This document shows positions 1 to 64,000 of a stretch of 64,000 nt of DNA, one piece after another. Location of the stretch: assembly GCF_022695595.1 (NCBI RefSeq), contig NZ_CP074380.1, positions 7,840,501 through 7,904,500 of the forward strand. Reading direction: 5' to 3'. The notes below the pieces were generated by a model that searched no databases, was not told the origin of the DNA, and was given only the letters and a program-made list of their open reading frames with translations. Made by a program: the position numbers and the translations under genes. The stretch is from Streptomyces sp. MST-110588. Lineage in GTDB: Bacteria; Actinomycetota; Actinomycetes; Streptomycetales; Streptomycetaceae. How positions within the stretch are numbered: position 1 is the stretch's first letter; the number at the start of each line of letters is the position of its first letter.

Positions 1-649
1 CCCCGTGGTGCGGCTGCGCCGCGTGCACCAGAAACGGATGGCACAAAAAGACGTCGCCCGGGGACCCGGTGGCCAGGGCGACGTCCCGGTGGTCGGACGC
101 CGCCACCAGATCCGGCGCCAGGGCCAGCCCGCCGGCCCCGTCCTCCCCGTACTCCTCCAGCACCTTCGGCACGTCCAGATGGGAGCCGACCCGGATCCGG
201 GTCGGGGCGTCCTCCTCCCCCACCTCGCTGAACAAGAACAGCATCAGCAGCGCCCGGCCCCGGGAGCGCAGGTTGGTGAAGTACCAGCTCTCCCCCTCCG
301 GCAGATAGCTCCCCTCGATGTGCCAGCCCGCGTCGTCCGGCTCCTCCGGATGCGGGAACCGCAGCGGGAAGGTGCCCAGCGAATAGCGCGGCTCCCAGCG
401 CCCCGCGCCGACGAGCAGGTCGTACGCACGATGCAGCGCCGGGGAGTTGGGAGCGGCGGCGAACGGCCCCTGCCCCATGCCCGGCACCCAGTGCACGGGC
501 CGCGTCCATGTCGCCGGATCGTCCGGGTCACAGCCCGTCTCCCGCCACAGCAGCCGCGCGCAGTCCGCGGCCACCCGCGGCGCCACGGCACCCTCCAGCT
601 TCACGAAGCCGTCACGCAGGAAACGGGATACCAAAGTCGTGTCATCCAT
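1..649 (-). CDS. Phytanoyl-CoA dioxygenase family protein (3' end cut by window)
   Basis: The ATG at 649 opens a frame beginning MDDTTLVSRFLRDGFVKLEG and stays open to the window edge, so the C-terminus is missing. The family are cytosolic Fe(II)/2-oxoglutarate oxygenases that hydroxylate small molecules. The N-terminal 'RDGFVKLEGAV' pattern is typical. Metal ligands are probably H110 and E112 in 'GWHIEGSYL' and a later His in 'CHPFLVHAAQPHHG'. Most relatives have Asp, not Glu, in the H-x-D motif. The gene is divergent from the RiPP-like locus with about 430 bases between them, so a shared pathway is possible but unproven. The substrate is unknown. Confidence 0.82.
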   Translation of the reverse strand, partial: MDDTTLVSRFLRDGFVKLEGAVAPRVAADCARLLWRETGCDPDDPATWTRPVHWVPGMGQGPFAAAPNSPALHRAYDLLVGAGRWEPRYSLGTFPLRFPHPEEPDDAGWHIEGSYLPEGESWYFTNLRSRGRALLMLFLFSEVGEEDAPTRIRVGSHLDVPKVLEEYGEDGAGGLALAPDLVAASDHRDVALATGSPGDVFLCHPFLVHAAQPHHG

Positions 650-1080
650 GCCCCCATCGTCCGGCGACACCGACCCCGGCCACCCGACACTTCCCGTACC
701 GTCTTCGTCGGGTGCGCACCGAGCCCTCTCTGCTCCGACGATCCTCGATGTCGTGCAGGAAGACGTCTGCGACCTGCGATAGTCCAGATCATGGAATTGC
801 TGGACACGATGATCACGGGCGAGGACTGTGCGTGCGCGGATCAGCCCCGTACGGCGAGCGGTACGGCAACAAAGCAGTGGCCATGGCTCGTCGATGTGCA
901 CGGCGAGCTCCGTGGAGGGATGCGCTGCCCACAGGGAGCCTATGTGACGGTTCACTTACCCAATACGCCGTACGGGTGGTTAGGGCGCGATTTCCCGGGA
1001 TTCGGCATCTTTTCGACAGCAGGTGGTCCAGGAAGTGGCATACATGCCTGTGATCACTGATGGAGAGGAGGTGACGACCC
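650..1080. other. Intergenic region upstream of the precursor peptide
   Basis: This stretch separates the leftward dioxygenase gene from the rightward peptide gene and should hold both promoters. A frame starting with ATG at 791 (MELLDTMITGEDCACADQ...) has no ribosome site and ends in poor coding sequence, so I do not call it. The only firm element is the strong GGAGAGGAGG ribosome site just before 1081. Confidence 0.4.
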
Positions 1081-1176
1081 ATGCGCAAGGTCGCGATGAA
1101 CGCTCAAGCGGCGGTCCGGAAAGACCGCCGTCCCGGGTACTACATCTACAAGTTCCAAGGGGGCCCGGTGAAGTGA
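1081..1176 (+). CDS. Candidate RiPP precursor peptide (31 aa)
   Basis: The ATG at 1081 follows a near-ideal ribosome site (GGAGAGGAGG, 10 bases upstream), unusual for a spurious short frame. The peptide has a basic N-terminal half (MRKVAMNAQAAVRKDRRPG) and an aromatic C-terminus, YYIYKFQGGPVK, with Tyr20, Tyr21, Tyr23 and Phe25. A SagB-type dehydrogenase and a cytochrome P450 follow on the same strand. Established P450-modified RiPP families (biarylitides, cittilins, atropopeptides) pair very short Tyr/Trp-rich precursors with one P450 that cross-links the aromatic side chains. By analogy I infer a leader of about 19 residues and a core in the last 12. No sequence match to a named family could be confirmed. 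Confidence 0.62.
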   Translation: MRKVAMNAQAAVRKDRRPGYYIYKFQGGPVK

Positions 1177-1190
1177 GTCCGGTGAAGTGA
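1163..1190 (+). repeat. 14-bp tandem duplication at the end of the precursor gene
   Basis: The last codons and stop of the peptide gene (gcccggtgaagtga, 1163-1176) are repeated at once as gtccggtgaagtga (1177-1190) with one mismatch. The second copy lies outside the reading frame. Confidence 0.8.
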
Positions 1191-1291
1191 GCCCCTGGGG
1201 CGGGCGGCAGCCGCACCCATGCGGGGAGACCGCAGGTCAGGCGCCGGTCGCCCCTCCCTCCCTGCCCCGGTCCGCAATCGCTGGAGTCGCC

Positions 1292-2488
1292 GTGCGTTAC
1301 CGCCGTTCCCGTTGTCTGACCTGCTACTGGCGCGACGGCCTGTTCATCGTCCACCCCTATCCCCACGGCACTCCCACCTCCCTGCATCCGGTGGCCGTCG
1401 AGGTCTGCTCCGCGTTCGAGGAATGGGCCGTGCCCGCCGAGGCCGCCAAGGTGCTCGACCACCTCACGCCCGAGACCGTCCAGGAGGCCGTGGCCGTCCT
1501 CACGGAGGCCGGGGTGCTGCTGGCCGAGGACAGCCCGGACGCCGACCGTGACGAGGAGATCGACCGCCACTGGGCCGCCTGGTCGCCCGAGGCGTCGTTC
1601 CTCCATTACGCCACGCAGAACGACTACCTCGAATCGCCCTATACGCGCGACACCCTAGACACACCCAATATGCCCGATGCGCCCGATACCCGGGTCAACG
1701 ACGAGGACCCCGACGCGGCGCCGGACGCGACCCGGCTGCCGCCGCTGTTCACCGGCTACCCGGACGCCCCGCGGCTGCCGCTGCCCCGCTCCCGTGCCGG
1801 CCTGCACGCTCCGTACGAGCAGGTGCTCCACAGCCGTCGTACGCACCGTGACTTCAGCCCGGCCCCCGTGTCGATGACGGCTCTGGCCACCTTGCTCTCC
1901 ACGGTCTTCGGCCCGGTGGACTTCATCGACAGCGGCCACGGGGCGCTCTACCGCCGCACCAGCCCCTCCGGCGGCTCCCGACAGGAGCTCGACGCCTACG
2001 TCGGCGCGCTCAACGTCACCGGCCTCGCCCCTGGCTGGTACCACTACAACTGCCTGGAACACTCCCTGGAGCTGCGCACCGAGGGTCTGCTCCGCGAAGA
2101 GGCCGCGCACCTGTGCGCGGATCAGGACTGGGCCGGTGACACCGCCTTCCTCGTGGTCCTCGCCGCCCGGCTGGAGCGGATGAGCGTGAAGTACCGCACT
2201 CCCCGTTGCTACCGCGTATGCCTGCTCAACGCCGGGCACCTGGGGCAGACCTTCGCGCTGACCGCCACCGCGCTGGGCCTCGGACCGGCCCAGACCGGTG
2301 CTTTCCACGACGCTCTGATCGCCGAGCGGTGCCTCCTGGACAACACCGGGCACACACCGCTGTACGTCTTGGGCGCCGGTCACCCCAGCCCCTCCGCCCC
2401 CAACGAGCCGCCACCGGCCACCCTCACCGCCTTCACCCACACGCCTTTGCATGCGACCGGGCGACCACGACGCGACACGGCCGGCTGA
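1292..2488 (+). CDS. SagB-type (nitroreductase-fold) dehydrogenase
   Basis: A 398-aa protein of the SagB/ThcOx family, FMN-dependent oxidases that in RiPP pathways oxidise azolines or other residues of a modified peptide. I chose the GTG at 1292 because GGAG lies just upstream and family members begin at the same point (VRYRRSRCLTCYWRDG). The frame is open back to a GTG at 1187, but that stretch looks non-coding. Residues about 15-75 look like a small winged-helix, PqqD-like segment. The flavin domain follows, with 'HSRRTHRDF' (R182-R186), 'SPSGGSRQELDAYV', 'GWYHYN' and 'LLNAGHLGQTFALTATALGLG'. A low-complexity acidic linker lies near residues 105-145. It sits 115 bases after the precursor peptide and 150 before the P450 on the same strand, suggesting one pathway. 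Confidence 0.85.
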   Translation: MRYRRSRCLTCYWRDGLFIVHPYPHGTPTSLHPVAVEVCSAFEEWAVPAEAAKVLDHLTPETVQEAVAVLTEAGVLLAEDSPDADRDEEIDRHWAAWSPEASFLHYATQNDYLESPYTRDTLDTPNMPDAPDTRVNDEDPDAAPDATRLPPLFTGYPDAPRLPLPRSRAGLHAPYEQVLHSRRTHRDFSPAPVSMTALATLLSTVFGPVDFIDSGHGALYRRTSPSGGSRQELDAYVGALNVTGLAPGWYHYNCLEHSLELRTEGLLREEAAHLCADQDWAGDTAFLVVLAARLERMSVKYRTPRCYRVCLLNAGHLGQTFALTATALGLGPAQTGAFHDALIAERCLLDNTGHTPLYVLGAGHPSPSAPNEPPPATLTAFTHTPLHATGRPRRDTAG

Positions 2489-2638
2489 GCAGCCCGGAGG
2501 CCGAAGCGGTAACGGCAGCCGAAACGGCAGCCGAAGTCGAGGCCGGTGCCGAAGCCGAAGCCGGACGGGCCGTTCACGGCTGCAACCACTCCCACGCACG
2601 CTTCTACCGGCCCCCGCTCACCAGGAGGAGAACGCGCC

Positions 2639-3997
2639 ATGCCCCCCACTCCCGTGAGCCCCACCGGAATCGACGCCCCCGCCGCCCCCTTGTCCACAGC
2701 CCTCCCACCCTCCCTCCAGGACCTCATCGGCAAGCATCCCGGCGAGCCGAACGTGATGGACCCGGACCTGCTCGCCGACCCGTTCGGCGGCTATGGCCGA
2801 CTGCGCGAGCAGGGCCCCGTCCTCCGCGCACGCTTCATGGACGACACGCCCATCTGGCTCGTGACGCGCTTCGATGAGGTACGCGCCGTCCTGCGGGACC
2901 CGCGCTTCGTGAACAGCCCGTACTCGATTCCGGGCCACACCGGTCCGGATCCGCGCACCCGGCTCATGGAGCTGCTCGGCATCCCCGAGGAGCACACCGT
3001 CTACATCCTGGAGTCGCTCCTCACCAGCGACCCGCCGGACCACGCCCGGCTGCGCCGCCTGGTCTCCCGCGCCTTCACCGCGCCCCGGGTGCGCGACCTG
3101 CGGCCACGCGTCGAGGAGATCACCGACACACTGCTCGACGAACTGCCCGGACACGCCGACGAGAACCAAGTGGTCGACCTCATCGAGCACTTCGCCTACC
3201 CCCTGCCGATCACGGTCATCTGTGAACTGGTGGGCGTGCCCGAGGCGTACCGGCCGCGCTGGCGGAACTTCGGTTCCGACCTCGCCTCGCTGGACCCCCA
3301 GCGGATCGGGGTTTCCTTCCCGGTCATGATCGACCACATCCACGAGCTGATCGCCACCCGCCGTACGGAACCGCGGGACGACCTGATCAGCGCGCTCATC
3401 CGCGCCCAGGACGACGACGGTGGACGGCTCGGTGACACCGAGACGGTCACCTTGGTGATGACGCTCGTACTCGCCGGGCACGAGACCACCGCCCACCTCA
3501 TCGGCAACGGCACCGCCGCCCTGCTGGCCCACCCCGGCCAACTGCGGCTGCTCAAGGAGGACCGGGAGCTGCTGCCGCACGCCGTTCACGAACTGATGCG
3601 CCGGTGCGGCCCGGTCCAGATGACCCAACTGCGGTACGCCGCCGAGGACGTGGAGCTGGCCGGCACCCGGATCCGCCGGGGCGAGGCCGTCCAGCCCGTA
3701 CTCGTCTCCGCCAACCACGATCCGCGCCATTACGACGACCCCGAGCGCTTGGACCTGACCCGTCAGTCGGCGGGCCGCGGCGAGGACCACGTCGGCTTCG
3801 GGCACGGCACGCACTACTGCCTGGGCGCCGCACTCGCCCGCCAGGAGGGCGAGGTGGCCATCGGCCGCCTGCTGCGACGCTACCCGGATCTCTCCCTCGC
3901 CGTCGCCCCCGACCAGCTCAAATTCCAGGTACGCCGTCGCCAGCCGGGCGCCTGGCGCCTACTGAACCTCCCGCTGCGCCTGACGCGTACGGTCTGA
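2639..3997 (+). CDS. Cytochrome P450
   Basis: A 452-aa soluble bacterial class I P450, needing ferredoxin and ferredoxin reductase encoded elsewhere. The ATG at 2639 follows AGGAGGAG. Hallmarks are the I-helix oxygen-activation motif A279-G-H-E-T-T284, the K-helix ExxR at E318-R321 (HELMRR), and the haem loop 'FGHGTHYCLG' with Cys394 as thiolate ligand. The overall pattern (FVNSPYS, DPPDHARLRRLVSRAF) is that of actinobacterial biosynthetic P450s near the CYP107 group. It is downstream of the peptide and SagB genes, so an aromatic cross-link or hydroxylation on that peptide is the natural inference. The 150 bases before it are rich in GCCGAA repeats and hold no convincing gene. Confidence 0.95.
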   Translation: MPPTPVSPTGIDAPAAPLSTALPPSLQDLIGKHPGEPNVMDPDLLADPFGGYGRLREQGPVLRARFMDDTPIWLVTRFDEVRAVLRDPRFVNSPYSIPGHTGPDPRTRLMELLGIPEEHTVYILESLLTSDPPDHARLRRLVSRAFTAPRVRDLRPRVEEITDTLLDELPGHADENQVVDLIEHFAYPLPITVICELVGVPEAYRPRWRNFGSDLASLDPQRIGVSFPVMIDHIHELIATRRTEPRDDLISALIRAQDDDGGRLGDTETVTLVMTLVLAGHETTAHLIGNGTAALLAHPGQLRLLKEDRELLPHAVHELMRRCGPVQMTQLRYAAEDVELAGTRIRRGEAVQPVLVSANHDPRHYDDPERLDLTRQSAGRGEDHVGFGHGTHYCLGAALARQEGEVAIGRLLRRYPDLSLAVAPDQLKFQVRRRQPGAWRLLNLPLRLTRTV

Positions 3998-4132
3998 GCG
4001 CGTCACGAACGAATCCGTTCCCCGTTCAACCGCGGCGGCGGACAGCCGGCCGGCCCGCGGACCGGACACCAACGCGCCGACGGCCACCGGCTGGTTTGTC
4101 CTTGGCGCAGCGACAACGTTTCTACTGGTGCC

Positions 4133-4930
4133 ATGCGAATCGGAGAGCTCGCCGACATGGTCGGCATCACCACCCGCGCCGTACGGCACTACCACCGCAT
4201 CGGGCTGTTGCCCGAGCCGCAGCGGCAGCCCAACGGGTATCGCGAGTACGCGCTGCGCGACGCCGTCGAGCTGGCCCGGATCCGTCGGCTGACCGAGCTG
4301 GGCCTGAGCCTGGACGAAGTGAAGGACGTGCTGGCGGACGACGCCGGCAGGGAACTCGTCGAGATCCTGACCGAGCTGGACGCCGACCTGGCCCGCCAGG
4401 AGGAGGCCATCCGGCAGCGACGTGCCCGCCTGGCCCGGCTGCTCGAACAGGCCGGGCAGACCGGGCGGCTTCCGGCCGAGGCCCCCGTCTCTCCCGAGCT
4501 CGCCGCCCTCTTCGAGGACATGGCCCGCGCCTCCACCCAGATGCCCGGGCCGGAACCGGCGATGGCGGCCAAGGAACGGGAACTGCTCGCCCTGCTGGAG
4601 ACGGGCTCGCCGGGCGGTGACCGGAGCTGGTTCGACGCCGTGCGGCACAGCCTCGGCGCTGACCCGGCGGCCATGCGGCGAGCCTATGAGATCTATGCCC
4701 GAATGGACGAGCTGGCTCAGGCCGCCGAGGACGACCCGCGGGTGGAGGCGATGGCCCGGGCCATCGTCGACAGCATCCCGCCCGAGGCGGTGCAGTCGAT
4801 GACCATCCCGGACGACGGCGGCGCGGGGGAGCGCGGCGGTTTCGCGGATGCCTTCTTCGAGGAATTCGCCCCCGCCCAGGCGGCGGCCGTACGCCGTGCC
4901 ATCGAGTTGCTCAGGGAGCGTAGGGGGTGA
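4133..4930 (+). CDS. MerR family transcriptional regulator
   Basis: A 265-aa protein. Residues 1-70 form the MerR winged helix (MRIGELADMVGITTRAVRHYHRIGLLPEP, then NGYREY). A charged coiled coil (LTELDADLARQEEAIRQRRARL, about 80-105) is the usual dimerisation helix. The C-terminal 150 residues are helical with no recognised ligand domain and no cysteine cluster, so it is not an evident metal sensor. MerR proteins distort promoters with long spacers to activate them. It follows the P450 by 135 bases on the same strand and could regulate that locus. No strong ribosome site precedes the ATG, so the message may be leaderless. Confidence 0.88.
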   Translation: MRIGELADMVGITTRAVRHYHRIGLLPEPQRQPNGYREYALRDAVELARIRRLTELGLSLDEVKDVLADDAGRELVEILTELDADLARQEEAIRQRRARLARLLEQAGQTGRLPAEAPVSPELAALFEDMARASTQMPGPEPAMAAKERELLALLETGSPGGDRSWFDAVRHSLGADPAAMRRAYEIYARMDELAQAAEDDPRVEAMARAIVDSIPPEAVQSMTIPDDGGAGERGGFADAFFEEFAPAQAAAVRRAIELLRERRG

Positions 4931-4992
4931 AGGCGCGTACGTACGTCTCCCGGGCAAGCCTGCCCCGTACGCGACCCGTCACCGCTTCGTAA

Positions 4993-6639
<1,647 letters not shown>

Positions 6640-6821
6640 CCGCCGTTGCCGTCGCCTGTGCCGTTGCCGAAGGGCTGGATGCCCCTTCGATGCAGCGCGT
6701 CGCTTCCGAGCTGGGCTGTACAGCCATGGCGCTCTGCCGGCACGTTCCGGGAAAGGATCAGCTCATCACGGTGATGGCCGATACAACCATCCGGCGTGCC
6801 GGTCGGTCTGATCGCGTATGA
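6640..6821 (+). pseudogene. TetR-family regulator remnant
   Basis: Directly after rox, a frame without its own start reads AVAEGLDAPSMQRVASELGC, then TAMALCRHVPGKDQLITVMAD. This is the TetR helix-turn-helix core, with the usual YRHVPGKDEL changed to CRHVPGKDQL. The protein then ends at a TGA, losing the whole ligand domain. The stop overlaps the next gene's ATG (ATGA, 6818-6821). It is probably a truncated relic of an N-terminal fragment. Confidence 0.75.
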
Positions 6822-8215
6822 AGAGATCCATTGCAGGCGTACGGGGGCAGCGGGTGGCCGGGACAGGAGCGGCGGCCCTGCTGGTGGCGCTCGGTACGGT
6901 GGTGACGGCCGGCGGCACGGCGCCGGTGGCCGCCGCCGAGGGGCGGCAGCAGGCCACGGGGGCGCGGCTGGTGGCCCAGCACCTGATGAACACGTACTAC
7001 ATACCGCAGTACCGTGCCTCGGCTCCCGACGAGCGGCCGACCGAGTACCAGATCTCCCTGAGGGCGGCCGGGCGTGCCGCCGACGGTAGGACGTTGCCGG
7101 TCAAGAAGGTCAAGGTGACGCTCGACCTGGCCGTCTTCAAGGGCAAGGCGCGCGTCGAGTGGGAGAACAAGGGGTACGGCTGCACGCGCTCGGGCACCCT
7201 GATGACCTGTGAGCTGGGGGACATCGCCTCCGGTGCGCTGTTCACCCCGTTCCGTCTGAAGCCCGGGCCGGGCGCGGTGCCGGGCCCCGCCGGGAACATG
7301 AACGTCACCGTGACCAGCGCGAATGCCCCCACCCTCCGGCACACCACCCGCGTCGTGATGGGCGCGCCGGTGCTGACCGCCCGGCAGGACAAGCCGCTGA
7401 CCGGGGTGAAGCCCGGTTCCGCGATGGAGGTGAGGCCCGCCTTCGGCAACAAGGGCGACACCGCGATCGAGGACTCCTTCACCGTTGTGGTGACGACGGA
7501 GGAAGCGACGCTGCGAAGGCAGTACAGCAACTGCCGCTACGACAAGGCCGTGGCCCCCACCAAGGCGCAGTGCGAGCTGCCCGGGCCGCTGCCGGCCGGT
7601 GCGGCGTACGAGACGGACGGGCCGGTGACGGCCGTGGCCGACAGGACGGCGATGTACGGGAAGGTCCACTACACCGTGCTCCGGGCCCACGACACGCTGG
7701 GCAACACCCTGCTGCCCGCCTCGGCGCCCCGCGGGACCGGTGGGCCGCTGGGCCTGCGCCCCGTGGACGGCAGCGGGGCCGATTTTGAACCGTCCGCGTA
7801 CTGGAAGGCGGAGATGTCCGGCGGCGGTCTGTCCTTCAGCACCAACCAGATCAACGACGTACAGGCCATCGGGTTCACCATCAAGGGCAAGATCGGCCAG
7901 GTGGTCGAAGCGCAGGTGCCCTATCCGCGGAACTTCCAGGAAGGGCTGCTGCGGCTGAAGCTGCCGCAGGGCGTCAGCCTGGTGCCGGTCAAGCTCGGGG
8001 ACCACCCGAGCGAGTTGTCGTACTGCTGGTACGTCAAGCAGGGGCAGGGCCTGGCGCAGTGCGCCGCACGGCCGGACGGCAGCTCCTGGCTGCGGGCCCG
8101 TATCGACAAGCGTGTCCCCGGCGCCCGGGGAAGCATCTCCGTCACCTCCGACCCGAAGACCGACCCCGATCAGAAGAACAACACCGCGCCGGTGACGGTG
8201 GAGTACCTCAAGTAA
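6818..8215 (+). CDS. Secreted protein of unknown function
   Basis: A 465-aa protein with a Sec signal: basic MKRSIAGVRGQR, a hydrophobic stretch (about 15-33), and likely cleavage after 'APVAAA'. The mature part is beta-rich and Thr/Val-rich with few cysteines (GYGCTRSGTLMTCEL, SNCRYDKAVAPTKAQCEL). It resembles tandem immunoglobulin-like or DUF11-like modules found on actinomycete surfaces. The ending 'DPDQKNNTAPVTVEYLK' is typical of such modules. There is no catalytic motif, sortase signal or transmembrane anchor. A strong hairpin follows, so it is probably monocistronic. No specific function can be proposed. Confidence 0.85.
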   Translation: MKRSIAGVRGQRVAGTGAAALLVALGTVVTAGGTAPVAAAEGRQQATGARLVAQHLMNTYYIPQYRASAPDERPTEYQISLRAAGRAADGRTLPVKKVKVTLDLAVFKGKARVEWENKGYGCTRSGTLMTCELGDIASGALFTPFRLKPGPGAVPGPAGNMNVTVTSANAPTLRHTTRVVMGAPVLTARQDKPLTGVKPGSAMEVRPAFGNKGDTAIEDSFTVVVTTEEATLRRQYSNCRYDKAVAPTKAQCELPGPLPAGAAYETDGPVTAVADRTAMYGKVHYTVLRAHDTLGNTLLPASAPRGTGGPLGLRPVDGSGADFEPSAYWKAEMSGGGLSFSTNQINDVQAIGFTIKGKIGQVVEAQVPYPRNFQEGLLRLKLPQGVSLVPVKLGDHPSELSYCWYVKQGQGLAQCAARPDGSSWLRARIDKRVPGARGSISVTSDPKTDPDQKNNTAPVTVEYLK

Positions 8216-8274
8216 GCCCTGGTTGTCGAAGGCCAAGCCCTGGTTGGCGAAGGTCCCAGGGACGCCGGGCGGTT

Positions 8275-8316
8275 GCCGGGCGGGAGCGAGGCCGGATGGC
8301 CCGGCTCCCGCCCGGC
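8275..8316. terminator. Bidirectional hairpin terminator
   Basis: gccgggcgggagc (8275-8287) pairs perfectly with gctcccgcccggc (8304-8316) around a 16-base loop, giving a 13-bp GC stem. It sits between two convergent genes ending at 8215 (+) and 8326 (-), the expected place for a shared terminator. There is no U-tract, as is common in Streptomyces. Confidence 0.85.
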
Positions 8317-8325
8317 CCGTGGGTG

Positions 8326-8757
8326 TCAGCGTTCCGACAGCTCCGAGGGGACCTCCTGGACCACCCAGCCGTTGCCGTCCGGGTCCTTGAAGGACATGAA
8401 GGAGTTCCAGGTGCCGCCCTTGCCCTCCGCCCAGCCCGTCGTGCCGAGGTGACGGACCGGGGAGACGTCCACGCCCCGGGCCGTCAGCGTCTCACGGGCC
8501 GCCTCGATGTCGGTGACACACATGTGCAGGCCCTGCAGCGTGCCCGGGGCCATCGCCTTCATGCCGGGCAGCAGGGGCATTCCGCGGAGCATCGCGATCG
8601 AACACCGTGAGCCGGGCGGTGTCATCTGGATGATGCGCGCTCCCGGGGCGACCTCGTTGTCCACGTCGACCGCGAAGCCGGCCTTGTCGGCGTAGAACTC
8701 CTTGGCCCGGTCCATGTCGGTGACAGGGACCGGGATGACTTCCAGTGTCCAGTTCAT
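8326..8757 (-). CDS. VOC-family (glyoxalase/bleomycin-resistance-like) protein
   Basis: A 143-aa protein starting MNWTLEVIPVPVTDMDRAKEF from the ATG at 8757, with GAGGAG upstream. One vicinal-oxygen-chelate domain is made of two beta-alpha-beta-beta-beta units. The first is 'VTDMDRAKEFYADKAGF...VDNEVAPGARIIQMTPPGS'. The second is 'GLHMCVTDIEAARETLTARGVDVSPV...SFMSFKDPDGNGWVVQEVP', the typical closing strand with 'DPDGN'. VOC proteins are metalloenzymes or drug-binding proteins. The substrate cannot be read from sequence, and no partner gene is adjacent. Confidence 0.9.
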   Translation of the reverse strand: MNWTLEVIPVPVTDMDRAKEFYADKAGFAVDVDNEVAPGARIIQMTPPGSRCSIAMLRGMPLLPGMKAMAPGTLQGLHMCVTDIEAARETLTARGVDVSPVRHLGTTGWAEGKGGTWNSFMSFKDPDGNGWVVQEVPSELSER

Positions 8758-8999
8758 GGAAAGTCTCCTCACAGATCTCACAGAGACGCAGTGGGACCGG
8801 TCGAACGGATCGCCGCGGCCCAGCCGGAGGCCGTAGGGGGTGTGACCGCGGCACGAGGGCAGAAGTCACCGTCGCACATCAGCGACGGGACGGTCGATGC
8901 CTGGTGCGGTCCTTGCCACCCACCCCGGGGGCCCCGGCGGCCCCGCCGACGGCTACTTCCAGCCGTTCTGCTGTTGTCGCGGGCGACCGGCGGCGACCG

Positions 9000-10112
9000 T
9001 CACGGCTTGCGGGGAGCGGGGACGCGCCACAAGGACGTGGGCCGGTCCTCGCTCCCCGGGTGCGACTCGAAGGCGATCCAGCGGCCGTCGGGTGACCAGC
9101 TCGGAGCCCCGTCGTACGTACTGCGCTCCCGCGTCACCTGCACCGGCGCACCGCCACCGTCCACCGGCATGACGAAGATCTTCGGCAGGTCGAGTCCGCC
9201 CGTGGTGGAGGAGAAGACCACCGACCGGCCGTCCGGCGACCAGCTCGCGTCCGTATGCTCTCCCTCCAGGGTCGTCAGCCTGCGCACACCGCTCCCATCG
9301 GCGTTCATCACGTACAACGACCAGGCGTCGCTGCCCAGTTCCCGCCGCTGGAAGACGATCCGGTCGCCGCGCGGCGACCAGTTGGGCTCACGGTTGTCCG
9401 TACCGCTTGCGGGGCCGTTCACCAGCCGCGTCCGCCCCCTGCCGTCCCGCCCGACCTTCCACAGGGACCCGAGCGCCGACCGGTCCGCGAGCGCCGCCTC
9501 CTGGTCCGGGTCCTCGTGCTGCACGCTCTCCTGGAAGACGATCCACTTCCCGTCCGGAGAGAAGCTCGGTTCCAGATACCCCGAAATCCCATGGTGGCCG
9601 GTCACCTTCTCCGGCCGCCCGCCGGGTTTGAGCAGCCAGATCTCTTCTTTCCCCGACCGGTCGGAGGCGAACACCACCCCTGCCGACGGCCGCCAGCTCG
9701 AACCGGGCAGGTTCACCGCCGCCCGGTCGTACTCGTCCAGCAGGTCACGAGCCTCGCGCCCGTCACGACTGTCCCGCCCGCCCCCGCTCTCCAACGGGAG
9801 TACGCGCAGCGCGGCGGCCCCCTCGTTGTACCCGCCGTGGAAGACCGTGAACAGCAGCGACTTCCCGTCGGGCGCGAACGCCGGGTTCTGCGCGCTGCCC
9901 TTCCCCCGCTCCCGGTGGATCAGTTCGGCCCCGTCCCCTCGTACGATCCCCGGCTTCGCGGACGGCGAAGCCGCCGGCTCCGGTGACCCGGACGAGTGCG
10001 ATGGCCGCGGCCCCGACGGGTGGCGCGGCGGCCCCTCTTCACCGCCACCACCACACGCCGCCGGCACCAGAGCGCCGACGCCCAGCAAAGCCGCGATCAT
10101 TCCCCTGCGCAT
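9000..10112 (-). CDS. TolB-like beta-propeller lipoprotein
   Basis: A 370-aa protein with a lipoprotein signal (MRRGMIAALLGVGALVPAAC), so it should be anchored outside the membrane at Cys20. A Pro/Ser-rich linker (about 25-55) follows. At least five PD40/WD40-like repeats come next, each with a 'P.FSPDGK', 'PNWSPRGDRIVFQ', 'ASWSPDGRSVVFSS' or 'PSWSPDGRWIAFES' signature, forming a TolB-type propeller. Such proteins usually bind proteins or glycans. Enzymatic motifs are absent. It is divergent from the PLP enzyme gene at 10307, and about 240 bases without features separate it from the VOC gene. Confidence 0.88.
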   Translation of the reverse strand: MRRGMIAALLGVGALVPAACGGGGEEGPPRHPSGPRPSHSSGSPEPAASPSAKPGIVRGDGAELIHRERGKGSAQNPAFAPDGKSLLFTVFHGGYNEGAAALRVLPLESGGGRDSRDGREARDLLDEYDRAAVNLPGSSWRPSAGVVFASDRSGKEEIWLLKPGGRPEKVTGHHGISGYLEPSFSPDGKWIVFQESVQHEDPDQEAALADRSALGSLWKVGRDGRGRTRLVNGPASGTDNREPNWSPRGDRIVFQRRELGSDAWSLYVMNADGSGVRRLTTLEGEHTDASWSPDGRSVVFSSTTGGLDLPKIFVMPVDGGGAPVQVTRERSTYDGAPSWSPDGRWIAFESHPGSEDRPTSLWRVPAPRKP

Positions 10113-10306
10113 GCGGTCACGCTATGTACGCCAACCCCTCCGCCTCAACCGGGAATTGCATCGGCGACGACCGAAAACACGCGGATTGCCCGCACCTCGG
10201 CGCCTCTCGTCCTAGGTGCCTTCCGCTTGCCTCCCGTTCGTTCTCTGCACGCGCCAACGGCCTCCAGGGAGGCCATGGACGATCAGCGGGTCGATAGGCT
10301 CGGCGC

Positions 10307-11521
10307 ATGACGGCAGACGGCTCCTTGGCACTCAGGCAGCGATCGCTGGGCGACCCGGCCATCACCTACCCGTTGTGGCCGCCGCTGACCGGAGGCTGTC
10401 CCAGGACCAGCACCGGCGACATCGCCTACCCGGTCGGGGTCGACTACGACTACGAACGGGCCCAAGGACCGGCCCTCTTCTCGGCCAAGGGCCCCTCACG
10501 GGGCGCCGGCCTGGACCGGTGGGCGCCACTGCTCCCGCCGCTCGTCGCGCCGGGCCTGGGCGAAGGAGGCACCCCGCTGATCGAGTTCGAGCCCGGCGTC
10601 TTCATCAAGGACGAGTCGCGCAACCCGACCTGGAGCCACAAGGACCGCTTGAACCGCTGCACCACCAGCGCCGCCGTGGGGGTCGGCGCGCCGGGAATCG
10701 TGGTGGCGTCCTCCGGTAACCACGGCGCGTCCGCAGCCGCTTTCGCGGCCCGCGCCGGCCTGCGGTGCGTCGTGTTCGCCGGCCCGGACATGCCGCCGGC
10801 CGTCGACGCGTTCCTCAACGCGTACGGCGCGGTGGTCCTCCCGGTGCCCTGGGCCGCACGGTGGCCGCTGATGCGACAGGTCGTCGACCGCATGGGCCTG
10901 CATCCGGTCAGCAACCTCACGCCCACCCATACCGGTCACGCCTTCGGGCCGGAGGGTTACAAGACCATCGCGTACGAGATCCACCCGGACATCGGCGTTC
11001 CCGCAGCCGTATTCGTCCCCACCGGCTACGGCGAACTCCTCTTCGGCATCTGGAAAGGATTCACCGAACTGCGACGCCTGGGCCTGACCGGGCGCCTGCC
11101 ACGCATGGTCGCCTGCGAGCCCGCCGCTGCCGCGCCCCTGGCCCGGGCCGTACGGTACGGGCTGCCGGCGGCCCAGGTGGACGTGGCACCCACCGAGGCG
11201 TACTCCATCGTCTCCGCGGTCAGTGGTTACCGTGGCGTGATCGCCGTCCGTGACAGCGGCGGCCAGGTGGCCGTCCTTGGCGACGGACAACTCCACGCCG
11301 CCCGCGGCGAACTGGCCCGCGCCGGTCTGTGGACGGAACTCTCCGGCGCCGCCGGGCTCGCGGCCCTGCGCAGCCTGCCGCGCCCCGACGGGCCGGTGGT
11401 CTGCATCTCGACCTCCAGCGGCTTCAAGGACCGTGCCGTCGGCTCCCGGACGACCGAGAGCGTCGCGCCGCAATGGGAGGAGGTCAGTCGCAGGCTGCGC
11501 GCCGCCGGAATCCGTGAGTGA
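10307..11521 (+). CDS. PLP-dependent threonine synthase-like enzyme
   Basis: A 404-aa protein of PLP fold type II (threonine synthase/tryptophan synthase beta superfamily). The region 'GEGGTPLIEFEPGVFIKDESRNPTWSHKDRLN' corresponds to the threonine synthase segment 'NPTGSFKDR', with the PLP lysine in 'HKDR'. 'VASSGNHGASAAAFAARAGLRCVVF' is the phosphate-binding loop. 'TGYGELLFGIWKGF' replaces the usual glycine-rich 'GNGGN' loop. These changes suggest a substrate other than O-phosphohomoserine. A canonical threonine synthase is encoded at 37157 in this window, so this is likely a specialised paralogue. It stands alone. Confidence 0.85.
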   Translation: MTADGSLALRQRSLGDPAITYPLWPPLTGGCPRTSTGDIAYPVGVDYDYERAQGPALFSAKGPSRGAGLDRWAPLLPPLVAPGLGEGGTPLIEFEPGVFIKDESRNPTWSHKDRLNRCTTSAAVGVGAPGIVVASSGNHGASAAAFAARAGLRCVVFAGPDMPPAVDAFLNAYGAVVLPVPWAARWPLMRQVVDRMGLHPVSNLTPTHTGHAFGPEGYKTIAYEIHPDIGVPAAVFVPTGYGELLFGIWKGFTELRRLGLTGRLPRMVACEPAAAAPLARAVRYGLPAAQVDVAPTEAYSIVSAVSGYRGVIAVRDSGGQVAVLGDGQLHAARGELARAGLWTELSGAAGLAALRSLPRPDGPVVCISTSSGFKDRAVGSRTTESVAPQWEEVSRRLRAAGIRE

Positions 11522-11887
11522 CCGCGGCCGGCCCGGCGGCGTGTCCGGCCTCCCCGCTCCAGACGGCCTGCCCGCTCCCGCGGCGGGCCGCGACCCGTTG
11601 TCGCAAGGGTGGTGCTGTGGGGGTGGCCGTGTCGTCCGGCGGACGGAGTCGTTGAATGCGGCACTGCGTGGGCAAAGGTGGAGCTGGGCGGGCGCTGGAG
11701 TGTCCCTCTGGCCGGTGTGGCCGAAGTCGCCTGCGTGAGCCCGTAGTTCACCTGGCTTTGACGGTTTTTGATCGTACCTGCGGGTTACGAGTGGGGTTTT
11801 CCGCCGTGGTGCGGCACACCCTGGAGATAACGCTTGGTAGCGGTGGCGCCTCAGGCTGTCGCCGAAGTAGCGTCCGCGGAAACAAGA

Positions 11888-11929
11888 GAGAGCCCCCGGA
11901 GCTGGTTTGGGCGCCGCCCGGGGGGTCTC
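11888..11929. terminator. Strong hairpin, possible attenuator or terminator
   Basis: gagagcccccgg (11888-11899) pairs with ccggggggtctc (11918-11929) with one G-G mismatch and an 18-base loop. It lies in the 670-base region between the PLP enzyme (ends 11521) and the HTH gene (starts 12434). A short AT-richer stretch at 12325-12360 looks like the promoter zone of the HTH gene. Apart from the small ORF at 12025, I see no gene here. Confidence 0.5.
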
Positions 11930-12024
11930 ATGACTGCGTACTCCAAGGAGCGCTTATGTTCCAGCGTCCTCACCGCTGTCCGGACCGGTCACGATCGGAC
12001 CGGTCCAACAGGGCCGAAGCTAGC

Positions 12025-12231
12025 ATGCCGCCCGCCGGACCTCCTGAAACGGGACCGGCAAGTGTTTTGGGAGTAAGCGGGACCGCAGCCGCGTTCCTGG
12101 CCGTACTGAGCCTGCCGGTCATCCTCATCCACCACACCACGGCGGAGCCGGCAACTGCCGCCGCGCTGACCGCCGCCCTGTTCGCCGCCCGCGGTGTTTC
12201 CTGCCGCTACCTGCGTATTCGCTGGTCCTGA
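12025..12231 (+). CDS. Possible small membrane protein (68 aa)
   Basis: From the ATG at 12025 the frame encodes a hydrophobic protein with two likely membrane helices (SVLGVSGTAAAFLAVLSLPVILI and ATAAALTAALFAARGV) and a basic tail CRYLRIRWS. Composition is protein-like, but the ribosome site is weak and a longer in-frame start exists at 11956. The function is unknown. It resembles small membrane proteins near actinomycete plasmid-type genes, which is only an impression. Confidence 0.35.
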   Translation: MPPAGPPETGPASVLGVSGTAAAFLAVLSLPVILIHHTTAEPATAAALTAALFAARGVSCRYLRIRWS

Positions 12232-12433
12232 ACCGTACCTCTGGGCCCGCACCTCCACCGCTGCGCCGGGCGGACCCGGTCCGGCCCGGCGCAGCGCCGG
12301 TTGCCTCTCCGGTGGGAGAGCGACACAAAAATATGATCTCGAGGGGGAGAAAAACGGCCCGCGGGCGCAGCAAATGCCTGCCGCGCGGCTGAAATCTCCC
12401 TCAACGCATCCCCCGAAAGGGGTACCCGCCGAC

Positions 12434-13579
12434 ATGACTTCTCCAGGCTCTGCCCCACGTATGTGCCCCAGGTGCGACAAGGAAATCCGCTACACCGGAC
12501 GCGGCCGGCCCCGCTTGTACTGCTCCCGCTCCTGCCAGCGCCGCAAAGGACCGCCGGCACAGAGCCTGGAGACCGGCCCGCAGCGATGCGATGTCCTCCA
12601 GGCGGCGCACCACACCACCGGGGCGCTGCTGGACGCCGAGTACCAGTCCAGCCCCGGCCTGGCCCAGCGCCTGGCCGGCTCCGCACAGGCCCGCAAACTC
12701 CTGGACCTCTACGATTCCCTGACGGTGCTGCAGCTACGGGCCGAAGGCGCGAGCTGGAAAGCGGTCGGCAAGACGGTCGGCATCAGCGCCTCCACCGCCC
12801 GCCGCAAGTGGGTCCGCGCCACGGTCGCCGGTAAACTGCGCCAGTTCGATGCCCTGCAGAGCGCAGGCCCCCCGTCCCCGGACCCTGTTCCGCCCGCCGT
12901 CCTGCCCATCCCGCGTCAGCGTCCCGCCCACAACACCGGTGCGCCGCCGGGGCCGCCCGCCACCGACGAGGAACCCGCCGGCCTGACCAGCACCCAGCAA
13001 TTCGCCAATGCCCTGTCCCACCTTCACCGGACCAGCGGCAAGGCCATGCGGGAACTCGCCCAGGACGCCCACGTATCCGCCTCCTACGTCTCCCGGGTCA
13101 TCTCCGGCGAACGCCTTCCCTCCTGGCCCGTCGCCCGCCGACTGACCATCGCCTGCGGCGGCGACCCCTGCGCCGTCGCGACCCTGTGGCGCGCCGCCCG
13201 CAGCGTACCCGTCACCACCGACATCAGCCCCCACGACGCCGCGGACGCCCTGCACGCCGCGCTGCGCGGTCTGTACCTGTCCGCCCGCCAGCCCGACACA
13301 TACCTGCTCAGCGTCCTGAGCCACCACGCCCTGACCGAAGAAGAGATCACCGCCGTCTTCGAAGGACGGCACTGTCCGGACTGGCCGGCCCTGGGCCGCC
13401 TGGTCCTGGCCCTGGACGGCCGCCCGGCCGCCCTGCGCCCCCTGTGGAACGCCGCCTACCGCACCGCCTCCCACGCCTCACCCCCCGCTCCTGCCTCCCC
13501 TGCCCCCCACCCTCCACCCACCACTGCCCTCACACATACGGGCACCCACGCCCCGCTCCCCGTGAGCGCCTTCGGATAA
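12434..13579 (+). CDS. Zinc-finger and helix-turn-helix DNA-binding protein
   Basis: A 381-aa protein. The N-terminus has a CxxC...CxxxC ribbon (CPRCDKEIRYTGRGRPRLYC, then SRSC; residues about 14-37). A first HTH follows ('LRAEGASWKAVGKTVGISASTARRKW', about 100-125). A Pro-rich linker leads to an XRE-like HTH ('GKAMRELAQDAHVSASYVSRVISGERLPSW', about 195-225). A second, degenerate copy comes later ('HHALTEEEITAVFEGRHCPDWPALGRLVLAL'). It is probably a transcription factor. The next gene starts 36 bases downstream and encodes a sigma-like protein, so the two likely form an operon. The target is unknown. Confidence 0.8.
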   Translation: MTSPGSAPRMCPRCDKEIRYTGRGRPRLYCSRSCQRRKGPPAQSLETGPQRCDVLQAAHHTTGALLDAEYQSSPGLAQRLAGSAQARKLLDLYDSLTVLQLRAEGASWKAVGKTVGISASTARRKWVRATVAGKLRQFDALQSAGPPSPDPVPPAVLPIPRQRPAHNTGAPPGPPATDEEPAGLTSTQQFANALSHLHRTSGKAMRELAQDAHVSASYVSRVISGERLPSWPVARRLTIACGGDPCAVATLWRAARSVPVTTDISPHDAADALHAALRGLYLSARQPDTYLLSVLSHHALTEEEITAVFEGRHCPDWPALGRLVLALDGRPAALRPLWNAAYRTASHASPPAPASPAPHPPPTTALTHTGTHAPLPVSAFG

Positions 13580-13615
13580 CCGTCCCACCACCGCTCGTCA
13601 CCGGGGGAGACGACC

Positions 13616-14179
13616 ATGCGCCCGACCGCCATGCACCCGACGACCATGCACCCGACCACCATGCATCCAACCGCCGCACCCGGCCCGCTCCATGGCACCC
13701 GGATCCACCTGCCCCACCAGCCTCCCGTCAGCATCCACCTGCCGCTGGACTTCACCGCCTTCTGCGAACTGAGGTACGCGCACTACCAGCGCCACGCCCG
13801 CCTACGCCTGACCGACCCCGCCGCCGCGGACCACGCCGTCCAAAACGCCCTGGGCGCCCTGGCCACCGACTGGCGCCGTGTTCTGGGCAGCCCGCGCCCG
13901 GCCTACCGCGCCTGGCAGATCCTGACCGGGAGCATCACCGCCCTGGCCCGCCGGTACCCGGACGCGCCGCCCACCGCCGCCCGTACCTTGTACACCCTCC
14001 TGCCCGCCCCGCGGGCCGACGCCATGCTCCTGCACCTCCAGGGCCTGTCCCTCCACGAGGCCGCGGAGGTGACCGGCCTGGACGAACCGGTCCTGGCATA
14101 CCGGCTCCGCGCCGCCCAGCACACCCTCGACGCCCGCCTGGCACCGCAGGCGAACCCGAACCGCAAACCTCCGATGTAG
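13616..14179 (+). CDS. Sigma-factor-like helix-turn-helix protein
   Basis: A 187-aa protein. Residues about 43-110 resemble ECF sigma region 2 ('FTAFCELRYAHYQRHARLRLTDPAAADHAVQNALGALATDW'). Residues about 125-175 resemble region 4 ('LPAPRADAMLLHLQGLSLHEAAEVTGLDEPVLAYRLRAAQHTL'). The ATG at 13616 is preceded by GGGGGAGA. The first 20 residues are an odd tandem repeat (MHPTTMHPTTMHPT), giving four in-frame ATGs, so the true start may be later. It follows the HTH protein closely, and the pair may act together as regulator and sigma-like factor. Core promoter-binding residues were not checked. Confidence 0.7.
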   Translation: MRPTAMHPTTMHPTTMHPTAAPGPLHGTRIHLPHQPPVSIHLPLDFTAFCELRYAHYQRHARLRLTDPAAADHAVQNALGALATDWRRVLGSPRPAYRAWQILTGSITALARRYPDAPPTAARTLYTLLPAPRADAMLLHLQGLSLHEAAEVTGLDEPVLAYRLRAAQHTLDARLAPQANPNRKPPM

Positions 14180-14700
14180 GGCTCGTCCCACCGCTCGAAG
14201 GCGCGGCATACGAAGCACTACGGCGACCGTCTGGTGCATGAGCCGCCGGCGAGCAGGCGCAGCGGGCACCGCGCCATGCATCGGGGGTACGGGCAGGACC
14301 GGCCCACCGCCACGCCGATCGGCCTGGCCGGGGCACCGTGGCCAACCGACGGAACTCGTCGAGCCGGCCTTGTGCGGTACTCGCAGGGCGATCGTTCCCG
14401 GTCGTGGTCCGCCGCCCGAACGGCGAGGCGGATCGCCGTGGGCGGCAACGGGCGCAAGCGGCGCCGGAGGAGTCGCGGACCTGATCGGGACGCACCGCGG
14501 ACCGTTTCGGTCCGGCACAGTCCAGCCATCACCCCGCCCGATGACCCGGCGCCCAGACCCGGCGCCGGACCCGGCATCTGACCCGCCGCACGAACCGTCC
14601 CGCCGAACGCCGCGACGCCGCCCACGGCTACGCGATGCCCCAGGCCGCCTGATCACCCTGATGCCCTCCGCCCGCGCCCGGCGGGGTGGGCCTTGAGGGA
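14180..14700. other. Gene-free convergent spacer
   Basis: These 520 bases lie between two convergent genes. Frames on both strands are Arg/Pro/Ala-rich without ribosome sites or recognisable domains. I see no RNA gene or clear repeat. The sequence may be decayed. Confidence 0.4.
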
Positions 14701-15453
14701 TTACTCCGCCGGTGCGTCGCCGGCCGGGGAACAGGGGGGAGACAGTGGCCGGGGAAGGTCGCCGGTGTCGATGATGTGGTGGGCAACGGTGGTCAGCCGC
14801 AGGTGGTGGTGGCGGGCGTGACGGCACATGGTGGTGAAGGCGTTGTCGAGGGAGGTGGTGCGCAGGGCGGCGAGCATGCCTTTTGCCTGCTCGATGACGA
14901 TGCGGCTGTGCAGGGCGGTGTGGAGTTGTTCGTTGACGCTGTCGGCGTGGTCGAGGGCACGGGCGTGGACGAGGCCGATGGTGGCCGCGTCGGCGAAGGC
15001 CTGGGCCAGGGCAAGGTCGGCCAGGGGCAGGGGACTGTCGGTGGTGCGCAGGAGCAGCAGGCTGCCCAGCGTCTGCCGGCGCAGGCGCAGGGGGACGGCG
15101 CTGGCGTAGGTGTAGCCGGCCTCAACGGCTTGTGTGGTGAAGTCGTTCCAGGTGGCGGGGGCTCGGGCGAGGTTTCCGGGAGTGACTGCGGTGGCGGTGC
15201 GGTAGGCGTCCAGGGCCGGCCCCTCGCGCATGGCCAGGTCCATGACCTTGCTCAGGGCCGGGCTGGGGTCGCAGGGTGCCGGGCTGTACAGGCTCGGGCC
15301 GGGATAGGCCAGCAGGATGGTGGTGTCCGCCACGGCGAGCAGGTCGCAGCAGCGGACGGTCATCTGCTGCAGGAAGTCGATGACATCGAAGTCTGCGACC
15401 AGGGTGTCGGCGAGTTCGACGAAGGTTTCGGCGATCTTCTGTTCTCGGCTCAT
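14701..15453 (-). CDS. GAF-ANTAR domain protein
   Basis: A 250-aa protein from the ATG at 15453 (MSREQKIAETFVELADTLVADFDVIDFL). Residues about 10-160 form a GAF sensor domain ('LLAVADTTILLAYPG', 'SAVPLRLRRQTLGSLLLL'). Residues about 170-230 form an ANTAR domain ('QLHTALHSRIVIEQAKGMLAA...AFTTMCRHARHHHLRLTTVAHHII'), an RNA-binding antitermination module. Such proteins couple a small-molecule or phosphorylation cue to read-through of hairpin terminators. A second GAF-ANTAR gene lies 60 bases upstream on the same strand, and the two probably form an operon. Confidence 0.92.
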   Translation of the reverse strand: MSREQKIAETFVELADTLVADFDVIDFLQQMTVRCCDLLAVADTTILLAYPGPSLYSPAPCDPSPALSKVMDLAMREGPALDAYRTATAVTPGNLARAPATWNDFTTQAVEAGYTYASAVPLRLRRQTLGSLLLLRTTDSPLPLADLALAQAFADAATIGLVHARALDHADSVNEQLHTALHSRIVIEQAKGMLAALRTTSLDNAFTTMCRHARHHHLRLTTVAHHIIDTGDLPRPLSPPCSPAGDAPAE

Positions 15454-15516
15454 GGTCAACCTCTCGGGGCACGAACGCCGACGTGGCCGTGACGGGTTCG
15501 TGTTCGACGGCGTGGT

Positions 15517-16206
15517 TCACGGAGGCAGCTCGCTCAGGACGTCCTGGGCGATGTCGGCCAGCGTTCGTCCGGAGGCGAAGGCCTGGGCCCGCAACCGCAC
15601 CAGGGCCTCCTCCAGCGGCACGCCGAGCCGGATACTGAGCACGCCGGTGGCTTGGTGCACCTCGGCCCGGTGCAGATCGACCGAACCCGCCTCCCTGGTC
15701 CTGCCGTCCTCCTGTCCGGTGCCCGGCTGCCAGGCCAGCAGCCGGCCGGTCAGGGCATCGGCCACCCGCAGCCCGTCCGCCGCCTGCCGCGCGGTCAGGA
15801 ACCCGGGCGTCGTGCGGTACCCGGTCAGCGTTCCCAACCGGGCCGCCCCGCTGCGTACCGGCCACACGAACATCGCCCGCACCTGCAGTGCGCCGGCTTC
15901 GGCGGCGAACTGCGGCCACGGGCCGCCCCCGTTCCCGGTCTCCTGCAGATCAGCTACCTGGTAGGGCACCACGGTGAAGTCCGCGGAGATCGACGGGCCC
16001 TGCCCGAGGGTGAACTGCGCATCCTCCAGCCGCCCACTGATGTCGTCGCTGAACCACACCAGCTCCGCTCCCCACCGCAAGGAGACCGCTATGCCCTCCA
16101 GGCCCAGCGCATGCGCGCACCGCACCGCCCACACGCGGTGCTCCTCTGCGGCAACGGCCTGCTCCAAGCCGTTGAGCAACTCCTGCACAGACACCCGGCG
16201 CTCCAT
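15517..16206 (-). CDS. GAF-ANTAR domain protein
   Basis: A 229-aa protein starting MERRVSVQELLNGLEQAVAA at 16206, with GGAAGG 9 bases upstream. The GAF-like N-terminal part includes 'GLEGIAVSLRWGAELVWFSDDISGRLEDAQFTLGQGPS' and 'VRAMFVWPVRSGAARLGTLTGYR'. The last 60 residues ('LHRAEVHQATGVLSIRLGVPLEEALVRLRAQAFASGRTLADIAQDVL') are a short ANTAR domain. The gene precedes the other GAF-ANTAR gene, and the paralogues could form a heteromeric or sequential antitermination system. RNA targets are not apparent nearby. Confidence 0.9.
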   Translation of the reverse strand: MERRVSVQELLNGLEQAVAAEEHRVWAVRCAHALGLEGIAVSLRWGAELVWFSDDISGRLEDAQFTLGQGPSISADFTVVPYQVADLQETGNGGGPWPQFAAEAGALQVRAMFVWPVRSGAARLGTLTGYRTTPGFLTARQAADGLRVADALTGRLLAWQPGTGQEDGRTREAGSVDLHRAEVHQATGVLSIRLGVPLEEALVRLRAQAFASGRTLADIAQDVLSELPP

Positions 16207-16426
16207 AGCTGAGCCTTCCACTCAAGAGCAGACCGGCTCCTCAGGGCGGCCAGCATTCCGTACCCAGAACACTACTCCTCAGCGCCCCGACGGAACCTGC
16301 CAACGCGGGTGACAGCTTCCATCCGAACCGGACTTCGTACTCACCACAACAGCACAAGGCGTCGCCCGAGGGGTTCCGGCAGGGTCTATCGGAACTGAGG
16401 TGCGATTCGTCTGTCTGGCCTACGAG

Positions 16427-16753
16427 TTAGAGGGCGGCCTGCTCGTTGGGGAAGTGCCCGCATGTCTGGGCCGCGCGCCGGTAGCGGGCGTTGAGGGACT
16501 CGATGGCGTTGGTGGTGTGGACGACCTGCCGGATCGCATCGGGCAGGCCGAGGAAGGGCAGGAACCCGCTCCAGGCCCGCTCTCGGGTCCCGGCGATCGA
16601 CGGGTAACGCCTGCCCCCCTTCTCGTCGAACTCGGCGAGCCGCAGCCGTGCTTCGTCCTCGTTGACGGCGGTATAGACGGGCTTGAGGTCGCGGGCGACC
16701 TCGGCCCGGTGGCGGCGGGAGGCGTGCGCGGGCCGGCGCGGACCGGTCGTCAT
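16427..16753 (-). pseudogene. IS256-family (mutator) transposase C-terminal fragment
   Basis: The frame reads ASRRHRAEVARDLKPVYTAV, then NEDEARLRLAEFDEKGGRRYPSI, and ends 'TTNAIESLNARYRRAAQTCGHFPNEQAAL' before a stop. These are signature C-terminal sequences of IS256-type transposases. The N-terminal two thirds, the DDE core start and both inverted repeats are missing. It is a dead relic marking a past insertion. Confidence 0.9.
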
Positions 16754-16863
16754 CCCGTACGTCCGGGCGAGATCGGCACGTCACCGGCTCCCAGCGGTCG
16801 AGGCCGCCCGCGGCAGTCGACCATTTCCATAAACTATGAATATAAAAGTGCTATGCTCCGAGC

Positions 16864-17322
16864 ATGAATCGTCAAGACACCGCTCCTGGCGCGTCCGCCG
16901 CCATCGGGGCAGCCCTCTACGGCCTGGCCACCAGGGCCGCGAGACGCCTGCCCCGGGACATGAGCCTGACGTCCGCCGCCACCCTGGCCACCCTGGACCG
17001 GACCGGCCCGCGGCGCATCACCGATCTGGCCGCGGTCGAGGGCGTCACCCAGCCCGCGATGACCGCCCTGGTCCGGGTGTTGGAGGAGTCCGGCCTGGTC
17101 GAGCGGCGGGGTGACGCGTCCGACAAGCGGGTCACGCTGGTGTGCCTGACCGAGGCCGGCGCCTCTTATGTCCGGACGCGGCGCCAGGCGGGCGTCGACG
17201 CGTTCGAGCGGTTGATCGGCGAGCTCACCGGCGACGAGGTCGAGGCGCTGGTGGCGGCCCTTCCGGCGCTGAAGCATCTGGCAGAGCTCGAAAGCCGGGA
17301 CCGCGAAGGGCCGAAGCAGTGA
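16864..17322 (+). CDS. MarR family transcriptional regulator
   Basis: A 152-aa protein with a central winged helix: 'LTSAATLATLDRTGPRRITDLAAVEGVTQPAMTALVRVLEESGLVERR', wing 'GDASDKRVTLVCLTEAG', and C-terminal dimerisation helices. The ATG at 16864 sits about 10 bases after a TATGCT box in an unusually AT-rich stretch (16828-16862), so the message may be leaderless and the operator probably lies there. It precedes an MFS exporter by a few bases, the usual repressor-pump arrangement. Confidence 0.93.
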   Translation: MNRQDTAPGASAAIGAALYGLATRAARRLPRDMSLTSAATLATLDRTGPRRITDLAAVEGVTQPAMTALVRVLEESGLVERRGDASDKRVTLVCLTEAGASYVRTRRQAGVDAFERLIGELTGDEVEALVAALPALKHLAELESRDREGPKQ

Positions 17323-17348
17323 CCGGGCAGCCGGTCGGCGGAGTCCCG

Positions 17349-18752
17349 ATGAAGGCGTTCCCGGTGCCGCGTTCCAAGGCGCGGCTGCTGGTCCCCGCCC
17401 TGATGTTCATCGCTCTGGTCGTGGCGGCGGTCGCCAGCCTCGGGACGCCGCTCATCACCAGCGTGGCGACCTCGTTCCACGTCTCGCTCGGCAGCGCGCA
17501 GTGGACGCTGACCGTCGCGCTGCTCAGCGGCGCCGTCGCCACGCCGGTCCTGGGCCGGCTCGGAGCCGGCCCGCACCGGCGGGCCACGATCCTCGCCACG
17601 CTGGCGGTCGTCGTCGCCGGCAGCGCGCTCACCGTGCTGCCGCTGCCGTTCGCGTGGCTGCTGGCCGGCAGGGCGGCCCAGGGCGTCGGGCTCGGGCTGA
17701 CGGCGCTGATGATGGGCGTGGCCCGGGACCACCTCCCCGAGGAGCGCAGCGCGGCCGTGATCGCCCTGATCTCGGTGGTCTCGGTCATCGGAGCCGGCGT
17801 CGGGTACCCGCTGGCCGCACTGCTCGCCGAGCTCGGCGGGGTACGGGCCGCCTACGGCCTCGGCCTGGTCGTCACCGCCGCCGCCCTTGTGACCGCGTGG
17901 CGCTCCATGCCCGAAGCCCCCGAAGGCCGCTTTGCCCGCGTGGACGTGGCAGGCGCGGTCGTCCTGGCCGCCGCGCTGCTCCTGGTGCTGTTCCTCGCCG
18001 GCGAACGGAATCTGTGGAGCCGGCACCTCGCCGTGGCGGCGGGCCTCGCCGTCGTCGCGGTGGTGCTGCTCTGCGTCTGGGCCGTCATCGAGCTGCGCAG
18101 CACGACGCCCCTGGTCGATGTGCGTGCGGTGCGGCACCCGGCGGTCGCCGGGGCGAACCTCGCCATGTTCGTCGGCGGGATCGGCATGTACCTCCTGCTC
18201 ACGCTCATCACCCGGTACGCGCAGACGCCGCACGGCGCCGGCTACGGCTTCGGGCTGACGACCTTCGTCGCCGGGCTGGTCCTCATCCCGTTCTCGGTGC
18301 TGGGGTTCGTCGCCGGCAAGCTCACGCCGCGGGTCCGGATGCGGATCGCCGACCCCCTGCTCCTGGCCGGCAGCGCCGTCGTGGTCGGCGGCGGGTTCGC
18401 CCTGTTCGCGGCGGCCCGGTCGGACCTGGCCGAACTGTTCGTGGCGATGGGCGTGCTCGGCTTCGGCGTCGGGGGCTTCTCGGCCGCGATGCCCGGCGTC
18501 ATCCTGGCCGTCACCCCCAAGAGCGAGACGTCGAGCGCCATGAGCTTCAACTACGTCGTCCGCAGCGTCGGGTACTCGCTGGGCAGCGCCATCGGCGGCC
18601 TGATCCTCGCCGCGGGCACCGGCCCCGGCCACCTCCTCCCCGACGACAGCGCCTACACCACCGCGGCGCTGGTCGGCATCGGCGCCATGGCGATCACGAC
18701 GCTGACAAGCCTTGCTCTCGCCCGCCGACGTCCGTCCGAGACCACCCCGTGA
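17349..18752 (+). CDS. MFS drug exporter
   Basis: A 467-aa membrane protein with about 14 hydrophobic helices. It fits the DHA2-like multidrug efflux group: 'GSAQWTLTVALLSGAVATPVLGRLGAGPHRR' spans helix 2 and the loop 2-3 motif region, and 'LLAGRAAQGVGLGLTALMMGVARDHLPEE' matches helices 4-5. I used the ATG at 17349, with GGCGGAG upstream. A GTG at 17319 overlapping the MarR stop, with GAAGGG upstream, would add 10 residues and couple translation. It is probably repressed by the MarR product and induced by its substrate, which is unknown. Confidence 0.92.
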   Translation: MKAFPVPRSKARLLVPALMFIALVVAAVASLGTPLITSVATSFHVSLGSAQWTLTVALLSGAVATPVLGRLGAGPHRRATILATLAVVVAGSALTVLPLPFAWLLAGRAAQGVGLGLTALMMGVARDHLPEERSAAVIALISVVSVIGAGVGYPLAALLAELGGVRAAYGLGLVVTAAALVTAWRSMPEAPEGRFARVDVAGAVVLAAALLLVLFLAGERNLWSRHLAVAAGLAVVAVVLLCVWAVIELRSTTPLVDVRAVRHPAVAGANLAMFVGGIGMYLLLTLITRYAQTPHGAGYGFGLTTFVAGLVLIPFSVLGFVAGKLTPRVRMRIADPLLLAGSAVVVGGGFALFAAARSDLAELFVAMGVLGFGVGGFSAAMPGVILAVTPKSETSSAMSFNYVVRSVGYSLGSAIGGLILAAGTGPGHLLPDDSAYTTAALVGIGAMAITTLTSLALARRRPSETTP

Positions 18753-18874
18753 GAGCTCGCGCACATAGGCGGTGTGGCGAGCCTCTGCAAAGGCGGGCAC
18801 CGGTCCCGATGGACATGGAGTCGCGACACTCTGTGACCGCTGGAGAGACTGGGCCCGTCCTGCCGCCACGGCCG

Positions 18875-19213
18875 TCAGTCCGCCGCCTTGGGCCGCCAAC
18901 CGGAGGCCCAGGCATCGAGCGGGGCGAGAGATTCCTGAAGGGTCCTGCCCTGTTCGGTGAGCAGGTATCCCTCGCCGGCGTGCTCGACGAGGTCGGCCTG
19001 TCCGAGCTCGCGAAGCCTGTCTGCCAGGACGCTTGATGAGACGCCGCCACATCGTTGCTGGAGCTGGCGGAAGGTCGGAGATGAGCCGTCCCGTAGCTCC
19101 CACAGGATGCGCAGCGCCCAGCGTCGGCCCAAGAGGTCCAGGAGCGCCATGATCGGGCGCCCCGTGTGCGAGCCGCGGACCCGGCGGCCCGGGAGTGGAG
19201 TTGGTCGTGTCAT
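18875..19213 (-). CDS. HxlR family transcriptional regulator
   Basis: A 112-aa winged-helix protein from the ATG at 19213, with GGAAAGGGA upstream. It has 'IMALLDLLGRRWALRILWELRDGSSPTFRQLQQRCGGVSSSVLADRLRELGQADLVEH', then the wing 'GEGYLLTEQGRTLQESLAPLDAWASGW', the standard HxlR layout. HxlR proteins often respond to aldehydes, quinones or redox stress. It is divergent, with only 39 bases between starts, from a carboxymuconolactone decarboxylase-family gene that it probably controls. Confidence 0.93.
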   Translation of the reverse strand: MTRPTPLPGRRVRGSHTGRPIMALLDLLGRRWALRILWELRDGSSPTFRQLQQRCGGVSSSVLADRLRELGQADLVEHAGEGYLLTEQGRTLQESLAPLDAWASGWRPKAAD

Positions 19214-19252
19214 CTGCTTCCCTTTCCGAAGCGTCAATGTTAACGTCCCGCT

Positions 19253-19816
19253 ATGCCTCTGAAAACGAAGCAGCCGCGCATCGAGCCGCTCTCGCCGCCC
19301 TATGGCGAGGGAGCCGGCGAGGCCCTTGAACTCCTCGGGCATTCCCCCATCCAGCTCTTCCGGGTGTGGGCCCGCCGGCCCGAGCTCGCCCGCTCCATCG
19401 CGGGCTGGGGAAGCTACTACTTCTCTCGGCGCTCCGCTCTCACTCTGCGCCAGCGCGAGCTGGTCATCGACCGGACCACCGCGCTGTGTGGCGCCGACTA
19501 CGAGTGGGCCGTGCACGTCGCGGGCTTCGCCGAGAAGGTGGGACTCGACGCGGCGCAGCTCACGTCCCTCGCGAAGGGAAGGCCGACGGACGACTGCTGG
19601 CACACCACCGATCGTGCCGTGCTCGAAGCGGTCGACGAGCTCCATGCGACCTTTGACCTCTCCGACGACACCTGGACGAACCTGGTCGCTGTCGCCGATG
19701 AAGATGCCGCACTCGATCTGGTCTTGGTCTGCGGCTGGTACCACGCCATCTCGTTCGCCGTCAGGGCACTCCGCCTGCCCCTTGAACCCGGCACCGAGCC
19801 GATCTCCGCACACTGA
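19253..19816 (+). CDS. Carboxymuconolactone decarboxylase family protein
   Basis: A 187-aa protein of the AhpD-like/CMD fold. The core is 'LTLRQRELVIDRTTALCGADYEWAVHVAGFAEKVGLDAAQL', with the conserved Cys and downstream His of the family (C..YEW..H). Only one Cys of the usual CxxC peroxidase pair is present, so AhpD-type redox cycling is unlikely. The C-terminus 'LVLVCGWYHAISFAVRALRLPLE' is typical of actinobacterial members. It is the divergent target of the HxlR gene, and a DUF1330 gene follows by 35 bases, suggesting a small oxidative-metabolism operon. Confidence 0.88.
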   Translation: MPLKTKQPRIEPLSPPYGEGAGEALELLGHSPIQLFRVWARRPELARSIAGWGSYYFSRRSALTLRQRELVIDRTTALCGADYEWAVHVAGFAEKVGLDAAQLTSLAKGRPTDDCWHTTDRAVLEAVDELHATFDLSDDTWTNLVAVADEDAALDLVLVCGWYHAISFAVRALRLPLEPGTEPISAH

Positions 19817-19851
19817 TCCACGTCACATGCACTCCCAACACTGGAGGTTCC

Positions 19852-20145
19852 ATGCCCAAGGGCTACTGGATCAGCGTCTACCGCACCATTTCCGACCCTG
19901 AGAAGCTGGCTGCCTACAACAAGCTGGCCCGTTCGGCCGTCCAGCCCTGGGGCGGTCGGACCCTCGTCCGTGGCGGTCGGGTCGCGGCGTATGACGCCGG
20001 GATCGCCGAGCGCACCGTCCTGGTCGAGTTCGACAGCTTCGAGCAGGCCGTCGCGGCGCGGGAGAGTGCTACCTACCAGGAAGCGCTGGTCGCCCTCTCC
20101 GACGGCGTCGAGCGCGACTTCCGCATCGTCGAAGGCATCGACTGA
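19852..20145 (+). CDS. DUF1330 domain-containing protein
   Basis: A 97-aa ferredoxin-like-fold protein from the ATG at 19852 with GGAGG upstream. The sequence 'KGYWISVYRTISDPEKLAAYNKLARSAVQPWGGRTLVRGG' and 'ERTVLVEFDSFEQAVAARESATYQEALVALSDGVERDFRIVEG' matches DUF1330/dimeric alpha-beta barrel proteins throughout. These form dimers, and their activity is undefined. It lies directly downstream of the CMD-family gene and is probably co-transcribed. Confidence 0.92.
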   Translation: MPKGYWISVYRTISDPEKLAAYNKLARSAVQPWGGRTLVRGGRVAAYDAGIAERTVLVEFDSFEQAVAARESATYQEALVALSDGVERDFRIVEGID

Positions 20146-20170
20146 CCGAGGCCCGGTCGGACCTCACTGA

Positions 20171-20340
20171 AGGCTCACAGAGCTCCAAGAGGCTCGACTC
20201 GCCGAGGGGCTGTGCAACGGCATCTACACCCTCGCCCCGCTCGGCCACGACGCCCGCGAAGCCCTGCGTTCGGTCACCGAGTGGTCGCAGCGGTGGGCTG
20301 CCAAGCCCCGCCCACTGCCGCCGAGGGTGCCGGCGCAACC
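20171..20340 (+). pseudogene. HxlR-family regulator C-terminal remnant
   Basis: An open frame with no start reads RLTELQEARLAEGLCNGIYT, then LAPLGHDAREALRSVTEWSQRWAAKPR. This matches the wing and last helix of HxlR regulators ('RL.EL.EA.L......Y.LTPLG.DA..AL.....W..RWA'). The N-terminal HTH is absent. It may derive from a second regulator of the neighbouring genes. Confidence 0.65.
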
Positions 20341-20414
20341 GGTTGTGACAGCGGTCCGCGCGCGGGGCACCTCAGATTTTCGGCCCGTAACCACAGGACT
20401 GGAGACCACGGATC

Positions 20415-21302
20415 ATGACCGAGTTCCCCTCACAGGCGGCGCGAACCGCCGTCGCCGCTGCCCTGGCCGAGGACGAGTCGGGCCAGGACATCACCACCGT
20501 GTGGAGCGTTCCCCAAGACATGGCGGCCGTGGCCGAGATCCGCGCCCGGCAATGCGGCATCGCCGGCGGTCTCCCCGTGGTCGCCGAGGTCTTCGCCCAG
20601 ATCGACCCCGAGGTCACAGTGGAAGCGCTCGTCCCCGACGGCGCCCGGCTGACCGGCGACGATGTCCTGGTGCGCCTGTCCGGCTCGGCGCGCAGCCTGA
20701 TCACCGGGGAGCGTACGGCGCTGAACTTCCTGCAGCGTATGTGCGGCATCGCGACGCTCACCGACCGCTACGTCCAGGCCGTGGCAGGGACCGAGGCGCG
20801 CATCCTGGACACCCGCAAGACGGCGCCGGGCCTGCGCGCCCTGGACAAGTACGCGGTGACCGTCGGCGGCGGCTGCAACCACCGGCTCAACCTCGCGACG
20901 ACGGTGCTGCTCAAGGAGAACCACATCGCCGCGGCAGGCGGCGTGACCACCGCGATCGACGCGGTCCGGCGCGGGATGGCGCGCACCGGGCAGAAGGTGG
21001 AGACCGATGTCGAGGTGCAGACCGTGACGCAGGCCGTTGAGGCCCTCGATGCCGGGGCCCGCTGGATCCTGCTCGACAACATGCCGGTGGCCGACATCGA
21101 AATAGTCGTGAAAATCCGGGCCGAGCGTGCCGACGCCTCCCGGATCCTGCTGGAGGCCTCGGGCACCGTCCGTCTGGACAGCGTCCGCGCCATCGCCAAG
21201 ACGGGAGTCGACCTCATCTCGGTCGGCGCGTTGACGCACAGCGCGCCTGCGCTGGACCTGACGATGCTGCTGACGACCGGCCCGGTGCCATGCCCGAGGT
21301 AG
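20415..21302 (+). CDS. nadC: Nicotinate-nucleotide pyrophosphorylase (quinolinate phosphoribosyltransferase)
   Basis: A 295-aa enzyme converting quinolinate and PRPP to nicotinate mononucleotide, CO2 and pyrophosphate in de novo NAD synthesis. Family motifs: 'ALAEDESGQDITT', 'RTALNFLQRMCGIATLT', 'ILDTRKTAPGLRALDKYAVTVGGGCNHR' (substrate-binding Arg/Lys/His), 'LLKENHI' and 'EASGTV'. The N-terminus is the usual open-face sandwich. No nadA or nadB is adjacent. Instead the stop overlaps the next gene by 13 bases, so this is probably an accessory copy serving a specialised pathway with the PhzF-family partner. Confidence 0.9.
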   Translation: MTEFPSQAARTAVAAALAEDESGQDITTVWSVPQDMAAVAEIRARQCGIAGGLPVVAEVFAQIDPEVTVEALVPDGARLTGDDVLVRLSGSARSLITGERTALNFLQRMCGIATLTDRYVQAVAGTEARILDTRKTAPGLRALDKYAVTVGGGCNHRLNLATTVLLKENHIAAAGGVTTAIDAVRRGMARTGQKVETDVEVQTVTQAVEALDAGARWILLDNMPVADIEIVVKIRAERADASRILLEASGTVRLDSVRAIAKTGVDLISVGALTHSAPALDLTMLLTTGPVPCPR

Positions 21303-22150
21303 TGGTCATCGACGCGTGTCAGCGGCAGGGCCGGGGCGGCAGCCCGACCGCTGTTCTCGACGAAGCGTCGTTCACCGATGAGGAGCGATGCCGCATTCCC
21401 GGGGAACTGGGCACTTCCCACGCCGTGTTCATCCGTGCCACCGGAGTTGAGCGCGGCCGTCCCTCGTACTCGCTCCGGTTCTTCACCGCCGAAGGCGAAC
21501 TGCCTGCCTGCGGCCACGGGACCGTCGCGGCCCTGGCGCTGCTCGCCATACGGGAAGGCGGCAGCGACCACCACGCCGTGCTGTGTACGACGAGCCGCAG
21601 CTTCGAAGGCTGGGCCATCCGAAACCGCGACAGCGTGACAGCGTCGTTCGACCCGGGCCCGGTGAACCTGCGCGTCGCCCAGGCACCCGAGCTGAGGGCG
21701 GTCACAGCCGGCCTCGGCCTGGCCGACGAAGCCGTCGTCGGCAACGCCTGCGTGGCCTCGAATGGGCGGCCGAGGCTTCTTCTGCCAGTGCGATCGCGCG
21801 CCGCGTTGGCCGACCTCTCCCCAGACTTCGCCCTGCTACGTGCTGCCTGCGACCGCTACGGCCTGTTGGGCTGCTACGCCTACTCGATCCCGGACCGGCA
21901 CGGCCGGGCAGCCGCTCGGATGTTCGCCCCGTCGATCGGCGTCCCCGAGGACATCGCCAACGCCAACAGCACAGCCTGCCTGGCCGCGCACATGGCCCGA
22001 ATCGGCACGGACCGCCTCACTGTCGACATGGGCGATCGCCTCGGCAACCCATCCACCATCACGGCAACCATCGACGACACCCACCTGGAACACCCAGTCC
22101 GAGTCGGGGGCCAAGCAACTCTCGCACGAACAGTCGTGCGTCAGGCTTGA
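21290..22150 (+). CDS. PhzF family isomerase/epimerase-like protein
   Basis: A 286-aa protein. The N-terminus 'VVVIDACQRQGRGGSPTAVLDEASFTDEER' matches 'VDAF....GNPAAV'. 'SYSLRFFTAEGELPACGHGTVAALALL' carries 'LRWFTP..E...CGHAT', in which PhzF uses a catalytic Glu (here E of 'AEGE'). 'ARMFAPSIGVPEDIANANSTACLAAHM' is the second-domain mirror motif, and the final part matches 'G..GR...I'. The family includes diaminopimelate epimerase-like isomerases and the phenazine enzyme PhzF. The start overlaps nadC by 13 bases, indicating translational coupling. An amino-acid-like or anthranilate-like substrate is plausible but unproven. Confidence 0.88.
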   Translation: MPEVVVIDACQRQGRGGSPTAVLDEASFTDEERCRIPGELGTSHAVFIRATGVERGRPSYSLRFFTAEGELPACGHGTVAALALLAIREGGSDHHAVLCTTSRSFEGWAIRNRDSVTASFDPGPVNLRVAQAPELRAVTAGLGLADEAVVGNACVASNGRPRLLLPVRSRAALADLSPDFALLRAACDRYGLLGCYAYSIPDRHGRAAARMFAPSIGVPEDIANANSTACLAAHMARIGTDRLTVDMGDRLGNPSTITATIDDTHLEHPVRVGGQATLARTVVRQA

Positions 22151-22446
22151 CGTTTGACGTCCACCCAGTTCGTCCGCCTTCCCGCCGCGTCCCGCGCAAC
22201 TTGCAGTAACCGCGGATTCGGGTCAGACCGGCTGCGATGGAGCCGGGGGAGGGGGTACTGGAGGGTGGCCGTCGGCGCGTTGACCACCGGCGCGGCATGG
22301 GAATCCGTTCGGCCAGGAAGGCTTCCCAGGTTCGGGTACCCGACTTGAGCACGCAACTCCAGCAGGAACGCTTCGACTTCGAGGCGGGGCCTGATCGAGG
22401 CACCGGACATCACGGATTCAGCCTGAGCAACCGATTACTGACAACC

Positions 22447-22483
22447 GGTGGGGCACAGCACAAGTTCTACGCTGTGCCCCACC
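22447..22483. promoter_or_regulatory. Perfect 13-bp inverted repeat upstream of the DUF6461 gene
   Basis: ggtggggcacagc (22447-22459) is perfectly inverted as gctgtgccccacc (22471-22483) around 11 bases. It ends 32 bases before the next start codon. It could be an operator, a terminator of the nadC-phzF unit or a leader hairpin. The rest of 22151-22446 shows no convincing gene. Confidence 0.65.
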
Positions 22484-22514
22484 AGCTCCACGTCACGAAC
22501 AGAGGGACCCAGCA

Positions 22515-23159
22515 GTGCCCGAAGATCTTGCCTGGATCGCCGACGCCTGGCGCGGCACCAGCCTGAACGCCGGCGACCTCTACATCACCTGCGCCCGCGG
22601 CCTCACTCCCCAGCAGCTCGCCGAACGGATATCCGACCATGAGCCTGTCGAGATCGGCGCTGTCCTCACCGGCCGGGAAGCATCCGCCCTGGTCGACCTT
22701 GCACAGATCTACTGCGTCGGCCGTCTCGGTCAAAGCGGCGACTGGTCGTTCATCGTGGAGTCCGGAGGCAGCGAAGGATGGGCCCTCGATCCAGCAGTCT
22801 CCCGAGACGGTGCCGAGGTCCTGATCTTCGATCCGCGGCCGGACGACCCGCCCTCCTTCTTCCGGTACCTCGCCGATGGCGAGCTGCAGTTGCACTTCGA
22901 GCTGGGCGCCGGCTACTACCCCAGCGGCGCCCAACCCGACCTGCTGCGCCCAGCCCTGGAAGCCGTCGGGGCCATCGCGCCGGAAGACTCCCTCGAAGAC
23001 CTGCTCGGCGACGACGAGGAACTATCGCCTCACGAAGCCAAGCGCAGGGCCCTCCGGGCCATCGGTGAGCATTTCGGGCTGGCCCTGTCGCGGCAGGTGC
23101 TTGAGGGCGGGCAACTTCCTTCCGTCGTCACCCGCACCTCGCCCCCCTCATCCTGGTAA
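22515..23159 (+). CDS. DUF6461 domain-containing protein
   Basis: A 214-aa protein from a GTG at 22515 after AGAGGGA. 'WIADAWRGTSLNAGDLYITCARGLTPQQLAERI' and 'DWSFIVESGGSEGW' match the actinobacterial DUF6461 pattern ('W...RG....W.V.LARGLTP.ELLRR', 'G.W...E..G'). The middle carries 'DDPPSFFRYLADGELQLHFELG', and the tail is helical. It is soluble, with no catalytic motif. Relatives often sit in immunity-like or toxin-neighbour settings, but no toxin is evident here. The function is unknown. Confidence 0.75.
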   Translation: MPEDLAWIADAWRGTSLNAGDLYITCARGLTPQQLAERISDHEPVEIGAVLTGREASALVDLAQIYCVGRLGQSGDWSFIVESGGSEGWALDPAVSRDGAEVLIFDPRPDDPPSFFRYLADGELQLHFELGAGYYPSGAQPDLLRPALEAVGAIAPEDSLEDLLGDDEELSPHEAKRRALRAIGEHFGLALSRQVLEGGQLPSVVTRTSPPSSW

Positions 23160-23512
23160 GCCTGAACGGGCCCGTCCGGAAGGATGGACCCGGTGCGGTC
23201 CGGTCACCCACCTCACCGCGAGCGTGGCCCCCGGCCTGCTGTTCAAGCAGTCCCCTGGGCCGGACGAGGCCATGGTTACGTGAGCCGCAGGCAGCGCACC
23301 GTTGCACATGGCTGGTGACCGCCGCACACCCCCATCTCCGTCCGCCTCTGGAGCGCCGATCGCCACCGACCGGCGCGAACTGCGGGAGCGTCTTGCCGGG
23401 GTCCGTGTCCATTGCGGGGTCCGGCGCATCCGCCCCGTCCTCGTCGGTCGACCGCCGTTCTGTTACGGGGACGGGACCGGCTACTACGGTCGGGCGGCTT
23501 GCTGAGCCCCGT

Positions 23513-23599
23513 TCAGCTCCTGCGGGCGGTGACGTGGTCGCCGAGGAACGTCGCGCGCTCGACGTAGGTCAGGTGGTTGAGCAGGCCGAGCCGGGCCGC
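23513..23599 (-). pseudogene. Possible DinB/DUF664 tail fragment
   Basis: The frame reads AARLGLLNHLTYVERATFLG and ends DHVTARRS-stop, similar to the 'L..H....E..W' helix of DinB-like proteins. It has no start and lies beyond the methyltransferase stop. The remainder of 23160-23512 contains nothing I can identify. Confidence 0.3.
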
Positions 23600-23603
23600 A
23601 GGG

Positions 23604-24230
23604 TCAGGCGGTGCGGCGGATGAGGAGGATGTGGTCGGTGACCTCGGCGGTGCTCCCGTCGGGCCCGGTCGCGATCCGGCGGGGCGTATCGGCCCGCTCG
23701 ATGGTCCAGGTCTGCGCGGCCAGGCCGATGCCCGCGGCGACCTCCTGCGGGCTCGGATACCGGGTCTCGGGGTCCTGCTGCCACGACCACGGCGCGGTCG
23801 AGCCGTGGTCGACGACCAGCAGCCGCCCGCCCGGGCGCAGGGCGTGCGCGGCCGAGCGCAGGACGGCGGCCCGGTCCAGGCCGAAGGGGGTGTGCAGGTA
23901 GTGGGCGCAGATCAGGTCGAATTCGCCGGGCGGGAAAGACCCGTGCAGGTCCTGCCGCACGGCGGTGAGACGGTCGCCCAGGCCGTGTGCGCGGGCGAGG
24001 GCGGCGAGCCGCTGGACCGCCAGGGCCGAGATGTCGACGGCGGTGACCTGCCATCCCTGGCCGGCGAGCCACAGCGCGTCACCGCCGTTGCCGCATCCCA
24101 GATCCAGTGCGGCACCGGGCGGCAGGCCCGTCACCGTCTCGGTGAGGCGGACATTGGGCTGCGGGGTACCGGCCGCCGGCCGGGCCGCGTAGACGCCGTC
24201 CCAGAACGCGACCGCATCGGTGGTGCTCAT
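23604..24230 (-). CDS. Class I SAM-dependent methyltransferase
   Basis: A 208-aa protein. I used the ATG at 24230, with AAGGAGG four bases before. It has all Rossmann methyltransferase motifs: I 'ALDLGCGNGGDALWLA' (about residues 41-56), II 'VTAVDISALAVQRL', 'LTAVRQDLHG' and 'FDLICAHYLHTPF', then 'LRPGGRLLVVDHG'. It is close to tellurite-resistance/thiopurine-type small-molecule methyltransferases. It is divergent from a degenerate XRE-cupin regulator at 24317 that may once have controlled it. Confidence 0.93.
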   Translation of the reverse strand: MSTTDAVAFWDGVYAARPAAGTPQPNVRLTETVTGLPPGAALDLGCGNGGDALWLAGQGWQVTAVDISALAVQRLAALARAHGLGDRLTAVRQDLHGSFPPGEFDLICAHYLHTPFGLDRAAVLRSAAHALRPGGRLLVVDHGSTAPWSWQQDPETRYPSPQEVAAGIGLAAQTWTIERADTPRRIATGPDGSTAEVTDHILLIRRTA

Positions 24231-24316
24231 CAAGCCTCCTTGTGTCGGTGGCCGCCAGTCTTGCCAGGCCCACCACGGCCTGGCACGAAAACTTGCGGTA
24301 ACGGCAAGATGGGTCG

Positions 24317-24535
24317 ATGGACCCCACCACGGACGACCAGGTGCTCGACGCGGTGGGGCCGCGGCTGCGGACGCTGCGCCGTGACCGCGGCCTCACTCCG
24401 CCCGGTGAGGCGGCCGAGTTCGACACCTCCTTGCCGCACTGGCTGGGCAGCGCCGACGGCGGCGCGGTCGAACTGCTCATCCTCTTCGGCCTCCAAGGAC
24501 TGCGTGCGCACCTACGCACCGACCCCGACCGGTGA
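24317..24535 (+). pseudogene. XRE-cupin regulator with internal deletion
   Basis: A 72-codon frame joins an XRE N-terminus (MDPTTDDQVLDAVGPRLRTL, then RRDRGLT) directly to the usual C-terminus of XRE-cupin regulators (FDTSLPHWLGSADGGAVELL, then ILFGLQGLRAHLRTD). The rest of the HTH and most of the cupin are missing, so about 110 residues were lost in frame. It sits divergent to the methyltransferase gene. It cannot bind DNA normally. Confidence 0.75.
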
Positions 24536-24647
24536 CCCCGGACCGGGGAAAGCCGTTACCACCGGGGGAGCCCAACTGACGGGCTCGGGCCGGCTCGACG
24601 CGTGCTGTGCGCAGAGCCGGGCGGCCGTCCGTGCCGATGTGTTGTGG

Positions 24648-25411
24648 CTATGCGAGATCGGCGAGGAGCGCGTCGAGTGCGCCGGTCAGGGCTCGGGAGT
24701 TGGCCGGGTCGAACCAGGTGGTGCGGATGCGTTCGTTGTTACCGTTCGGGGTCTCGTGGTCGGCTGCGAGTTGGTGCAGGGAGCGGGACTCGTCGCTCAG
24801 AGCACGACCGACGCCCTGGAAGAGGCTGCGGACGTAACGGTCCGCGTCCTCGAAGGCGATGTTGTGGTCGGCGGCCCACGTCGTGAGAGTGGCGAGGTAC
24901 GAGAGGTGGGTGGTCAGCGTTCCCGTCAGCGCGGACAAGACGTTGAAGGCGGCCTCGTCCGCTACGGGGAGCACCCCGCCCAGGGGCTCGAAGAGGGAGT
25001 TCACCTCCGGGTGCGAGGGGTGCACCACCGTGACGGAGCGGCGCTCGCGGATGGCCGGCAGGGGGATGGCGCGCACCAGCGGGGCACCGGTGGCGAGCGT
25101 ACGGCGCAGGTCTTCGTTGCCGACCCCGGCCATCACGTTGACCACGGTCTTGTCGTCGGCCACTGTCACGCCGGCCAGGGCATCGTGCCGGTCCTGGCGG
25201 CGTACGGCGATGATCACCAACTCGCAGCGGTCCACCACCTCTTGGTTGTCGGCGCACACCTGGACGCCCTTGTAGCGCTCGGAGAGCTCCGCGGCCGTGC
25301 GGGCGCCCCGGGGGAGAGGAACACCTCCGGCAACTCCTCGCCCCCGTTGCGCAGGCCGGTCACGATGGCCCGGCCGATCTCGCCCACTCCAATGATGCCG
25401 ATGCGTTGCAC
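24648..25411 (-). pseudogene. Pyrroline-5-carboxylate reductase-like gene with one frameshift
   Basis: From the GTG at 25411 (GGAGGAAGAACC upstream) the frame gives 'VQRIGIIGVGEIGRAIVTGLRNGGEELPEVFLSP', a Rossmann GxGxxG start typical of ProC. The homology then continues one base out of frame as 'RGARTAAELSERYKGVQVCADNQEVVDRCELVIIAV', then 'VVNVMAGVGNEDLRRTLATGAPLVRAIPLP' and a helical C-terminus. The break falls in a C5G4 run near 25305-25315. Adding one base would restore a 254-aa protein. It is either a recent pseudogene or an assembly error. ProC makes proline from pyrroline-5-carboxylate, though divergent members act on other imines. Confidence 0.8.
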
Positions 25412-25635
25412 GGTTCTTCCTCCATGGTGCGTGGTGGTCGTGACCCGTGTCGGCCCGGGTCTGTGATGGTGGCCCGACAGCAGGGGAGTTGGTGCCGCGG
25501 GCGCTTGACACGGTGCCGACGTACCGGACGTGCTGCGGTCCTTCCTGCCCTGCTGCCATTTCGGCTCTCCCGTCTGGTGGAGCTTTGAAGCCTGCCGGCT
25601 CGGGGGAAGCGGGAAGGCGACGCTGCGCGGCCCGC

Positions 25636-26754
25636 TCAGCCGTACATCGCCACGCGGTGGAGAGCCATGAGCGCGTCGTCGATGGGGTGGGGCTGCGGCT
25701 TGCCCGAGGAGCCGAACCTGTTCCACCTCTGCAGGTTCACCGCGACGGCCATCTGCCGCCGGCCATCGGCACGGATCAAGGCCAGTGCCCCGGCCCCCCA
25801 GACCGTACCGCCGTGGCCCCAGTAGGTGTCCTGGCCGGGAGCCGCCATCGGGTGCAGGCCGAGTCCGTAGTCGATCGTCCTTCCCTCCTGGGAGATGACC
25901 GGGACGGTGCGCTGCATCTGCGCCAGCGACGACGGGCTGACGATCTCCCCGGCCAGCAGCTTGCCGAAGAAGCGGTTGAGGTCCGTGACGGTCGAAATCA
26001 GCGAGCCCGCCGGCCCCACCCATGACATGTCGTAGACGCTGTAGTCGCGCGGCGGGTCGATCATGCCGAACCATGCCTCGTAGATCTGCGAGTGCGGCCC
26101 GTCGACGTGCGGTCCGGTGGGGAGTTCGGTGTCGCAGAGCCCGGCGCGTTCGATGACGTTCCGGGTGATGTACTGCTCGGCCGTGGTGCCGGTCACGTGC
26201 TCCAGGAGTGCGCCGAGGAGCAGGTAGTTGGTGTTGGAGTACACCCCCGGAGTACCGCCCGGGGTGCCGACGGCAGGTGCGGTGACCCCCATCTCGATCA
26301 GTTCGGTGGAGTGGAACCGTGTGAACCGGTTGTCGTCCAGGCTCTGGGGCTCGGTGTTCGCGAGGTCGGGATATGTCTTGAGGGAGGGGTAGGCACAAGG
26401 GAGGTATTCGGCGAGGCCACTGGTGTGGTTGATCAGCATCCGGACCGTGATCGCGTCTCCCCGTTCCCCGGGAACCAGTTTCGGAAGGTACCGGCCGATC
26501 GGTGTGTCGAGACCGATCCGACCGCTTTCGACCTGCTGCAGAACCGCGGCGGCGGTGAAGGTCTTGGTGATGCTGCCGACGCGGTGCCGCATATCGGCGG
26601 TGACGGGACGACCGCTGTCGACGTCGGCGACCCCGGCGGCGCCGCGCCAGATCTGGTCGCCGTCACGCACCTCGGCGAACAGGCCCGGTATTCCGGCGCG
26701 GTGGACGTCTTCCAGGGCGGCTTTCAGCGCTGCGGGATCCAGTGACTTCCTCAC
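25636..26754 (-). CDS. Beta-lactamase-fold serine hydrolase
   Basis: A 372-aa class C beta-lactamase/DD-peptidase-type hydrolase. Motifs are the nucleophile SxxK in 'GSITKTFTAAAVLQQ' (about residue 61), the YxN triad in 'YSNTNYLLLGALLE', and a C-terminal HGG ('YWGHGGTVWGAGAL') replacing KTG. There is no signal peptide, so it is probably cytoplasmic and acts as an esterase or peptidase. The start is a GTG at 26754 (GAAAGG upstream). It is divergent from the TetR gene at 26999, with a perfect palindrome between them, so it is the likely repressed target. Confidence 0.92.
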   Translation of the reverse strand: MRKSLDPAALKAALEDVHRAGIPGLFAEVRDGDQIWRGAAGVADVDSGRPVTADMRHRVGSITKTFTAAAVLQQVESGRIGLDTPIGRYLPKLVPGERGDAITVRMLINHTSGLAEYLPCAYPSLKTYPDLANTEPQSLDDNRFTRFHSTELIEMGVTAPAVGTPGGTPGVYSNTNYLLLGALLEHVTGTTAEQYITRNVIERAGLCDTELPTGPHVDGPHSQIYEAWFGMIDPPRDYSVYDMSWVGPAGSLISTVTDLNRFFGKLLAGEIVSPSSLAQMQRTVPVISQEGRTIDYGLGLHPMAAPGQDTYWGHGGTVWGAGALALIRADGRRQMAVAVNLQRWNRFGSSGKPQPHPIDDALMALHRVAMYG

Positions 26755-26896
26755 GACGTGCGTCCTTTCGTGTTCCTCGTTCCCCGGCGGCGAGCTTCAC
26801 GTCGGTCGCCTGACCGGGTAACACCGGGTGACAGGGCGCGAGGGGCACGTCGGCCCGCCTGCTGCCGGGTCCCTCGGCACACACTTGCCCTCATTA

Positions 26897-26913
26897 TGCA
26901 CGCAGTGCGTGCA
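26897..26913. promoter_or_regulatory. Perfect 17-bp palindromic operator
   Basis: TGCACGCAGTGCGTGCA is a perfect palindrome around position 26905. It lies between the divergent serine hydrolase and TetR genes, next to a CATTAT box. Size and symmetry are typical of TetR operators, so autoregulation and control of the hydrolase are inferred. Confidence 0.8.
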
Positions 26914-26998
26914 ACACCAAGTGCATGAGGTGGCGCGAGATCTGGTCCGATCTGGTTAGATCGGATGCGGCCTGGCGAGATGCGGCGAGAGGGGTGAG

Positions 26999-27658
26999 AT
27001 GCCAGAGCGAAGGCGCTGGTCGACCGAGGAGATCCTGGACACGGCGGCGGAGCTGCTGCGCACGAGCGACGCCGAGTCGTTCAGTGTGCGCAAGCTCGCC
27101 GCGGTGCTGGGGACCGACTCCTCCAGCCTCTACCGGCACTTCCGCAGCAAGACCGAACTGCTGCGCGAGGTCGCCGACCGGATCCTCCTGGCCGCCATGG
27201 ACGGATACCGCCCGGAAGGCGACTGGAAGCAGCGCATCACGGCCCTGGCCCTGCGTGTGAGAGAGGCATTCGGCCAGCAGCCCCAGCTCGCCGCGGTCTG
27301 GGGACGCTACGCGTCGAGCGGCACCGGTTCACGGCTGGTCATGGAAGAGGTGCTGCAGGCTCTGCGCATCTCGGGACTGCCGGACGAGGAGATCCCGGTG
27401 CGCTACCACCGGATCGTGGTCCTCCTCTTCGCGTTGGTCGCCTCCGAGGCCGGGGCCGGCGCCATCACTCCCAAGGAGCGTGAACAGGGCATGGAGCTGT
27501 TCCGTGTTGCGGTACTGGGCGCCGACCCCGAACGTTTCCCCGCCCTGGCCCACTTCGCCCGTGACGTCCGCCCTCTGGGAGCGGACCGCCGCGCCGCGTT
27601 CGAGGAGATCCTCGCCGCGCAACTCGCCCACATCGAGGCCACGATTCGCCCGCTCTAG
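26999..27658 (+). CDS. TetR family transcriptional regulator
   Basis: A 219-aa protein. The N-terminal HTH is 'WSTEEILDTAAELLRTSDAESFSVRKLAAVLGTDSSSLYRHFRSKTELLREVADRI' (residues about 7-62), followed by an all-helical ligand domain ('ALRVREAFGQQPQLAAVWGRYASSG', 'YHRIVVLLFALVASEAGAGA'). The ATG at 26999 has GAGGGG upstream. The divergent serine hydrolase and the intervening palindrome define its probable regulon. The ligand is unknown. Confidence 0.93.
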   Translation: MPERRRWSTEEILDTAAELLRTSDAESFSVRKLAAVLGTDSSSLYRHFRSKTELLREVADRILLAAMDGYRPEGDWKQRITALALRVREAFGQQPQLAAVWGRYASSGTGSRLVMEEVLQALRISGLPDEEIPVRYHRIVVLLFALVASEAGAGAITPKEREQGMELFRVAVLGADPERFPALAHFARDVRPLGADRRAAFEEILAAQLAHIEATIRPL

Positions 27659-28149
27659 CCGACCGGCTCGCAGTTCACCACGCGGGCCGGCGGTTGTCGG
27701 CCGTGGGGGAGCCGCTCTGGTGGGGCCGCTCGGCCTGGCGGCAACGGGCGGGCCGAACCGACTCGCTCATGCTTCCCCGGCCGTGGTGCGCAGTTCTTCT
27801 CCAGCTCCGCCGCCGCCCACCGGATCGACGGCAGCGGATCCAGTACGAACCCCAGTCGACGCCACCCGGACGCGACTGGAGCTCGCAGTGCGGCCAGAGC
27901 CTTTCGGTTGTCGAGGCGCAGCGCCACCGGGCCGGACGGTCCGGTGACGTACAACATGCCGTCGCTTTGAAGGGACAGGTCCGTGATGCCGGTGCCGAGC
28001 CGCAGCCGGGACCCGGCAGCAGGCCCGGGCACACCGACCTCAGCACTTGGGCACCGGGAAGAACAGCCCGCCGGGCACGTGTATAAGGCGACATTCGCCA
28101 GAAGTGGTCGATCGACGACGCCTACGAAGTCGCGCTCAGTCAGCCGCAC
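27655..28149 (-). CDS. Hypothetical protein or gene fragment
   Basis: An open frame with good codon bias in its middle part ('LRLGTGITDLSLQSDGMLYVTGPSGPVALRLDNRKALAALRAPVASGWRRLGFVLDPLPSIRWAAAELEKNC'). The start has no clear ribosome site and the tail is Pro/Arg-rich. The middle could be a beta-strand-rich domain fragment. It overlaps the TetR stop by 4 bases convergently. I do not recognise it. It may be a relic, and otherwise 27659-28296 has no gene. Confidence 0.3.
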   Translation of the reverse strand: MRLTERDFVGVVDRPLLANVALYTCPAGCSSRCPSAEVGVPGPAAGSRLRLGTGITDLSLQSDGMLYVTGPSGPVALRLDNRKALAALRAPVASGWRRLGFVLDPLPSIRWAAAELEKNCAPRPGKHERVGSARPLPPGRAAPPERLPHGRQPPARVVNCEPVG

Positions 28150-28296
28150 TCAGTCAGGAACAGTACTCAGCCAGGAACCACACCGCCTTCGGAACGTGCG
28201 GTTCCCCTCCCCACCCGGCGCTTTGTTTGACACGCTGAGCTGACGCCACCTCACAAGTGATGAGGGGAGTCGTGAGTTGTCGGGGGTGCCTGGACC

Positions 28297-31200
28297 GTGC
28301 TGAAGAGCCGTCCTCGCCAGGGTTTTGCGGTGCGTCGGGTGCGTCGGCGGCAGTCGGGCACGTCCCCTCCTGCGGAGTCCGCCGAACGGTTCACGTACGA
28401 CGCTTTCCTTTCCTACAGCAGAACACCCGACCGCGAGCTGGCCCTGGCCCTCCAGCAAGGGCTGCACGCCTTCGCCAAGCCGTGGTACCGCTTGCGGGCC
28501 CTGCGGGTGTTCCGGGACGAGGGGAGCCTGGGCGCGGGCCCGCGGCTGTGGGATTCCATCCGGCGCGCGCTGGACTCCTCCCGCTTCCTCGTCCTGCTCG
28601 CCTGCGAGCACTCGGCCCGTGCCCCGTGGGTCCAGCGCGAGGTGGAGTACTGGTGCGCCCACCGGGGCGTGGAGAATGTGCTCATCGTCCTCACCGACCC
28701 GCCGGCCGACGGCGGGGAGGCGTTGCCCGGCATGGCCTGGGACGCGCTGCGCGGCGACTTCGACTGGCGGCGGACCACCGCGTTGCCCGGGTGCCTTGCG
28801 GGCCGGTTTCAGGAGGAGCCCCACGCGGTGCTGCTGGGCTGGGCCCGCGCCCGGCAGGAACTGTCCTTGCGCGACCCGGATTTCCGTATGGTGGTCGCCG
28901 AGCTGGCATCCCCCCTGCACGGCGTCGACAAGGACGGCCTCATCGGTGAGGACGTGCGTCAGCACCGCAGGACCCGCCGCCGTGTGCGCTTGACGATCGC
29001 CGTACTGGCCGCTTTGGCCCTGGTCGCCGCGTCGGCGGCGGTGACGGCCGTCCGCCAACGGGACACGGCCCGTCAGCAGACGGCACTGGCCGAGGTACGT
29101 CAGTACGTGGCGGAAGCCCGCGGTGCCGCCGACCCGTATACGGCGCTGGCCTTTGCCGTCGCCGCGGAACAACGGATCACGCCGGCCCTTCCGGAAGCAC
29201 GTGCCGCATTCGGTGAGGCAGTGCTCAAACTGGACTCATGGGGTGCCCGTCCGGTCGGGGAGGCGTCCCTTGAACGGCTCGACCCCGACCGCTTGTACGA
29301 CGCCTCGGTGCGGTGGTCTGGCGACGGCTCGCAGGCCTGGCTGGCGGATGCGGACGGGAATGTGGCGCGCTGGTCGGTAAGAGACAGCCGTACGGTGCTC
29401 CCGCTGCGGAAAACGGCCGCCCCGGTGGCCGGTTCCCTGGCGCCCGACTCGGTCCACTGGAGCCGTGACGGCCGGTCGCTGCTGATGACCCTTCATGGAC
29501 CGAGTGACGGGCTGCCCCGGTGGTACCTGGTGCGCGAGGCACTCTCCGGCCGGGTGACCGCGGGGCCGTTCGCCCTGCGTCCTGCGGGTGACGGTGTGCA
29601 CGGCGTCGCGTTGTCACCTCGCGGTGACGTGCTCGCCTCGGTTTCCGAGAAGGGCGGGATCGAGTGGTGGCAGGTGGGAAGCGGACACCGGCTGGGAGGA
29701 CCGCTGCCCGGGTCGCCCGGGGACATCAGCAATCTCACCTGGTCTCCCGACGGCGGACGGCTCGCCGCCGTCGGCGGGCGGGGCCTCTTGGTCTGGGACA
29801 TGCGGCGGGGCACGCTGTTGTGGTCCGCACCGGCCAAGCACCGTGTCAAGGCGCTGGACTGGTCCCCGGACGGTCGCCGTATCGTCACCGGCGACGAGAA
29901 GGGGATGGTTCAGCGGTGGGATACGCGTAAGGGCACGGCATCGCCGGCGTTCGGCCAGGAGACGCAGGGCGACGCGATCAGTGAGGTCCGCTGGTCGCCC
30001 GACGGTGCCCGGATAGCCGTCACCGATACCGCAGGAACGCTTCGCCTCTGGGACCCGGCCGCCGGCACGGCCGTCGGACCGGCGCTCGCCAGTGACCGGA
30101 ACCATGCCCTGGCATCCCTCGCCTGGTCGCCCGACAGCCGGTTCCTCCTGGGGCGGCTCGAACACGCGGACCGCCCCCGGGACCACAACGAGCCGCACAG
30201 TGCCGTACTCCGCCTGTGGGAGGTCCAACCGCCCACGGCCCGTCACCGGACCTTGCACGGGCCCACCGGCAGTGTGCTCGCCCTTTCCTGGTCACCCGAC
30301 GACCGGCGGATCGCCGGCGGCAGCAGCGATGAAACCGTATGGATCTGGGACTCCCGCACCCGGGAACCGCTCCCCGGGAGCCCGTTTCGGCAGTCGGCTC
30401 CCGCGGGGGTCCCCATCGACGGGGTCAACAGCATCGTCTGGGACCCCGGCGGGCGCCGGCTGCTGAGGGTCGGCAACCACGGCCTGCGCATCTGGCCGGT
30501 GAGCGGGGGAGCGGGGGCCTCGCCGCCTCCCTGGTGGGGCAGCGGGGGCGCGGTCACCGCTGCCTGGTCTCCCGACGGCTCCCGGGTCGCGTCCGGTACG
30601 GACGGCGGTGAGGTCCGCGTCTGGGACGCCGCCACCGGCCGGCTGACACCCCGGCAACCCCGGCACGTCACCGCCGTCGGCCGGGCCGGGGCATCCGCGG
30701 TCACCGCGGCGGTACGGTCCGTCGCCTGGTCACCCGACAACCGCCGCCTCGCCGCCGCCCTCGCCGACGGCTCCCTGCACTTCTGGGACGCGGCAAGCGG
30801 ACGGCCACTGGGCCCCGCACCACGGATCTCGCCCCACCTGGCCAGGGCCATGGCGTGGTCCCCGGACGGGGAACTCATCGCCACCGGCGGGGTGGACGGA
30901 ACCATCCGTCTGTGGGACGGCAGGACCGGCGAGCAGTCCCCGACAATCCTCAAGGAGGGAGACAGTTGGATCCAGGCACTGGCCTGGTCGCCGGACTCCA
31001 CCCGCCTGGTCTCCGGAGACGGCAACGGCACGATGCGCGTATGGGACCCGCGGCGCGGCGTACCCCTGCAGCGGCGCGGCGGCGCGCACTCCGCCGGTGT
31101 CACCGCGCTGAGCTGGTCCCCGGACGGCAGCCGCCTGGTCAGCGGCGGCGAGGATCATGTCGTACGACTGTGGCAGGGCCGGACCGAGCGGGAAATCTGC

Positions 31201-31344
31201 CGCCTGGTCGACCAGGCACTGCACCGGACGCGGACGACACCCGCACTGACCGGGGCCACCGACATCGCCACCGATGCCTGTGCGCACCCCTCACGGATCC
31301 ACAACTACCCGGTGCTTCCGCTCCTGTCCGCCTCAGGGAAGTGA
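28297..31344 (+). CDS. TIR domain-transmembrane-WD40 repeat protein
   Basis: A 1015-aa protein starting at a GTG (28297). Residues about 33-165 are a TIR domain: 'FTYDAFLSYSRTPDRELALALQQGL', 'LRVFRDEGSLGAGPRLWDSIRRALDSSRFLVLLACEHSARAPWVQREVEYW'. The Glu residues of 'REVEYW' lie where TIR NADases carry their catalytic Glu. A transmembrane helix follows (about 231-252, LTIAVLAALALVAASAAV), so the TIR would be cytoplasmic and the rest extracytoplasmic or the reverse. After a helical linker there are about 14 WD40 repeats ('W(S)PDG...V.LWD'), enough for two seven-bladed propellers. Such architectures are known in actinomycetes and suspected in sensing or defence. A lipoprotein gene follows by 9 bases. 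Confidence 0.93.
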   Translation: MLKSRPRQGFAVRRVRRRQSGTSPPAESAERFTYDAFLSYSRTPDRELALALQQGLHAFAKPWYRLRALRVFRDEGSLGAGPRLWDSIRRALDSSRFLVLLACEHSARAPWVQREVEYWCAHRGVENVLIVLTDPPADGGEALPGMAWDALRGDFDWRRTTALPGCLAGRFQEEPHAVLLGWARARQELSLRDPDFRMVVAELASPLHGVDKDGLIGEDVRQHRRTRRRVRLTIAVLAALALVAASAAVTAVRQRDTARQQTALAEVRQYVAEARGAADPYTALAFAVAAEQRITPALPEARAAFGEAVLKLDSWGARPVGEASLERLDPDRLYDASVRWSGDGSQAWLADADGNVARWSVRDSRTVLPLRKTAAPVAGSLAPDSVHWSRDGRSLLMTLHGPSDGLPRWYLVREALSGRVTAGPFALRPAGDGVHGVALSPRGDVLASVSEKGGIEWWQVGSGHRLGGPLPGSPGDISNLTWSPDGGRLAAVGGRGLLVWDMRRGTLLWSAPAKHRVKALDWSPDGRRIVTGDEKGMVQRWDTRKGTASPAFGQETQGDAISEVRWSPDGARIAVTDTAGTLRLWDPAAGTAVGPALASDRNHALASLAWSPDSRFLLGRLEHADRPRDHNEPHSAVLRLWEVQPPTARHRTLHGPTGSVLALSWSPDDRRIAGGSSDETVWIWDSRTREPLPGSPFRQSAPAGVPIDGVNSIVWDPGGRRLLRVGNHGLRIWPVSGGAGASPPPWWGSGGAVTAAWSPDGSRVASGTDGGEVRVWDAATGRLTPRQPRHVTAVGRAGASAVTAAVRSVAWSPDNRRLAAALADGSLHFWDAASGRPLGPAPRISPHLARAMAWSPDGELIATGGVDGTIRLWDGRTGEQSPTILKEGDSWIQALAWSPDSTRLVSGDGNGTMRVWDPRRGVPLQRRGGAHSAGVTALSWSPDGSRLVSGGEDHVVRLWQGRTEREICRLVDQALHRTRTTPALTGATDIATDACAHPSRIHNYPVLPLLSASGK

Positions 31345-31353
31345 GCACACCTG

Positions 31354-31989
31354 ATGCGCAATACACGACATGTCCGGCAAGCAGACAAGATCACTGCCCG
31401 CATGCTGACGCCCCTGCTGCTCTCGGTGGGCCTCCTCATCACCGGATGCGGCGACGGCGACTCACAAGGCGGCGGTGCACACAACGGGACCACGCTTCCC
31501 GGGACCCCTTCCCCCAACACCCCGTCGAGGCCGGCGAACCCGCCGGGCTCCACGCCGCCGGCATCCACGCCGCTGGCAGACACGGACTGGACCACGGTGA
31601 TCGACGACATCGACTGCCGGATCACCGGCAACGAGGGAATCGAGGTTCTCGGCACCCGGTTCGCCGACGTCCGGGGCAAGGGCGTTCCCGACGCCTTGGT
31701 CTGGTTCGACTGCGTGCACCGGGCCTCCACCTGGCCCGACCAACTGGAGGTCTTCGACGGAACGTCTTCGCCCACCGCGCCGCGCCGGCTCGCCGTGCTC
31801 GTCAGCGCCGAGGAGAAGGTGAACGGGCGTGGCGTGAAGATCAGCGCTGTCTCCACCCACGGCGCCACCGTTGTCGTAGACCTGCGCGCCTACGAACCGA
31901 CGGACCCCATGTTCCAACCGTCGAAGCGCCTGCGGCGCACCTTCACCTGGCGCGGCGACCGTTTCGTCCAGGAACCTGCGACCCCTTGA
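31354..31989 (+). CDS. Lipoprotein of unknown function
   Basis: A 211-aa protein with a lipoprotein signal ('MLTPLLLSVGLLITGC', lipobox ITGC, about residues 17-32). An internal ATG at 31402 would remove a long basic n-region. A Pro/Ser/Thr-rich spacer (about 45-80) precedes a compact domain: 'DWTTVIDDIDCRITGNEGIEVLGTRFADVRGKGVPDALVWFDCVHRASTWPDQLEVFDG', with two cysteines likely bridged. It begins 9 bases after the TIR-WD40 stop and is surely co-transcribed. A role as an extracytoplasmic partner of the WD40 propellers is inferred. Confidence 0.85.
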   Translation: MRNTRHVRQADKITARMLTPLLLSVGLLITGCGDGDSQGGGAHNGTTLPGTPSPNTPSRPANPPGSTPPASTPLADTDWTTVIDDIDCRITGNEGIEVLGTRFADVRGKGVPDALVWFDCVHRASTWPDQLEVFDGTSSPTAPRRLAVLVSAEEKVNGRGVKISAVSTHGATVVVDLRAYEPTDPMFQPSKRLRRTFTWRGDRFVQEPATP

Positions 31990-32285
31990 CACCGCCCGCT
32001 TCGAGGAAACGTTACGCCCAGGGCAGCGAATCCGCGGGCCCTTCCCAGGTCGGCGAGTACCGGCGGAGCCCCCCGTCACCAGGTCACTGATCGCCCATGC
32101 CCATTGACCGGCGATCGGAGCCACTCATCCACCCCCACCACGCGCGCCCCGCCCCCTGCACGGACTGCCGATCAGCTCGCCGGGTTGTACGCATGCGGAC
32201 GCATTGACCCACCCGAAGGCGGTGCGTTTGCATCCTTCCGGGCCTCCGGCGCAGGGCCGGGGCCAAGGCTCTTCCGGGGGGAAGC

Positions 32286-33572
32286 ATGTCCGCCGCCGCT
32301 CCGCACCGTACGCGTACCCACGACATCCGCCGCACCGCTGCACCCGGCGGGCGCCCTGCCGCGAAGCGCGCCGCCCGCCATGGCGCCGCCGTGCTCGGCG
32401 CGCTCGCCCTGGCCCTTCTGCCGGGCACCGCGGCCACCGCGAGCCCGACGGACTCCCCGGGCGGGCCCAGCGCGGAGAGACGGCGCACGGAGGCGGGGAG
32501 GTTGCCTAAGGAGGCGGGGAGGTTGCGCACGGAGGCGGGGGGATCGCGTACGGAACAAGCCCTACGCGCCAGAACCAAGCCCCGCGTCGAGCGCGCCAGC
32601 CTCACCGCCCACGGCACCGAGGCCAACGACGCCTCCTGGGGGGCGGTGATCAGCGCCGACGGCCGGTACGTCGCCTTCACCTCGAAAGCGACGAATCTGA
32701 CGCCGGATCCGCAGAATCCATACCTCCCCGACACATACGTCAAGGATCTGCGCACCGGCGCCGTCACCTTCATCCGCGACGGCCTGGGCGGCGTACGGAT
32801 CAGTGCGGACGGCCGCTGCGTCGGCACCAACGACTTCGGGGCCCACGACCTCCAGGGCTTCGTCCACGACCTGAAGGCCGGCACCAGACAAGCGCTCGGG
32901 TCCGCCCGCGGCGGCAGCCGGATCACCGGGCTCAGCGGCGACTGCCGGTACGCCGTATACACCGCGAACCCGCACCACCCCGCCGACCCGCAGCGCATCT
33001 ACCTGCGCGACCGCACGACCGGTCAGGACACCCTCGTCAGCCACCCGCCGACACCCGAGCAGTACGACATGTCCGACGGATCGCTCAGCGCCGACGGCCG
33101 CACCCTCGCCTACCGCGCGCACCGCCGCCTCGGCGACGGCCCCGACCGCGACGACATCGTCGTTGCGGACCTGCGCACCGGCAAGCGCCGGCAGCTCGAC
33201 GGCTCGCAGGACGACGCCACCGCCGGCCTGGTCCAACTCGATGCCGGCGGGCGGGCGGTGGCCTGCACCGTCGGCCCGGACACCTACGTACACGATCTGC
33301 GCACCGGCCGGACGACGCGGCTGAACGGCGTCCGGGGCCGGGCTCTGAGCCCGGACGGCGGGCACCTGCTGTACACGGACGGCAGCACCGAGGCCCTGCG
33401 CCTGCGCGATCTGCGTTCCGGTGCCGATCACCTGGTCGCCGCGCAGGCGGGCGCCGAGCCCGGCGCACTGACCGCGCACGGCCGCACCGCCGTCTTCGCC
33501 ACCGCCGCGGGCGATCTGGTGCCCTCGGGCACCAACGGCGTGGCGGACGTCTTCGTCCGCCACCGGCGGTAA
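32286..33572 (+). CDS. Secreted TolB/WD40-like beta-propeller protein
   Basis: A 428-aa protein with a long Sec signal (hydrophobic AVLGALALALLPGTAATASP, about 35-55). Next comes a 21-bp/7-residue repeat region (RTEAGRL, PKEAGRL, RTEAGGS). The mature part has PD40-like repeats ('AVISADGRYVAFTSKATNLTPD', 'LSADGRTLAYRAH', 'LSPDGGHLLYTDG', ending 'GDLVPSGTNGVADVFVRHRR'), typical of secreted actinomycete propellers of unknown ligand. There is no enzymatic motif. It is separated from the lipoprotein gene by about 300 bases without a gene, so it is probably transcribed on its own. Confidence 0.85.
   Translation: MSAAAPHRTRTHDIRRTAAPGGRPAAKRAARHGAAVLGALALALLPGTAATASPTDSPGGPSAERRRTEAGRLPKEAGRLRTEAGGSRTEQALRARTKPRVERASLTAHGTEANDASWGAVISADGRYVAFTSKATNLTPDPQNPYLPDTYVKDLRTGAVTFIRDGLGGVRISADGRCVGTNDFGAHDLQGFVHDLKAGTRQALGSARGGSRITGLSGDCRYAVYTANPHHPADPQRIYLRDRTTGQDTLVSHPPTPEQYDMSDGSLSADGRTLAYRAHRRLGDGPDRDDIVVADLRTGKRRQLDGSQDDATAGLVQLDAGGRAVACTVGPDTYVHDLRTGRTTRLNGVRGRALSPDGGHLLYTDGSTEALRLRDLRSGADHLVAAQAGAEPGALTAHGRTAVFATAAGDLVPSGTNGVADVFVRHRR
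32484..32546 (+). repeat. Three 21-bp in-frame tandem repeats
   Basis: Three consecutive 21-base units encode RTEAGRL, PKEAGRL and RTEAGGS just after the signal peptide of the secreted propeller protein. The number of units could vary between strains without breaking the frame. Confidence 0.8.
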
Positions 33573-33679
33573 GCCGTCCCCAAGGCCCTGCCTTCCCATG
33601 GCGATCGGGCCGGCGATCGGCGGGTCGGAATTCCTGGCCCTCAAGCGACGACGTCCGACATCGCCGGGAGACAGGCCGC

Positions 33680-33883
33680 TTGACGTCTGCCAACGCCTGC
33701 CTCGGCGCCGCCCCGATCGCGCTTCCCGCACCCGCCACCGAACTGCCCGCCGCGGCCCTCGCCCGCCCCCTCGGCACCGACATCATTGTCACCGACACAT
33801 GGCAGCGTGCCACCGCCGGAAACCGGGCCGCCTACGCAGCCGAGATCGGCCACCGCCGGCTACCCCAGGAGGACACCGAATGA
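33680..33883 (+). CDS. Small protein or relic, translationally coupled to the P-loop gene
   Basis: A 67-codon frame from a TTG at 33680 (TSANACLGAAPIALPAPATE ... WQRATAGNRAAYAAEIGHRR). Its TGA overlaps the ATG of the next gene (ATGA), which suggests coupling. No ribosome site is seen at the TTG. The sequence is protein-like but unrecognised, and may be the tail of a lost gene. Confidence 0.35.
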   Translation: MTSANACLGAAPIALPAPATELPAAALARPLGTDIIVTDTWQRATAGNRAAYAAEIGHRRLPQEDTE

Positions 33884-34575
33884 TCAACCAGGAATCCCGA
33901 CCGGCCGACGAGGTCTGGGACCCCTTCGGCACCCTGCACCGCGCCTTGTGGATCGGCGGCGGCCAATGGGCCGGCAAGTCCACCGTGGCCCGGCTGCTGG
34001 CCGGCCGGTACGGCGTCACCACCTATCACTACGACTACCACGACGCTCGTGGACACGAAGACCGCAGGATCGCCCGCCGCGTCAGCCTCGGCGAGCCCGC
34101 CACCGCCCCTGACCCGGACAAGATGTGGGTTCACACCACTCCCGAGGAGATGGCCGCCGAGACTCTGGCGGGCTTCCCGGCCCGGTTCGAATGGGCCCTG
34201 GATGACCTGCGCGCGCTCGTCTCGGGCCACCCGATCATCGCCGAAGGCTGGGGACTTCGCCCCGAGCTCGTCGCACCCGTCATCGACTCACCACGCCGGA
34301 TGATCGTCATGGTGCCCACCCCCGGGTTCCGCCGGTACCAGCTCCGCGAACTACCCCGAGCCGCCTCGCTCGGACACCGCGTCAGCGACCCGGCCCGTGC
34401 ACAGGCCAACCGCCTCGCCCGGGACCGCCTCGTCGCCGAGGACGCTGTCCGCACCGCCCGCCGGCTCGGCATCCGCGTGATCGAAGTCGACGGTTCCCGC
34501 GACGCCGCCGCGATCGCCGAGATGGTCGCCGAGCACTTCAGCCCGTATCTCCCACAGCGCAATCGCGCCGACTGA
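33880..34575 (+). CDS. P-loop NTPase / kinase-like protein
   Basis: A 231-aa protein from the ATG at 33880 with AGGAGG upstream. The Walker A motif is 'WIGGGQWAGKSTVARLLAGRYG' (G-x4-GKST, about residues 24-45). 'HYDYHDARGHEDRRI' may contribute acidic substrate residues. 'HPIIAEGWGLRPELVAPVI' carries a Walker-B-like strand. The C-terminus 'ARQANRLARDRLVAEDAVRTARRLGIRVIEVDGSRDAAAIAEMVAEHF' is typical of small-molecule or nucleoside kinases. The substrate is unknown. It ends within the extended tail of the convergent XRE gene. Confidence 0.85.
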   Translation: MINQESRPADEVWDPFGTLHRALWIGGGQWAGKSTVARLLAGRYGVTTYHYDYHDARGHEDRRIARRVSLGEPATAPDPDKMWVHTTPEEMAAETLAGFPARFEWALDDLRALVSGHPIIAEGWGLRPELVAPVIDSPRRMIVMVPTPGFRRYQLRELPRAASLGHRVSDPARAQANRLARDRLVAEDAVRTARRLGIRVIEVDGSRDAAAIAEMVAEHFSPYLPQRNRAD

Positions 34576-35464
34576 TCACCACGGGCATGCCGCCTGACGG
34601 CCGGCCGACCTGGAGGCGGCCCTTGCGAAGGGCGAGCTTCACGCCATTGCTGAGCAGGGTCGCCGCCTTGCGGGGTGGGGCCCGGTGACGGTATGCCCGA
34701 AGGGCCTGAACCCGGTGCGAGAAGCCTGCACGTAGGGGCCGGCTGTTGGCCATGGTGAGGTCCCCGGACATCCGCGGGTTCAGGGCGGTCACGGCCGCCT
34801 CGGTCCGCGCCCCACCGCGGACTCGCAACTCAGCGGTCCCCCACATGTGACCTGTATTTGGTGTCGGGGTGGCCCTGTGTGGCCTCCCGTGGGCGCGCCC
34901 GGCCCGCGCGGGGCGCATGATCAGCGCGGCAACGTAGTACGTGCACGGATCGGGCCCCTCGTTGGCGTAGCCGTGGGTGATGTCCGCGGCGAAGTAGGCC
35001 GAGTCGCCCTCGTGCAGGTCGACGGACGTGTCGGCGAGGCTCAGCCGGAGGGTGCCGGATGCGACGACGACGTACTCGTGGGAGCCCGGGGCATAGGCCG
35101 GGAACCGGCCGGCGTCGCAGGACGGTGGCAGGGTCGTGCGGATCCATTCGAAGTTCACTCCGGGCACGACCGGCGTGAGGATCGTACGCCGCCACCCCCC
35201 GGGTTCATCGATGCTCTCCTGGTCGGCGGCGCGGCGCACGATGACCCGGTGGTCGTCGGGCTGGGTGACGAGACCGGCGAGCGGTACGCCGAGGCCGTCC
35301 GCGATGCGGGCGAGAACCACGACTGTGGGCGCCTTTCGGCCGCGCTCTACCGAGGACAGCATGCTCACGCTCACGTCCGCCGCCTCGGCCAACTGCTGAA
35401 GGGTCAGTCTCCGGTCGTGCCGCAGTGCCTGCACACGCGTACCCAGTGCCACGAGATCCAGCAT
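34538..35464 (-). CDS. XRE-cupin transcriptional regulator with long C-terminal extension
   Basis: The ATG at 35464 starts MLDLVALGTRVQALRHDRRL. Residues about 5-62 are the XRE HTH ('LTLQQLAEAADVSVSMLSSVERGRKAPTVVVLARIADGLGVPL'). Residues about 110-190 are a cupin ('PAYAPGSHEYVVVASGTLRLSLADTSVDLHEGDSAYFAADITHGYANEG'). Family members stop soon after 'YYVAALIMRP', near 190 residues. Here the frame runs on for about 118 more residues without recognisable domain and overlaps the P-loop gene by 38 bases. The original stop was probably lost by mutation or insertion. It is divergent from the GNAT gene, which it probably represses. Confidence 0.85.
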   Translation of the reverse strand: MLDLVALGTRVQALRHDRRLTLQQLAEAADVSVSMLSSVERGRKAPTVVVLARIADGLGVPLAGLVTQPDDHRVIVRRAADQESIDEPGGWRRTILTPVVPGVNFEWIRTTLPPSCDAGRFPAYAPGSHEYVVVASGTLRLSLADTSVDLHEGDSAYFAADITHGYANEGPDPCTYYVAALIMRPARAGRAHGRPHRATPTPNTGHMWGTAELRVRGGARTEAAVTALNPRMSGDLTMANSRPLRAGFSHRVQALRAYRHRAPPRKAATLLSNGVKLALRKGRLQVGRPSGGMPVVISRRDCAVGDTG

Positions 35465-35469
35465 TCCTC

Positions 35470-35475
35470 TATAAT
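35470..35475 (+). promoter_or_regulatory. TATAAT -10 box between XRE and GNAT genes
   Basis: A perfect TATAAT at 35470-35475 points toward the acetyltransferase gene at 35511. A matching half-site, CGATAGAG at 35491-35498, partly mirrors the CTCTATAATG region, so the XRE protein may bind over this promoter. No good -35 box is seen. Confidence 0.55.
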
Positions 35476-35510
35476 GGCAGCGCGTTTCGCGATAGAGAAA
35501 AGGGCGTGCC

Positions 35511-36035
35511 GTGACGGTTCTCCCAGCGGACATCCGCTCAGCCGGCCCCGCAGACCTCGATGCCGTGGCCGAAATCTTCGAGCACTACGTCTCCCACACG
35601 GTCATCACCTTCGAACAGACCCCGCCGACCGTGGCCGAATGGCGCCGGCGCTTCGATGACCTCACCGGCCGGGGCCTGCCCTTCCTGGTCGCCGAACTGG
35701 ACGGCGAGGTGGCCGGGTACGCGTACGCCGGTCCCTGGCGTCCCAAACCCGCCTACCGCTACACCGTGGAGGACACGGTCTACCTCGCCCCACACCTGAC
35801 GGGCAAAGGGCTGGGCGGCGCGCTGCTCGAAGCCCTGCTGACCCGGTGCGTCCAGGCGGGCCTGCGCCAGATGGTCGCGGTCATCGCGGACACCGGAAAT
35901 GGCGCCTCCATCGCGCTGCACCGGCGTTCCGGCTTCACCCACGCCGGCCGGCTGACCGGCGTGGGGCACAAGCACGGCCGTTCGGTCGACACGGTACTCA
36001 TGCAACGGTCCCTGATTACGCGGCAGGAGGGATGA
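35511..36035 (+). CDS. GNAT N-acetyltransferase of the phosphinothricin acetyltransferase type
   Basis: A 174-aa protein from a GTG at 35511 after AAAGGG. The family signature runs through it: 'IRSAGPADLDAVAEIFEHYVSHTVITFEQTPPTVAEWRRRF', 'FLVAELDGEVAGYAYAGPWRPKPAYRYTVEDTVYLAPHLTGKGLGGALLEALL' (acetyl-CoA loop G-x-G-x-G), and 'VAVIADTGNGASIALHRRSGFTHAGRLTGVGHKHGR'. Members acetylate phosphinothricin, methionine sulfoximine or related amines. Which one cannot be told. Control by the divergent XRE-cupin protein is likely. Confidence 0.92.
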   Translation: MTVLPADIRSAGPADLDAVAEIFEHYVSHTVITFEQTPPTVAEWRRRFDDLTGRGLPFLVAELDGEVAGYAYAGPWRPKPAYRYTVEDTVYLAPHLTGKGLGGALLEALLTRCVQAGLRQMVAVIADTGNGASIALHRRSGFTHAGRLTGVGHKHGRSVDTVLMQRSLITRQEG

Positions 36036-36254
36036 ACCGCAGGAGGGGTGAACCGCACGACACAGGACCTGACCGCACTGGACCGTGGCACCAGCCGGCG
36101 CCGACGACAGCCATGGGTGACGACAGCCGTGGGCGCGTACGCGTCCGGCCCGCTCGCCACCGCCCCGGCGCGGCCTTCGCGTCCCAACTTTCGGTGATCG
36201 GCCGGAAGGGAATGGAACGGACGGTGGCTCGGCCCCGTGCGGCCGGCTCCGAAA

Positions 36255-37091
36255 TCATGGTCCGGGCGGCGGCATCAGAGCCTGGGTGACCGCGTCCAGG
36301 TCGGCCAGGCGGGCGGCGGGGGCAAGGTGTGAAGCCGTGGCGACGAGGACGAGTTCGGTGAGGGCGATCTCGTGGGTGAGGGGGGCGATCGGTCCTGCGG
36401 CCTCGCGCGGCAGACGGAACAGCACCTCGGCCTGGTCCGCGAGGGGCGATTCCCAGGCGTCGGTGACCAGGACCAGGCGCGTGCCGCGCGAGCGCGCCGC
36501 GTGGACGAAGCGCGCGGTGTCGGCGGAGTACCGACGGAAGTCGTACGCGACGAGTACATCGGACGGGCCCATGTCGAGCAGGGTGCGCGCCCGTGCGTGC
36601 GGGGCCCCGGGAACCCGGCGCGCACCGGGGCGCAGGCTCGCGAGCTGGCGGATCAGGTACTCCGCGGCGAGTTCGCTCAAGGGACCGCCCAGGGCCCACA
36701 CCCCGCCGGCCTCGGCCAGCAGCGTGGCGGTCGTGGTGAGCAGGGGCCCGGTCACGGCGGACAGGGTGCCTTCCATGCCGGCCCGCAGGTTCTGCGCTGC
36801 TTGATGGGGGCCGGACTGCTGGGTGACGAATTCCCGTAGCCGCGACCGGTCCTGCTCCCGGGCGGTGGCCCGCACGGCGTCCTGGAACTCGGCGAAGCCG
36901 CCGAAACCCAGGCGACCGACCAGGCGCGAGGCGGTCGGCGGGCTGACCCCGGCACGGTCTGCGAGCGCCCGCAGTGAGCCGAGCGCCGCGAACGGATAGT
37001 CCTCCAGGAGCACGCGGACGACCGCTCGTTCACCAGGCGGCAGTTCGGGATAGATCTCGCCGAGGCGGGGCACCAGAGATTCGGTCTCCAT
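36255..37091 (-). CDS. MurR/RpiR family transcriptional regulator
   Basis: A 278-aa protein. The N-terminal HTH_6 domain is 'LPPGERAVVRVLLEDYPFAALGSLRALADRAGVSPPTASRLVGRLGFGGFAEFQ' (about 16-70). The C-terminal SIS domain is 'GVWALGGPLSELAAEYLIRQLASLRPGARRV...DVLVAYDFRRYSADTARFVHAARSRGTRLVLVTDAWESPLA' (about 130-230), which binds phosphosugars or other small ligands in the family. The ATG at 37091 is 66 bases from the divergent threonine synthase start, and AT-rich GTTACA/TGTTAT-like half-sites lie between. It probably regulates that gene. Confidence 0.92.
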   Translation of the reverse strand: METESLVPRLGEIYPELPPGERAVVRVLLEDYPFAALGSLRALADRAGVSPPTASRLVGRLGFGGFAEFQDAVRATAREQDRSRLREFVTQQSGPHQAAQNLRAGMEGTLSAVTGPLLTTTATLLAEAGGVWALGGPLSELAAEYLIRQLASLRPGARRVPGAPHARARTLLDMGPSDVLVAYDFRRYSADTARFVHAARSRGTRLVLVTDAWESPLADQAEVLFRLPREAAGPIAPLTHEIALTELVLVATASHLAPAARLADLDAVTQALMPPPGP

Positions 37092-37156
37092 GCTGACGAA
37101 TGTTACATGGATCGCCCATTGACGTGATCGGTGAAACGATTGTTATGTTTACGTTC

Positions 37157-38221
37157 ATGACTACCTGGCGCGGCCTGATCAACAGCGACTACCGGCGTTG
37201 GCTGCCGGTCACCGACACCACTCCCGTGGTGTCCCTCCACGAGGGCAACACCCCCTTGCTCCACTCGGACCGCCTGTCCTCGCTGACCGGATGCGACATC
37301 TGGCTGAAGGTGGAGGGCGCCAACCCCACCGGGTCGTTCAAGGACCGCGGGATGACCGTGGCCGTGAGCAACGCGGCGGCGAACGGCGCCGAGGCCGTCA
37401 TCTGCGCATCCACCGGCAACACCAGCGCCTCGGCCGCCGCCTACGCGGCACGCGCCGGCATCGCGTGCGTGGTGCTCGTTCCTCAGAAGGCGATCGCGCT
37501 CGGCAAGCTGGCCCAGGTCGTACGGTACGGAGCGCGGATCGTCGAGGTCGCTGGAACCTTCGACGACTGTCTGCGCATCGCCCGGGAACTCGCTGCTCAC
37601 CACCGTGTCGCGCTGGTCAACTCCGTCAACAACCAGTGGCGGCTGGCAGGGCAGCGAACGGTCGCCTACGAAATCGTCGACGCCTTGGGCGACGCGCCGG
37701 ACATCCACTGCCTGCCGGTGGGCAACGGCGGCAACATCACCGCCACCTGGAGCGGCTACCAGACCTACGCCGCCGACGGCCCGGCCGGGCGAACGCCACG
37801 CATGTGGGGTTTCCAGGCCGCCGGTGCGGCACCACTCGTACACGGCGCGCCCGTCGCCGTGCCCGACACCGCCGCGAGCGCGATCCGCGTCGGCAACCCG
37901 GCGACGTGGGACGGCGCCATCAGTGCCCGCGACGAGTCCCATGGACTGATCCGCGCGGTGACCGACGAGCAGATCTTCGACGCCTACCGTGATGTCGCCC
38001 GCCATGACGGCGTGTTCGCCGAACCCGCCTCGGCGGCCGGCCTCGCCGGCATCCTCGACCAGCAGCGCAAAGGCCATCTCGCACCGGGACAGAGGATCGT
38101 GATCACGCTGAGCGGCAACGGACTGAAGGACCTCGACGCCTCCATGGGAGACGGTTACACCTCCACCCGTACCTCGGCGTCCACCGCCGAGGTGGCCCAC
38201 GCCCTGCGCCTGACCGACTGA
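37157..38221 (+). CDS. thrC: Threonine synthase
   Basis: A 354-aa PLP enzyme converting O-phosphohomoserine to threonine. The sequence has the full family set: '[17 protein letters not shown]', the PLP lysine in '[18 protein letters not shown]', '[28 protein letters not shown]', the glycine loop '[15 protein letters not shown]', '[12 protein letters not shown]' and 'TLSGNGLKD'. The ATG at 37157 was chosen by the family start (MTTWRGLI); a longer start at 37142 is possible. It stands alone, divergent from an RpiR regulator rather than with hom/thrB, so this may be a second copy under different control. Confidence 0.93.
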
Positions 38222-38441
38222 GAGCCCGGTGCGCTACGGGAAAGCGCGGCGAGCGGGCGCGCGCCAAACCGCAGATTCCCGATGACACCCGTCCAGCGCC
38301 CGGGCACCCGGTCCACACCGTGGACCGTGCAGCCGGCCGCGTCGAGCGCCGTCGCTGGGGCCGGTCCCGCCGCCGGGGCCGGTCCGCCGCCGGGGCACAG
38401 AGAGCGTTCGGCGTGGTGCGCGAGCCACCCGCTTCCGCAAT

Positions 38442-39401
38442 TCAGGTCGCGGTGGGGCGGGAGGCACGGTTGCCGGCCCATACCGCCCCGATGACCAGAG
38501 CGCAGCCGCACAGTTGGGCGTAGGTGGGAGTCTCGTGAAGAATGAGCCGGGCGAAACCGATCGCCATGACGGGTTGCAGGAGCAGCAGAGCGGCTGTGGT
38601 GTTGGCCGAGAGGTGCGGACTGCCCTTGCTGATCAGCAGCCATGCCACCACTTGGCCGAGCAGGGCGAGTGCGGTGATCCATCCCCATGAGGCGACCGGG
38701 ACGGACAGTGCCAGACCCGTGGTGAACACGCTGATCACACCCGAGGTGACGGCCGCCGAAGCGGTGGACAGACACACGGGACCGACCAGGTGCCGGCTTG
38801 AGCGCCGGCCGGACCGCCGGCTGAGATACAGATACGCGGCGTACGCGAATCCGGCACCGATGCCCAGGAACGTGCCCCGCACCGGATGACCGGGCTGCCG
38901 ACCAAAGTTGAGCACGCCGCCGGCCAAGGCGATGCCGACGAGCATCAGGGGGCAGGTCCACAGGAAACGGCGCGGGATCCTCGTGCCGTCGAACAGGCGG
39001 GCCAGCAGAGGGAAGACGATGACCTGCACGTTGATGAGTACGGTGGAGATGGCCGCGCCGACGTCCAGGATGCTGAGGGTCCACATCACGTAGTCGGTCC
39101 CGAGGAAGATCCCCGCGATGAGCGCGTACCGGCGCACAGGACGTGGCAGCGCCCCGCGGCGCCGGGTCTCGTACACCAGCAGCGGGACCAGGGGGACCAG
39201 AGCGATCGCACAGCGCAAGAAGGCCGCCGTGCCGGCGTCGACGTGGGCGAGCTTGACGAAGATCGCGGAGGCCGACAGGCAGGCGGCCCCGCCGATGATG
39301 AACAGACCGGCCACCGTCTGGGGCGCCGACCTGTCCCGAAAGAGGGACGAGCGAGGGCGGGTTTCGGGCGCGACATCCACAACCAGCACCCTGCCACCCA
39401 A
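38442..39401 (-). CDS. EamA/DMT family transporter
   Basis: A 319-aa inner-membrane protein with ten predicted helices in two EamA repeats ('LFIIGGAACLSASAIFVKLAHVDAGTAAFLRCAIALVPLVPLL' and 'GTFLGIGAGFAYAAYLYLSRR...LLLLQPVMAIGFARLILHETPTYAQLCGCALVIGAVW'). DMT proteins export amino acids, nucleosides or drugs. It is divergent from a LysR gene with about 50 bases between starts, a classical exporter-regulator pair. The C-terminus is complete. Confidence 0.93.
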   Translation of the reverse strand: MGGRVLVVDVAPETRPRSSLFRDRSAPQTVAGLFIIGGAACLSASAIFVKLAHVDAGTAAFLRCAIALVPLVPLLVYETRRRGALPRPVRRYALIAGIFLGTDYVMWTLSILDVGAAISTVLINVQVIVFPLLARLFDGTRIPRRFLWTCPLMLVGIALAGGVLNFGRQPGHPVRGTFLGIGAGFAYAAYLYLSRRSGRRSSRHLVGPVCLSTASAAVTSGVISVFTTGLALSVPVASWGWITALALLGQVVAWLLISKGSPHLSANTTAALLLLQPVMAIGFARLILHETPTYAQLCGCALVIGAVWAGNRASRPTAT

Positions 39402-39454
39402 GATCCCACAGCACTATTTACCGTTTGTACGCTCCATTGCATAGTCTCGCTCAG

Positions 39455-40408
39455 GTGTTGTCATGGGAGAGGCTCAGAGTGTTCGCGGCCGTGGCCGAGC
39501 ACGGTTCGGTAAGCGCCGCCGCCGAACAGTTGCATGTGACCGGACCCGCGATCTCGCAGCACATCCGCCGCCTGGAACGGGAAGCCGGCTGCAAGCTCGT
39601 CGAACCGTCCGGGCGCGGCATCCGACTCACCCACGCCGGACGGGTCCTGGCCTCCTCCGCGCAGAAGATGGCCACCGTCGCCGCCCATGCCACCATGGAC
39701 CTCGCCGCCGTCAGCGGTCTGATCGCCGGTCCCCTGCGTATCGGGGCCGTCGCCTCCGCCTTGCGGTCCCTGATCCCACCGGCCCTGGTGACGCTGACCG
39801 ACCGTCACCCGCGGCTGGAGCCGGAGGTACGCGACGGAGAGGCGGCGCACCTGCTGCCCGAGCTGCACACCGGAGAGCTCGACGCCGTGGTCATCGAAAG
39901 CTGGACCCACGCACCGGCCCGCATCCCGCCCGGAACCCACACCCACATCCTGGTGCACGAGCAGGCGCTGCTGGCCGTACACCCGCGCCACCCGCTCACC
40001 CACCTCCAGGAAGTGCCCCTGAGCAGCCTGCACGACCTGACCTGGGCCAGTTGCCCGCCAGGCAGCGACGCCCACCAGGCCCTCGAACAACTGCTGCGCC
40101 GGCACACCGGGCACGACGCGAAAGTCCGCTACTGCGTGGCCGACTACGCCACCCAGATCGAACTGGTCGCCACCGGACTCACCGCCGCACTGATACCGCG
40201 GATGGCCGCACCCACCGCAGAGAGCCGGATCCGCCTCATCCCGTGCCGCCCGGCGGTGACACGCACCATCGCCGTGGCCACGGCCCAGACCAATGCCACC
40301 CCGGCCGTCAACGCCTTCGTCGCCGAGATGGCCCGCACCGTCCACAGCAGAATCCAGTGCCGGGCCGCAGACCCCGGCCCTCCCGTGACCGGGGCCTGCG
40401 GCCCGTAG
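39455..40408 (+). CDS. LysR family transcriptional regulator
   Basis: A 317-aa protein. The HTH is 'WERLRVFAAVAEHGSVSAAAEQLHVTGPAISQHIRRLEREAGCKLVE' (residues about 3-50), followed by a periplasmic-binding-like effector domain ('PLRIGAVASALRSLIPPALVTLTDRHPRLEPEVRDGE', 'HEQALLAVHPRHPLTH', 'VATGLTAALIPRMA'). I used the GTG at 39455, which gives the family start. No ribosome site precedes it, so the mRNA may be leaderless. It probably controls the divergent DMT exporter in response to the transported compound. Confidence 0.92.
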   Translation: MLSWERLRVFAAVAEHGSVSAAAEQLHVTGPAISQHIRRLEREAGCKLVEPSGRGIRLTHAGRVLASSAQKMATVAAHATMDLAAVSGLIAGPLRIGAVASALRSLIPPALVTLTDRHPRLEPEVRDGEAAHLLPELHTGELDAVVIESWTHAPARIPPGTHTHILVHEQALLAVHPRHPLTHLQEVPLSSLHDLTWASCPPGSDAHQALEQLLRRHTGHDAKVRYCVADYATQIELVATGLTAALIPRMAAPTAESRIRLIPCRPAVTRTIAVATAQTNATPAVNAFVAEMARTVHSRIQCRAADPGPPVTGACGP

Positions 40409-40571
40409 CTGTCACCGGCACAACCACCCGGCCCCGCTCACGGCACGAGGGCGATGCCACCGCGCACCCGCAGATCGATTCGATCGACATACCCGGCCGG
40501 CGGACTTACGAGAAACGCCACCTCGGGCCGCGATGCCCTCGCCCGCGCCCAGTCGGCGACCAGGCTCGGCG

Positions 40572-41306
40572 CTACCGCCGGGTGACCGAGCGGATCCAGG
40601 CGAGTTGCTGGGAGATCTCTCCGGCCTGGGCGACCGTCTCCCGGTCCGAACCGTTGAAGACGCCGAGGAGGGTTTCGGAGCCGCGTGGGCCGATGCTCAT
40701 CACCGGGCCTCCGGAGTCGCCACCGGCCGGGATCCCGGACACCTTCTCCATGCAGAAGTCCGGGCCGCCCGGTGCGGTGTGGCCCGCGCACCGGCGGTCG
40801 TCCGGCCGTATGACCCGCAGGCTGGACTGCTTGAGCACGGGGGACTGACAGGCGTTCTCGTCGTCGGTGCAGGTCGCGCCCCACCCGTACTGCTGCACGC
40901 GCTGGCCGAGGCGGACACCGGTCGAGGCCAGGCGCGCCGTGGGGATCTTCATCGGCGGGACCTTGATGAGCATCATGTCGGCGTGCGCGCTGCCGACGCG
41001 CTTGCCGGGCACCGGGTGGACCGTGGTGCCCTTGCGCATGTCGAGGTTGCCGATCCGGAAGGAGATCCGCTTGTCGGCGACCGGCTGCGCCTGCTCGTAG
41101 AAGCAGTGGGAGGCGCTGAGGATCCACTGGGGGGCGACCGCCGTCCCCGTGCACGCCGGTTTGCCGTCGACGAGCATGCGCACCGCCCACGGGCCATAGG
41201 TGCTCTTCGCCCCGCCGATGACGGCGGAGGCCGGCACGGACCACACCACCGAGCCCGTCACCAGCAGTAAGACGGTCAGCAGCAGTACACGAACTCGACG
41301 CACCAT
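40572..41306 (-). CDS. Secreted trypsin-like (S1) serine protease
   Basis: A 244-aa protein from the ATG at 41306 (GAAGGG upstream). A Sec signal (MVRRVRVLLLTVLLLVTGSV ... VPASA) is followed by the S1 mature start 'VIGGAKSTYGPWAVRML'. The catalytic triad is His in 'WILSASHCF', Asp in 'SAHADMMLIKV' and Ser in 'GIPAGGDSGGPVMSIG'. Six cysteines fit three disulphides. The specificity pocket was not resolved. Actinomycetes secrete many such proteases during development. It stands alone. Confidence 0.93.
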   Translation of the reverse strand: MVRRVRVLLLTVLLLVTGSVVWSVPASAVIGGAKSTYGPWAVRMLVDGKPACTGTAVAPQWILSASHCFYEQAQPVADKRISFRIGNLDMRKGTTVHPVPGKRVGSAHADMMLIKVPPMKIPTARLASTGVRLGQRVQQYGWGATCTDDENACQSPVLKQSSLRVIRPDDRRCAGHTAPGGPDFCMEKVSGIPAGGDSGGPVMSIGPRGSETLLGVFNGSDRETVAQAGEISQQLAWIRSVTRR

Positions 41307-41496
41307 CCGACAGTTCCCTTCATCGCGCATGAGCCTTACTGATGCTGAGACACATCACAGGGCCAAAAGGTTCCGAATGAGCAGAACGGAGACCCCGCTC
41401 CCTCGGCGCCAGCCAGTGCGCCCGTCTCCTGGCGCCCTTCCCGCCCAAGCCGGCTCGCGCCCGGCCCGGACCGCGGCGAGGTCACCCAGGGCCTGA

Positions 41497-41649
41497 GGAA
41501 GAAGGAGGAAGAAGTACGGCTCCGGAGTAAGCATCCGGACCCTGGCGGAGGAGATGGGCCGCTCCTACGGGGGCGGGCACCGGCTGCTCAAGGACGCCGG
41601 GATCATTCTCCGTTCCCGGGGCGGAGACCGGCGCACCGCTGATTCCTGA
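41497..41649 (+). pseudogene. C-terminal fragment of a small HTH protein
   Basis: After an in-frame TGA (41494) the frame reads YGSGVSIRTLAEEMGRSYGG, then GHRLLKDAGIILRSRGGDRR and stops. This is the C-terminal half of a widespread actinomycete HTH protein ('GASIR.LAE.TGRSYG.VHR.L...GV.LR.RGG'). The N-terminal half and start are missing. Confidence 0.7.
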
Positions 41650-42410
41650 CTGCGGAGCGGTCGGACGGCTGCGAAGGCGGTGCAGGTGCCGAGGGTGAGC
41701 GTCACCGGATTCAGCGCCGGGCCGGTGAGCCGTCCCTCGCCCAGCAGCGCGGGGTTCTCCCGCAGCAGATCCGCCATGCGATGACGCTGGTGCGGCAGTA
41801 CGGCGCGGATCCTGGCGGCGGTGGCGTGCACCAGCTCCCCGACGGAGGCGGCCGGATCGACCGGCAGCCGCAGCGGCAGGACGTGGGAGGCCACGCCCAT
41901 CGCCTCCTGGACGGCCGAGCCGTCCCGTCCCCGTACGACCAGCCCGACCACCGGCTTCCGCGCGCCGGTGTCGGCGTGCAGCACCATGGCCAGCGCCGCC
42001 GGGAACAAGGCGCTCGTGCTCACCGCGAGCGCCGCCGCGCCACGCCGCAGGCGCTCTTGGTGCGCCCGCGGGAGCGGAGCCACGCCCACGCCGTAGGGCA
42101 CGGCCTGTGTCCGCTCCATGAACTCCACCGCCGCGGCGCGCGGGCGCTCGTGCCCGCTGAAGTCCCGACGGACCAGCGGCCAGTCGGCGGCCGGATCCAG
42201 GACCTGCGCCACTTCCGGCCCGGTGCCCTCGAACCGTACGCGCAACGTCTCGCTCCCCGCGACGGTCCGCCGCAGCGCCGCTTCGAACAGTTCCTCGTCC
42301 AGCGCGCCGCGCAGGCGCACGTACAGTCCGACGTTGTACCGCCATCCGCCGTCGTCCAGCCGTGATCGGACTGCTGTGGGCGGGGGCGGGGCGGCCGTAG
42401 CCGGCAGCAC
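41640..42410 (-). pseudogene. NRPS condensation-domain remnant lacking the HHxxxDG core
   Basis: The frame starts like a condensation domain: 'WRYNVGLYVRLRGALDEELFEAALRRTVAGSETLRVRFEG', then 'VEFMERTQAVPY'. It then jumps past the catalytic HHxxxDG region to the second lobe ('ALAVSTSALFPAALAMVLHADTGARKPVVGLVVRGRD', 'VLPLRLPVDPAASVGELVHATAARIRAVLPHQRHRMADLL'). About 60-80 residues including the active site were deleted in frame, and nothing of adenylation or carrier domains follows. It lies downstream of a VioC-like hydroxylase and a DMT exporter on the same strand, suggesting a dead nonribosomal peptide cluster. Confidence 0.8.
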
Positions 42411-42419
42411 GGGGTACTG

Positions 42420-42728
42420 CGTCGTCGGCTACGGAAGGGGTGCTCGGTGGTGCCTCCGAGGCGGTGATGGTGAGGTTCTGGTGTACTGCTTCGGCCGGCT
42501 TGAGGGGGTCGAAGCCGCTGAAGGCGCGGTGACCGGACCGGTCGAAGAAGACGGCATCGCCGGGCCGGACGCCGCCCAGGCAAAGGCGCGGTCTTCCATA
42601 CCGTCACGCCCGCTGCACCGGCGCGACCGGCGTGACGGGCGTGAGGAGCTGGTGCGCCGGCGCGGCACCGGCCCTGCGGGGACGGTGCCGCGCATCCGGG
42701 GTCCGGCCGGGGTGAGGAGGAAGGTTAC
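42420..42728 (-). pseudogene. Unrecognised coding-like remnant
   Basis: Between the condensation remnant and the hydroxylase, one frame reads GVRPGDAVFFDRSGHRAFSG, then FDPLKPAEAVHQNLTITASE. Codon use is good but there is no start and it runs into the condensation remnant region. It is a likely fragment of the same lost biosynthetic gene. I do not recognise the family. Confidence 0.35.
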
Positions 42729-43820
42729 TCAGCCGGCCCCTACGACCCGGGCGTCCACCGCCTTGCGCAACGCGCGCGACTTGCGCAGGTCCCGGGTCAT
42801 CGTCATGCGCCGCAGCCACCGGTCCGTACCGTCGTAGCGGGCCGTGAAGGGCTTCCTTCCGTGCACCGCGCGGAAATTGTCCAGGAGGAGTACGGCGCCG
42901 GGCTCCAGTACGACGCTGGTCGCGGCCGACTCCAGCTCCGTGCACAGGGCGTCGAGCGCCTGCTGCGCGGCGCTGTCACCGGGAAGGGCGCTCATGAAGG
43001 GCGGGTCGATCCGCGCGTACGGGCGGTCGCGGCTGCCGAAGAGGGCGCTGATGGTGCTGGGGCGGCCGTCCTCGTCGAGCCCGGACGTGTGCTCCAGGTC
43101 CGGGAAGATCTGGAAGCGTTCGCAGAAGAGGATGTCGGTCTGCTCCGGCGAGAGCCCGCCGGTCGTGACCGGCGACACGGTCGTGGCCGTGCCCGGGTTG
43201 CGCAGGCTGACCAGGCCGATGTAGTCGGGCCTGCACGGGTGGAAGGCGTCTTCGACATGCAGGTACTGGTAGGCCGCGCTGGCGTGCCCGCTTTGTGCGT
43301 GCTCCTTCTCCCGCAGAGGCAGGATGTCCGTGATGAGGCGGCCGTCCTGGAGGAAGGACCAGCTAAAGGGGTCCCCGAGCTGCGCGCCGAGCAACAGGAG
43401 CCAGAAGTCGGCCTCGCGGGTGCGCTGTCCGCAGTGGTCCCGCCAGTGCTCCGGAGTCGGCCCCACCGACTGCGGGTCCCAGGGGTAGCCGGTGACCACG
43501 AGGGCCGGGTCCGTCTCCAGGTAGCGCATCTCGCCCAGCGCCTCCCGCAGCACGTCCGGCAGCCGGGCTCCCAAGGCCGGCGCGGAGCGCAGGAAGTGTG
43601 GGTGCTCGGGCCGGGCGTAACGGTCGATCTGCTCCCGGACCAGAGCACGTGCCCCGGCCGCCTCGCGGGAAGTGAGGTGGATGGTGCGGATATCGGTATC
43701 GGGCCTCTCTGTCATGGGATCGCCCCTCGCAATCGCTGATTCCCCGGCTGCTTGCCTTTTCCGCGCCCCCTCCGTCCTGTCGGTCCCTTCCAATCCGCTG
43801 TTCGGTATCGCCGGGTCCAT
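42729..43820 (-). CDS. VioC/AsnO-type Fe(II)/2-oxoglutarate amino-acid hydroxylase
   Basis: Up to 363 aa of the TauD/clavaminate synthase-like family. The iron ligands are H-x-E in 'YLHVEDAFHPCRPDYIGLVSLRNP' and the distal His in 'LLLDNFRAVHGRKPFTARYDGTDRWLRRMTMTRDLRKSR', which carries the 2-oxoglutarate-binding Arg. This pattern is close to VioC (arginine) and AsnO-like beta-hydroxylases that make building blocks for nonribosomal peptides. Two starts have ribosome sites: the ATG at 43820 (AAGGGAAGG) and the ATG at 43715 (GAGGGG), the latter giving 328 aa. The upstream DMT gene has no stop before it, so the two form one open frame. The likely substrate is a free amino acid such as arginine or asparagine. 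Confidence 0.88.
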   Translation of the reverse strand: MDPAIPNSGLEGTDRTEGARKRQAAGESAIARGDPMTERPDTDIRTIHLTSREAAGARALVREQIDRYARPEHPHFLRSAPALGARLPDVLREALGEMRYLETDPALVVTGYPWDPQSVGPTPEHWRDHCGQRTREADFWLLLLGAQLGDPFSWSFLQDGRLITDILPLREKEHAQSGHASAAYQYLHVEDAFHPCRPDYIGLVSLRNPGTATTVSPVTTGGLSPEQTDILFCERFQIFPDLEHTSGLDEDGRPSTISALFGSRDRPYARIDPPFMSALPGDSAAQQALDALCTELESAATSVVLEPGAVLLLDNFRAVHGRKPFTARYDGTDRWLRRMTMTRDLRKSRALRKAVDARVVGAG

Positions 43821-44765
43821 CGCTGTCCTTCCCTTCGTGCTCAACTTGGTGTGCCGGGGTCCGCCTGCGCGGGCCTGCGGCGGGGCTGCCCGGTGGGTGT
43901 AGGAGGTGAATGTGATGCTGGCCAGGATCAGGGCCGCACCGGCCCAGTTCCAGCCGGTCAGCCGGTCACCGGCCAGCCAGTAGCCGAACAGCCCGGCGAA
44001 AGCCGGTTCGGCCGTCATGATCATCGCGATCCTGGTCGGCGGGAGAACGCGCTGGGCCCGGGTCTGTATGAAGTACGCCAGTGCCGAGGCTCCCACCGCG
44101 ACGACGGCCAGCGTCGCCCACGTCCCCTGGCCGGCCGGAGCCGACAGGCCACCACCCAGCGCCACCGCGCCCAGGAGCCCGAGCAGCCCGACCGTGGCCA
44201 GTTGGACGAAGGCCAGCCGTCCGGTGTTCAGATCCGGGGCGGCCTGGCCCAGCAGGATCAGGTGCCCCGCGAAACACGCGGCACACGCCAGTGCCAGCAC
44301 ATCGCCCCAGTGGACCGCGAGCCCCTGCAGCGTGAGCAGCGCCAGCCCCGCCATCACGAGCCCTGTTCCGAGCAGTTGCGCCCCGGTGAGCCGCTCCCGC
44401 AGGAACAGTGCGGCCAGCACGGCGGTGAACACCACGGCTGTGCCCGTGATGAACCCGACGTTGGAGGCCGTGGTGCGGAGCAGGCTCGCGGTCTGGAACG
44501 CATACGCCGCGAACAGGACGGTGCCCGCAGTGCTGCCGGCGGTCAGCTCCCGCAGGGTGAGGCGGCACAGTGAACGCGCATGGACCACGCCCAGGAGCAG
44601 CGCGGCCCCAAGGAAGCGGTAGGTGAGGACCGACAGGAACGTCATCGTCTCCAGGGCGTCGCCGATTCCCACGAACGTCCAGCCCCACAGCGCGACGACG
44701 CCGAGCATCGCCGCGTTCCAGATGCCGCGTTCATGAGCGCAGCGCCACTTCCGGGCGCTCATCAT
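43821..44765 (-). CDS. EamA/DMT exporter without its own stop codon
   Basis: From the ATG at 44765 (MMSARKWRCAHERGIWNAAM) the frame encodes about ten membrane helices in two EamA units ('LGVVALWGWTFVGIGDALETMTFLSVLTYRFLGAALLLG', 'AMIMTAEPAFAGLFGYWLAGDRLTGWNWAGAALILASITFTSYTHR'). Where DMT proteins normally end, the frame continues without a stop through a 60-residue polar linker into the hydroxylase. A transporter-hydroxylase fusion of 678 aa is therefore possible, although internal starts with good ribosome sites exist. It probably exports the peptide or amino-acid product of the former cluster. Confidence 0.85.
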
Positions 44766-45019
44766 CAACTGCTGCAAACCGGCATTCCCCTTGGAGTCCC
44801 CAGTGGGCACCGGCCCGGTGCGTAGAAGATTCCGGACCGATCCGTGCACCCTCCACCCGGACAGACGCCGGCCCGGCCCCGGAAGTTGCCTCTGCGCCCC
44901 GGCTCCGCCACACCGCTCCCAGGCCGCAACTCCGCGCCCCGGCCGTGCCTTCGGCCCGCGGCGGCTGCTCCGCCACCCCGGGACGCGGACCCGGCACGGC
45001 TGCCCCGTTCCCCCGCCGA

Positions 45020-45933
45020 TCGGTGAAGCCGCCGTCCGAGGCGGCCCGTACGCAGACCTGGAGCCTGCTGTCCTTCCGGGATCCGGCCAAGAATCCGCTG
45101 GGGATCGTGCTGGCCGCAACCGCCAACGCCGAGGGCAGCATCATCACACAGGTGGCAGACGTCGAGGATGCCGACCACGCCGGGGCCACCGGAGCCTTCG
45201 GGTACGCGCTGAGCGTTCCCATGCTGACGCTCACGCAGGCGCTGCGTGACGCGCCGGCCGACGAGGCGTCGGCGCGGATCATCGAAGCGGGGCCGGTGAC
45301 GGGGGTAACGCACTCGTTGTCCGGCGGCGCTGTTGTGGAACTGCCCGGGCGGGGGCACGGTCCGCTGCCGGTGGGTGGGTGGCGGGCGGTGGGCAGCGAG
45401 CAGCGAGCAGCGGTGGGATGTTCTCTCGGGTGCGCCGCCTGGCGACGACCGTACTGCTGGCCGGGAACCGACTGATCGTCCAATGGCTCGCCAGCTCGCA
45501 GGAGGTGGCGCAGTTGCGCGCCACCGATGTGGCCTGGCTGCGCTCTCGCATAAGCGCGGTCCGGCCCGAACTGGCCAATGCGCTGGCAGCCTCGGTGCCC
45601 GACTGGGGCCGAGCCCGCATCGTGCGACATCATGTGGTGCAACCGCACCACTGGGGGCGCGGCAACGCCGGGCTGGGCGACGCAGCACACGGAAGCCACT
45701 CAATTGCCGGGCAGGGGCTGAGCACGGCTTTGCAGGGTGCCGCGATCCTCGCCCGCTCGCTGACCCAGGCTCAAGGGACCGCGCGTGCCGCGCCGTTCGC
45801 GCCGTACGAGCAGATGCGCAAGCCCTTCACCGAACACTTCCAGCGCTACCGGATGAGCCTGCCGCAATTGACGTCACAGCACACTGCTGGCGCCGGGCCC
45901 ACAGTCCTCTACGCCTCCTCGCGGATGGCATGA
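45020..45933 (+). pseudogene. Decayed FAD-dependent monooxygenase
   Basis: Two frames carry parts of one probable flavoprotein. The first (about 45020-45340) reads 'TQTWSLLSFRDPAKNPLGIVLAATANAEGSIITQVADVEDAD' and '...ALRDAPADEASARIIEAGPVTGVTHS'. The second (45418-45933) has 'RGNAGLGDAAHGSHSIAGQGLSTALQGAAILARSL', the 'GD..H...P..GQG...A..DA..L' FAD motif of aromatic-ring hydroxylases. The N-terminal dinucleotide-binding segment is missing and the frames do not join. The first half is the less certain match. Confidence 0.5.
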
Positions 45934-46166
45934 CGCGAGGCCAACCGGAGGCCGGAGCCTGTTACCAGGATCTGACTGAGATCAGCGGCACGGGGTGCAT
46001 CTGACCGGTCCCGTCGCAGACGCGGTGCCAAGGGCTCGGCGTGCCTTGCCGCCACTGCATCGATGTGTCCCAGCTCACGCGAGCGCCCCTTGACCTTCAC
46101 GTACGCGTCAAGGTCATACGGTGACCGCACTCGAAGATCCCGAAGCGAGGAAGCCCAGGCGCAACG

Positions 46167-47405
46167 ATGAGTTCCAGTGAAGCGGATAAGCCAGTTCAGC
46201 AGGGTATGACGTGGTTGTTGGGGTTATTGCTGACGACCTTCGTGATCGGTACCGATGACTTCATCATTGCAGGAATTCTCCCGAACATCGCGTCGGACCT
46301 GAAGGTCAGTGAGGCAGTCGCCGGTCAACTGGTGACCGTCTTCTCGATCACGTTCGCGGTGGCGGCGCCGGTGATGGCGGTGGCGACGGCGCGGGTCCCG
46401 CGCCGGATCCTGATCGTCGGAGGGCTGACGGTCTTCGCGGTGGTCAACTTCGCCACCGTCTTCGCCACCTCCTATCCGGTCCTGATGGCACTGCGGACGG
46501 TCGCGGCGCTGGTGGCGGCAACCGTGAGCCCGGCTGCGTTCGCAGTGGCGGGTGCCCTGGCACCGCCCGAGCGCATCGGTCGGGCGATTGGGACAGTGGC
46601 CTCCGGACTGACGGTGTCCTTGGTGGTGGGTGTGCTGGCGGGGGCGTGGCTGGGCAGCACCTTCGGCTGGCAGGTGACGTTCGTCTGCGTGGGCGCACTG
46701 ACCTGCCTGGGCGTCGTCTTGACCGCGACCACGCTGCCGCGTCTGCCGCAGTTGCCGGTGGTGGGCGTGCAGGCCCGACTGGTGCTGCTGCGCCGCCCGG
46801 CAGTGCTGATGTGCGTCCTGGGCACCGTCATCGGCGCGTGCAGCGGACTGATGCCGTACACCTTCATCGCGCCCGTCACCCATGACCTGACCGGCCTGGG
46901 AGATAGCTGGGTGACGGTGGCTATCGTGGTTGACGGCATCGCCGGCGCGGTGGGCACCTTCATCGGCGGCCGGCTGAACGACCGCTGGGGCACCGACCGT
47001 GCGCTGATCAGCCTGCTGGGCGCGGTGCTGCTCTCGACTCTCGCGATGGTTGCGGTCGGCATCGTCTCCGGTGGCAGCGCGCCGTTCTGGCTGCTGTGCC
47101 TGCTGCTGATCGTGTGGGGCATGGCAGGCTGGGCCTACAACCCGCCCATGAACGCCCGGGCCCTGCAGATGGCGGGCGCGGCGGGCACCGAGGCGGTGGC
47201 TCTCAACACCAGCGGGCTGTATGTAGGTATCGCCCTGGCCGGGATGATCGGCGGCGGCGCGCTCAGCGGAGGCGGCGGAACCGGTGTCCTGATCGCTGCT
47301 GCAGCCGTCGGACTGATCAACATCCTCTTCATGTCCGTCGCCGTCCGCCGCTACCCGGCCCGGCGTCCCGAGCCCGCCCCCCGGGTCCCGGCGGCGGCAC
47401 CGTGA
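46167..47405 (+). CDS. MFS exporter
   Basis: A 412-aa protein with 12 predicted helices of the DHA1 drug:H+ antiporter group (Cmx/chloramphenicol-exporter-like). It has 'MTWLLGLLLTTFVIGTDDFIIAGILPNIASDLKVSEAVAGQLVTVFSITFAVAAPVMA' (helix 1 and motif D1 region), the loop 'ATARVPRRILIVGG', and a second half starting 'LLRRPAVLMCVLGTVIGACSGLMPYTFIAPV'. The ATG at 46167 lies in a promoter-like region after a relic gene. It precedes ligase and dehydrogenase fragments, so it may be the surviving self-resistance or export gene of that cluster. Confidence 0.9.
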   Translation: MSSSEADKPVQQGMTWLLGLLLTTFVIGTDDFIIAGILPNIASDLKVSEAVAGQLVTVFSITFAVAAPVMAVATARVPRRILIVGGLTVFAVVNFATVFATSYPVLMALRTVAALVAATVSPAAFAVAGALAPPERIGRAIGTVASGLTVSLVVGVLAGAWLGSTFGWQVTFVCVGALTCLGVVLTATTLPRLPQLPVVGVQARLVLLRRPAVLMCVLGTVIGACSGLMPYTFIAPVTHDLTGLGDSWVTVAIVVDGIAGAVGTFIGGRLNDRWGTDRALISLLGAVLLSTLAMVAVGIVSGGSAPFWLLCLLLIVWGMAGWAYNPPMNARALQMAGAAGTEAVALNTSGLYVGIALAGMIGGGALSGGGGTGVLIAAAAVGLINILFMSVAVRRYPARRPEPAPRVPAAAP

Positions 47406-47419
47406 CCCGCCGGACAGGG

Positions 47420-47688
47420 CGGTCCAGGCCGAGAACGAGGCCGCACTGGAGGCACCCCCCACACTGCTGTCGGCCGTGGTGATCGGCCTGCCCGACGACG
47501 ACCTGGGCAACCGGGCCCATGCCGTCGTGCACACCGGCTCACCGGTCAGCGACGCGGACCTGGAGAACCATGTACGCGAAAAGCTGGCCCCACACAAGAT
47601 CCCGCCCTCCTCCGAACGCTCCGCCGCGACACCGCGTGACGACGCCGACAAGGTCCGCCGTTCCGCACTGCGCGCCGCCCGCCGCTGA
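47420..47688 (+). pseudogene. C-terminal fragment of an AMP-dependent acyl-CoA ligase
   Basis: The frame reads EAALEAPPTLLSAVVIGLPD, then DDLGNRAHAVVHTGSPVSDADLENHVREKLAPHKIP, ending 'DDADKVRRSALRAARR'. This is the C-terminal lid domain of ANL ligases ('E..L...P.V..AVV.G.PD...G....A.V.........L...V...L...K.P', then 'GK..R..L'). The adenylation core is absent and the catalytic Lys position is changed to 'ADKVRR'. It directly follows the MFS gene. Confidence 0.8.
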
Positions 47689-47720
47689 CATCCCCGGCTA
47701 TAGAGGAAAACGAGGTAGCG

Positions 47721-48233
47721 ATGAAATCCGTCGACGACTCCATACTCGACACCCCGCTGACCAACACGCCGGACCCTGATGCATTCATCCAGGCTGCCAT
47801 GCGATGGCACTTCGGCCCCGATACCGGGCCCTGCTTCTGGCTCGACCGTGCCGCCAGATCAGGCTTCGACCCCATACGCGACGTCACAACCATGGATGAC
47901 CTGGCGCTGTTTCCCGACTTCTGCAACGAACTGCACGACACCCGCGTGGAAGACCTCATCCCTCGCGGATACTCCGATCCGCAGATCGTCGGTGTATGCG
48001 AAAGCGGCGGCACAACGGAACGCCTGGCCGCAGACGAAGAGTTGGTAGACCTCGTACGCGCAAAGATCACGACAATCCAGTGGGGCGGGGCGCACATGGC
48101 CCCGGACACTCGCCACTTGCTGCGTACCGAGGTATTCCCCGGCATCACCCTGATCGGGAGCCTCGGCAACACGGTGATTCTCGGCGGTACCCGGCTGCGC
48201 TCCGCCGACACCCCGCAGTTCGCCGGTGGGCCT
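47721..48233 (+). pseudogene. EhpF-like phenazine-type acyl-CoA ligase with internal deletion
   Basis: From the ATG at 47721 the frame reads MKSVDDSILDTPLTNTPDPD, then AFIQAAMRWHFGPDTGPCFW and '...DLIPRGYSDPQIVGVCESGGTT', the N-terminus of 'phenazine antibiotic biosynthesis' ligases. It then fuses straight into their later part, 'ERLAADEELVDLVRAKITTIQWGGAHMAPDTRHLLRTEVFPGITLIGSLGNTVILGG'. The rest of the P-loop ('GAPKR') and over 100 residues are gone, and the C-terminus is missing. In Pantoea the EhpF/EhpG pair reduces an aryl acid to an aldehyde. Confidence 0.75.
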
Positions 48234-48269
48234 CCTGCGATGGAGAAGCCGTCATCCAGGGAGTGTACT

Positions 48270-48994
48270 GATGGGCACGCCGCCCGGCACACCGTCGCCG
48301 TGCTGTCGGTGGAGGACTGTCAAAGAACCGTCGCACGCGTTTCAGGGCTTCCGCGCAGCATCGTCACATCAACCACCGAAGAGACGCTCTCCACCGCGGC
48401 CAGCATCTCCACCTGCCTGCAACAGGCCCGCCCCAAAGGAGCGGTCGAAAGACTGGCGCGACCCCGTGGCCCGTCACGGCAGCGCGAACCGGACCAGGTC
48501 GCGTGCCGAGGCGATTGTTCGAGAGTTGGCCGAGCTGCCGAACCTGCCGCCCGGGCATCCTCAGGCGGTGCTGCCGGTACAACTCATCGACCGGGTACGC
48601 CAGATGGAGAAGCACGTGCTGATGCGGACCGAGGGTACGGTGGCCTGGCGGGGTGGTGACGGCATCGCTGGGGGCTTCGGTGACGGCTCGGCCGTACTGC
48701 GGCTCGCGGTCCACCAGGCCGGCCGGCCCGACACCGTACAAACCCGGGTGGAGCTGCCCTTCCCTTGCATATGGGTCACGCCGTGGTCCCGGGAGGCGGG
48801 ACTGGCTCCCCTGCATGACACTTTTGTCCTCGCAGCCCTCACCGACGACGAAGACCTGATCGACCGGCTGCTCGCTGAGCCGAGCATCGCCAACCTCTAC
48901 CTCGGCGGCCACCCCACTCCGGATGATCCGCGGTCTGCCGCACGACGACTTCCTGGAGTCGTTCCTGATGCGAACCAAGACAGTGGTCCACTGA
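48270..48994 (+). pseudogene. EhpG-like aldehyde dehydrogenase with frameshifts and deletions
   Basis: Three frames carry ordered parts of one protein: 'VLSVEDCQRTVARVSGLPRSIVTSTTEETLSTAASI' (48290-48430), then 'WRDPVARHGSANRTRSRAEAIVRELAELPNLPPGHPQAVLPVQLIDRVRQMEKHVL...AALTDDEDLIDRLLAEPSIANLYLGGHPT' (48455-48915), then the ending 'GLPHDDFLESFLMRTKTVVH' up to the TGA at 48994. 'IANLYLGG.PT' followed by 'PHD.FL..FLM..K' is the C-terminal pattern of this acyl-CoA reductase-like group. The catalytic Cys region appears deleted. It follows the EhpF-like relic as in phenazine clusters. Confidence 0.7.
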
Positions 48995-49104
48995 GCACCT
49001 GTCCGTCAGCCCCGGTCGCCGAAACCGGTGTTGCGACCCACGGAGAAACCGCATGCGCATAATGAGAAGATCTGAGACCCGAGCATCCGAAGGTGGGGCG
49101 AGGC

Positions 49105-49470
49105 ATGCGCATCGGTGAACTGGCCAAGGAAGCCGGAGTCTCAACGCGAGCGCTGCGCTACTACGAGCAGCGCGGCCTCCTGCGACCCCGCCGTCAGCAC
49201 AACGGGTATCGCGAGTACGACGAGTCCGCGGTCACACGGGTGCTGAACATCCGCACCCTACTGGCTGCCGGCCTCAACGCCGAGAGCATCAAGAAGATGA
49301 ATGCCTGCCTGGACGGCGATACCGACCATGCCCATATCTGCTCGGAGGCAATCGTCGTGTACGAGCGACGGCTGCAGGTAGTACGCGAACAAGTGGTCAT
49401 GCTCAGCGCGATGCAGCGCAAACTCGAGGACGCCCTTCGGCATCTGCGAACGGGTATCTCCCAGCATTGA
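49105..49470 (+). CDS. MerR family transcriptional regulator
   Basis: A 121-aa protein from the ATG at 49105. The N-terminal HTH is 'MRIGELAKEAGVSTRALRYYEQRGLLRPRRQHNGYREYDESAVTRVLNIRTLLAAGLNAESIKKM'. A dimerisation coiled coil follows ('CSEAIVVYERRLQVVREQVVMLSAMQRKLEDALRHL'). The two cysteines (CLDGDTDHAHIC) do not form a clear metal site. Short MerR proteins like this often regulate an adjacent oxidoreductase or efflux gene. Here the neighbours are relics, so the target may be lost or elsewhere. Confidence 0.9.
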   Translation: MRIGELAKEAGVSTRALRYYEQRGLLRPRRQHNGYREYDESAVTRVLNIRTLLAAGLNAESIKKMNACLDGDTDHAHICSEAIVVYERRLQVVREQVVMLSAMQRKLEDALRHLRTGISQH

Positions 49471-50013
49471 CCGGGCTCGTCGCGGCAGCCGGAGCTTGCC
49501 CGGCACTTCGGGTTCGCCGCCCGGATCGGTGAAGGGCCGTACGAATTGCCCGGCTCGGACTTGTCAGTACATCCATTGGGCGAATGGCGGCAGACGCCCG
49601 CCGGCCGCATGGCATCATCACGTCCTACCTTTCCGGAACCGGAAACAACGAAGGCCGTACACGGACGTCAAGTTCCCGAAACGGCTCATGGCCGGCCACG
49701 CCAGCACTGACTGGCTGCGTAGGTGAGAACGGGCATCGGTTGTCGGTGAGCGCCGTCGGTAGTTGCTGATCGATGCGCCGGAAGATTTCGGCGAGAACTG
49801 ACACCGCTGCTGCGCGTCTGGAGTGTTGGTGGCCACTGAGAAGATCGAGCCATGAATGACCGGACCGCTTCGCACGGAGCAGCGTTAGCGTTAGCAGTTG
49901 GGTTTGTGACGGCTCTTGTGAGCCATCGCCGCAGCTCGGAGGCACACCCACGCTGTTCTGCCGGCGGTGAACACCAGCCCGACCGGGCTCGACGATCACT
50001 AAAGTCCAGGCTT
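49471..50013. other. Gene-poor region with decayed sequence
   Basis: About 540 bases. One startless frame (about 49490-49640: RQPELARHFGFAARIGEGPY) looks once coding but is not recognisable. From 49650 to 50010 the GC content drops and no frame has a ribosome site or domain. The dienelactone hydrolase promoter is presumably near 49960-50010. Confidence 0.35.
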
Positions 50014-50742
50014 ATGACGACAGTTACAACGCGTACGGTCGAGTACCCGGCCGACGGTCTGACGATGATCGGGCACCTCGCGCTCCCGGCCGGTGTGGGC
50101 CGTCGGCCCGCGGTGCTGCTCGGGCCAGAGGGCACGGGGCTCAGCGACGTCGAGCGCCGGCGGGCCGATGCGCTCGCCGAGCTGGGGTACGTGGCGCTGG
50201 CCTTCGACCTCCACGGCGGGCGCTACTTGGGTGACCCCGAGGAGATGCTGGCCCGTTGCATGCCGCTGCTGGCCGACCCTGACCGGATGCGGGGCATCGG
50301 TCATGCGGCGCTCGACGTGTTGCGCGCCGAACCGCGGACCGACCCCGACCGGATCGCCGCCGTCGGCTACGGCACCGGGGGCGCCATCGGGCTGGAACTC
50401 GGGCGCGACGGCGTCAACCTGCGCGCGATCGCCACAGTCAACGGGCTGATCACGGGCCGACCGGGCGAGGCAGCGCGCATCGGCTGCCCGGTGTGGGCCG
50501 GGGTCGGGTCGGAAGACCCGATCATGGCGCCCGCCCAACGGGACGCGTTCACCGCCGAGATGCAGGCCGCGGGCGTCGACTGGCGCCTCACGGTCTACGG
50601 CGGCGCCTTGCACGCCTTCCACCACCCGCCGGTCGACCACGCCGTGCGCCCCGGCGTCGGCTACCACCCACGGCACGCGCAGCGGGCCTGGCGCGACGTC
50701 GTCGACCTGCTCGCCGAGTGCCTGCCCGTGGCCGAGCGATGA
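50014..50742 (+). CDS. Dienelactone hydrolase family protein with altered nucleophile site
   Basis: A 242-aa alpha/beta-hydrolase. 'VEYPADGLTMIGHLALPAGVGRRPAVLLGPEGTGLSD' and 'LGYVALAFDLHGG' are typical of the family. The nucleophile elbow, normally G-x-C/S-x-G-G, reads 'VGYGTGGAIGLELG', so Gly replaces Cys/Ser. The Asp ('GSEDPIM') and His ('GGALHAFHHPP') members of the triad are kept. It may be inactive as a hydrolase or use another mechanism; I believe close relatives share this change. The ATG at 50014 was chosen over an upstream in-frame ATG at 49852 by family length. A perfect 28-base palindrome follows. Confidence 0.88.
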   Translation: MTTVTTRTVEYPADGLTMIGHLALPAGVGRRPAVLLGPEGTGLSDVERRRADALAELGYVALAFDLHGGRYLGDPEEMLARCMPLLADPDRMRGIGHAALDVLRAEPRTDPDRIAAVGYGTGGAIGLELGRDGVNLRAIATVNGLITGRPGEAARIGCPVWAGVGSEDPIMAPAQRDAFTAEMQAAGVDWRLTVYGGALHAFHHPPVDHAVRPGVGYHPRHAQRAWRDVVDLLAECLPVAER

Positions 50743-50789
50743 GGGCACCACGGGCGTGACGGCCGGGGCGCCGGATACGCGGTGCGGTC

Positions 50790-50817
50790 GTAGCCCGGCC
50801 GGGCCCGGCCGGGCTAC
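50790..50817. terminator. Perfect 28-base palindrome, likely terminator
   Basis: gtagcccggccggg (50790-50803) is immediately followed by its exact reverse complement (50804-50817). It lies 48 bases after the hydrolase stop. A very stable GC hairpin is expected, or a cruciform. A small loop would have to open from the centre. Confidence 0.75.
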
Positions 50818-50984
50818 GGGCAGGTTCACCGGCGACCAGGGTGTGCCGTATGTGGCCGGTGCCGAGTCCCTGCCGTGGGACGGTGGCATCGGCGCGCAGG
50901 ACCTGGCCGCCGCTGTGCACCCGCTGGTCGCTGACCTGCGTGGCGAGCCGCTCACCGCTGGTCCGGCATGGTGGGGCGGCCCGG

Positions 50985-51165
50985 TGGACGATGAGCGGGC
51001 TTTGAGGTCTCCTCGCAGGTACGAAAGGAACCCTTCCGATTCACGTACGGACTCGGTGTAGTTGGCGGTCTCGCTGTCCACTCCCGCCGTGCGCGCGCCC
51101 TTGTTGCTCCGCACCCGGTCCCGGGCCACCAGCAGGAAGCCCGGATCCGTAGCGAGGTTGTACGG
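50985..51165 (-). pseudogene. Group II intron reverse transcriptase/maturase fragment
   Basis: The minus strand reads YNLATDPGFLLVARDRVRSN, then KGARTAGVDSETANYTESVR and 'ESEGFLSYLRGDLKARS'. This is the conserved start of bacterial group II intron proteins ('L....RVR.NKGA.T.GVDG.T......G...FL..LR..L....'). Finger, palm, maturase and intron RNA domains are absent. It is a dead piece of a mobile intron. Confidence 0.8.
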
Positions 51166-51229
51166 ACGGTGCCTCTCATACGGCCGCAACCGGCCAGTTG
51201 ACGCCCGGACAGACGACGGTCCGTTTCGG

Positions 51230-51835
51230 TCAGCGTGGTTGGGGCACCTCCCGGGCGTTGCCCGGGCCCCATCACCTCGACCGGCTCGCCGAGGACCTCG
51301 CTCGCGCGGTGGACGCGTGCGTGGCGGGGCCGTTCGTCCTCGTCGGTCACTCGATGGGCGTAAGGTAAGTCAGCTTCTCGCGGCCCGTCGCCCGTCGGCC
51401 CGTCGCCCGTCGGCCCGTCGGCCCGTCGGACTGGCCGGTCCGGTGTTCGTCGCACCCGCGCCGCCGCAGCCGCCCGCCGCGGTGACCGGGGAGGAGTATC
51501 GGCAGGGCCTGTCCCACGCGTACGACTCGCCCGAGACGGTGCGGCCCGCCCTCGACCATGTCATGACCGCCGTACCGCTGCCCGCCGTGGTACGCACCGC
51601 AGTGGTACGCGACAGTCTCGCGACCGGGGCGGAGGCCCGGCAGGAGTGGCCGCTGCGCGGAATCGGGCGCAGGACATCACACGTGTCGTACGCGACATCG
51701 AGGTGCCGGTGACCGTGCTGGCCGCGGAGAACGACGTGGTGGAACCGCCGCACGTGGGGCGCGAGTGCCTCCTGCCGCACATCCCGAACGCGGTCCTGAC
51801 CATGGTCCTACCCGTCGGCTCGCCGTGGGCCCGCG
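51230..51835 (+). pseudogene. Alpha/beta hydrolase broken by repeats and frameshifts
   Basis: The frame 'HLDRLAEDLARAVDACVAGPFVLVGHSMGV' contains the nucleophile elbow GHSMG but stops at once (TAA near 51366). The sequence resumes after a GCCCGTCG repeat array as 'LAGPVFVAPAPPQPPAAVTGEEYRQGLSHAYDSPETVRPALDHVMTAVPL'. After another frame change it reads 'IEVPVTVLAAENDVVEPPHVGRECLLPHIPNAVLTMVLPVGSP', the acid-residue region. All are parts of one hydrolase of about 250 residues. It is convergent with the TetR gene at 51845. Confidence 0.75.
51382..51429 (+). repeat. GCCCGTCG tandem array inside the hydrolase relic
   Basis: Seven or so imperfect copies of a 7-8 base unit (gcccgtcg / cccgtcg) run from 51382 to 51429. 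Copy-number change here would shift the reading frame of the alpha/beta hydrolase, which is broken at exactly this place. Confidence 0.8.
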
Positions 51836-51844
51836 GGCCGGCGG

Positions 51845-52456
51845 TCACTGGGGCGCGGTTCGCTCCGCGTCGCGAGCCGGGAGTGCGAGCTCCCCGCAGT
51901 CGTACAACTCGGCGACGAGACCTCGCGCGAAATGCTCGTCCGTTCCCGGGATCGAGAACACCACGCGGAAATAGAGGGGAGCGACCACCCGGTCGAGCAC
52001 TCGCTCCAGCGAGGGCGTCGTCTCACCCCGCTGGGCGGCGGCTTCCAAGGGGGCCTGGAACCGGGCGCTGACCCGCTGGAGACAGGCGTGCAGGCCGGCC
52101 CGGCGGTCGTCCACGTCGGGCGCCACCTCGGCACGGAAGAACGCCACGCCTCCCGGCCGGGACAGGTCCGTGAGCGTCCACACCGCCACCTGCTCCAGGT
52201 CCTGGCGCAGGTCACCGAGCAGCTCCGGTGCCTCATCGTCCTGACGCCGGGCGGCCACGTCCGCCAGGAGGGCGGAGACCGTACCCCAACGCCGGTAGAC
52301 CGAACTGGGGTTGACGCCGGCGCGGCGGGCCACCGCCGGGATGGTCACCTTGTCGGCGCCGACTTCGTGCACGAGGTCCACCGTCGCCTGATGAACGGCG
52401 GCGCGTACGCGGGCGCTCCGGCCGCCGGGGCGGCTGTCGTTGCTTTTAACGGGCAT
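51845..52456 (-). CDS. TetR family transcriptional regulator
   Basis: A 203-aa protein. The N-terminal HTH is 'RVRAAVHQATVDLVHEVGADKVTIPAVARRAGVNPSSVYRRWGTVSALLADVAARR' (about 16-70), and the C-terminal TetR_C_11-like ligand domain includes 'VAVWTLTDLSRPGGVAFFRAEVAPDVDDRRAGL' and 'RVLDRVVAPLYFRVVFSIPGTDEHFARGLV'. It is divergent from the SnoaL-like gene, with two TAAAGC-type inverted repeats in the 98-base spacer, one over its own start region. Autoregulation and control of the neighbour are very likely. Confidence 0.93.
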   Translation of the reverse strand: MPVKSNDSRPGGRSARVRAAVHQATVDLVHEVGADKVTIPAVARRAGVNPSSVYRRWGTVSALLADVAARRQDDEAPELLGDLRQDLEQVAVWTLTDLSRPGGVAFFRAEVAPDVDDRRAGLHACLQRVSARFQAPLEAAAQRGETTPSLERVLDRVVAPLYFRVVFSIPGTDEHFARGLVAELYDCGELALPARDAERTAPQ

Positions 52457-52466
52457 ACCCTCACCT

Positions 52467-52488
52467 TAAAGCAATGGTTTGCGCTTTA
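52467..52488. promoter_or_regulatory. TetR operator 1 (taaagc...gcttta)
   Basis: taaagc (52467-52472) and gcttta (52483-52488) form inverted half-sites with a 10-base centre containing caatgg-type sequence similar to operator 2. It lies just upstream of the tetR start codon at 52456. Confidence 0.7.
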
Positions 52489-52510
52489 GCGTGCCCTCTG
52501 TCTACGCTGC

Positions 52511-52534
52511 CTAAAGCAAACATCATTGCTTTAG
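52511..52534. promoter_or_regulatory. TetR operator 2 (perfect ctaaagcaa inverted repeat)
   Basis: ctaaagcaa (52511-52519) and ttgctttag (52526-52534) are exact inverted repeats around acatca. The site ends 20 bases before the SnoaL-like start codon, well placed to block its promoter. It shares TAAAGC half-sites with operator 1. Confidence 0.85.
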
Positions 52535-52554
52535 ATGCTCTCCTAGGAGGATCC

Positions 52555-52941
52555 ATGTCCCAGTACGAGATCGCCCACCAGCTCGGCACGAGGTTCCACG
52601 CCTTCCTCACCGCCGGTGACTGGGGCGGCATCCGGTCCCTGCTCACCGACGACGCCACCTGGACACTGCCCGGCGACAACACCATCTCCGGTACGGCGGA
52701 AGGCGCCGACGCGATCGTGGAACGGGCGAAGAAGATCGCCTCCTACGGTCTCCGCTTCGAGTTGCTGCACATCCTGGTCAGCCGCGAGAACATGGCCCTG
52801 TCGCTGCACAACACCGCTCGCCGGGACGATGCCCGGCTCGACGAGTACCTGTCCACCGTCTGCCGCCTGCGGGACGGCAAGATCGCGAGCATCGAGACCT
52901 ACCTGTCCGACGTTCCGGGCATGAACGCCTTCTTCGTCTGA
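52555..52941 (+). CDS. SnoaL/NTF2-like protein
   Basis: A 128-aa protein from the ATG at 52555 with AGGAGG upstream. The alpha+beta cone fold is recognisable: 'FHAFLTAGDWGGIRSLLTDDATWTLPGDNTISGTAEGADAIVERAKKIASYGL', 'HNTARRDDARLDEYLSTVCRLRDGKIASIETYLSDVPGMNAFF'. Such proteins serve as polyketide cyclases, isomerases or small-ligand binders. The catalytic Asp/His pair of true SnoaL is not obvious. It is controlled by the divergent TetR gene through two operators, which suggests an inducible detoxification or metabolic role. Confidence 0.9.
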   Translation: MSQYEIAHQLGTRFHAFLTAGDWGGIRSLLTDDATWTLPGDNTISGTAEGADAIVERAKKIASYGLRFELLHILVSRENMALSLHNTARRDDARLDEYLSTVCRLRDGKIASIETYLSDVPGMNAFFV

Positions 52942-53099
52942 CCCGTCCGGCCGCTGAGACACCGGCCGGGGGACCGGCCGGCCCGCAGGTCACGCATCAC
53001 CCGTCACCGCCAGGGCCTTCCCGGGACCCGCGGGGCGGCCGGAGCCTCCCTCTCCTCCTCCCTCACTTCTTCTCCTCCTCCTTTTCCTTTTCGTGCCCG

Positions 53100-53912
53100 T
53101 CACTCCTCGAAGGGGGCGGCGAGCAGCAGGTCCTCCACAGTGGGCACCGAGAAGCCGGAGAGGTGACGACGGCCGACTTCGGCGAAGGGATGCATGAGTA
53201 CCGACATGGGTTTGGTGCGGCACAGCGACAGTATGTTGTCGCGCGCGTCCTGCTTGAACCCTTTCCTGGGGAAGGCGTCAAGTATTTCTTCGAGCGTGTC
53301 GGACGGGATGTGCTGGAGGCCGTTCCCGGTGAAATCGAGTCCGGAGCCGACGGAGACCATGGCGATCTCAGGCCTCTTCCGAGCGGCGATGCCGACATTG
53401 GTGTGCAGTGCGATCGCGTCCCAGACGACGGAGACTTTTTCGGCCGACATCCGCTGTTCCTTCAGGAACCGCTGTGCGGCGTCGGCGCCGTCCACCTCAA
53501 AACGCTCGGTCGGAGTCCGGTACGCCTCGACCAACCCGAGGTCGTGCAGGGCCGCGGCGACGAACGCCAGCTCACGGTCGTAGTGAATACCGCGCCGATC
53601 GAACAGGACGCAGCCGTAAAGGTATGTCCGCATGACATGGTTGAAGAGCGTCTCGGAGGACACCTCACGTACGAACGCCGCGGTTCTCCGGGCTATACCG
53701 CTGCTGGGAATGCGGATTCCAGCCACTGTTCCGGGCAGGGGCCCGGTACTCGAAGACGAGGCGTTATCGCGCGATACCGGCACCGCGGCGGCAGGCGGAG
53801 CGGACACCGCGGCAGCGAGTGCGGACGCCGCACCGATCGCGGCGACTCCGGCGCCACGCCTCAGTGCCGTACGCCGGGTCACGCTTTTCTCGTCATTTCC
53901 TTTGACACACAC
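53100..53912 (-). CDS. HD-domain protein with twin-arginine signal
   Basis: A 270-aa protein. I used the GTG at 53912 (GGAAGG upstream), which gives a Tat-type signal: 'VTRRTALRRGAGVAAIGAASALAAAVSAPPAAA'. The mature part has an HD-hydrolase core: 'TLFNHVMRTYLYGCVLFDRRGIHYDRELAFVAAALHDLGLVEAY' (His, HD pair), then 'DAIALHTNVGIAARKRPEIAMVSVGSGLDFTG'. It resembles secreted cyanamide hydratase-like HD proteins. Metal-dependent hydrolysis of a small molecule is inferred. Five 8-bp repeats lie just upstream. Confidence 0.85.
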   Translation of the reverse strand: MCVKGNDEKSVTRRTALRRGAGVAAIGAASALAAAVSAPPAAAVPVSRDNASSSSTGPLPGTVAGIRIPSSGIARRTAAFVREVSSETLFNHVMRTYLYGCVLFDRRGIHYDRELAFVAAALHDLGLVEAYRTPTERFEVDGADAAQRFLKEQRMSAEKVSVVWDAIALHTNVGIAARKRPEIAMVSVGSGLDFTGNGLQHIPSDTLEEILDAFPRKGFKQDARDNILSLCRTKPMSVLMHPFAEVGRRHLSGFSVPTVEDLLLAAPFEE

Positions 53913-53943
53913 GTGAAAGCCTTCCGTCGGCGGCTGAACAATT

Positions 53944-53983
53944 GAGTGGCCGAGTGGCCGAGTGGCCGAGTGGCCGAGTGGCC
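53944..53983. repeat. Five tandem copies of gagtggcc
   Basis: The 8-mer gagtggcc occurs five times in perfect tandem (53944-53983), followed by a partial copy. It lies 32 bases upstream of the HD-protein start on that gene's 5' side, in the promoter or leader. Confidence 0.9.
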
Positions 53984-53989
53984 GAGTGC

Positions 53990-54568
53990 TTGACGGCACG
54001 AGCCTATGGACAGTCCCCTAGGGCCAACAGAGGCGAAAATGCCGATGAACCCCCGATTCTCGCCAGGGACGGCTGTGCCTGCTTCTTCCGGGGCCGGCGC
54101 ACACCCCCGTCGCCTGGCTCGGGTGACCTGTCCCACATCGGGGTGCGGTGCAAGGCCGTCGGCCACCGCGCAGACAAACGGCCGTCTGGGCCCCGGACGG
54201 GCGGGTGAGGACCGGACGCGAATGTGGCGTGCGCGGGCTTCAGGGGGGTGTCGTATCGTGCGTGTATGAGTCCCTGCGCCGAAGGCTTCGGCGTCAGTGT
54301 CGGACTTCTGGTTCCTTCTGTAGTGGTTTCGAGGTGACGACGTATCTCCCAGGCCAAGTAGCCGTCCGCAGTTCCCCACGTTCTGAGGTTCTGAACGTGT
54401 CCGGGGGCGGACGTCGCGCCGGCCTGAGTTGCGTCACCCACCCCCGCATTTCCCTGTCATTTCCCGGGTGCAGCTCTGCCGACTGCCCCGGGTTTCGTGT
54501 GTTCTGGCCCCGGCGCGGCTGACGGCGAGCTCCCCGATTCCTGAACCATCTGAACCAGGAGTCCTACC
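53990..54568. other. Gene-free region between the HD and DHA2 genes
   Basis: About 580 bases between divergent genes. A 145-codon minus-strand frame (54004-54441) lacks a ribosome site, protein-like composition or domain. The AT-richer stretch at 54285-54350 may be a promoter for the rightward transporter gene. Nothing else is apparent. Confidence 0.35.
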
Positions 54569-56050
54569 GTGGCTTCCTCCGTGCTCGACAGCGAGCCGCA
54601 GCACACCGCAGAGCCCCGGCTGACGACGTACCGGACCGGTCGTCGAAGATGGCCCCGGCCGCCCGGATCGCCCTCGTGGTGCTCCTGGTCGCCGAGCTCA
54701 TGGACATCCTCGACCAGTCGGTCGTCCTCACCGCCCTGCCCGCCGTCCAGGACTCGACCGGCGCCGGACCGGTGGCGGTGCAGTGGCTGACCGCCGGCTA
54801 CTCGCTGACCGTCGCCGTCGGGCTGATCACCGGCGGACGGCTCGGTGACATCCACGGCCGACGCAAGATCCTCCTCATCGGCACCGCCAGGTTCACCCTC
54901 GCCTCCCTGCTGTGCGGCACCGCGACCGCACCCGGCACGCTGATCGCCTCCCGCGTCATCCAGGGCGCCGGCGTCGCCGTGATGATCCCCCAGGTCCTGG
55001 CCACCCTCCATGTCACCTTCGACGGCGAAAACCGCAGCAGGGCCTTCGGCCTCTACGGGGCCGTCCTGTCGCTCGGCAACGTCCTGGGTCCGGTCCTGGG
55101 CGGCGTGCTCACCGGGGCCGACCTGTTCGGACTGGGCTGGCGGCCGATCTTCCTGATCAACGTGCCCGTCGGCCTCGCCGTACTCCTTCTCGGCCGCAGG
55201 TTCCTCCCCGAGTCGACCGCGCAGAGGGCCGACCGCCCCGACCTCACCGGCATGCTGCTGTCCGCGCCGGCCGTGGTCCTGATCATCTTCCCGCTCACCG
55301 AGGGCCGTTCCCGCCACTGGCCGTTGTGGTGCTTGGCCATGTTCGCCGCAGGACTTCTCGTGTTCGGCGTCTTCCTGCGTCACCAGCAGCACAGGCAGGG
55401 CAACGCCCCGCTCGTGGCAGTGTTCCTCTTCCGGGGCAAGCAGTTCTCCGGCGGCCTGTCCGCGCACCTGGTGCTCGGCCTGCTGTGTGGCCTGTTCTTC
55501 ATGACCTGGACGCTGTACCTCCAGCGGGGCCTGGGCCTGAATCCGCTGATGGCGGCCGTGGCCTTTGTGCTGCTCGCCCTGGGCGAGCCGGCCGGTGCGA
55601 CGACCGCGATGAAGACCGCCGGGCGCTTCGGGCGCCGCCTGCCCCAGGCCGGAGCGGTGATCACACTCGCCTCGATGGCGGCCTACGGACTTCAGATCAG
55701 CAGCCGGCAGGCCGGCCTGACCTTCCTGACGATGACCGGGCCTGTCCTGCTGATCGGCTTCGGCCTCGGCAGGGGTCGGTGGCCCGCTCGCCGACATGTC
55801 CCTCGCCAAGGTCCCACACGAGAACGCCGGTTTCGCCTCGGGCCTGTTCAACACCGCAATGCACCTGGGCATCGCCCTCGGCACCGCGCTGACCGCCGTG
55901 GTGTTCTTCGCCGCCACCGGCGGCTCACCCGACGGCGCGGTCAACCGTGACGCGTTCACCGGCATCCTCTGGTGGGTCGGCGGCGCCCTCGTATCGATGT
56001 GGGCCCTGATGTTCTGCCTGCCCACGTCCACGAACGTCCGGGCCCGCTGA
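54569..56050 (+). pseudogene. DHA2 family MFS exporter with two frameshifts
   Basis: The start is a GTG at 54569 after AGGAG: 'ASSVLDSEPQHTAEPRLTTYRTG'. One base appears lost near 54640 (ACCGGTCG where ACCGGGTCG is expected). The long middle frame then reads 'MAPAARIALVVLLVAELMDILDQSVVLTALPAVQDSTGAGPVAVQWLTAGYSLTVAVGLITGGRLGDIHGRRK' and on through about 12 helices. A second shift near 55780 moves to 'GPLADMSLAKVPHENAGFASGLFNTAMHLGIALGTAL...', ending at 56050. The three parts make one 14-helix drug exporter. It is either a recent pseudogene or an assembly error. Confidence 0.8.
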
Positions 56051-56219
56051 TCCGGATCCGCCTCCTCGGGCGGCGGCCCCCGCATCTGGTGCCACCGCCC
56101 CTCGCCCCCTACCCCTGGCCCCTGCCCTCCCTCTTTGGGCTTCGCTCCTCGCGGCCACCCACGGTGACGTCCTCCGGCCGCACGTGAAGCGGCCCTGATA
56201 TGCGAGTGGGAACGGTCAG

Positions 56220-56333
56220 GTCGCGGATCTGGGGTGTAGGCCCGGTCATATCGCCGCCTGTCTGGACAAATTGGGGTTGGCGGCGTTCGGCGTCGATGCC
56301 TCTCCTGCGATGATCGAGTTGCTCGACAAGCCC
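56220..56333 (+). pseudogene. SAM methyltransferase fragment
   Basis: The frame reads VADLGCRPGHIAACLDKLGL, then AAFGVDASPAMIELL. This is motif I (DLGCGPG, here with Arg for Gly) and motif II (GVD.S..M..L) of class I methyltransferases, about 38 residues. No start or downstream domain survives. The next 400 bases (56334-56736) contain no recognisable gene. Confidence 0.75.
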
Positions 56334-56736
56334 ATCCGGGTCTGCGGCAAAGCCTGGCGGGCACCGGGCCGGTGCCCGCGTCGCGGTGGCAGGTGTAGAA
56401 GGGCCGCAGGACATCTCGCCGTACGTACGGACCGAGGCAACGTACGGATTCTCGTACGGCTTCCCTCCCCTTCCCCTTCCCTTGCCCGGCATGGCCGGCC
56501 CGACGGCGTCGGTGCGGACGCGACGGCCGGTCCGCGAATTGCAGCCGGCGGGAGAGGTTCCTCGTTTTGATCCGGTGGATCGTTCGTGGTCACCGGCTCT
56601 CTACCCAGGGCCGGGACAGGGCCGCCAGGTCGCCATGGCCGGGCGCGCGGGAGGGCTTCGTACCGGGGGCCGCGTACTGCCTCGCCCCTGGTGACGCCCG
56701 CCGTTGACCACCGTTGACTGCCTGATGTGGCGGCGC

Positions 56737-57035
56737 TCAGCGTGGAATCACCCGGTCCGGCCGTCCAGGTCCCGGCGGCGTCGTGGTCGGCCGCTGTGGC
56801 GGTGAGTTGGGCGCGGAGGGTGGCCGGCGCCGGGCGTGGGGCAGGAACGCCTGCCCGTCGGCGGTCAGCTCGGCGCCGTGCGCGGTACGGGTGAACAGCC
56901 GTACGCCGAGGTTGTGCTCCAGTACGGCGATGCGCGTGGAGACGCCTGCTGGGTGGCCTCCAGCTCGGCCGCGGCCTCCTGGAGCCGCCCCGCGTCGGCG
57001 GCGGTGACGAAGGTCCGAACGGTGTCGACGTCCAT
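56737..57035 (-). pseudogene. LysR regulator N-terminal remnant with frameshift
   Basis: From the ATG at 57035 the frame gives [20 protein letters not shown], then [10 protein letters not shown]. The homology continues one frame over as '[40 protein letters not shown]'. Together they make the LysR HTH and start of the linker helix. The break is near 56945-56955 and the effector domain is missing. It is divergent from the MFS gene at 57170, which it may once have regulated. Confidence 0.75.
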
Positions 57036-57169
57036 GTCGACATCCTACGGACACAACCGTTGGTTGTGGCTGAGCGGTCCTTCGGTTGTTTGACCACCGG
57101 ATGTGGTGATCGCTTTGATGCCTCCGACGCGGATCGGTTGTGCAGTGCGGGTAGCGAAGGGCGGCGGGC

Positions 57170-58450
57170 ATGGCGGGTGGGCACCGGCTGGGACATCTGC
57201 TCGGTCATCGGCTGGGTCATCGGCTGGGGCGGCAATTCGGGTGGCTCTGGGCGGCGTACGGGACCAGCGCGCTCGGCACATGGCTCGCCTTCGGCGCATT
57301 CCCGCTGATCGCCGTCCAGGTGCTGCACGCCGGACCGGCCGAGGTCGCCGCACTCTCCTCCGTGGGAGCTGTGGTGGGCGCGGCCGTGGCGGTGCCGCTC
57401 GGCCCGTGGGTGGAGGTCCGTCGCAAGCGGCCCGTGCTGATCGCGATGGACCTGGTGCGGTGCGCGGCGCTGCTGACGATCCCCGCCGCGTTCGCGCTCG
57501 GCGCGCTGACCTTCCTTCAGCTCCTGCTGGTCTCGGTCGTCACCGCGGCGGCCGACATCACCTTCCGCGCCGCATCCGGCGCGTACCTGAAGACGCTGCT
57601 GCCGGCCGGGGGCCTGCTCGCCGCAGGCGCCCGATTGGAGTCCACAACCTGGACGACCACGATCATCGGACCGCCGCTGGGCGGCGCCGCGATCGGGCTC
57701 CTCGGGCCGGTGGCGACGGTGGCGGCCGACGCGGTCAGTTACCTGCTCTCGGCCCTGGGCATCCGTGCCACGGGCGGCCGGGAGCCGCGGCCCGGGCGCC
57801 GGGAGGCCACGCGGCTGCGGGCCCGGGACCTGCTCGACGGCTGGCGGTACGTCCTCGCCGACGCGACGCTGCGTCCGCTGTTGTTCAACACCGCCTTGTT
57901 CAACGGCCTGGTGGTGGCCGCCCAGCCGCTGCTGGCCGTCCTGATGCTCGACCAGCTCGGGTTCGCGCCATGGCAGTACGGCCTCGCCTTCGCCGCGCCC
58001 TCGATCGGCGGGCTGCTCGGTTCGCGGCTGGCCCGGCCGCTCGTCACCCGACTCGGACAGCACCAGGTCCTCATCGCGTCCGGGGCGCTGCGCGTGATCT
58101 GGCCCATCGGCCTGGCCTTCCCGGGGCCGGGCACCGGCGGGCTGCTGCTGGTGATCGGCGTCGAGCTGGGGCTCATCTTCTGCTGCGGCATCTTCAACCC
58201 CGTCCACACCACCTACCGCCTCGAACGCATCCCAACCGAGCGGGTCACCCGCACGCTGACCGCCTGGGCGGTGACGACCAGGGCCACGACCGCGCTCCTG
58301 ACGGCCGTCTGGGGCGTGCTGGGCAGCCTGCTCGGCCCCCGTACCGCCATCGGCCTGGCCGGCGTACTTCTGCTGGCGACCCCGTTGCTGCTCCCTCGAC
58401 CCGGCCACACGCCACAGCACCAGCCGGAACCGGCCCGCGGCCGACCATGA
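57170..58450 (+). CDS. MFS transporter
   Basis: A 426-aa protein with 12 predicted helices, of the MFS_3/enterobactin-exporter-like group: '[73 protein letters not shown]' and, in the second half, '[58 protein letters not shown]'. The N-terminus carries an odd '[17 protein letters not shown]' repeat from a short duplication at 57178-57230, so the true start may be a later codon. The substrate is unknown. A small purine-rich AGAAG repeat lies after the stop. Confidence 0.9.
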
Positions 58451-58488
58451 CACACCGCGACCCGCCGTGGAAGCGCCCTGCTCGGCGC

Positions 58489-58540
58489 CGTAGAAGAATC
58501 CGCAGAAGTCCGTAGAAGTACAAGTAGAAGTGCGCAGAAG
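58489..58540 (+). repeat. Purine-rich AGAAG repeats
   Basis: At least five copies of (g)tagaag/gcagaag spaced 10-13 bases apart lie between the MFS stop and the convergent phosphotransferase. The GC content is low for this genome. It resembles the A-rich repeats at 5015-5095. Confidence 0.65.
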
Positions 58541-58721
58541 CAAAAGGGGCCATCGCCGACGTTCGCGCCAAACGGCGGCGGCACCATCGCCCGCGTGCCC
58601 GTCGGCTTCCCCATGCCGCAGGCCGGGATACGGCCTCGGCCCGCGGCAAGGCACTCTCCTGACTGAGCCGACCAGCAAGAAGGCGGGGATGTCCGTGGGG
58701 GTTGGCTCCCTTGAAGACGGC

Positions 58722-59507
58722 TCAGCTGTGGGTCGGCGGAATCCAGAAGGAGGCGGGCAGCCTGTCGATTTCGTGGGCGGCTTGGGCCAGTTCGGTGGCG
58801 ATCGGCTCCAGCGCGGTGTAGGCCGGGTTGCCGTCGGCGGCCATCTGGTGGATGACCTCTGCGTTGGTTCTGGCCCGCGTGGCCACCACGGTTCCGAACG
58901 CTGTGCGGTCGCCCGCGTACCCGTAGGCGTCCAGCAGCCGGTGCAGCCGCCGGGAGCGGTCGGTGAAGGCGGTGAAGCCGGTACGTTCGGCAAACCCGCG
59001 CGTGTGCAGGGGTACCCAGGTCAGCGCGATGAAGGCCAGGTCGAACTCGCGTGTTTGGGGGCCGGCGGTGTCCCAGTCGAAGAAGCCCGCCAGGTGCCCG
59101 TCGCGCCAGACGGCGTTCCATGGGGCGGCGTCGTGGTGGCCGATGATCAGGCCGGGCCGCCAGGCCTGGCCGGCGAGCCAGCGTGCATCGGGTGGCGGAG
59201 TGAAGGACTGGGTCGCATCGTGCAGCGTCCGGGCCCACCGGCCGACGTCCTCCAGTGCGGTCTGCGAATAGACCCAGGCGGGCCAGGGAAGGTCCTCGCC
59301 CGCCGTCTCACCGTCGAGATAGGTCAGCACCTCACGCCCTTGGCTGTCGACTCCCAGCACCCGGGGCGCACCCTGCAGCCCGGCCGCCTCCAGGTGGCGC
59401 AGCACCGCATGCACCGCGGGCGTCCATGGCTGTAGGGGTCGGTGGACCGCGCCGTCACGGCGTACCGCTCCGGTTGTCCTGCCGCCAGGCAATCGCTGCT
59501 CGGCCAT
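58722..59507 (-). CDS. Aminoglycoside-phosphotransferase-family kinase
   Basis: A 261-aa protein of the APH/choline kinase superfamily. The Brenner motif is 'GLIIGHHDAAPWNAVWRDG' (H-x-D-x4-N catalytic loop), followed by the metal-binding 'GFFDWDTAGPQTREFDLAFIALTWVPL'. The N-lobe is short ('GAVRRDGAVHRPLQPWTPAVHAVLRHLEAAGLQGAPRVLGVDSQGREVLTYLDGE'), as in many small actinomycete members. The acceptor is unknown, and resistance to a specific drug cannot be assumed. It is convergent with the MFS gene. Confidence 0.92.
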   Translation of the reverse strand: MAEQRLPGGRTTGAVRRDGAVHRPLQPWTPAVHAVLRHLEAAGLQGAPRVLGVDSQGREVLTYLDGETAGEDLPWPAWVYSQTALEDVGRWARTLHDATQSFTPPPDARWLAGQAWRPGLIIGHHDAAPWNAVWRDGHLAGFFDWDTAGPQTREFDLAFIALTWVPLHTRGFAERTGFTAFTDRSRRLHRLLDAYGYAGDRTAFGTVVATRARTNAEVIHQMAADGNPAYTALEPIATELAQAAHEIDRLPASFWIPPTHS

Positions 59508-59840
59508 GAGCCGGTTCTACCCGGCAGCCCCGGAATCAATGTCGGACGCGTCCGGCGCTCGGCCTGCTGCGGGAATGACGAGGCCCCTTGCGGCTGTCCG
59601 CCTCGTTGGCCGGTCCTGACGGAAGGGGGCGGTCCGCCTCTGGGCCGGGACCACGTCCTCCCGCACGGCACCGCCTTAGGGGTGGGGTGGTGAGTGGGTG
59701 TCTTCTTGGAAGAAGGGTTGTGGGCAACGGTGAGGGCATGGCGCAGATGCGGGGGGGGGGTACTGCGTGATCTGCTGGTGGTGAGGGCAGTGCCTCGTGT
59801 GGGGCAGTGTCGAGCCGTGGCGGGTGGTGCGGGAGCGGAC

Positions 59841-59910
59841 GGGGCGGGTGTGGGGTGTGTATCCGGTCCGGGTGCGGGGCGGGTGTGGGGTGTGTATCCG
59901 GTCCGGGTGC
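59841..59910 (+). repeat. Perfect 35-bp tandem duplication
   Basis: The 35-base unit beginning ggggcgggtgtggggtgtgt at 59841 is repeated exactly at 59876-59910. It is non-coding and G-rich on the + strand. Confidence 0.92.
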
Positions 59911-60283
59911 TGCAATGTCCGTACCTGCCTATCCGTAGCTGGGGGAGGATGAGTCTGCCGGCCGGCCGCTGGGGATGCCGTCGCTCGGCTGGTCCGTTTC
60001 GCCGTTGCTGGGGCGCGGGTTTTCTCCGGCTGGTACCCGAAGTGCATGTCATTGTTTGCGGGGACCGGTTCCGGCCGCACCGCATCATCGGGTCGTGTTG
60101 GTGGTGTTACCGCGCTCGCGCAGCCGGGCCGGCGGACTTCGGCGGTGCGGGCCGGCGGTGCGGGTCGGCGGTGCGGTGTGCCTGTGGGATGGCGCCACCG
60201 GCGGGGCACCCCTGCTGTCCCGGTTGCCGGTTGCGGTTGTCGGCCGCTTCGCGCGGCGGTGGGGGCGGTCCGGCGGGAGGGGC

Positions 60284-60335
60284 GAGGGGTGTGGTCCATC
60301 AGCGTCTCAGAGGGGTGTGGTCCATCAGCGTCTGA
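60284..60335 (+). repeat. 26-bp tandem duplication
   Basis: Two 26-base units starting gaggggtgtggtccatcagc lie head to tail (60284-60309, 60310-60335), differing only at the end. They lie about 60 bases beyond the ABC permease stop. Confidence 0.88.
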
Positions 60336-60395
60336 GGGCGTTGTGCGGGCCGCGGCCGGGTGGTGGGGGGCGTGTGCCGGCCGCGGCGCCGTTTT

Positions 60396-62945
60396 TCAGG
60401 TGGCGGAGGTGGCTGCCTGTGCCGGGCGGAACCGGGTGGCCCGCCAGGCCGGCAGGAGTGTCGCCGCGAGGGTGACGGTCGCCGCTCCGGCCACGACCGC
60501 CCAGTAGATCCACACCGGTACGCAGGGCAGGACACGGTCCAGCTTGGCGAGGCTGTACGGGAAGACGGTGATCGTGGCGGCGACCGACCCGAGGAGGATC
60601 CCGGTCACCGCGGTCAGCCCGCTTTCGACCGCCATCATGGTCATGACCTGGCGCCGGGTGAAGCCGGTGAGCCGCTGGAGGCCGAACTCCCGGCGCCTTC
60701 GCCCGGTGGCCGAGACCAGGGTGTTGACCACCGAGATCACGGTGTATCCGGTGATCATGCCGACCACCAGGTAGTTGATGGTGGCGAGCTGCTGCTGGCC
60801 GGCGGTGCGGTCGGCGCTGAGCGCGCCGCTGCCGGACACCTGGGCCCCCGGCTGGTCCTCGACCGCCGCGCGCAGTGCCGCGGTGACCGTGCCCGGGTCG
60901 GCCCCCGGGGCCCGCTGCACCACGATCTGCGTGGGTGTCCCGTCCGTGGTGTGGGCCGCCAGCAGTGCGGCGGGCAGCAGCAGCGAGGTCGTCAGGCCCT
61001 GCGGCCGGTAGGTGGCGACCACGGTGACCTTCACCGGGGCGCCGTCACCCAGCCGCAGGGTGACCGTGTCCCCGACCGCGCGCCGCAGTGATGCGGCGTG
61101 CGCCACGGGCAGGGCCACGCTGTTGCCGCGCAGGGCGGCCAGCGAACCGGTGGCGGCGCGTACCGAGAGGTTGCGGTCATCGCTGACGCCCTGGAGCGGC
61201 CATCCCTCGGCGGTCTGCTGCGGGTCCCCGGGTTCCTGCACGAAGCCGGTGCTCGTCACGTACGCCGAGGCCGCGGTGACGCCCGCAACCTTGCGGACCC
61301 TCTCCAGCGTGCCGGGGGCGAGGCCGCCGGTGTGTGAGGTCAGGACGTGGTCCGCCCGCAGGACACCGGTCCGCGCGGCGCGGTGGGAGGCGTCCTCGAT
61401 CTGCTGCATGTACAGCGTGCCGGTGGCGATGCCGGTCAGCAGGACGATGGGGGTGACCGTGGCGGCCATCGGCTGCGCGTGCATCCGGGAGTTGAGGATC
61501 GCGAGCCTGCCCGGCAGCCCCGATACCGCACGGAGTGGCACCTTGAGGACGGCCACGACTGCTGTGGCGCAGCCGGGGGCCAGGAGGGCCAGGGCGATCG
61601 CCCACAGGATGCAGGCGGGGGCTGCGATGCCGGCCGTGGTGTCGTCCACCGGCATCGTCATGGTCGTCGCGGCCAGTGCGAGACCGCCGAGCAGGAAGAG
61701 GGCGGACCAGATGATGCGGGCCCGGGCCGGCCGGCGCTTGTCCCTCGCGCTTTGTGCCGGCGCCTCGGTGGCCCGGGTGGTGGCGATCCGGCGGGCGGTG
61801 AGGTACGCGGCGCCCACGCCGGCCAGCAGCGAGGCGGCTACCGCCACGGCGCCCGGCAGTGCGCCGAGCCTGAACTCCACGGCTGCGGAGACGATTCCGG
61901 CCGAGATGAGCTTGTCGAACAGGAGCCGGCTGAACAGCGCGCCGGGCAGGCAGCCGAGCACGGACGCCACCAGGCAGACGGCCAGCGTCTCGCCCAGGAT
62001 CATGCGGCGCAGTTGTTTCGGGGTGGTGCCGATCGCCTTCATCAAAGCCATCTCGCCCAGGCGCTGGCGGGTCGTCAGGCCCAGCGTGGACGCCGCCCCG
62101 AACATGGCCACCAGGACCGCCCAGCCCCCGAAGATGGAGGCCAGCATCAGCAGGTTGCGGCGGCTCGCGGCGGCCTGGGGGAACTCGGCCAGGCCTCGCT
62201 CGTCACCGGTCAGCGCCACGGCCTTGCCGCCCAGTTCCCGCTCGATGCGGTGGCCGAGCGCCTCCGCGTCGGTGCCGGATGCCGGCCGGACGCCGATGGC
62301 GTCCACCGCCCGCGGGTGACCGCTGAGCGTGCGGGCCTGTGCGTCGGTGAAGAACACGGCGGGCTGGAAAGCGTCCCGGCCGCCGGCCTGCCGGACCACA
62401 CCGGTGAGCCGGAACTCCCGCGGGCGGCCCTGGACCGTGACGAGGACCTTGTCACCGACCACGGCACCGGCCGCCTTGGCCAGGTCGGCGTCCAGGACCA
62501 CCTCCCGCGCGGCGGTCGGCGCGGTTCCGTGGGTGAGGCGGTAGGGCGCCAGGCGCGCCGACTCCCAGCCGTGGCCCAGCGGACGGTGGTCGGCACGGGC
62601 GACGCTGTCGGGCAGGGCGGTCACCGGGCGGCCCTCGCGCACGACGGCGACGGGGAAGGACACCTCGGGGACCGCCTCGCGGACGCCCGGCACGGCGGCG
62701 ACCCGGCGGACCGCGCCGGAGTCCAGCCGGACCCGCTCGGCCAGGCACGAGGACGCGTAGGACTGGTCGCCGGCCACCACCACCGGGGCCGCGGCGAACC
62801 GCTGGGAGGGCACCGCGTTGTCCACGCCGCTCTCCATCAGCCCGCCACAGGCCATGATCAGGGCCGCGCCGAAGAACATGGCCACGAACGTGGCGGCGAA
62901 ACCACCCTTGCGGTGGCGCAGGGTGCTCAGGGCCAGGGAGAGCAT
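60396..62945 (-). CDS. FtsX-family ABC transporter permease
   Basis: An 849-aa membrane protein with the duplicated FtsX architecture of actinobacterial exporters. An N-terminal helix ('LRHRKGGFAATFVAMFFGAALIMACGG') is followed by a large extracytoplasmic domain (about 45-260). Three helices with the coupling motif come next ('LTTRQRLGEMALMKAIGTTPKQLRRMILGETLAVCLVASVLG'). Further helices, a second extracytoplasmic domain (about 525-700) and the last three helices follow, with 'GRRRREFGLQRLTGFTRRQVMTMMAVESGLTAVTG'. The ATG shares a base with the ATPase stop (TGATG), so translation is coupled. It probably exports a peptide, lipid or antibiotic. Confidence 0.95.
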   Translation of the reverse strand: MLSLALSTLRHRKGGFAATFVAMFFGAALIMACGGLMESGVDNAVPSQRFAAAPVVVAGDQSYASSCLAERVRLDSGAVRRVAAVPGVREAVPEVSFPVAVVREGRPVTALPDSVARADHRPLGHGWESARLAPYRLTHGTAPTAAREVVLDADLAKAAGAVVGDKVLVTVQGRPREFRLTGVVRQAGGRDAFQPAVFFTDAQARTLSGHPRAVDAIGVRPASGTDAEALGHRIERELGGKAVALTGDERGLAEFPQAAASRRNLLMLASIFGGWAVLVAMFGAASTLGLTTRQRLGEMALMKAIGTTPKQLRRMILGETLAVCLVASVLGCLPGALFSRLLFDKLISAGIVSAAVEFRLGALPGAVAVAASLLAGVGAAYLTARRIATTRATEAPAQSARDKRRPARARIIWSALFLLGGLALAATTMTMPVDDTTAGIAAPACILWAIALALLAPGCATAVVAVLKVPLRAVSGLPGRLAILNSRMHAQPMAATVTPIVLLTGIATGTLYMQQIEDASHRAARTGVLRADHVLTSHTGGLAPGTLERVRKVAGVTAASAYVTSTGFVQEPGDPQQTAEGWPLQGVSDDRNLSVRAATGSLAALRGNSVALPVAHAASLRRAVGDTVTLRLGDGAPVKVTVVATYRPQGLTTSLLLPAALLAAHTTDGTPTQIVVQRAPGADPGTVTAALRAAVEDQPGAQVSGSGALSADRTAGQQQLATINYLVVGMITGYTVISVVNTLVSATGRRRREFGLQRLTGFTRRQVMTMMAVESGLTAVTGILLGSVAATITVFPYSLAKLDRVLPCVPVWIYWAVVAGAATVTLAATLLPAWRATRFRPAQAATSAT

Positions 62946-63745
62946 CAGTATCCGCCCCCCGTCGCGGTGCGGGCCCGCGGGTCATCCGCGCCCCCCTCGT
63001 CCGCCCAGGCACCCAGGCGCGTCATCCGCTCGGCGACCATCTCGGCGGTCGGGTTGCCCACCTCGCCCACGAACCGGCCGTCGGCGAGGAAGACCACCCG
63101 GTCCGCGTAGGAGGCCGCCACCGGATCGTGGGTGACCATCACGATGGTCTGCCCCAGGGCCTGTACGGACTCGCGCATCAGCCGCAGCACCTCGCGGGCG
63201 GTACGGGTGTCCAGCGCGCCGGTCGGCTCGTCGGCGAACACCACGGCGGGGCCGGTGACCAGGGCACGCGCGATCGCCACCCGCTGCTGCTGGCCGCCGG
63301 ACAGCTCGGCGGGACGGTGCCCCGTCCGGGAGTCCAGACCCACCCGGCGGATCACCTCCTGGATCTGCGCCCGGTCCGGCTTTTGGCCGGCGAGCTTCAA
63401 CGGCAGCGTGATGTTCTGCATCACCGTCAGAGCCGGCAGCAGGTTGAAGGACTGGAAGACGAAGCCGATCCGCTCGCGCCGCATCTTCGTCAGCGCCGTC
63501 TCGTCGTACCCGCCGAGGTCCTCACCGTCCAGCAGGACCGTGCCCGAGGTGGGCCGGTCCAGCCCCGCCGCGCAGTGCAACAAGGTGCTCTTGCCCGAAC
63601 CGGAGGGTCCCATCACGGCGGTGAAGCTGCCGCGCCGGAAGGACAGGCTCACGCCGTCCAGTGCGGTCACCGCGTGGGCGCCCTCGCGGTAGACCTTGCG
63701 AACCGCGTTGAGCCGGACTGCGTCGGCCACTGCGTTGGTGTCCAT
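62945..63745 (-). CDS. ABC transporter ATP-binding protein
   Basis: A 266-aa MacB/LolD-type ATPase. Walker A is '[21 protein letters not shown]' (about residue 45), the Q-loop '[19 protein letters not shown]', the signature '[16 protein letters not shown]', Walker B '[12 protein letters not shown]' and the H-loop '[20 protein letters not shown]'. The C-terminal tail is Gly/Ala-rich. It is the first gene of a two-gene unit with the FtsX-type permease. The 255 bases upstream (63746-64000) should carry the promoter. No further gene is clear before the window ends. Confidence 0.97.
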
Positions 63746-64000
63746 TCAAAGCTCCTGTACCTGTCGCGTGGAAGACGCGATCACACCGCCGACGCTATGG
63801 AGGAGCCGCTCGCCGGCCCAGGGGCCTGCGCCCACACAGGGGGTGGAGAAAACTCCACCCTCCCCAGGGCCCTCCTCCACTGCGCCCGGCCCGTGCGGCG
63901 GCGATGCTGGTGGACGCGGGCGGGCGGACCGGCCGGTCGTACCGCCTGCGTGTACTGCGATGATGAGGCGCGCGGGGCGAAGTGCCCCGGGTCCGGGGAG

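Follow-up and report, generated by a model that had tools for sequence, protein, structure and literature searches.

The locus described here lies in a 64-kb window (the whole stretch of Streptomyces DNA that was analysed), and our full best explanation for it, with a probability of about 0.7, is a minimal RiPP operon defined as a class by one stand-alone enzyme, a fusion of an RRE with a SagB-type dehydrogenase (Table 1). This flavin enzyme, with a peptide-gripping domain of its own, probably oxidises a 31-residue peptide. According to this model, a strong ribosome site would drive translation of the precursor, whose N-terminal half KVAMNAQAAVRKDRR would dock in strand form onto the winged-helix RRE with which the SagB protein begins, and the FMN domain would take two hydrogens off at least one residue in the aromatic tail. 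The likeliest reaction would be an alpha,beta-desaturation of residues of the Tyr, Trp, Phe, His or Ile type to dehydroamino acids, or otherwise another 2 H oxidation; we infer this chemistry from one precedent, PflD, which forms dehydro-Phe. In the small clade that includes the window, a CYP107Z-derived P450 may act next on a conserved Y-Y-I-[Y/H]-K, introducing an aromatic-ring cross-link or a hydroxyl group, and genes elsewhere would supply the protease and the exporter that complete maturation.

Table 1. Features of the peptide-SagB-P450 locus, in window positions
Feature	Position	Strand	Remarks
Shine-Dalgarno AGGAGGTGA of precursor gene	1066..1074	+	9-base match
31-aa precursor peptide gene MRKVAMNAQAAVRKDRRPGYYIYKFQGGPVK	1081..1176	+	ATG 1081, TGA 1176; orthologues in L003 and L021
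Precursor leader, residues 1-18	1081..1134	+	near M[RK]xIxIxAxxVVRxDRR (pattern from related peptides); putative boundary
Putative core GYYIYKFQGGPVK	1135..1173	+	putative boundary
Spacer between precursor and SagB	1177..1291	+	hairpin z -0.90 in window, not significant
SagB-type FMN dehydrogenase, 398 aa	1292..2488	+	GTG start; TIGR03605, PF00881
RRE-like leader-binding domain (predicted), SagB residues 1-97	1292..1582	+	model pLDDT 92.5; matched to RREs in Foldseek and VIA
Nitroreductase-fold catalytic domain, about residues 161-389	1772..2458	+	within SagB
Lys300-Tyr301	2189..2194	+	each conserved in at least 90% of 43 homologues
Shine-Dalgarno AGGAGGAG of P450 gene	2623..2630	+	read from sequence
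Cytochrome P450, CYP107Z-like, 452 aa	2639..3997	+	heme-loop FGHGTHYCLG; PF00067; SagB-adjacent clade, support 97/99

The precursor gene and its relatives

The initial annotation had proposed a tiny gene with an excellent ribosome site, and the survey of the window bears this out: among the ATG-started ORFs of 20–45 aa on both strands of the 64 kb, three have a Shine-Dalgarno match of at least 7 bases and two, the 31-aa ORF being one of them, have a 9-base match. Loss of the peptide in genomes that keep the SagB-P450 pair had been named as grounds for refutation, yet the peptide accompanies the pair in 3/3 cases among the matches listed (the window, Streptomyces piniterrae and L021); the YYIY of the putative core is shared with S. 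piniterrae and is YYIH in L021. We conclude that the 31-aa gene is real, under purifying selection and not a product of chance, because, the two enzyme genes apart, no other short ORF is conserved in the trio, because its pN/pS there is 0.29, and because ORFs with a Shine-Dalgarno sequence are in excess upstream of SagB genes.

A competing conserved precursor nearby, named beforehand as grounds for abandoning the assignment, was sought in the window, L003 and L021, and no other short ORF outside the coding sequences is conserved in these loci. Computed [M+H]+ values for the unmodified molecules are 3598.936 for the full peptide, 1519.794 for GYYIYKFQGGPVK and 1462.773 for YYIYKFQGGPVK. An NCBIfam scan of ten precursors gave one match alone, a sub-threshold hit of LD_lanti_pre on a VLLHHPST peptide (12.4 against 30 bits).

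ORFs of 18–34 aa and comparable design, with a strand-like leader and a mostly aromatic or His tail, precede SagB in 44 of 57 actinobacterial loci, an arrangement that, together with the evidence of selection, places a short conserved precursor gene beside a modifying enzyme, as is characteristic of RiPPs. A mechanical scan found a Shine-Dalgarno-preceded ORF of 15–50 aa upstream of SagB-family genes in 45/57 loci, compared with 23/211 other genes from 15 of those loci. Four of its hits unlike the family (L040, L050, L051, L055) were removed by eye and three loci with a weaker Shine-Dalgarno sequence that it had missed (L003, L022, L042) were added, giving the 44 accepted peptides to which all peptide statistics refer. 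No peptide was accepted at 13 loci, which weigh against the best explanation: three have a partial SagB (L010, L033, L051), two an unaligned SagB N-terminus (L079, L083), one is at a contig end (L047), one lies beside a YcaO (L073), two carry a different 47-aa ORF (L054, L055) and four have no evident cause (L035, L040, L050, L086). The total of 57 includes L010, L033, L047 and L051 despite their partial SagB or position at a contig end. Hosts of the peptide-SagB loci include Streptomyces, Amycolatopsis, Halosaccharopolyspora and Actinopolyspora as well as genomes of other families.

Across 19 aligned peptides, M1, R2, R13 and R16 are invariant, and aromatic residues and His (FWYH) are concentrated at the C-terminal end of the 44 peptides (97/528 within the last 12 residues versus 8/568 before them). 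The tails vary widely, from YYIYK and WNWTW to LLNNHG, HHPSL and IIIEFRAA, which leaves no obvious common site of reaction, and in three of them the last 12 residues include no aromatic residue or His. Selection was estimated for seven groups, six of which have a pN/pS below 0.5, the RRKKTRSRLLNNHG group giving 0.05 for its tail; one group of two sequences with few changes gave 1.03. L081 has three and L082 two near-identical precursors in tandem. With neighbours of kinds typical as RiPP accessories that vary between P450, JmjC_2 (a JmjC hydroxylase), methyltransferase and MFS exporter, the core unit indicated by these comparisons is the peptide plus RRE-SagB. In L093, SagB is flanked by Peripla_BP_2 and MFS genes, and His occurs in the tails; a metallophore role was considered from these neighbours and the His tails.

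The SagB enzyme and its predicted RRE

A SagB-type dehydrogenase followed by a P450 on the same strand had been read from the DNA, and both assignments hold. The window SagB, whose start is placed at 1292 rather than at 1187, where the first in-frame GTG occurs, scores 104.9 bits against TIGR03605 (cut-off 78.4), which assigns it to the SagB family, and the nitroreductase fold is present. TIGR04511 (SagB_rel_DH_2), a putative peptide maturation dehydrogenase family, is matched by 43/43 members of alignment A1 at E<=0.001, whereas the window protein, at 141.5 bits, stays under its cut-off of 240. The protein search was restricted to the best 120 of 237 matches, 43 of which entered the structure alignment. 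We take Lys300-Tyr301 to be, in name and role, the KY pair of SagB/McbC oxidases.

Since VIA with the full model mainly tests residues 158–389, the SagB N-terminus was predicted alone, and it was modelled as an RRE, a leader-binding fold (pLDDT 92.5), which would supply the leader-binding element expected of a RiPP pathway. In an alignment of 21 rows (a first list of 25 minus L025, which has a stop codon, L037, L070 and L043), the RRE region alone gave weak Pfam matches, many of HTH type and most commonly MarR_2 (4/21 members, best E 0.0087); the RRE assignment therefore rests on the fold, for which the VIA Z of several RRE matches (LynD 6.8, ThcOx 6.9, PqqD 5.5) is not higher than that of unrelated folds. 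One report states that RREs fused to dehydrogenases of azole pathways may be vestigial (PMC7470986), which counts against our best explanation. On the SagB, Pfam detects only PF00881 and no MNIO domain, and the neighbours scanned (P450, MerR, FAD monooxygenase, PhyH and methyltransferase) likewise include no MNIO.

Competing readings of the locus

The initial annotation had cast the locus as a P450/SagB-modified RiPP pathway; the pathway reading is supported, but the defining pair is peptide plus SagB, with a P450 directly 3' of SagB in 3/35 loci, those examined with longer flanks. The P450, which follows SagB in just these three, is on comparative grounds an optional addition and does not define the class. 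That the operon instead encodes a P450-defined RiPP of the biarylitide or cittilin kind, with SagB merely tailoring, is distinctly unlikely: two reports describe biarylitide P450s as coupling motifs of the type seen in its Y-I-Y or Y-I-H spacing (PMC13417212, PMC12951456), and P450 and SagB are inherited together in a clade with support, yet peptide and SagB persist where the P450 is missing, its best solved relative is CYP107Z12, and no biarylitide-type M[RK]Yx[HYW] pentapeptide gene lies between -1500 and +4200 of the SagB start in the window, L003 or L021. The proposed likeness to cittilins and biarylitides thus survives at the level of the Y-x-Y/H motif and does not extend to such a gene. 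Conversely, the P450 could be an unrelated neighbour, leaving peptide and SagB as the whole pathway, given that CYP107Z-like P450s are not rare (12/245 other genomes of the genus at E<=1e-170) and that the short flanks of those 12 loci showed no SagB. We consider this unlikely, as in each trio locus the P450 adjoins SagB downstream with the same orientation and the three SagB-adjacent P450s are orthologues in a single clade, the other two being 85 and 88% identical to that of the window and the best elsewhere at most 70%.

SagB enzymes are known as azoline oxidases serving a YcaO, and the top structural matches of the window SagB include ThcOx, BmdC and McbC, all azoline oxidases; with Ser or Thr in many relatives' tails, an azole-type (LAP/TOMM) pathway might be envisaged in which a YcaO acts from elsewhere in the genome and SagB oxidises the azolines. 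Its chance is very slight. YcaO is absent from the window genome and from 20 of the 52 SagB genomes searched, and the one closest to any of the 44 peptide-bearing loci is 13.5 kb away by coordinates (L084), followed by one at about 34 kb (L049); the sole YcaO directly adjoining SagB is at G1451:C10 (L073), where no tiny peptide was found. Cys is absent from 40/44 precursors, and the whole 31-aa window peptide is free of Cys, Ser and Thr. In a genome without YcaO, this makes azole chemistry in the window pathway very unlikely; as 39/44 tails have Ser, Thr or Cys in their last 10 residues, composition alone excludes azoles for the window and a few others only. A slight chance is left to an attenuator, in which the ORF would sense charged Tyr, Trp or His tRNA and a hairpin would control SagB transcription, the peptide being no substrate. 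Codons for these residues abound in many tails, and most loci have the ORF-hairpin-enzyme layout, a GC hairpin between precursor and SagB falling below z -2 in 34/43 relatives versus 9/43 controls (L042, with a 2-nt spacer, was left out, and the 'spacer' of L081 and L082 includes further precursor copies). The window spacer, however, holds no terminator-like site or T-run terminator, the one terminator-like site (4081–4093) being 3' of the P450; Rfam gives a single chance-level match at the window, RF01529 on the other strand (23 against 50 bits), and a promoter scan showed nothing notable at the operon. Moreover, the N-terminal half of the peptides is conserved across genera, which attenuators do not require, RRKKTRSRLLNNHG-like tails retain their residues under synonymous drift, the ORF is duplicated in tandem, and the enzyme carries a predicted RRE with no other substrate in sight.

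Relation to known systems

Biarylitides and cittilin also combine a very short precursor, a Y-x-Y/H motif and a P450, and the YIY of the window presumably resembles cittilin and atropopeptide cores; the window system differs in its longer leader, its RRE-SagB core enzyme and its optional CYP107Z-type P450. The SagB/McbC/ThcOx azoline oxidases of LAPs and cyanobactins share the FMN dehydrogenase fold, an RRE-like clamp domain and the KY pair, whereas the window SagB has no YcaO partner and its precursor no heterocyclisable residue. Cyclodipeptide oxidases (AlbA/B) act on a cyclodipeptide, in contrast to a gene-encoded peptide with a leader. A 2025 preprint describes PflD of Pseudomonas, an MNIO-nitroreductase fusion whose nitroreductase domain makes Z-dehydrophenylalanine, and regards YcaO-free nitroreductases as rare and without a characterised function (PMC12636437); like PflD, the window enzyme has a nitroreductase fold and would work on a ribosomal peptide without a YcaO, while the family described here has no MNIO, precursors of 18–34 aa, an RRE fused to the enzyme and actinobacterial hosts. 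SagB and a P450 also meet in a putative azole RiPP cluster of Synechococcus, reported with YcaO, SagB-like, LanB-like and 'C450' genes (PMC10783134), which differs in being YcaO-dependent, with nine putative precursor genes, and is predicted only.

In open-licence PMC, we found no description of a YcaO-free SagB with tiny precursors, in keeping with the earlier statement that no described class is known to pair such a peptide with a SagB dehydrogenase, and a combined query for SagB, P450 and RiPP precursor peptide together returned nothing there, although the predicted Synechococcus YcaO cluster (PMC10783134) is described. The peptide-enzyme relatives in many soil actinobacteria point to an undescribed family of modified peptides. 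At even odds, these loci may represent a RiPP class, spread over many actinobacterial genera, in which a stand-alone RRE-SagB desaturates aromatic, His or branched residues of 18–34-aa precursors without YcaO and swappable neighbours elaborate the dehydroamino acids, by P450 cross-linking in the window clade, JmjC hydroxylation of HHPS precursors and methylation elsewhere; such a class would have escaped annotation because its precursor genes are so short. If true, this widespread lineage, with a tiny precursor as its one constant partner, would make up a peptide-desaturase RiPP class that uses about one enzyme for each pathway, easy to express and engineer, and would help to answer what YcaO-free nitroreductases do in RiPP clusters, the three-gene version in the window adding a P450 and giving a testable product mass.

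Short peptide genes upstream of SagB

A scan of genome contigs for the SagB-type FMN dehydrogenase, which carries a predicted N-terminal leader-binding (RRE-like) domain, returned eight loci. An ORF of 28-31 amino acids, of the short aromatic-tailed kind proposed in the initial annotation, lies just upstream of SagB in 7/7 loci matched from the SagB N-terminus. All seven ORFs share an MR start, R13, D15 and R16, with A8 and V12 in six, and their aromatic tails read YYIYK, HWQWRWRW, RYYIHEYK, RWHWRWEYK, RFFWVWQHS, PFFWIWHHS and PFVWWWSQS. Relatives of SagB were found in 10/394 genomes of a family sample (E<=1e-60), 18/392 of a genus sample (E<=1e-40), 19/250 and 3/251 of a second and third family (probably Streptosporangiaceae and Mycobacteriaceae) and 6/394 of a class sample; these samples overlap, and few candidates were scored per genome. 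A mechanical scan of 57 loci (ORF of 15-50 amino acids, SD match of at least 5, at most 300 nt from SagB) gave matches at 45 SagB loci, compared with 23 of 211 other genes, and inspection accepted a family-like peptide at 44 of the 57. The window peptide gene is a genuine gene.

Layout of the putative SagB operon in the window (G000:C1:7840501-7904500; host genome 7.9 Mb, one contig)
Feature	Position	Remarks
Precursor ORF	1081-1176	product MRKVAMNAQAAVRKDRRPGYYIYKFQGGPVK, preceded by AGGAGGTGA
13-nt direct repeat CCGGTGAAGTGAG	1165-1177 and 1179-1191	first copy spans precursor gene end, as if precursor 3' end duplicated
Precursor-SagB spacer		115 nt
SagB-type dehydrogenase gene	1292-2488	GTG start, GGAG upstream of start
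P450 gene	2639-3997	ATG start, 150 nt past SagB gene
PhyH-family dioxygenase gene		left of operon, opposite orientation
MerR regulator gene		right of operon
FAD monooxygenase gene	5206-6639 (+)	right of operon

The peptides fall into a window-like group (A), IKIEQVEELRIIIEFRAA, RRKKTRSRLLNNHG, AKPVxARSIKIHYQR, DIVIIEDREVVAHHPS, ML(A/G)CKAS and other groups. Many open with a hydrophobic/polar alternation (KIxIxAxPV), as expected for a strand adding to the RRE sheet; aromatic and His residues gather in the last 12 positions (97/528, against 8/568 before them, in 44 peptides). Related peptides diverge chiefly by synonymous changes, with pN/pS in seven groups of 2-6 sequences at 0.29 (the window, L003 and L021), 0.05, 0.44, 1.03, 0.24, 0.29 and 0.49. 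Between peptide and SagB, a GC hairpin reached z < -2 in 34/43 cases, against 9/43 for an equal-length stretch before the peptide; in the window spacer z is only -0.90.

Near-identical precursors occur in tandem before SagB, three in L081 (G1387) and two in L082 (G1232), reading MDIVIIEDREVVAHHPS[L/K]; downstream lie genes for a JmjC_2-type hydroxylase and an MFS-type exporter (by Pfam in the wider flank L095 of the former, by clustering in L096 of the latter). In L054 and L055, from genomes of about 3.5 Mb each without the azole cyclodehydratase YcaO, a conserved 47-residue ORF (AQVLIEVVGDDTTISSAFS...YIDH[QR]PRPLS) stands before a divergent SagB with about 31% identity; these two loci may form an outlying branch.

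Relation to azole machinery

YcaO (PF02624) was not found in the window genome. Of 52 SagB-containing genomes searched for it, 20 lack it (14/39 and 6/13), and this set includes the host genome of every one of the 44 loci with a peptide. Judged from coordinates, the closest YcaO to any of these 44 loci is 13.5 kb away, at L084, followed by one at about 34 kb (L049); for L006 and L007, whose contig numbers are unmatched, it is no nearer than about 40 kb under any placement. The window peptide contains no Cys, Ser or Thr, and Cys is absent from 40/44 peptides; some Ser, Thr or Cys occurs in the last 10 residues of 39/44. YcaO lies 8.4 kb from SagB at a contig end (L047, G839:C84) and directly adjoins a same-family SagB in L073 (G1451, C10:318660-320875), where no tiny peptide was detected; L073 is possibly a bridge between azole-type and YcaO-free systems.

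Variable neighbours and the P450 lineage

Among 35 loci with longer flanks, some ended by contig ends, a P450 lies directly 3' of SagB in three (the window, L003 and L021), and two others have P450 genes several kb off. The next gene is MFS-type in seven (L099, L102, L105 and L106 by Pfam; L100, L103 and L094 by clustering), a JmjC_2/cupin enzyme follows SagB in L028, L095 and L096 (Pfam for the first two), and most remaining loci share nothing after SagB. A methyltransferase gene lies 5' of the peptide gene in L097 and L102; clustering places one there in L027, L099, L100 and L103 as well. L093 (G1260; SagB at C1:5852560; KTRGKLLSNHAA precursor) has a siderophore-type periplasmic binding protein downstream and an MFS gene upstream of SagB, a possible link to a metallophore. 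In L091, a gene on the same strand before the precursor, between 1,519 and 272 nt ahead of SagB, encodes an ATP-grasp protein that weakly matches LAL_C2.

No protease or transporter was seen among the PhyH, MerR and FAD monooxygenase neighbours in the window, as initially annotated. The FAD monooxygenase scores 858.4 bits against the NCBIfam model for rifampin monooxygenase, NF033145, whose cut-off is 800, and is likely a rox-type gene of a soil Streptomyces. Beyond the left edge of the window lies a SAM methyltransferase gene (L029:13775-14533, -), the second gene to the left of the precursor and opposite to it in strand, that no evidence ties to the pathway.

The three SagB-adjacent P450s are 85-88% identical to each other and form a single clade (support 97/99), with the best P450s elsewhere reaching at most about 70%, the paralogue in the window genome included; the flanks of 13 other P450 loci hold no SagB. 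That paralogue (G000:C1:1555561-1556853, -), CYP107Z-like as is the P450 of the window, is 68% identical, with no SagB in its short flank.

A proposed pathway

We consider the peptide to be the substrate of SagB (probability about 0.8). The built-in RRE would recognise the leader, and the tail would undergo an FMN-dependent two-electron oxidation, for which desaturation, by analogy, has even odds. In the window clade, the P450 would then act on YYI[Y/H]K; that it makes an aromatic cross-link is a tentative suggestion, and a putative YIY/YIH link is plausible because biarylitide P450s couple Y-x-H and, in some systems, Y-x-Y (PMC12951456, PMC13417212). The view that no described class has such a pairing agrees with the open literature searched, where the peptide and RRE-SagB combination is undescribed. 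This combination is a real, conserved system, of which the window holds a P450-bearing version.
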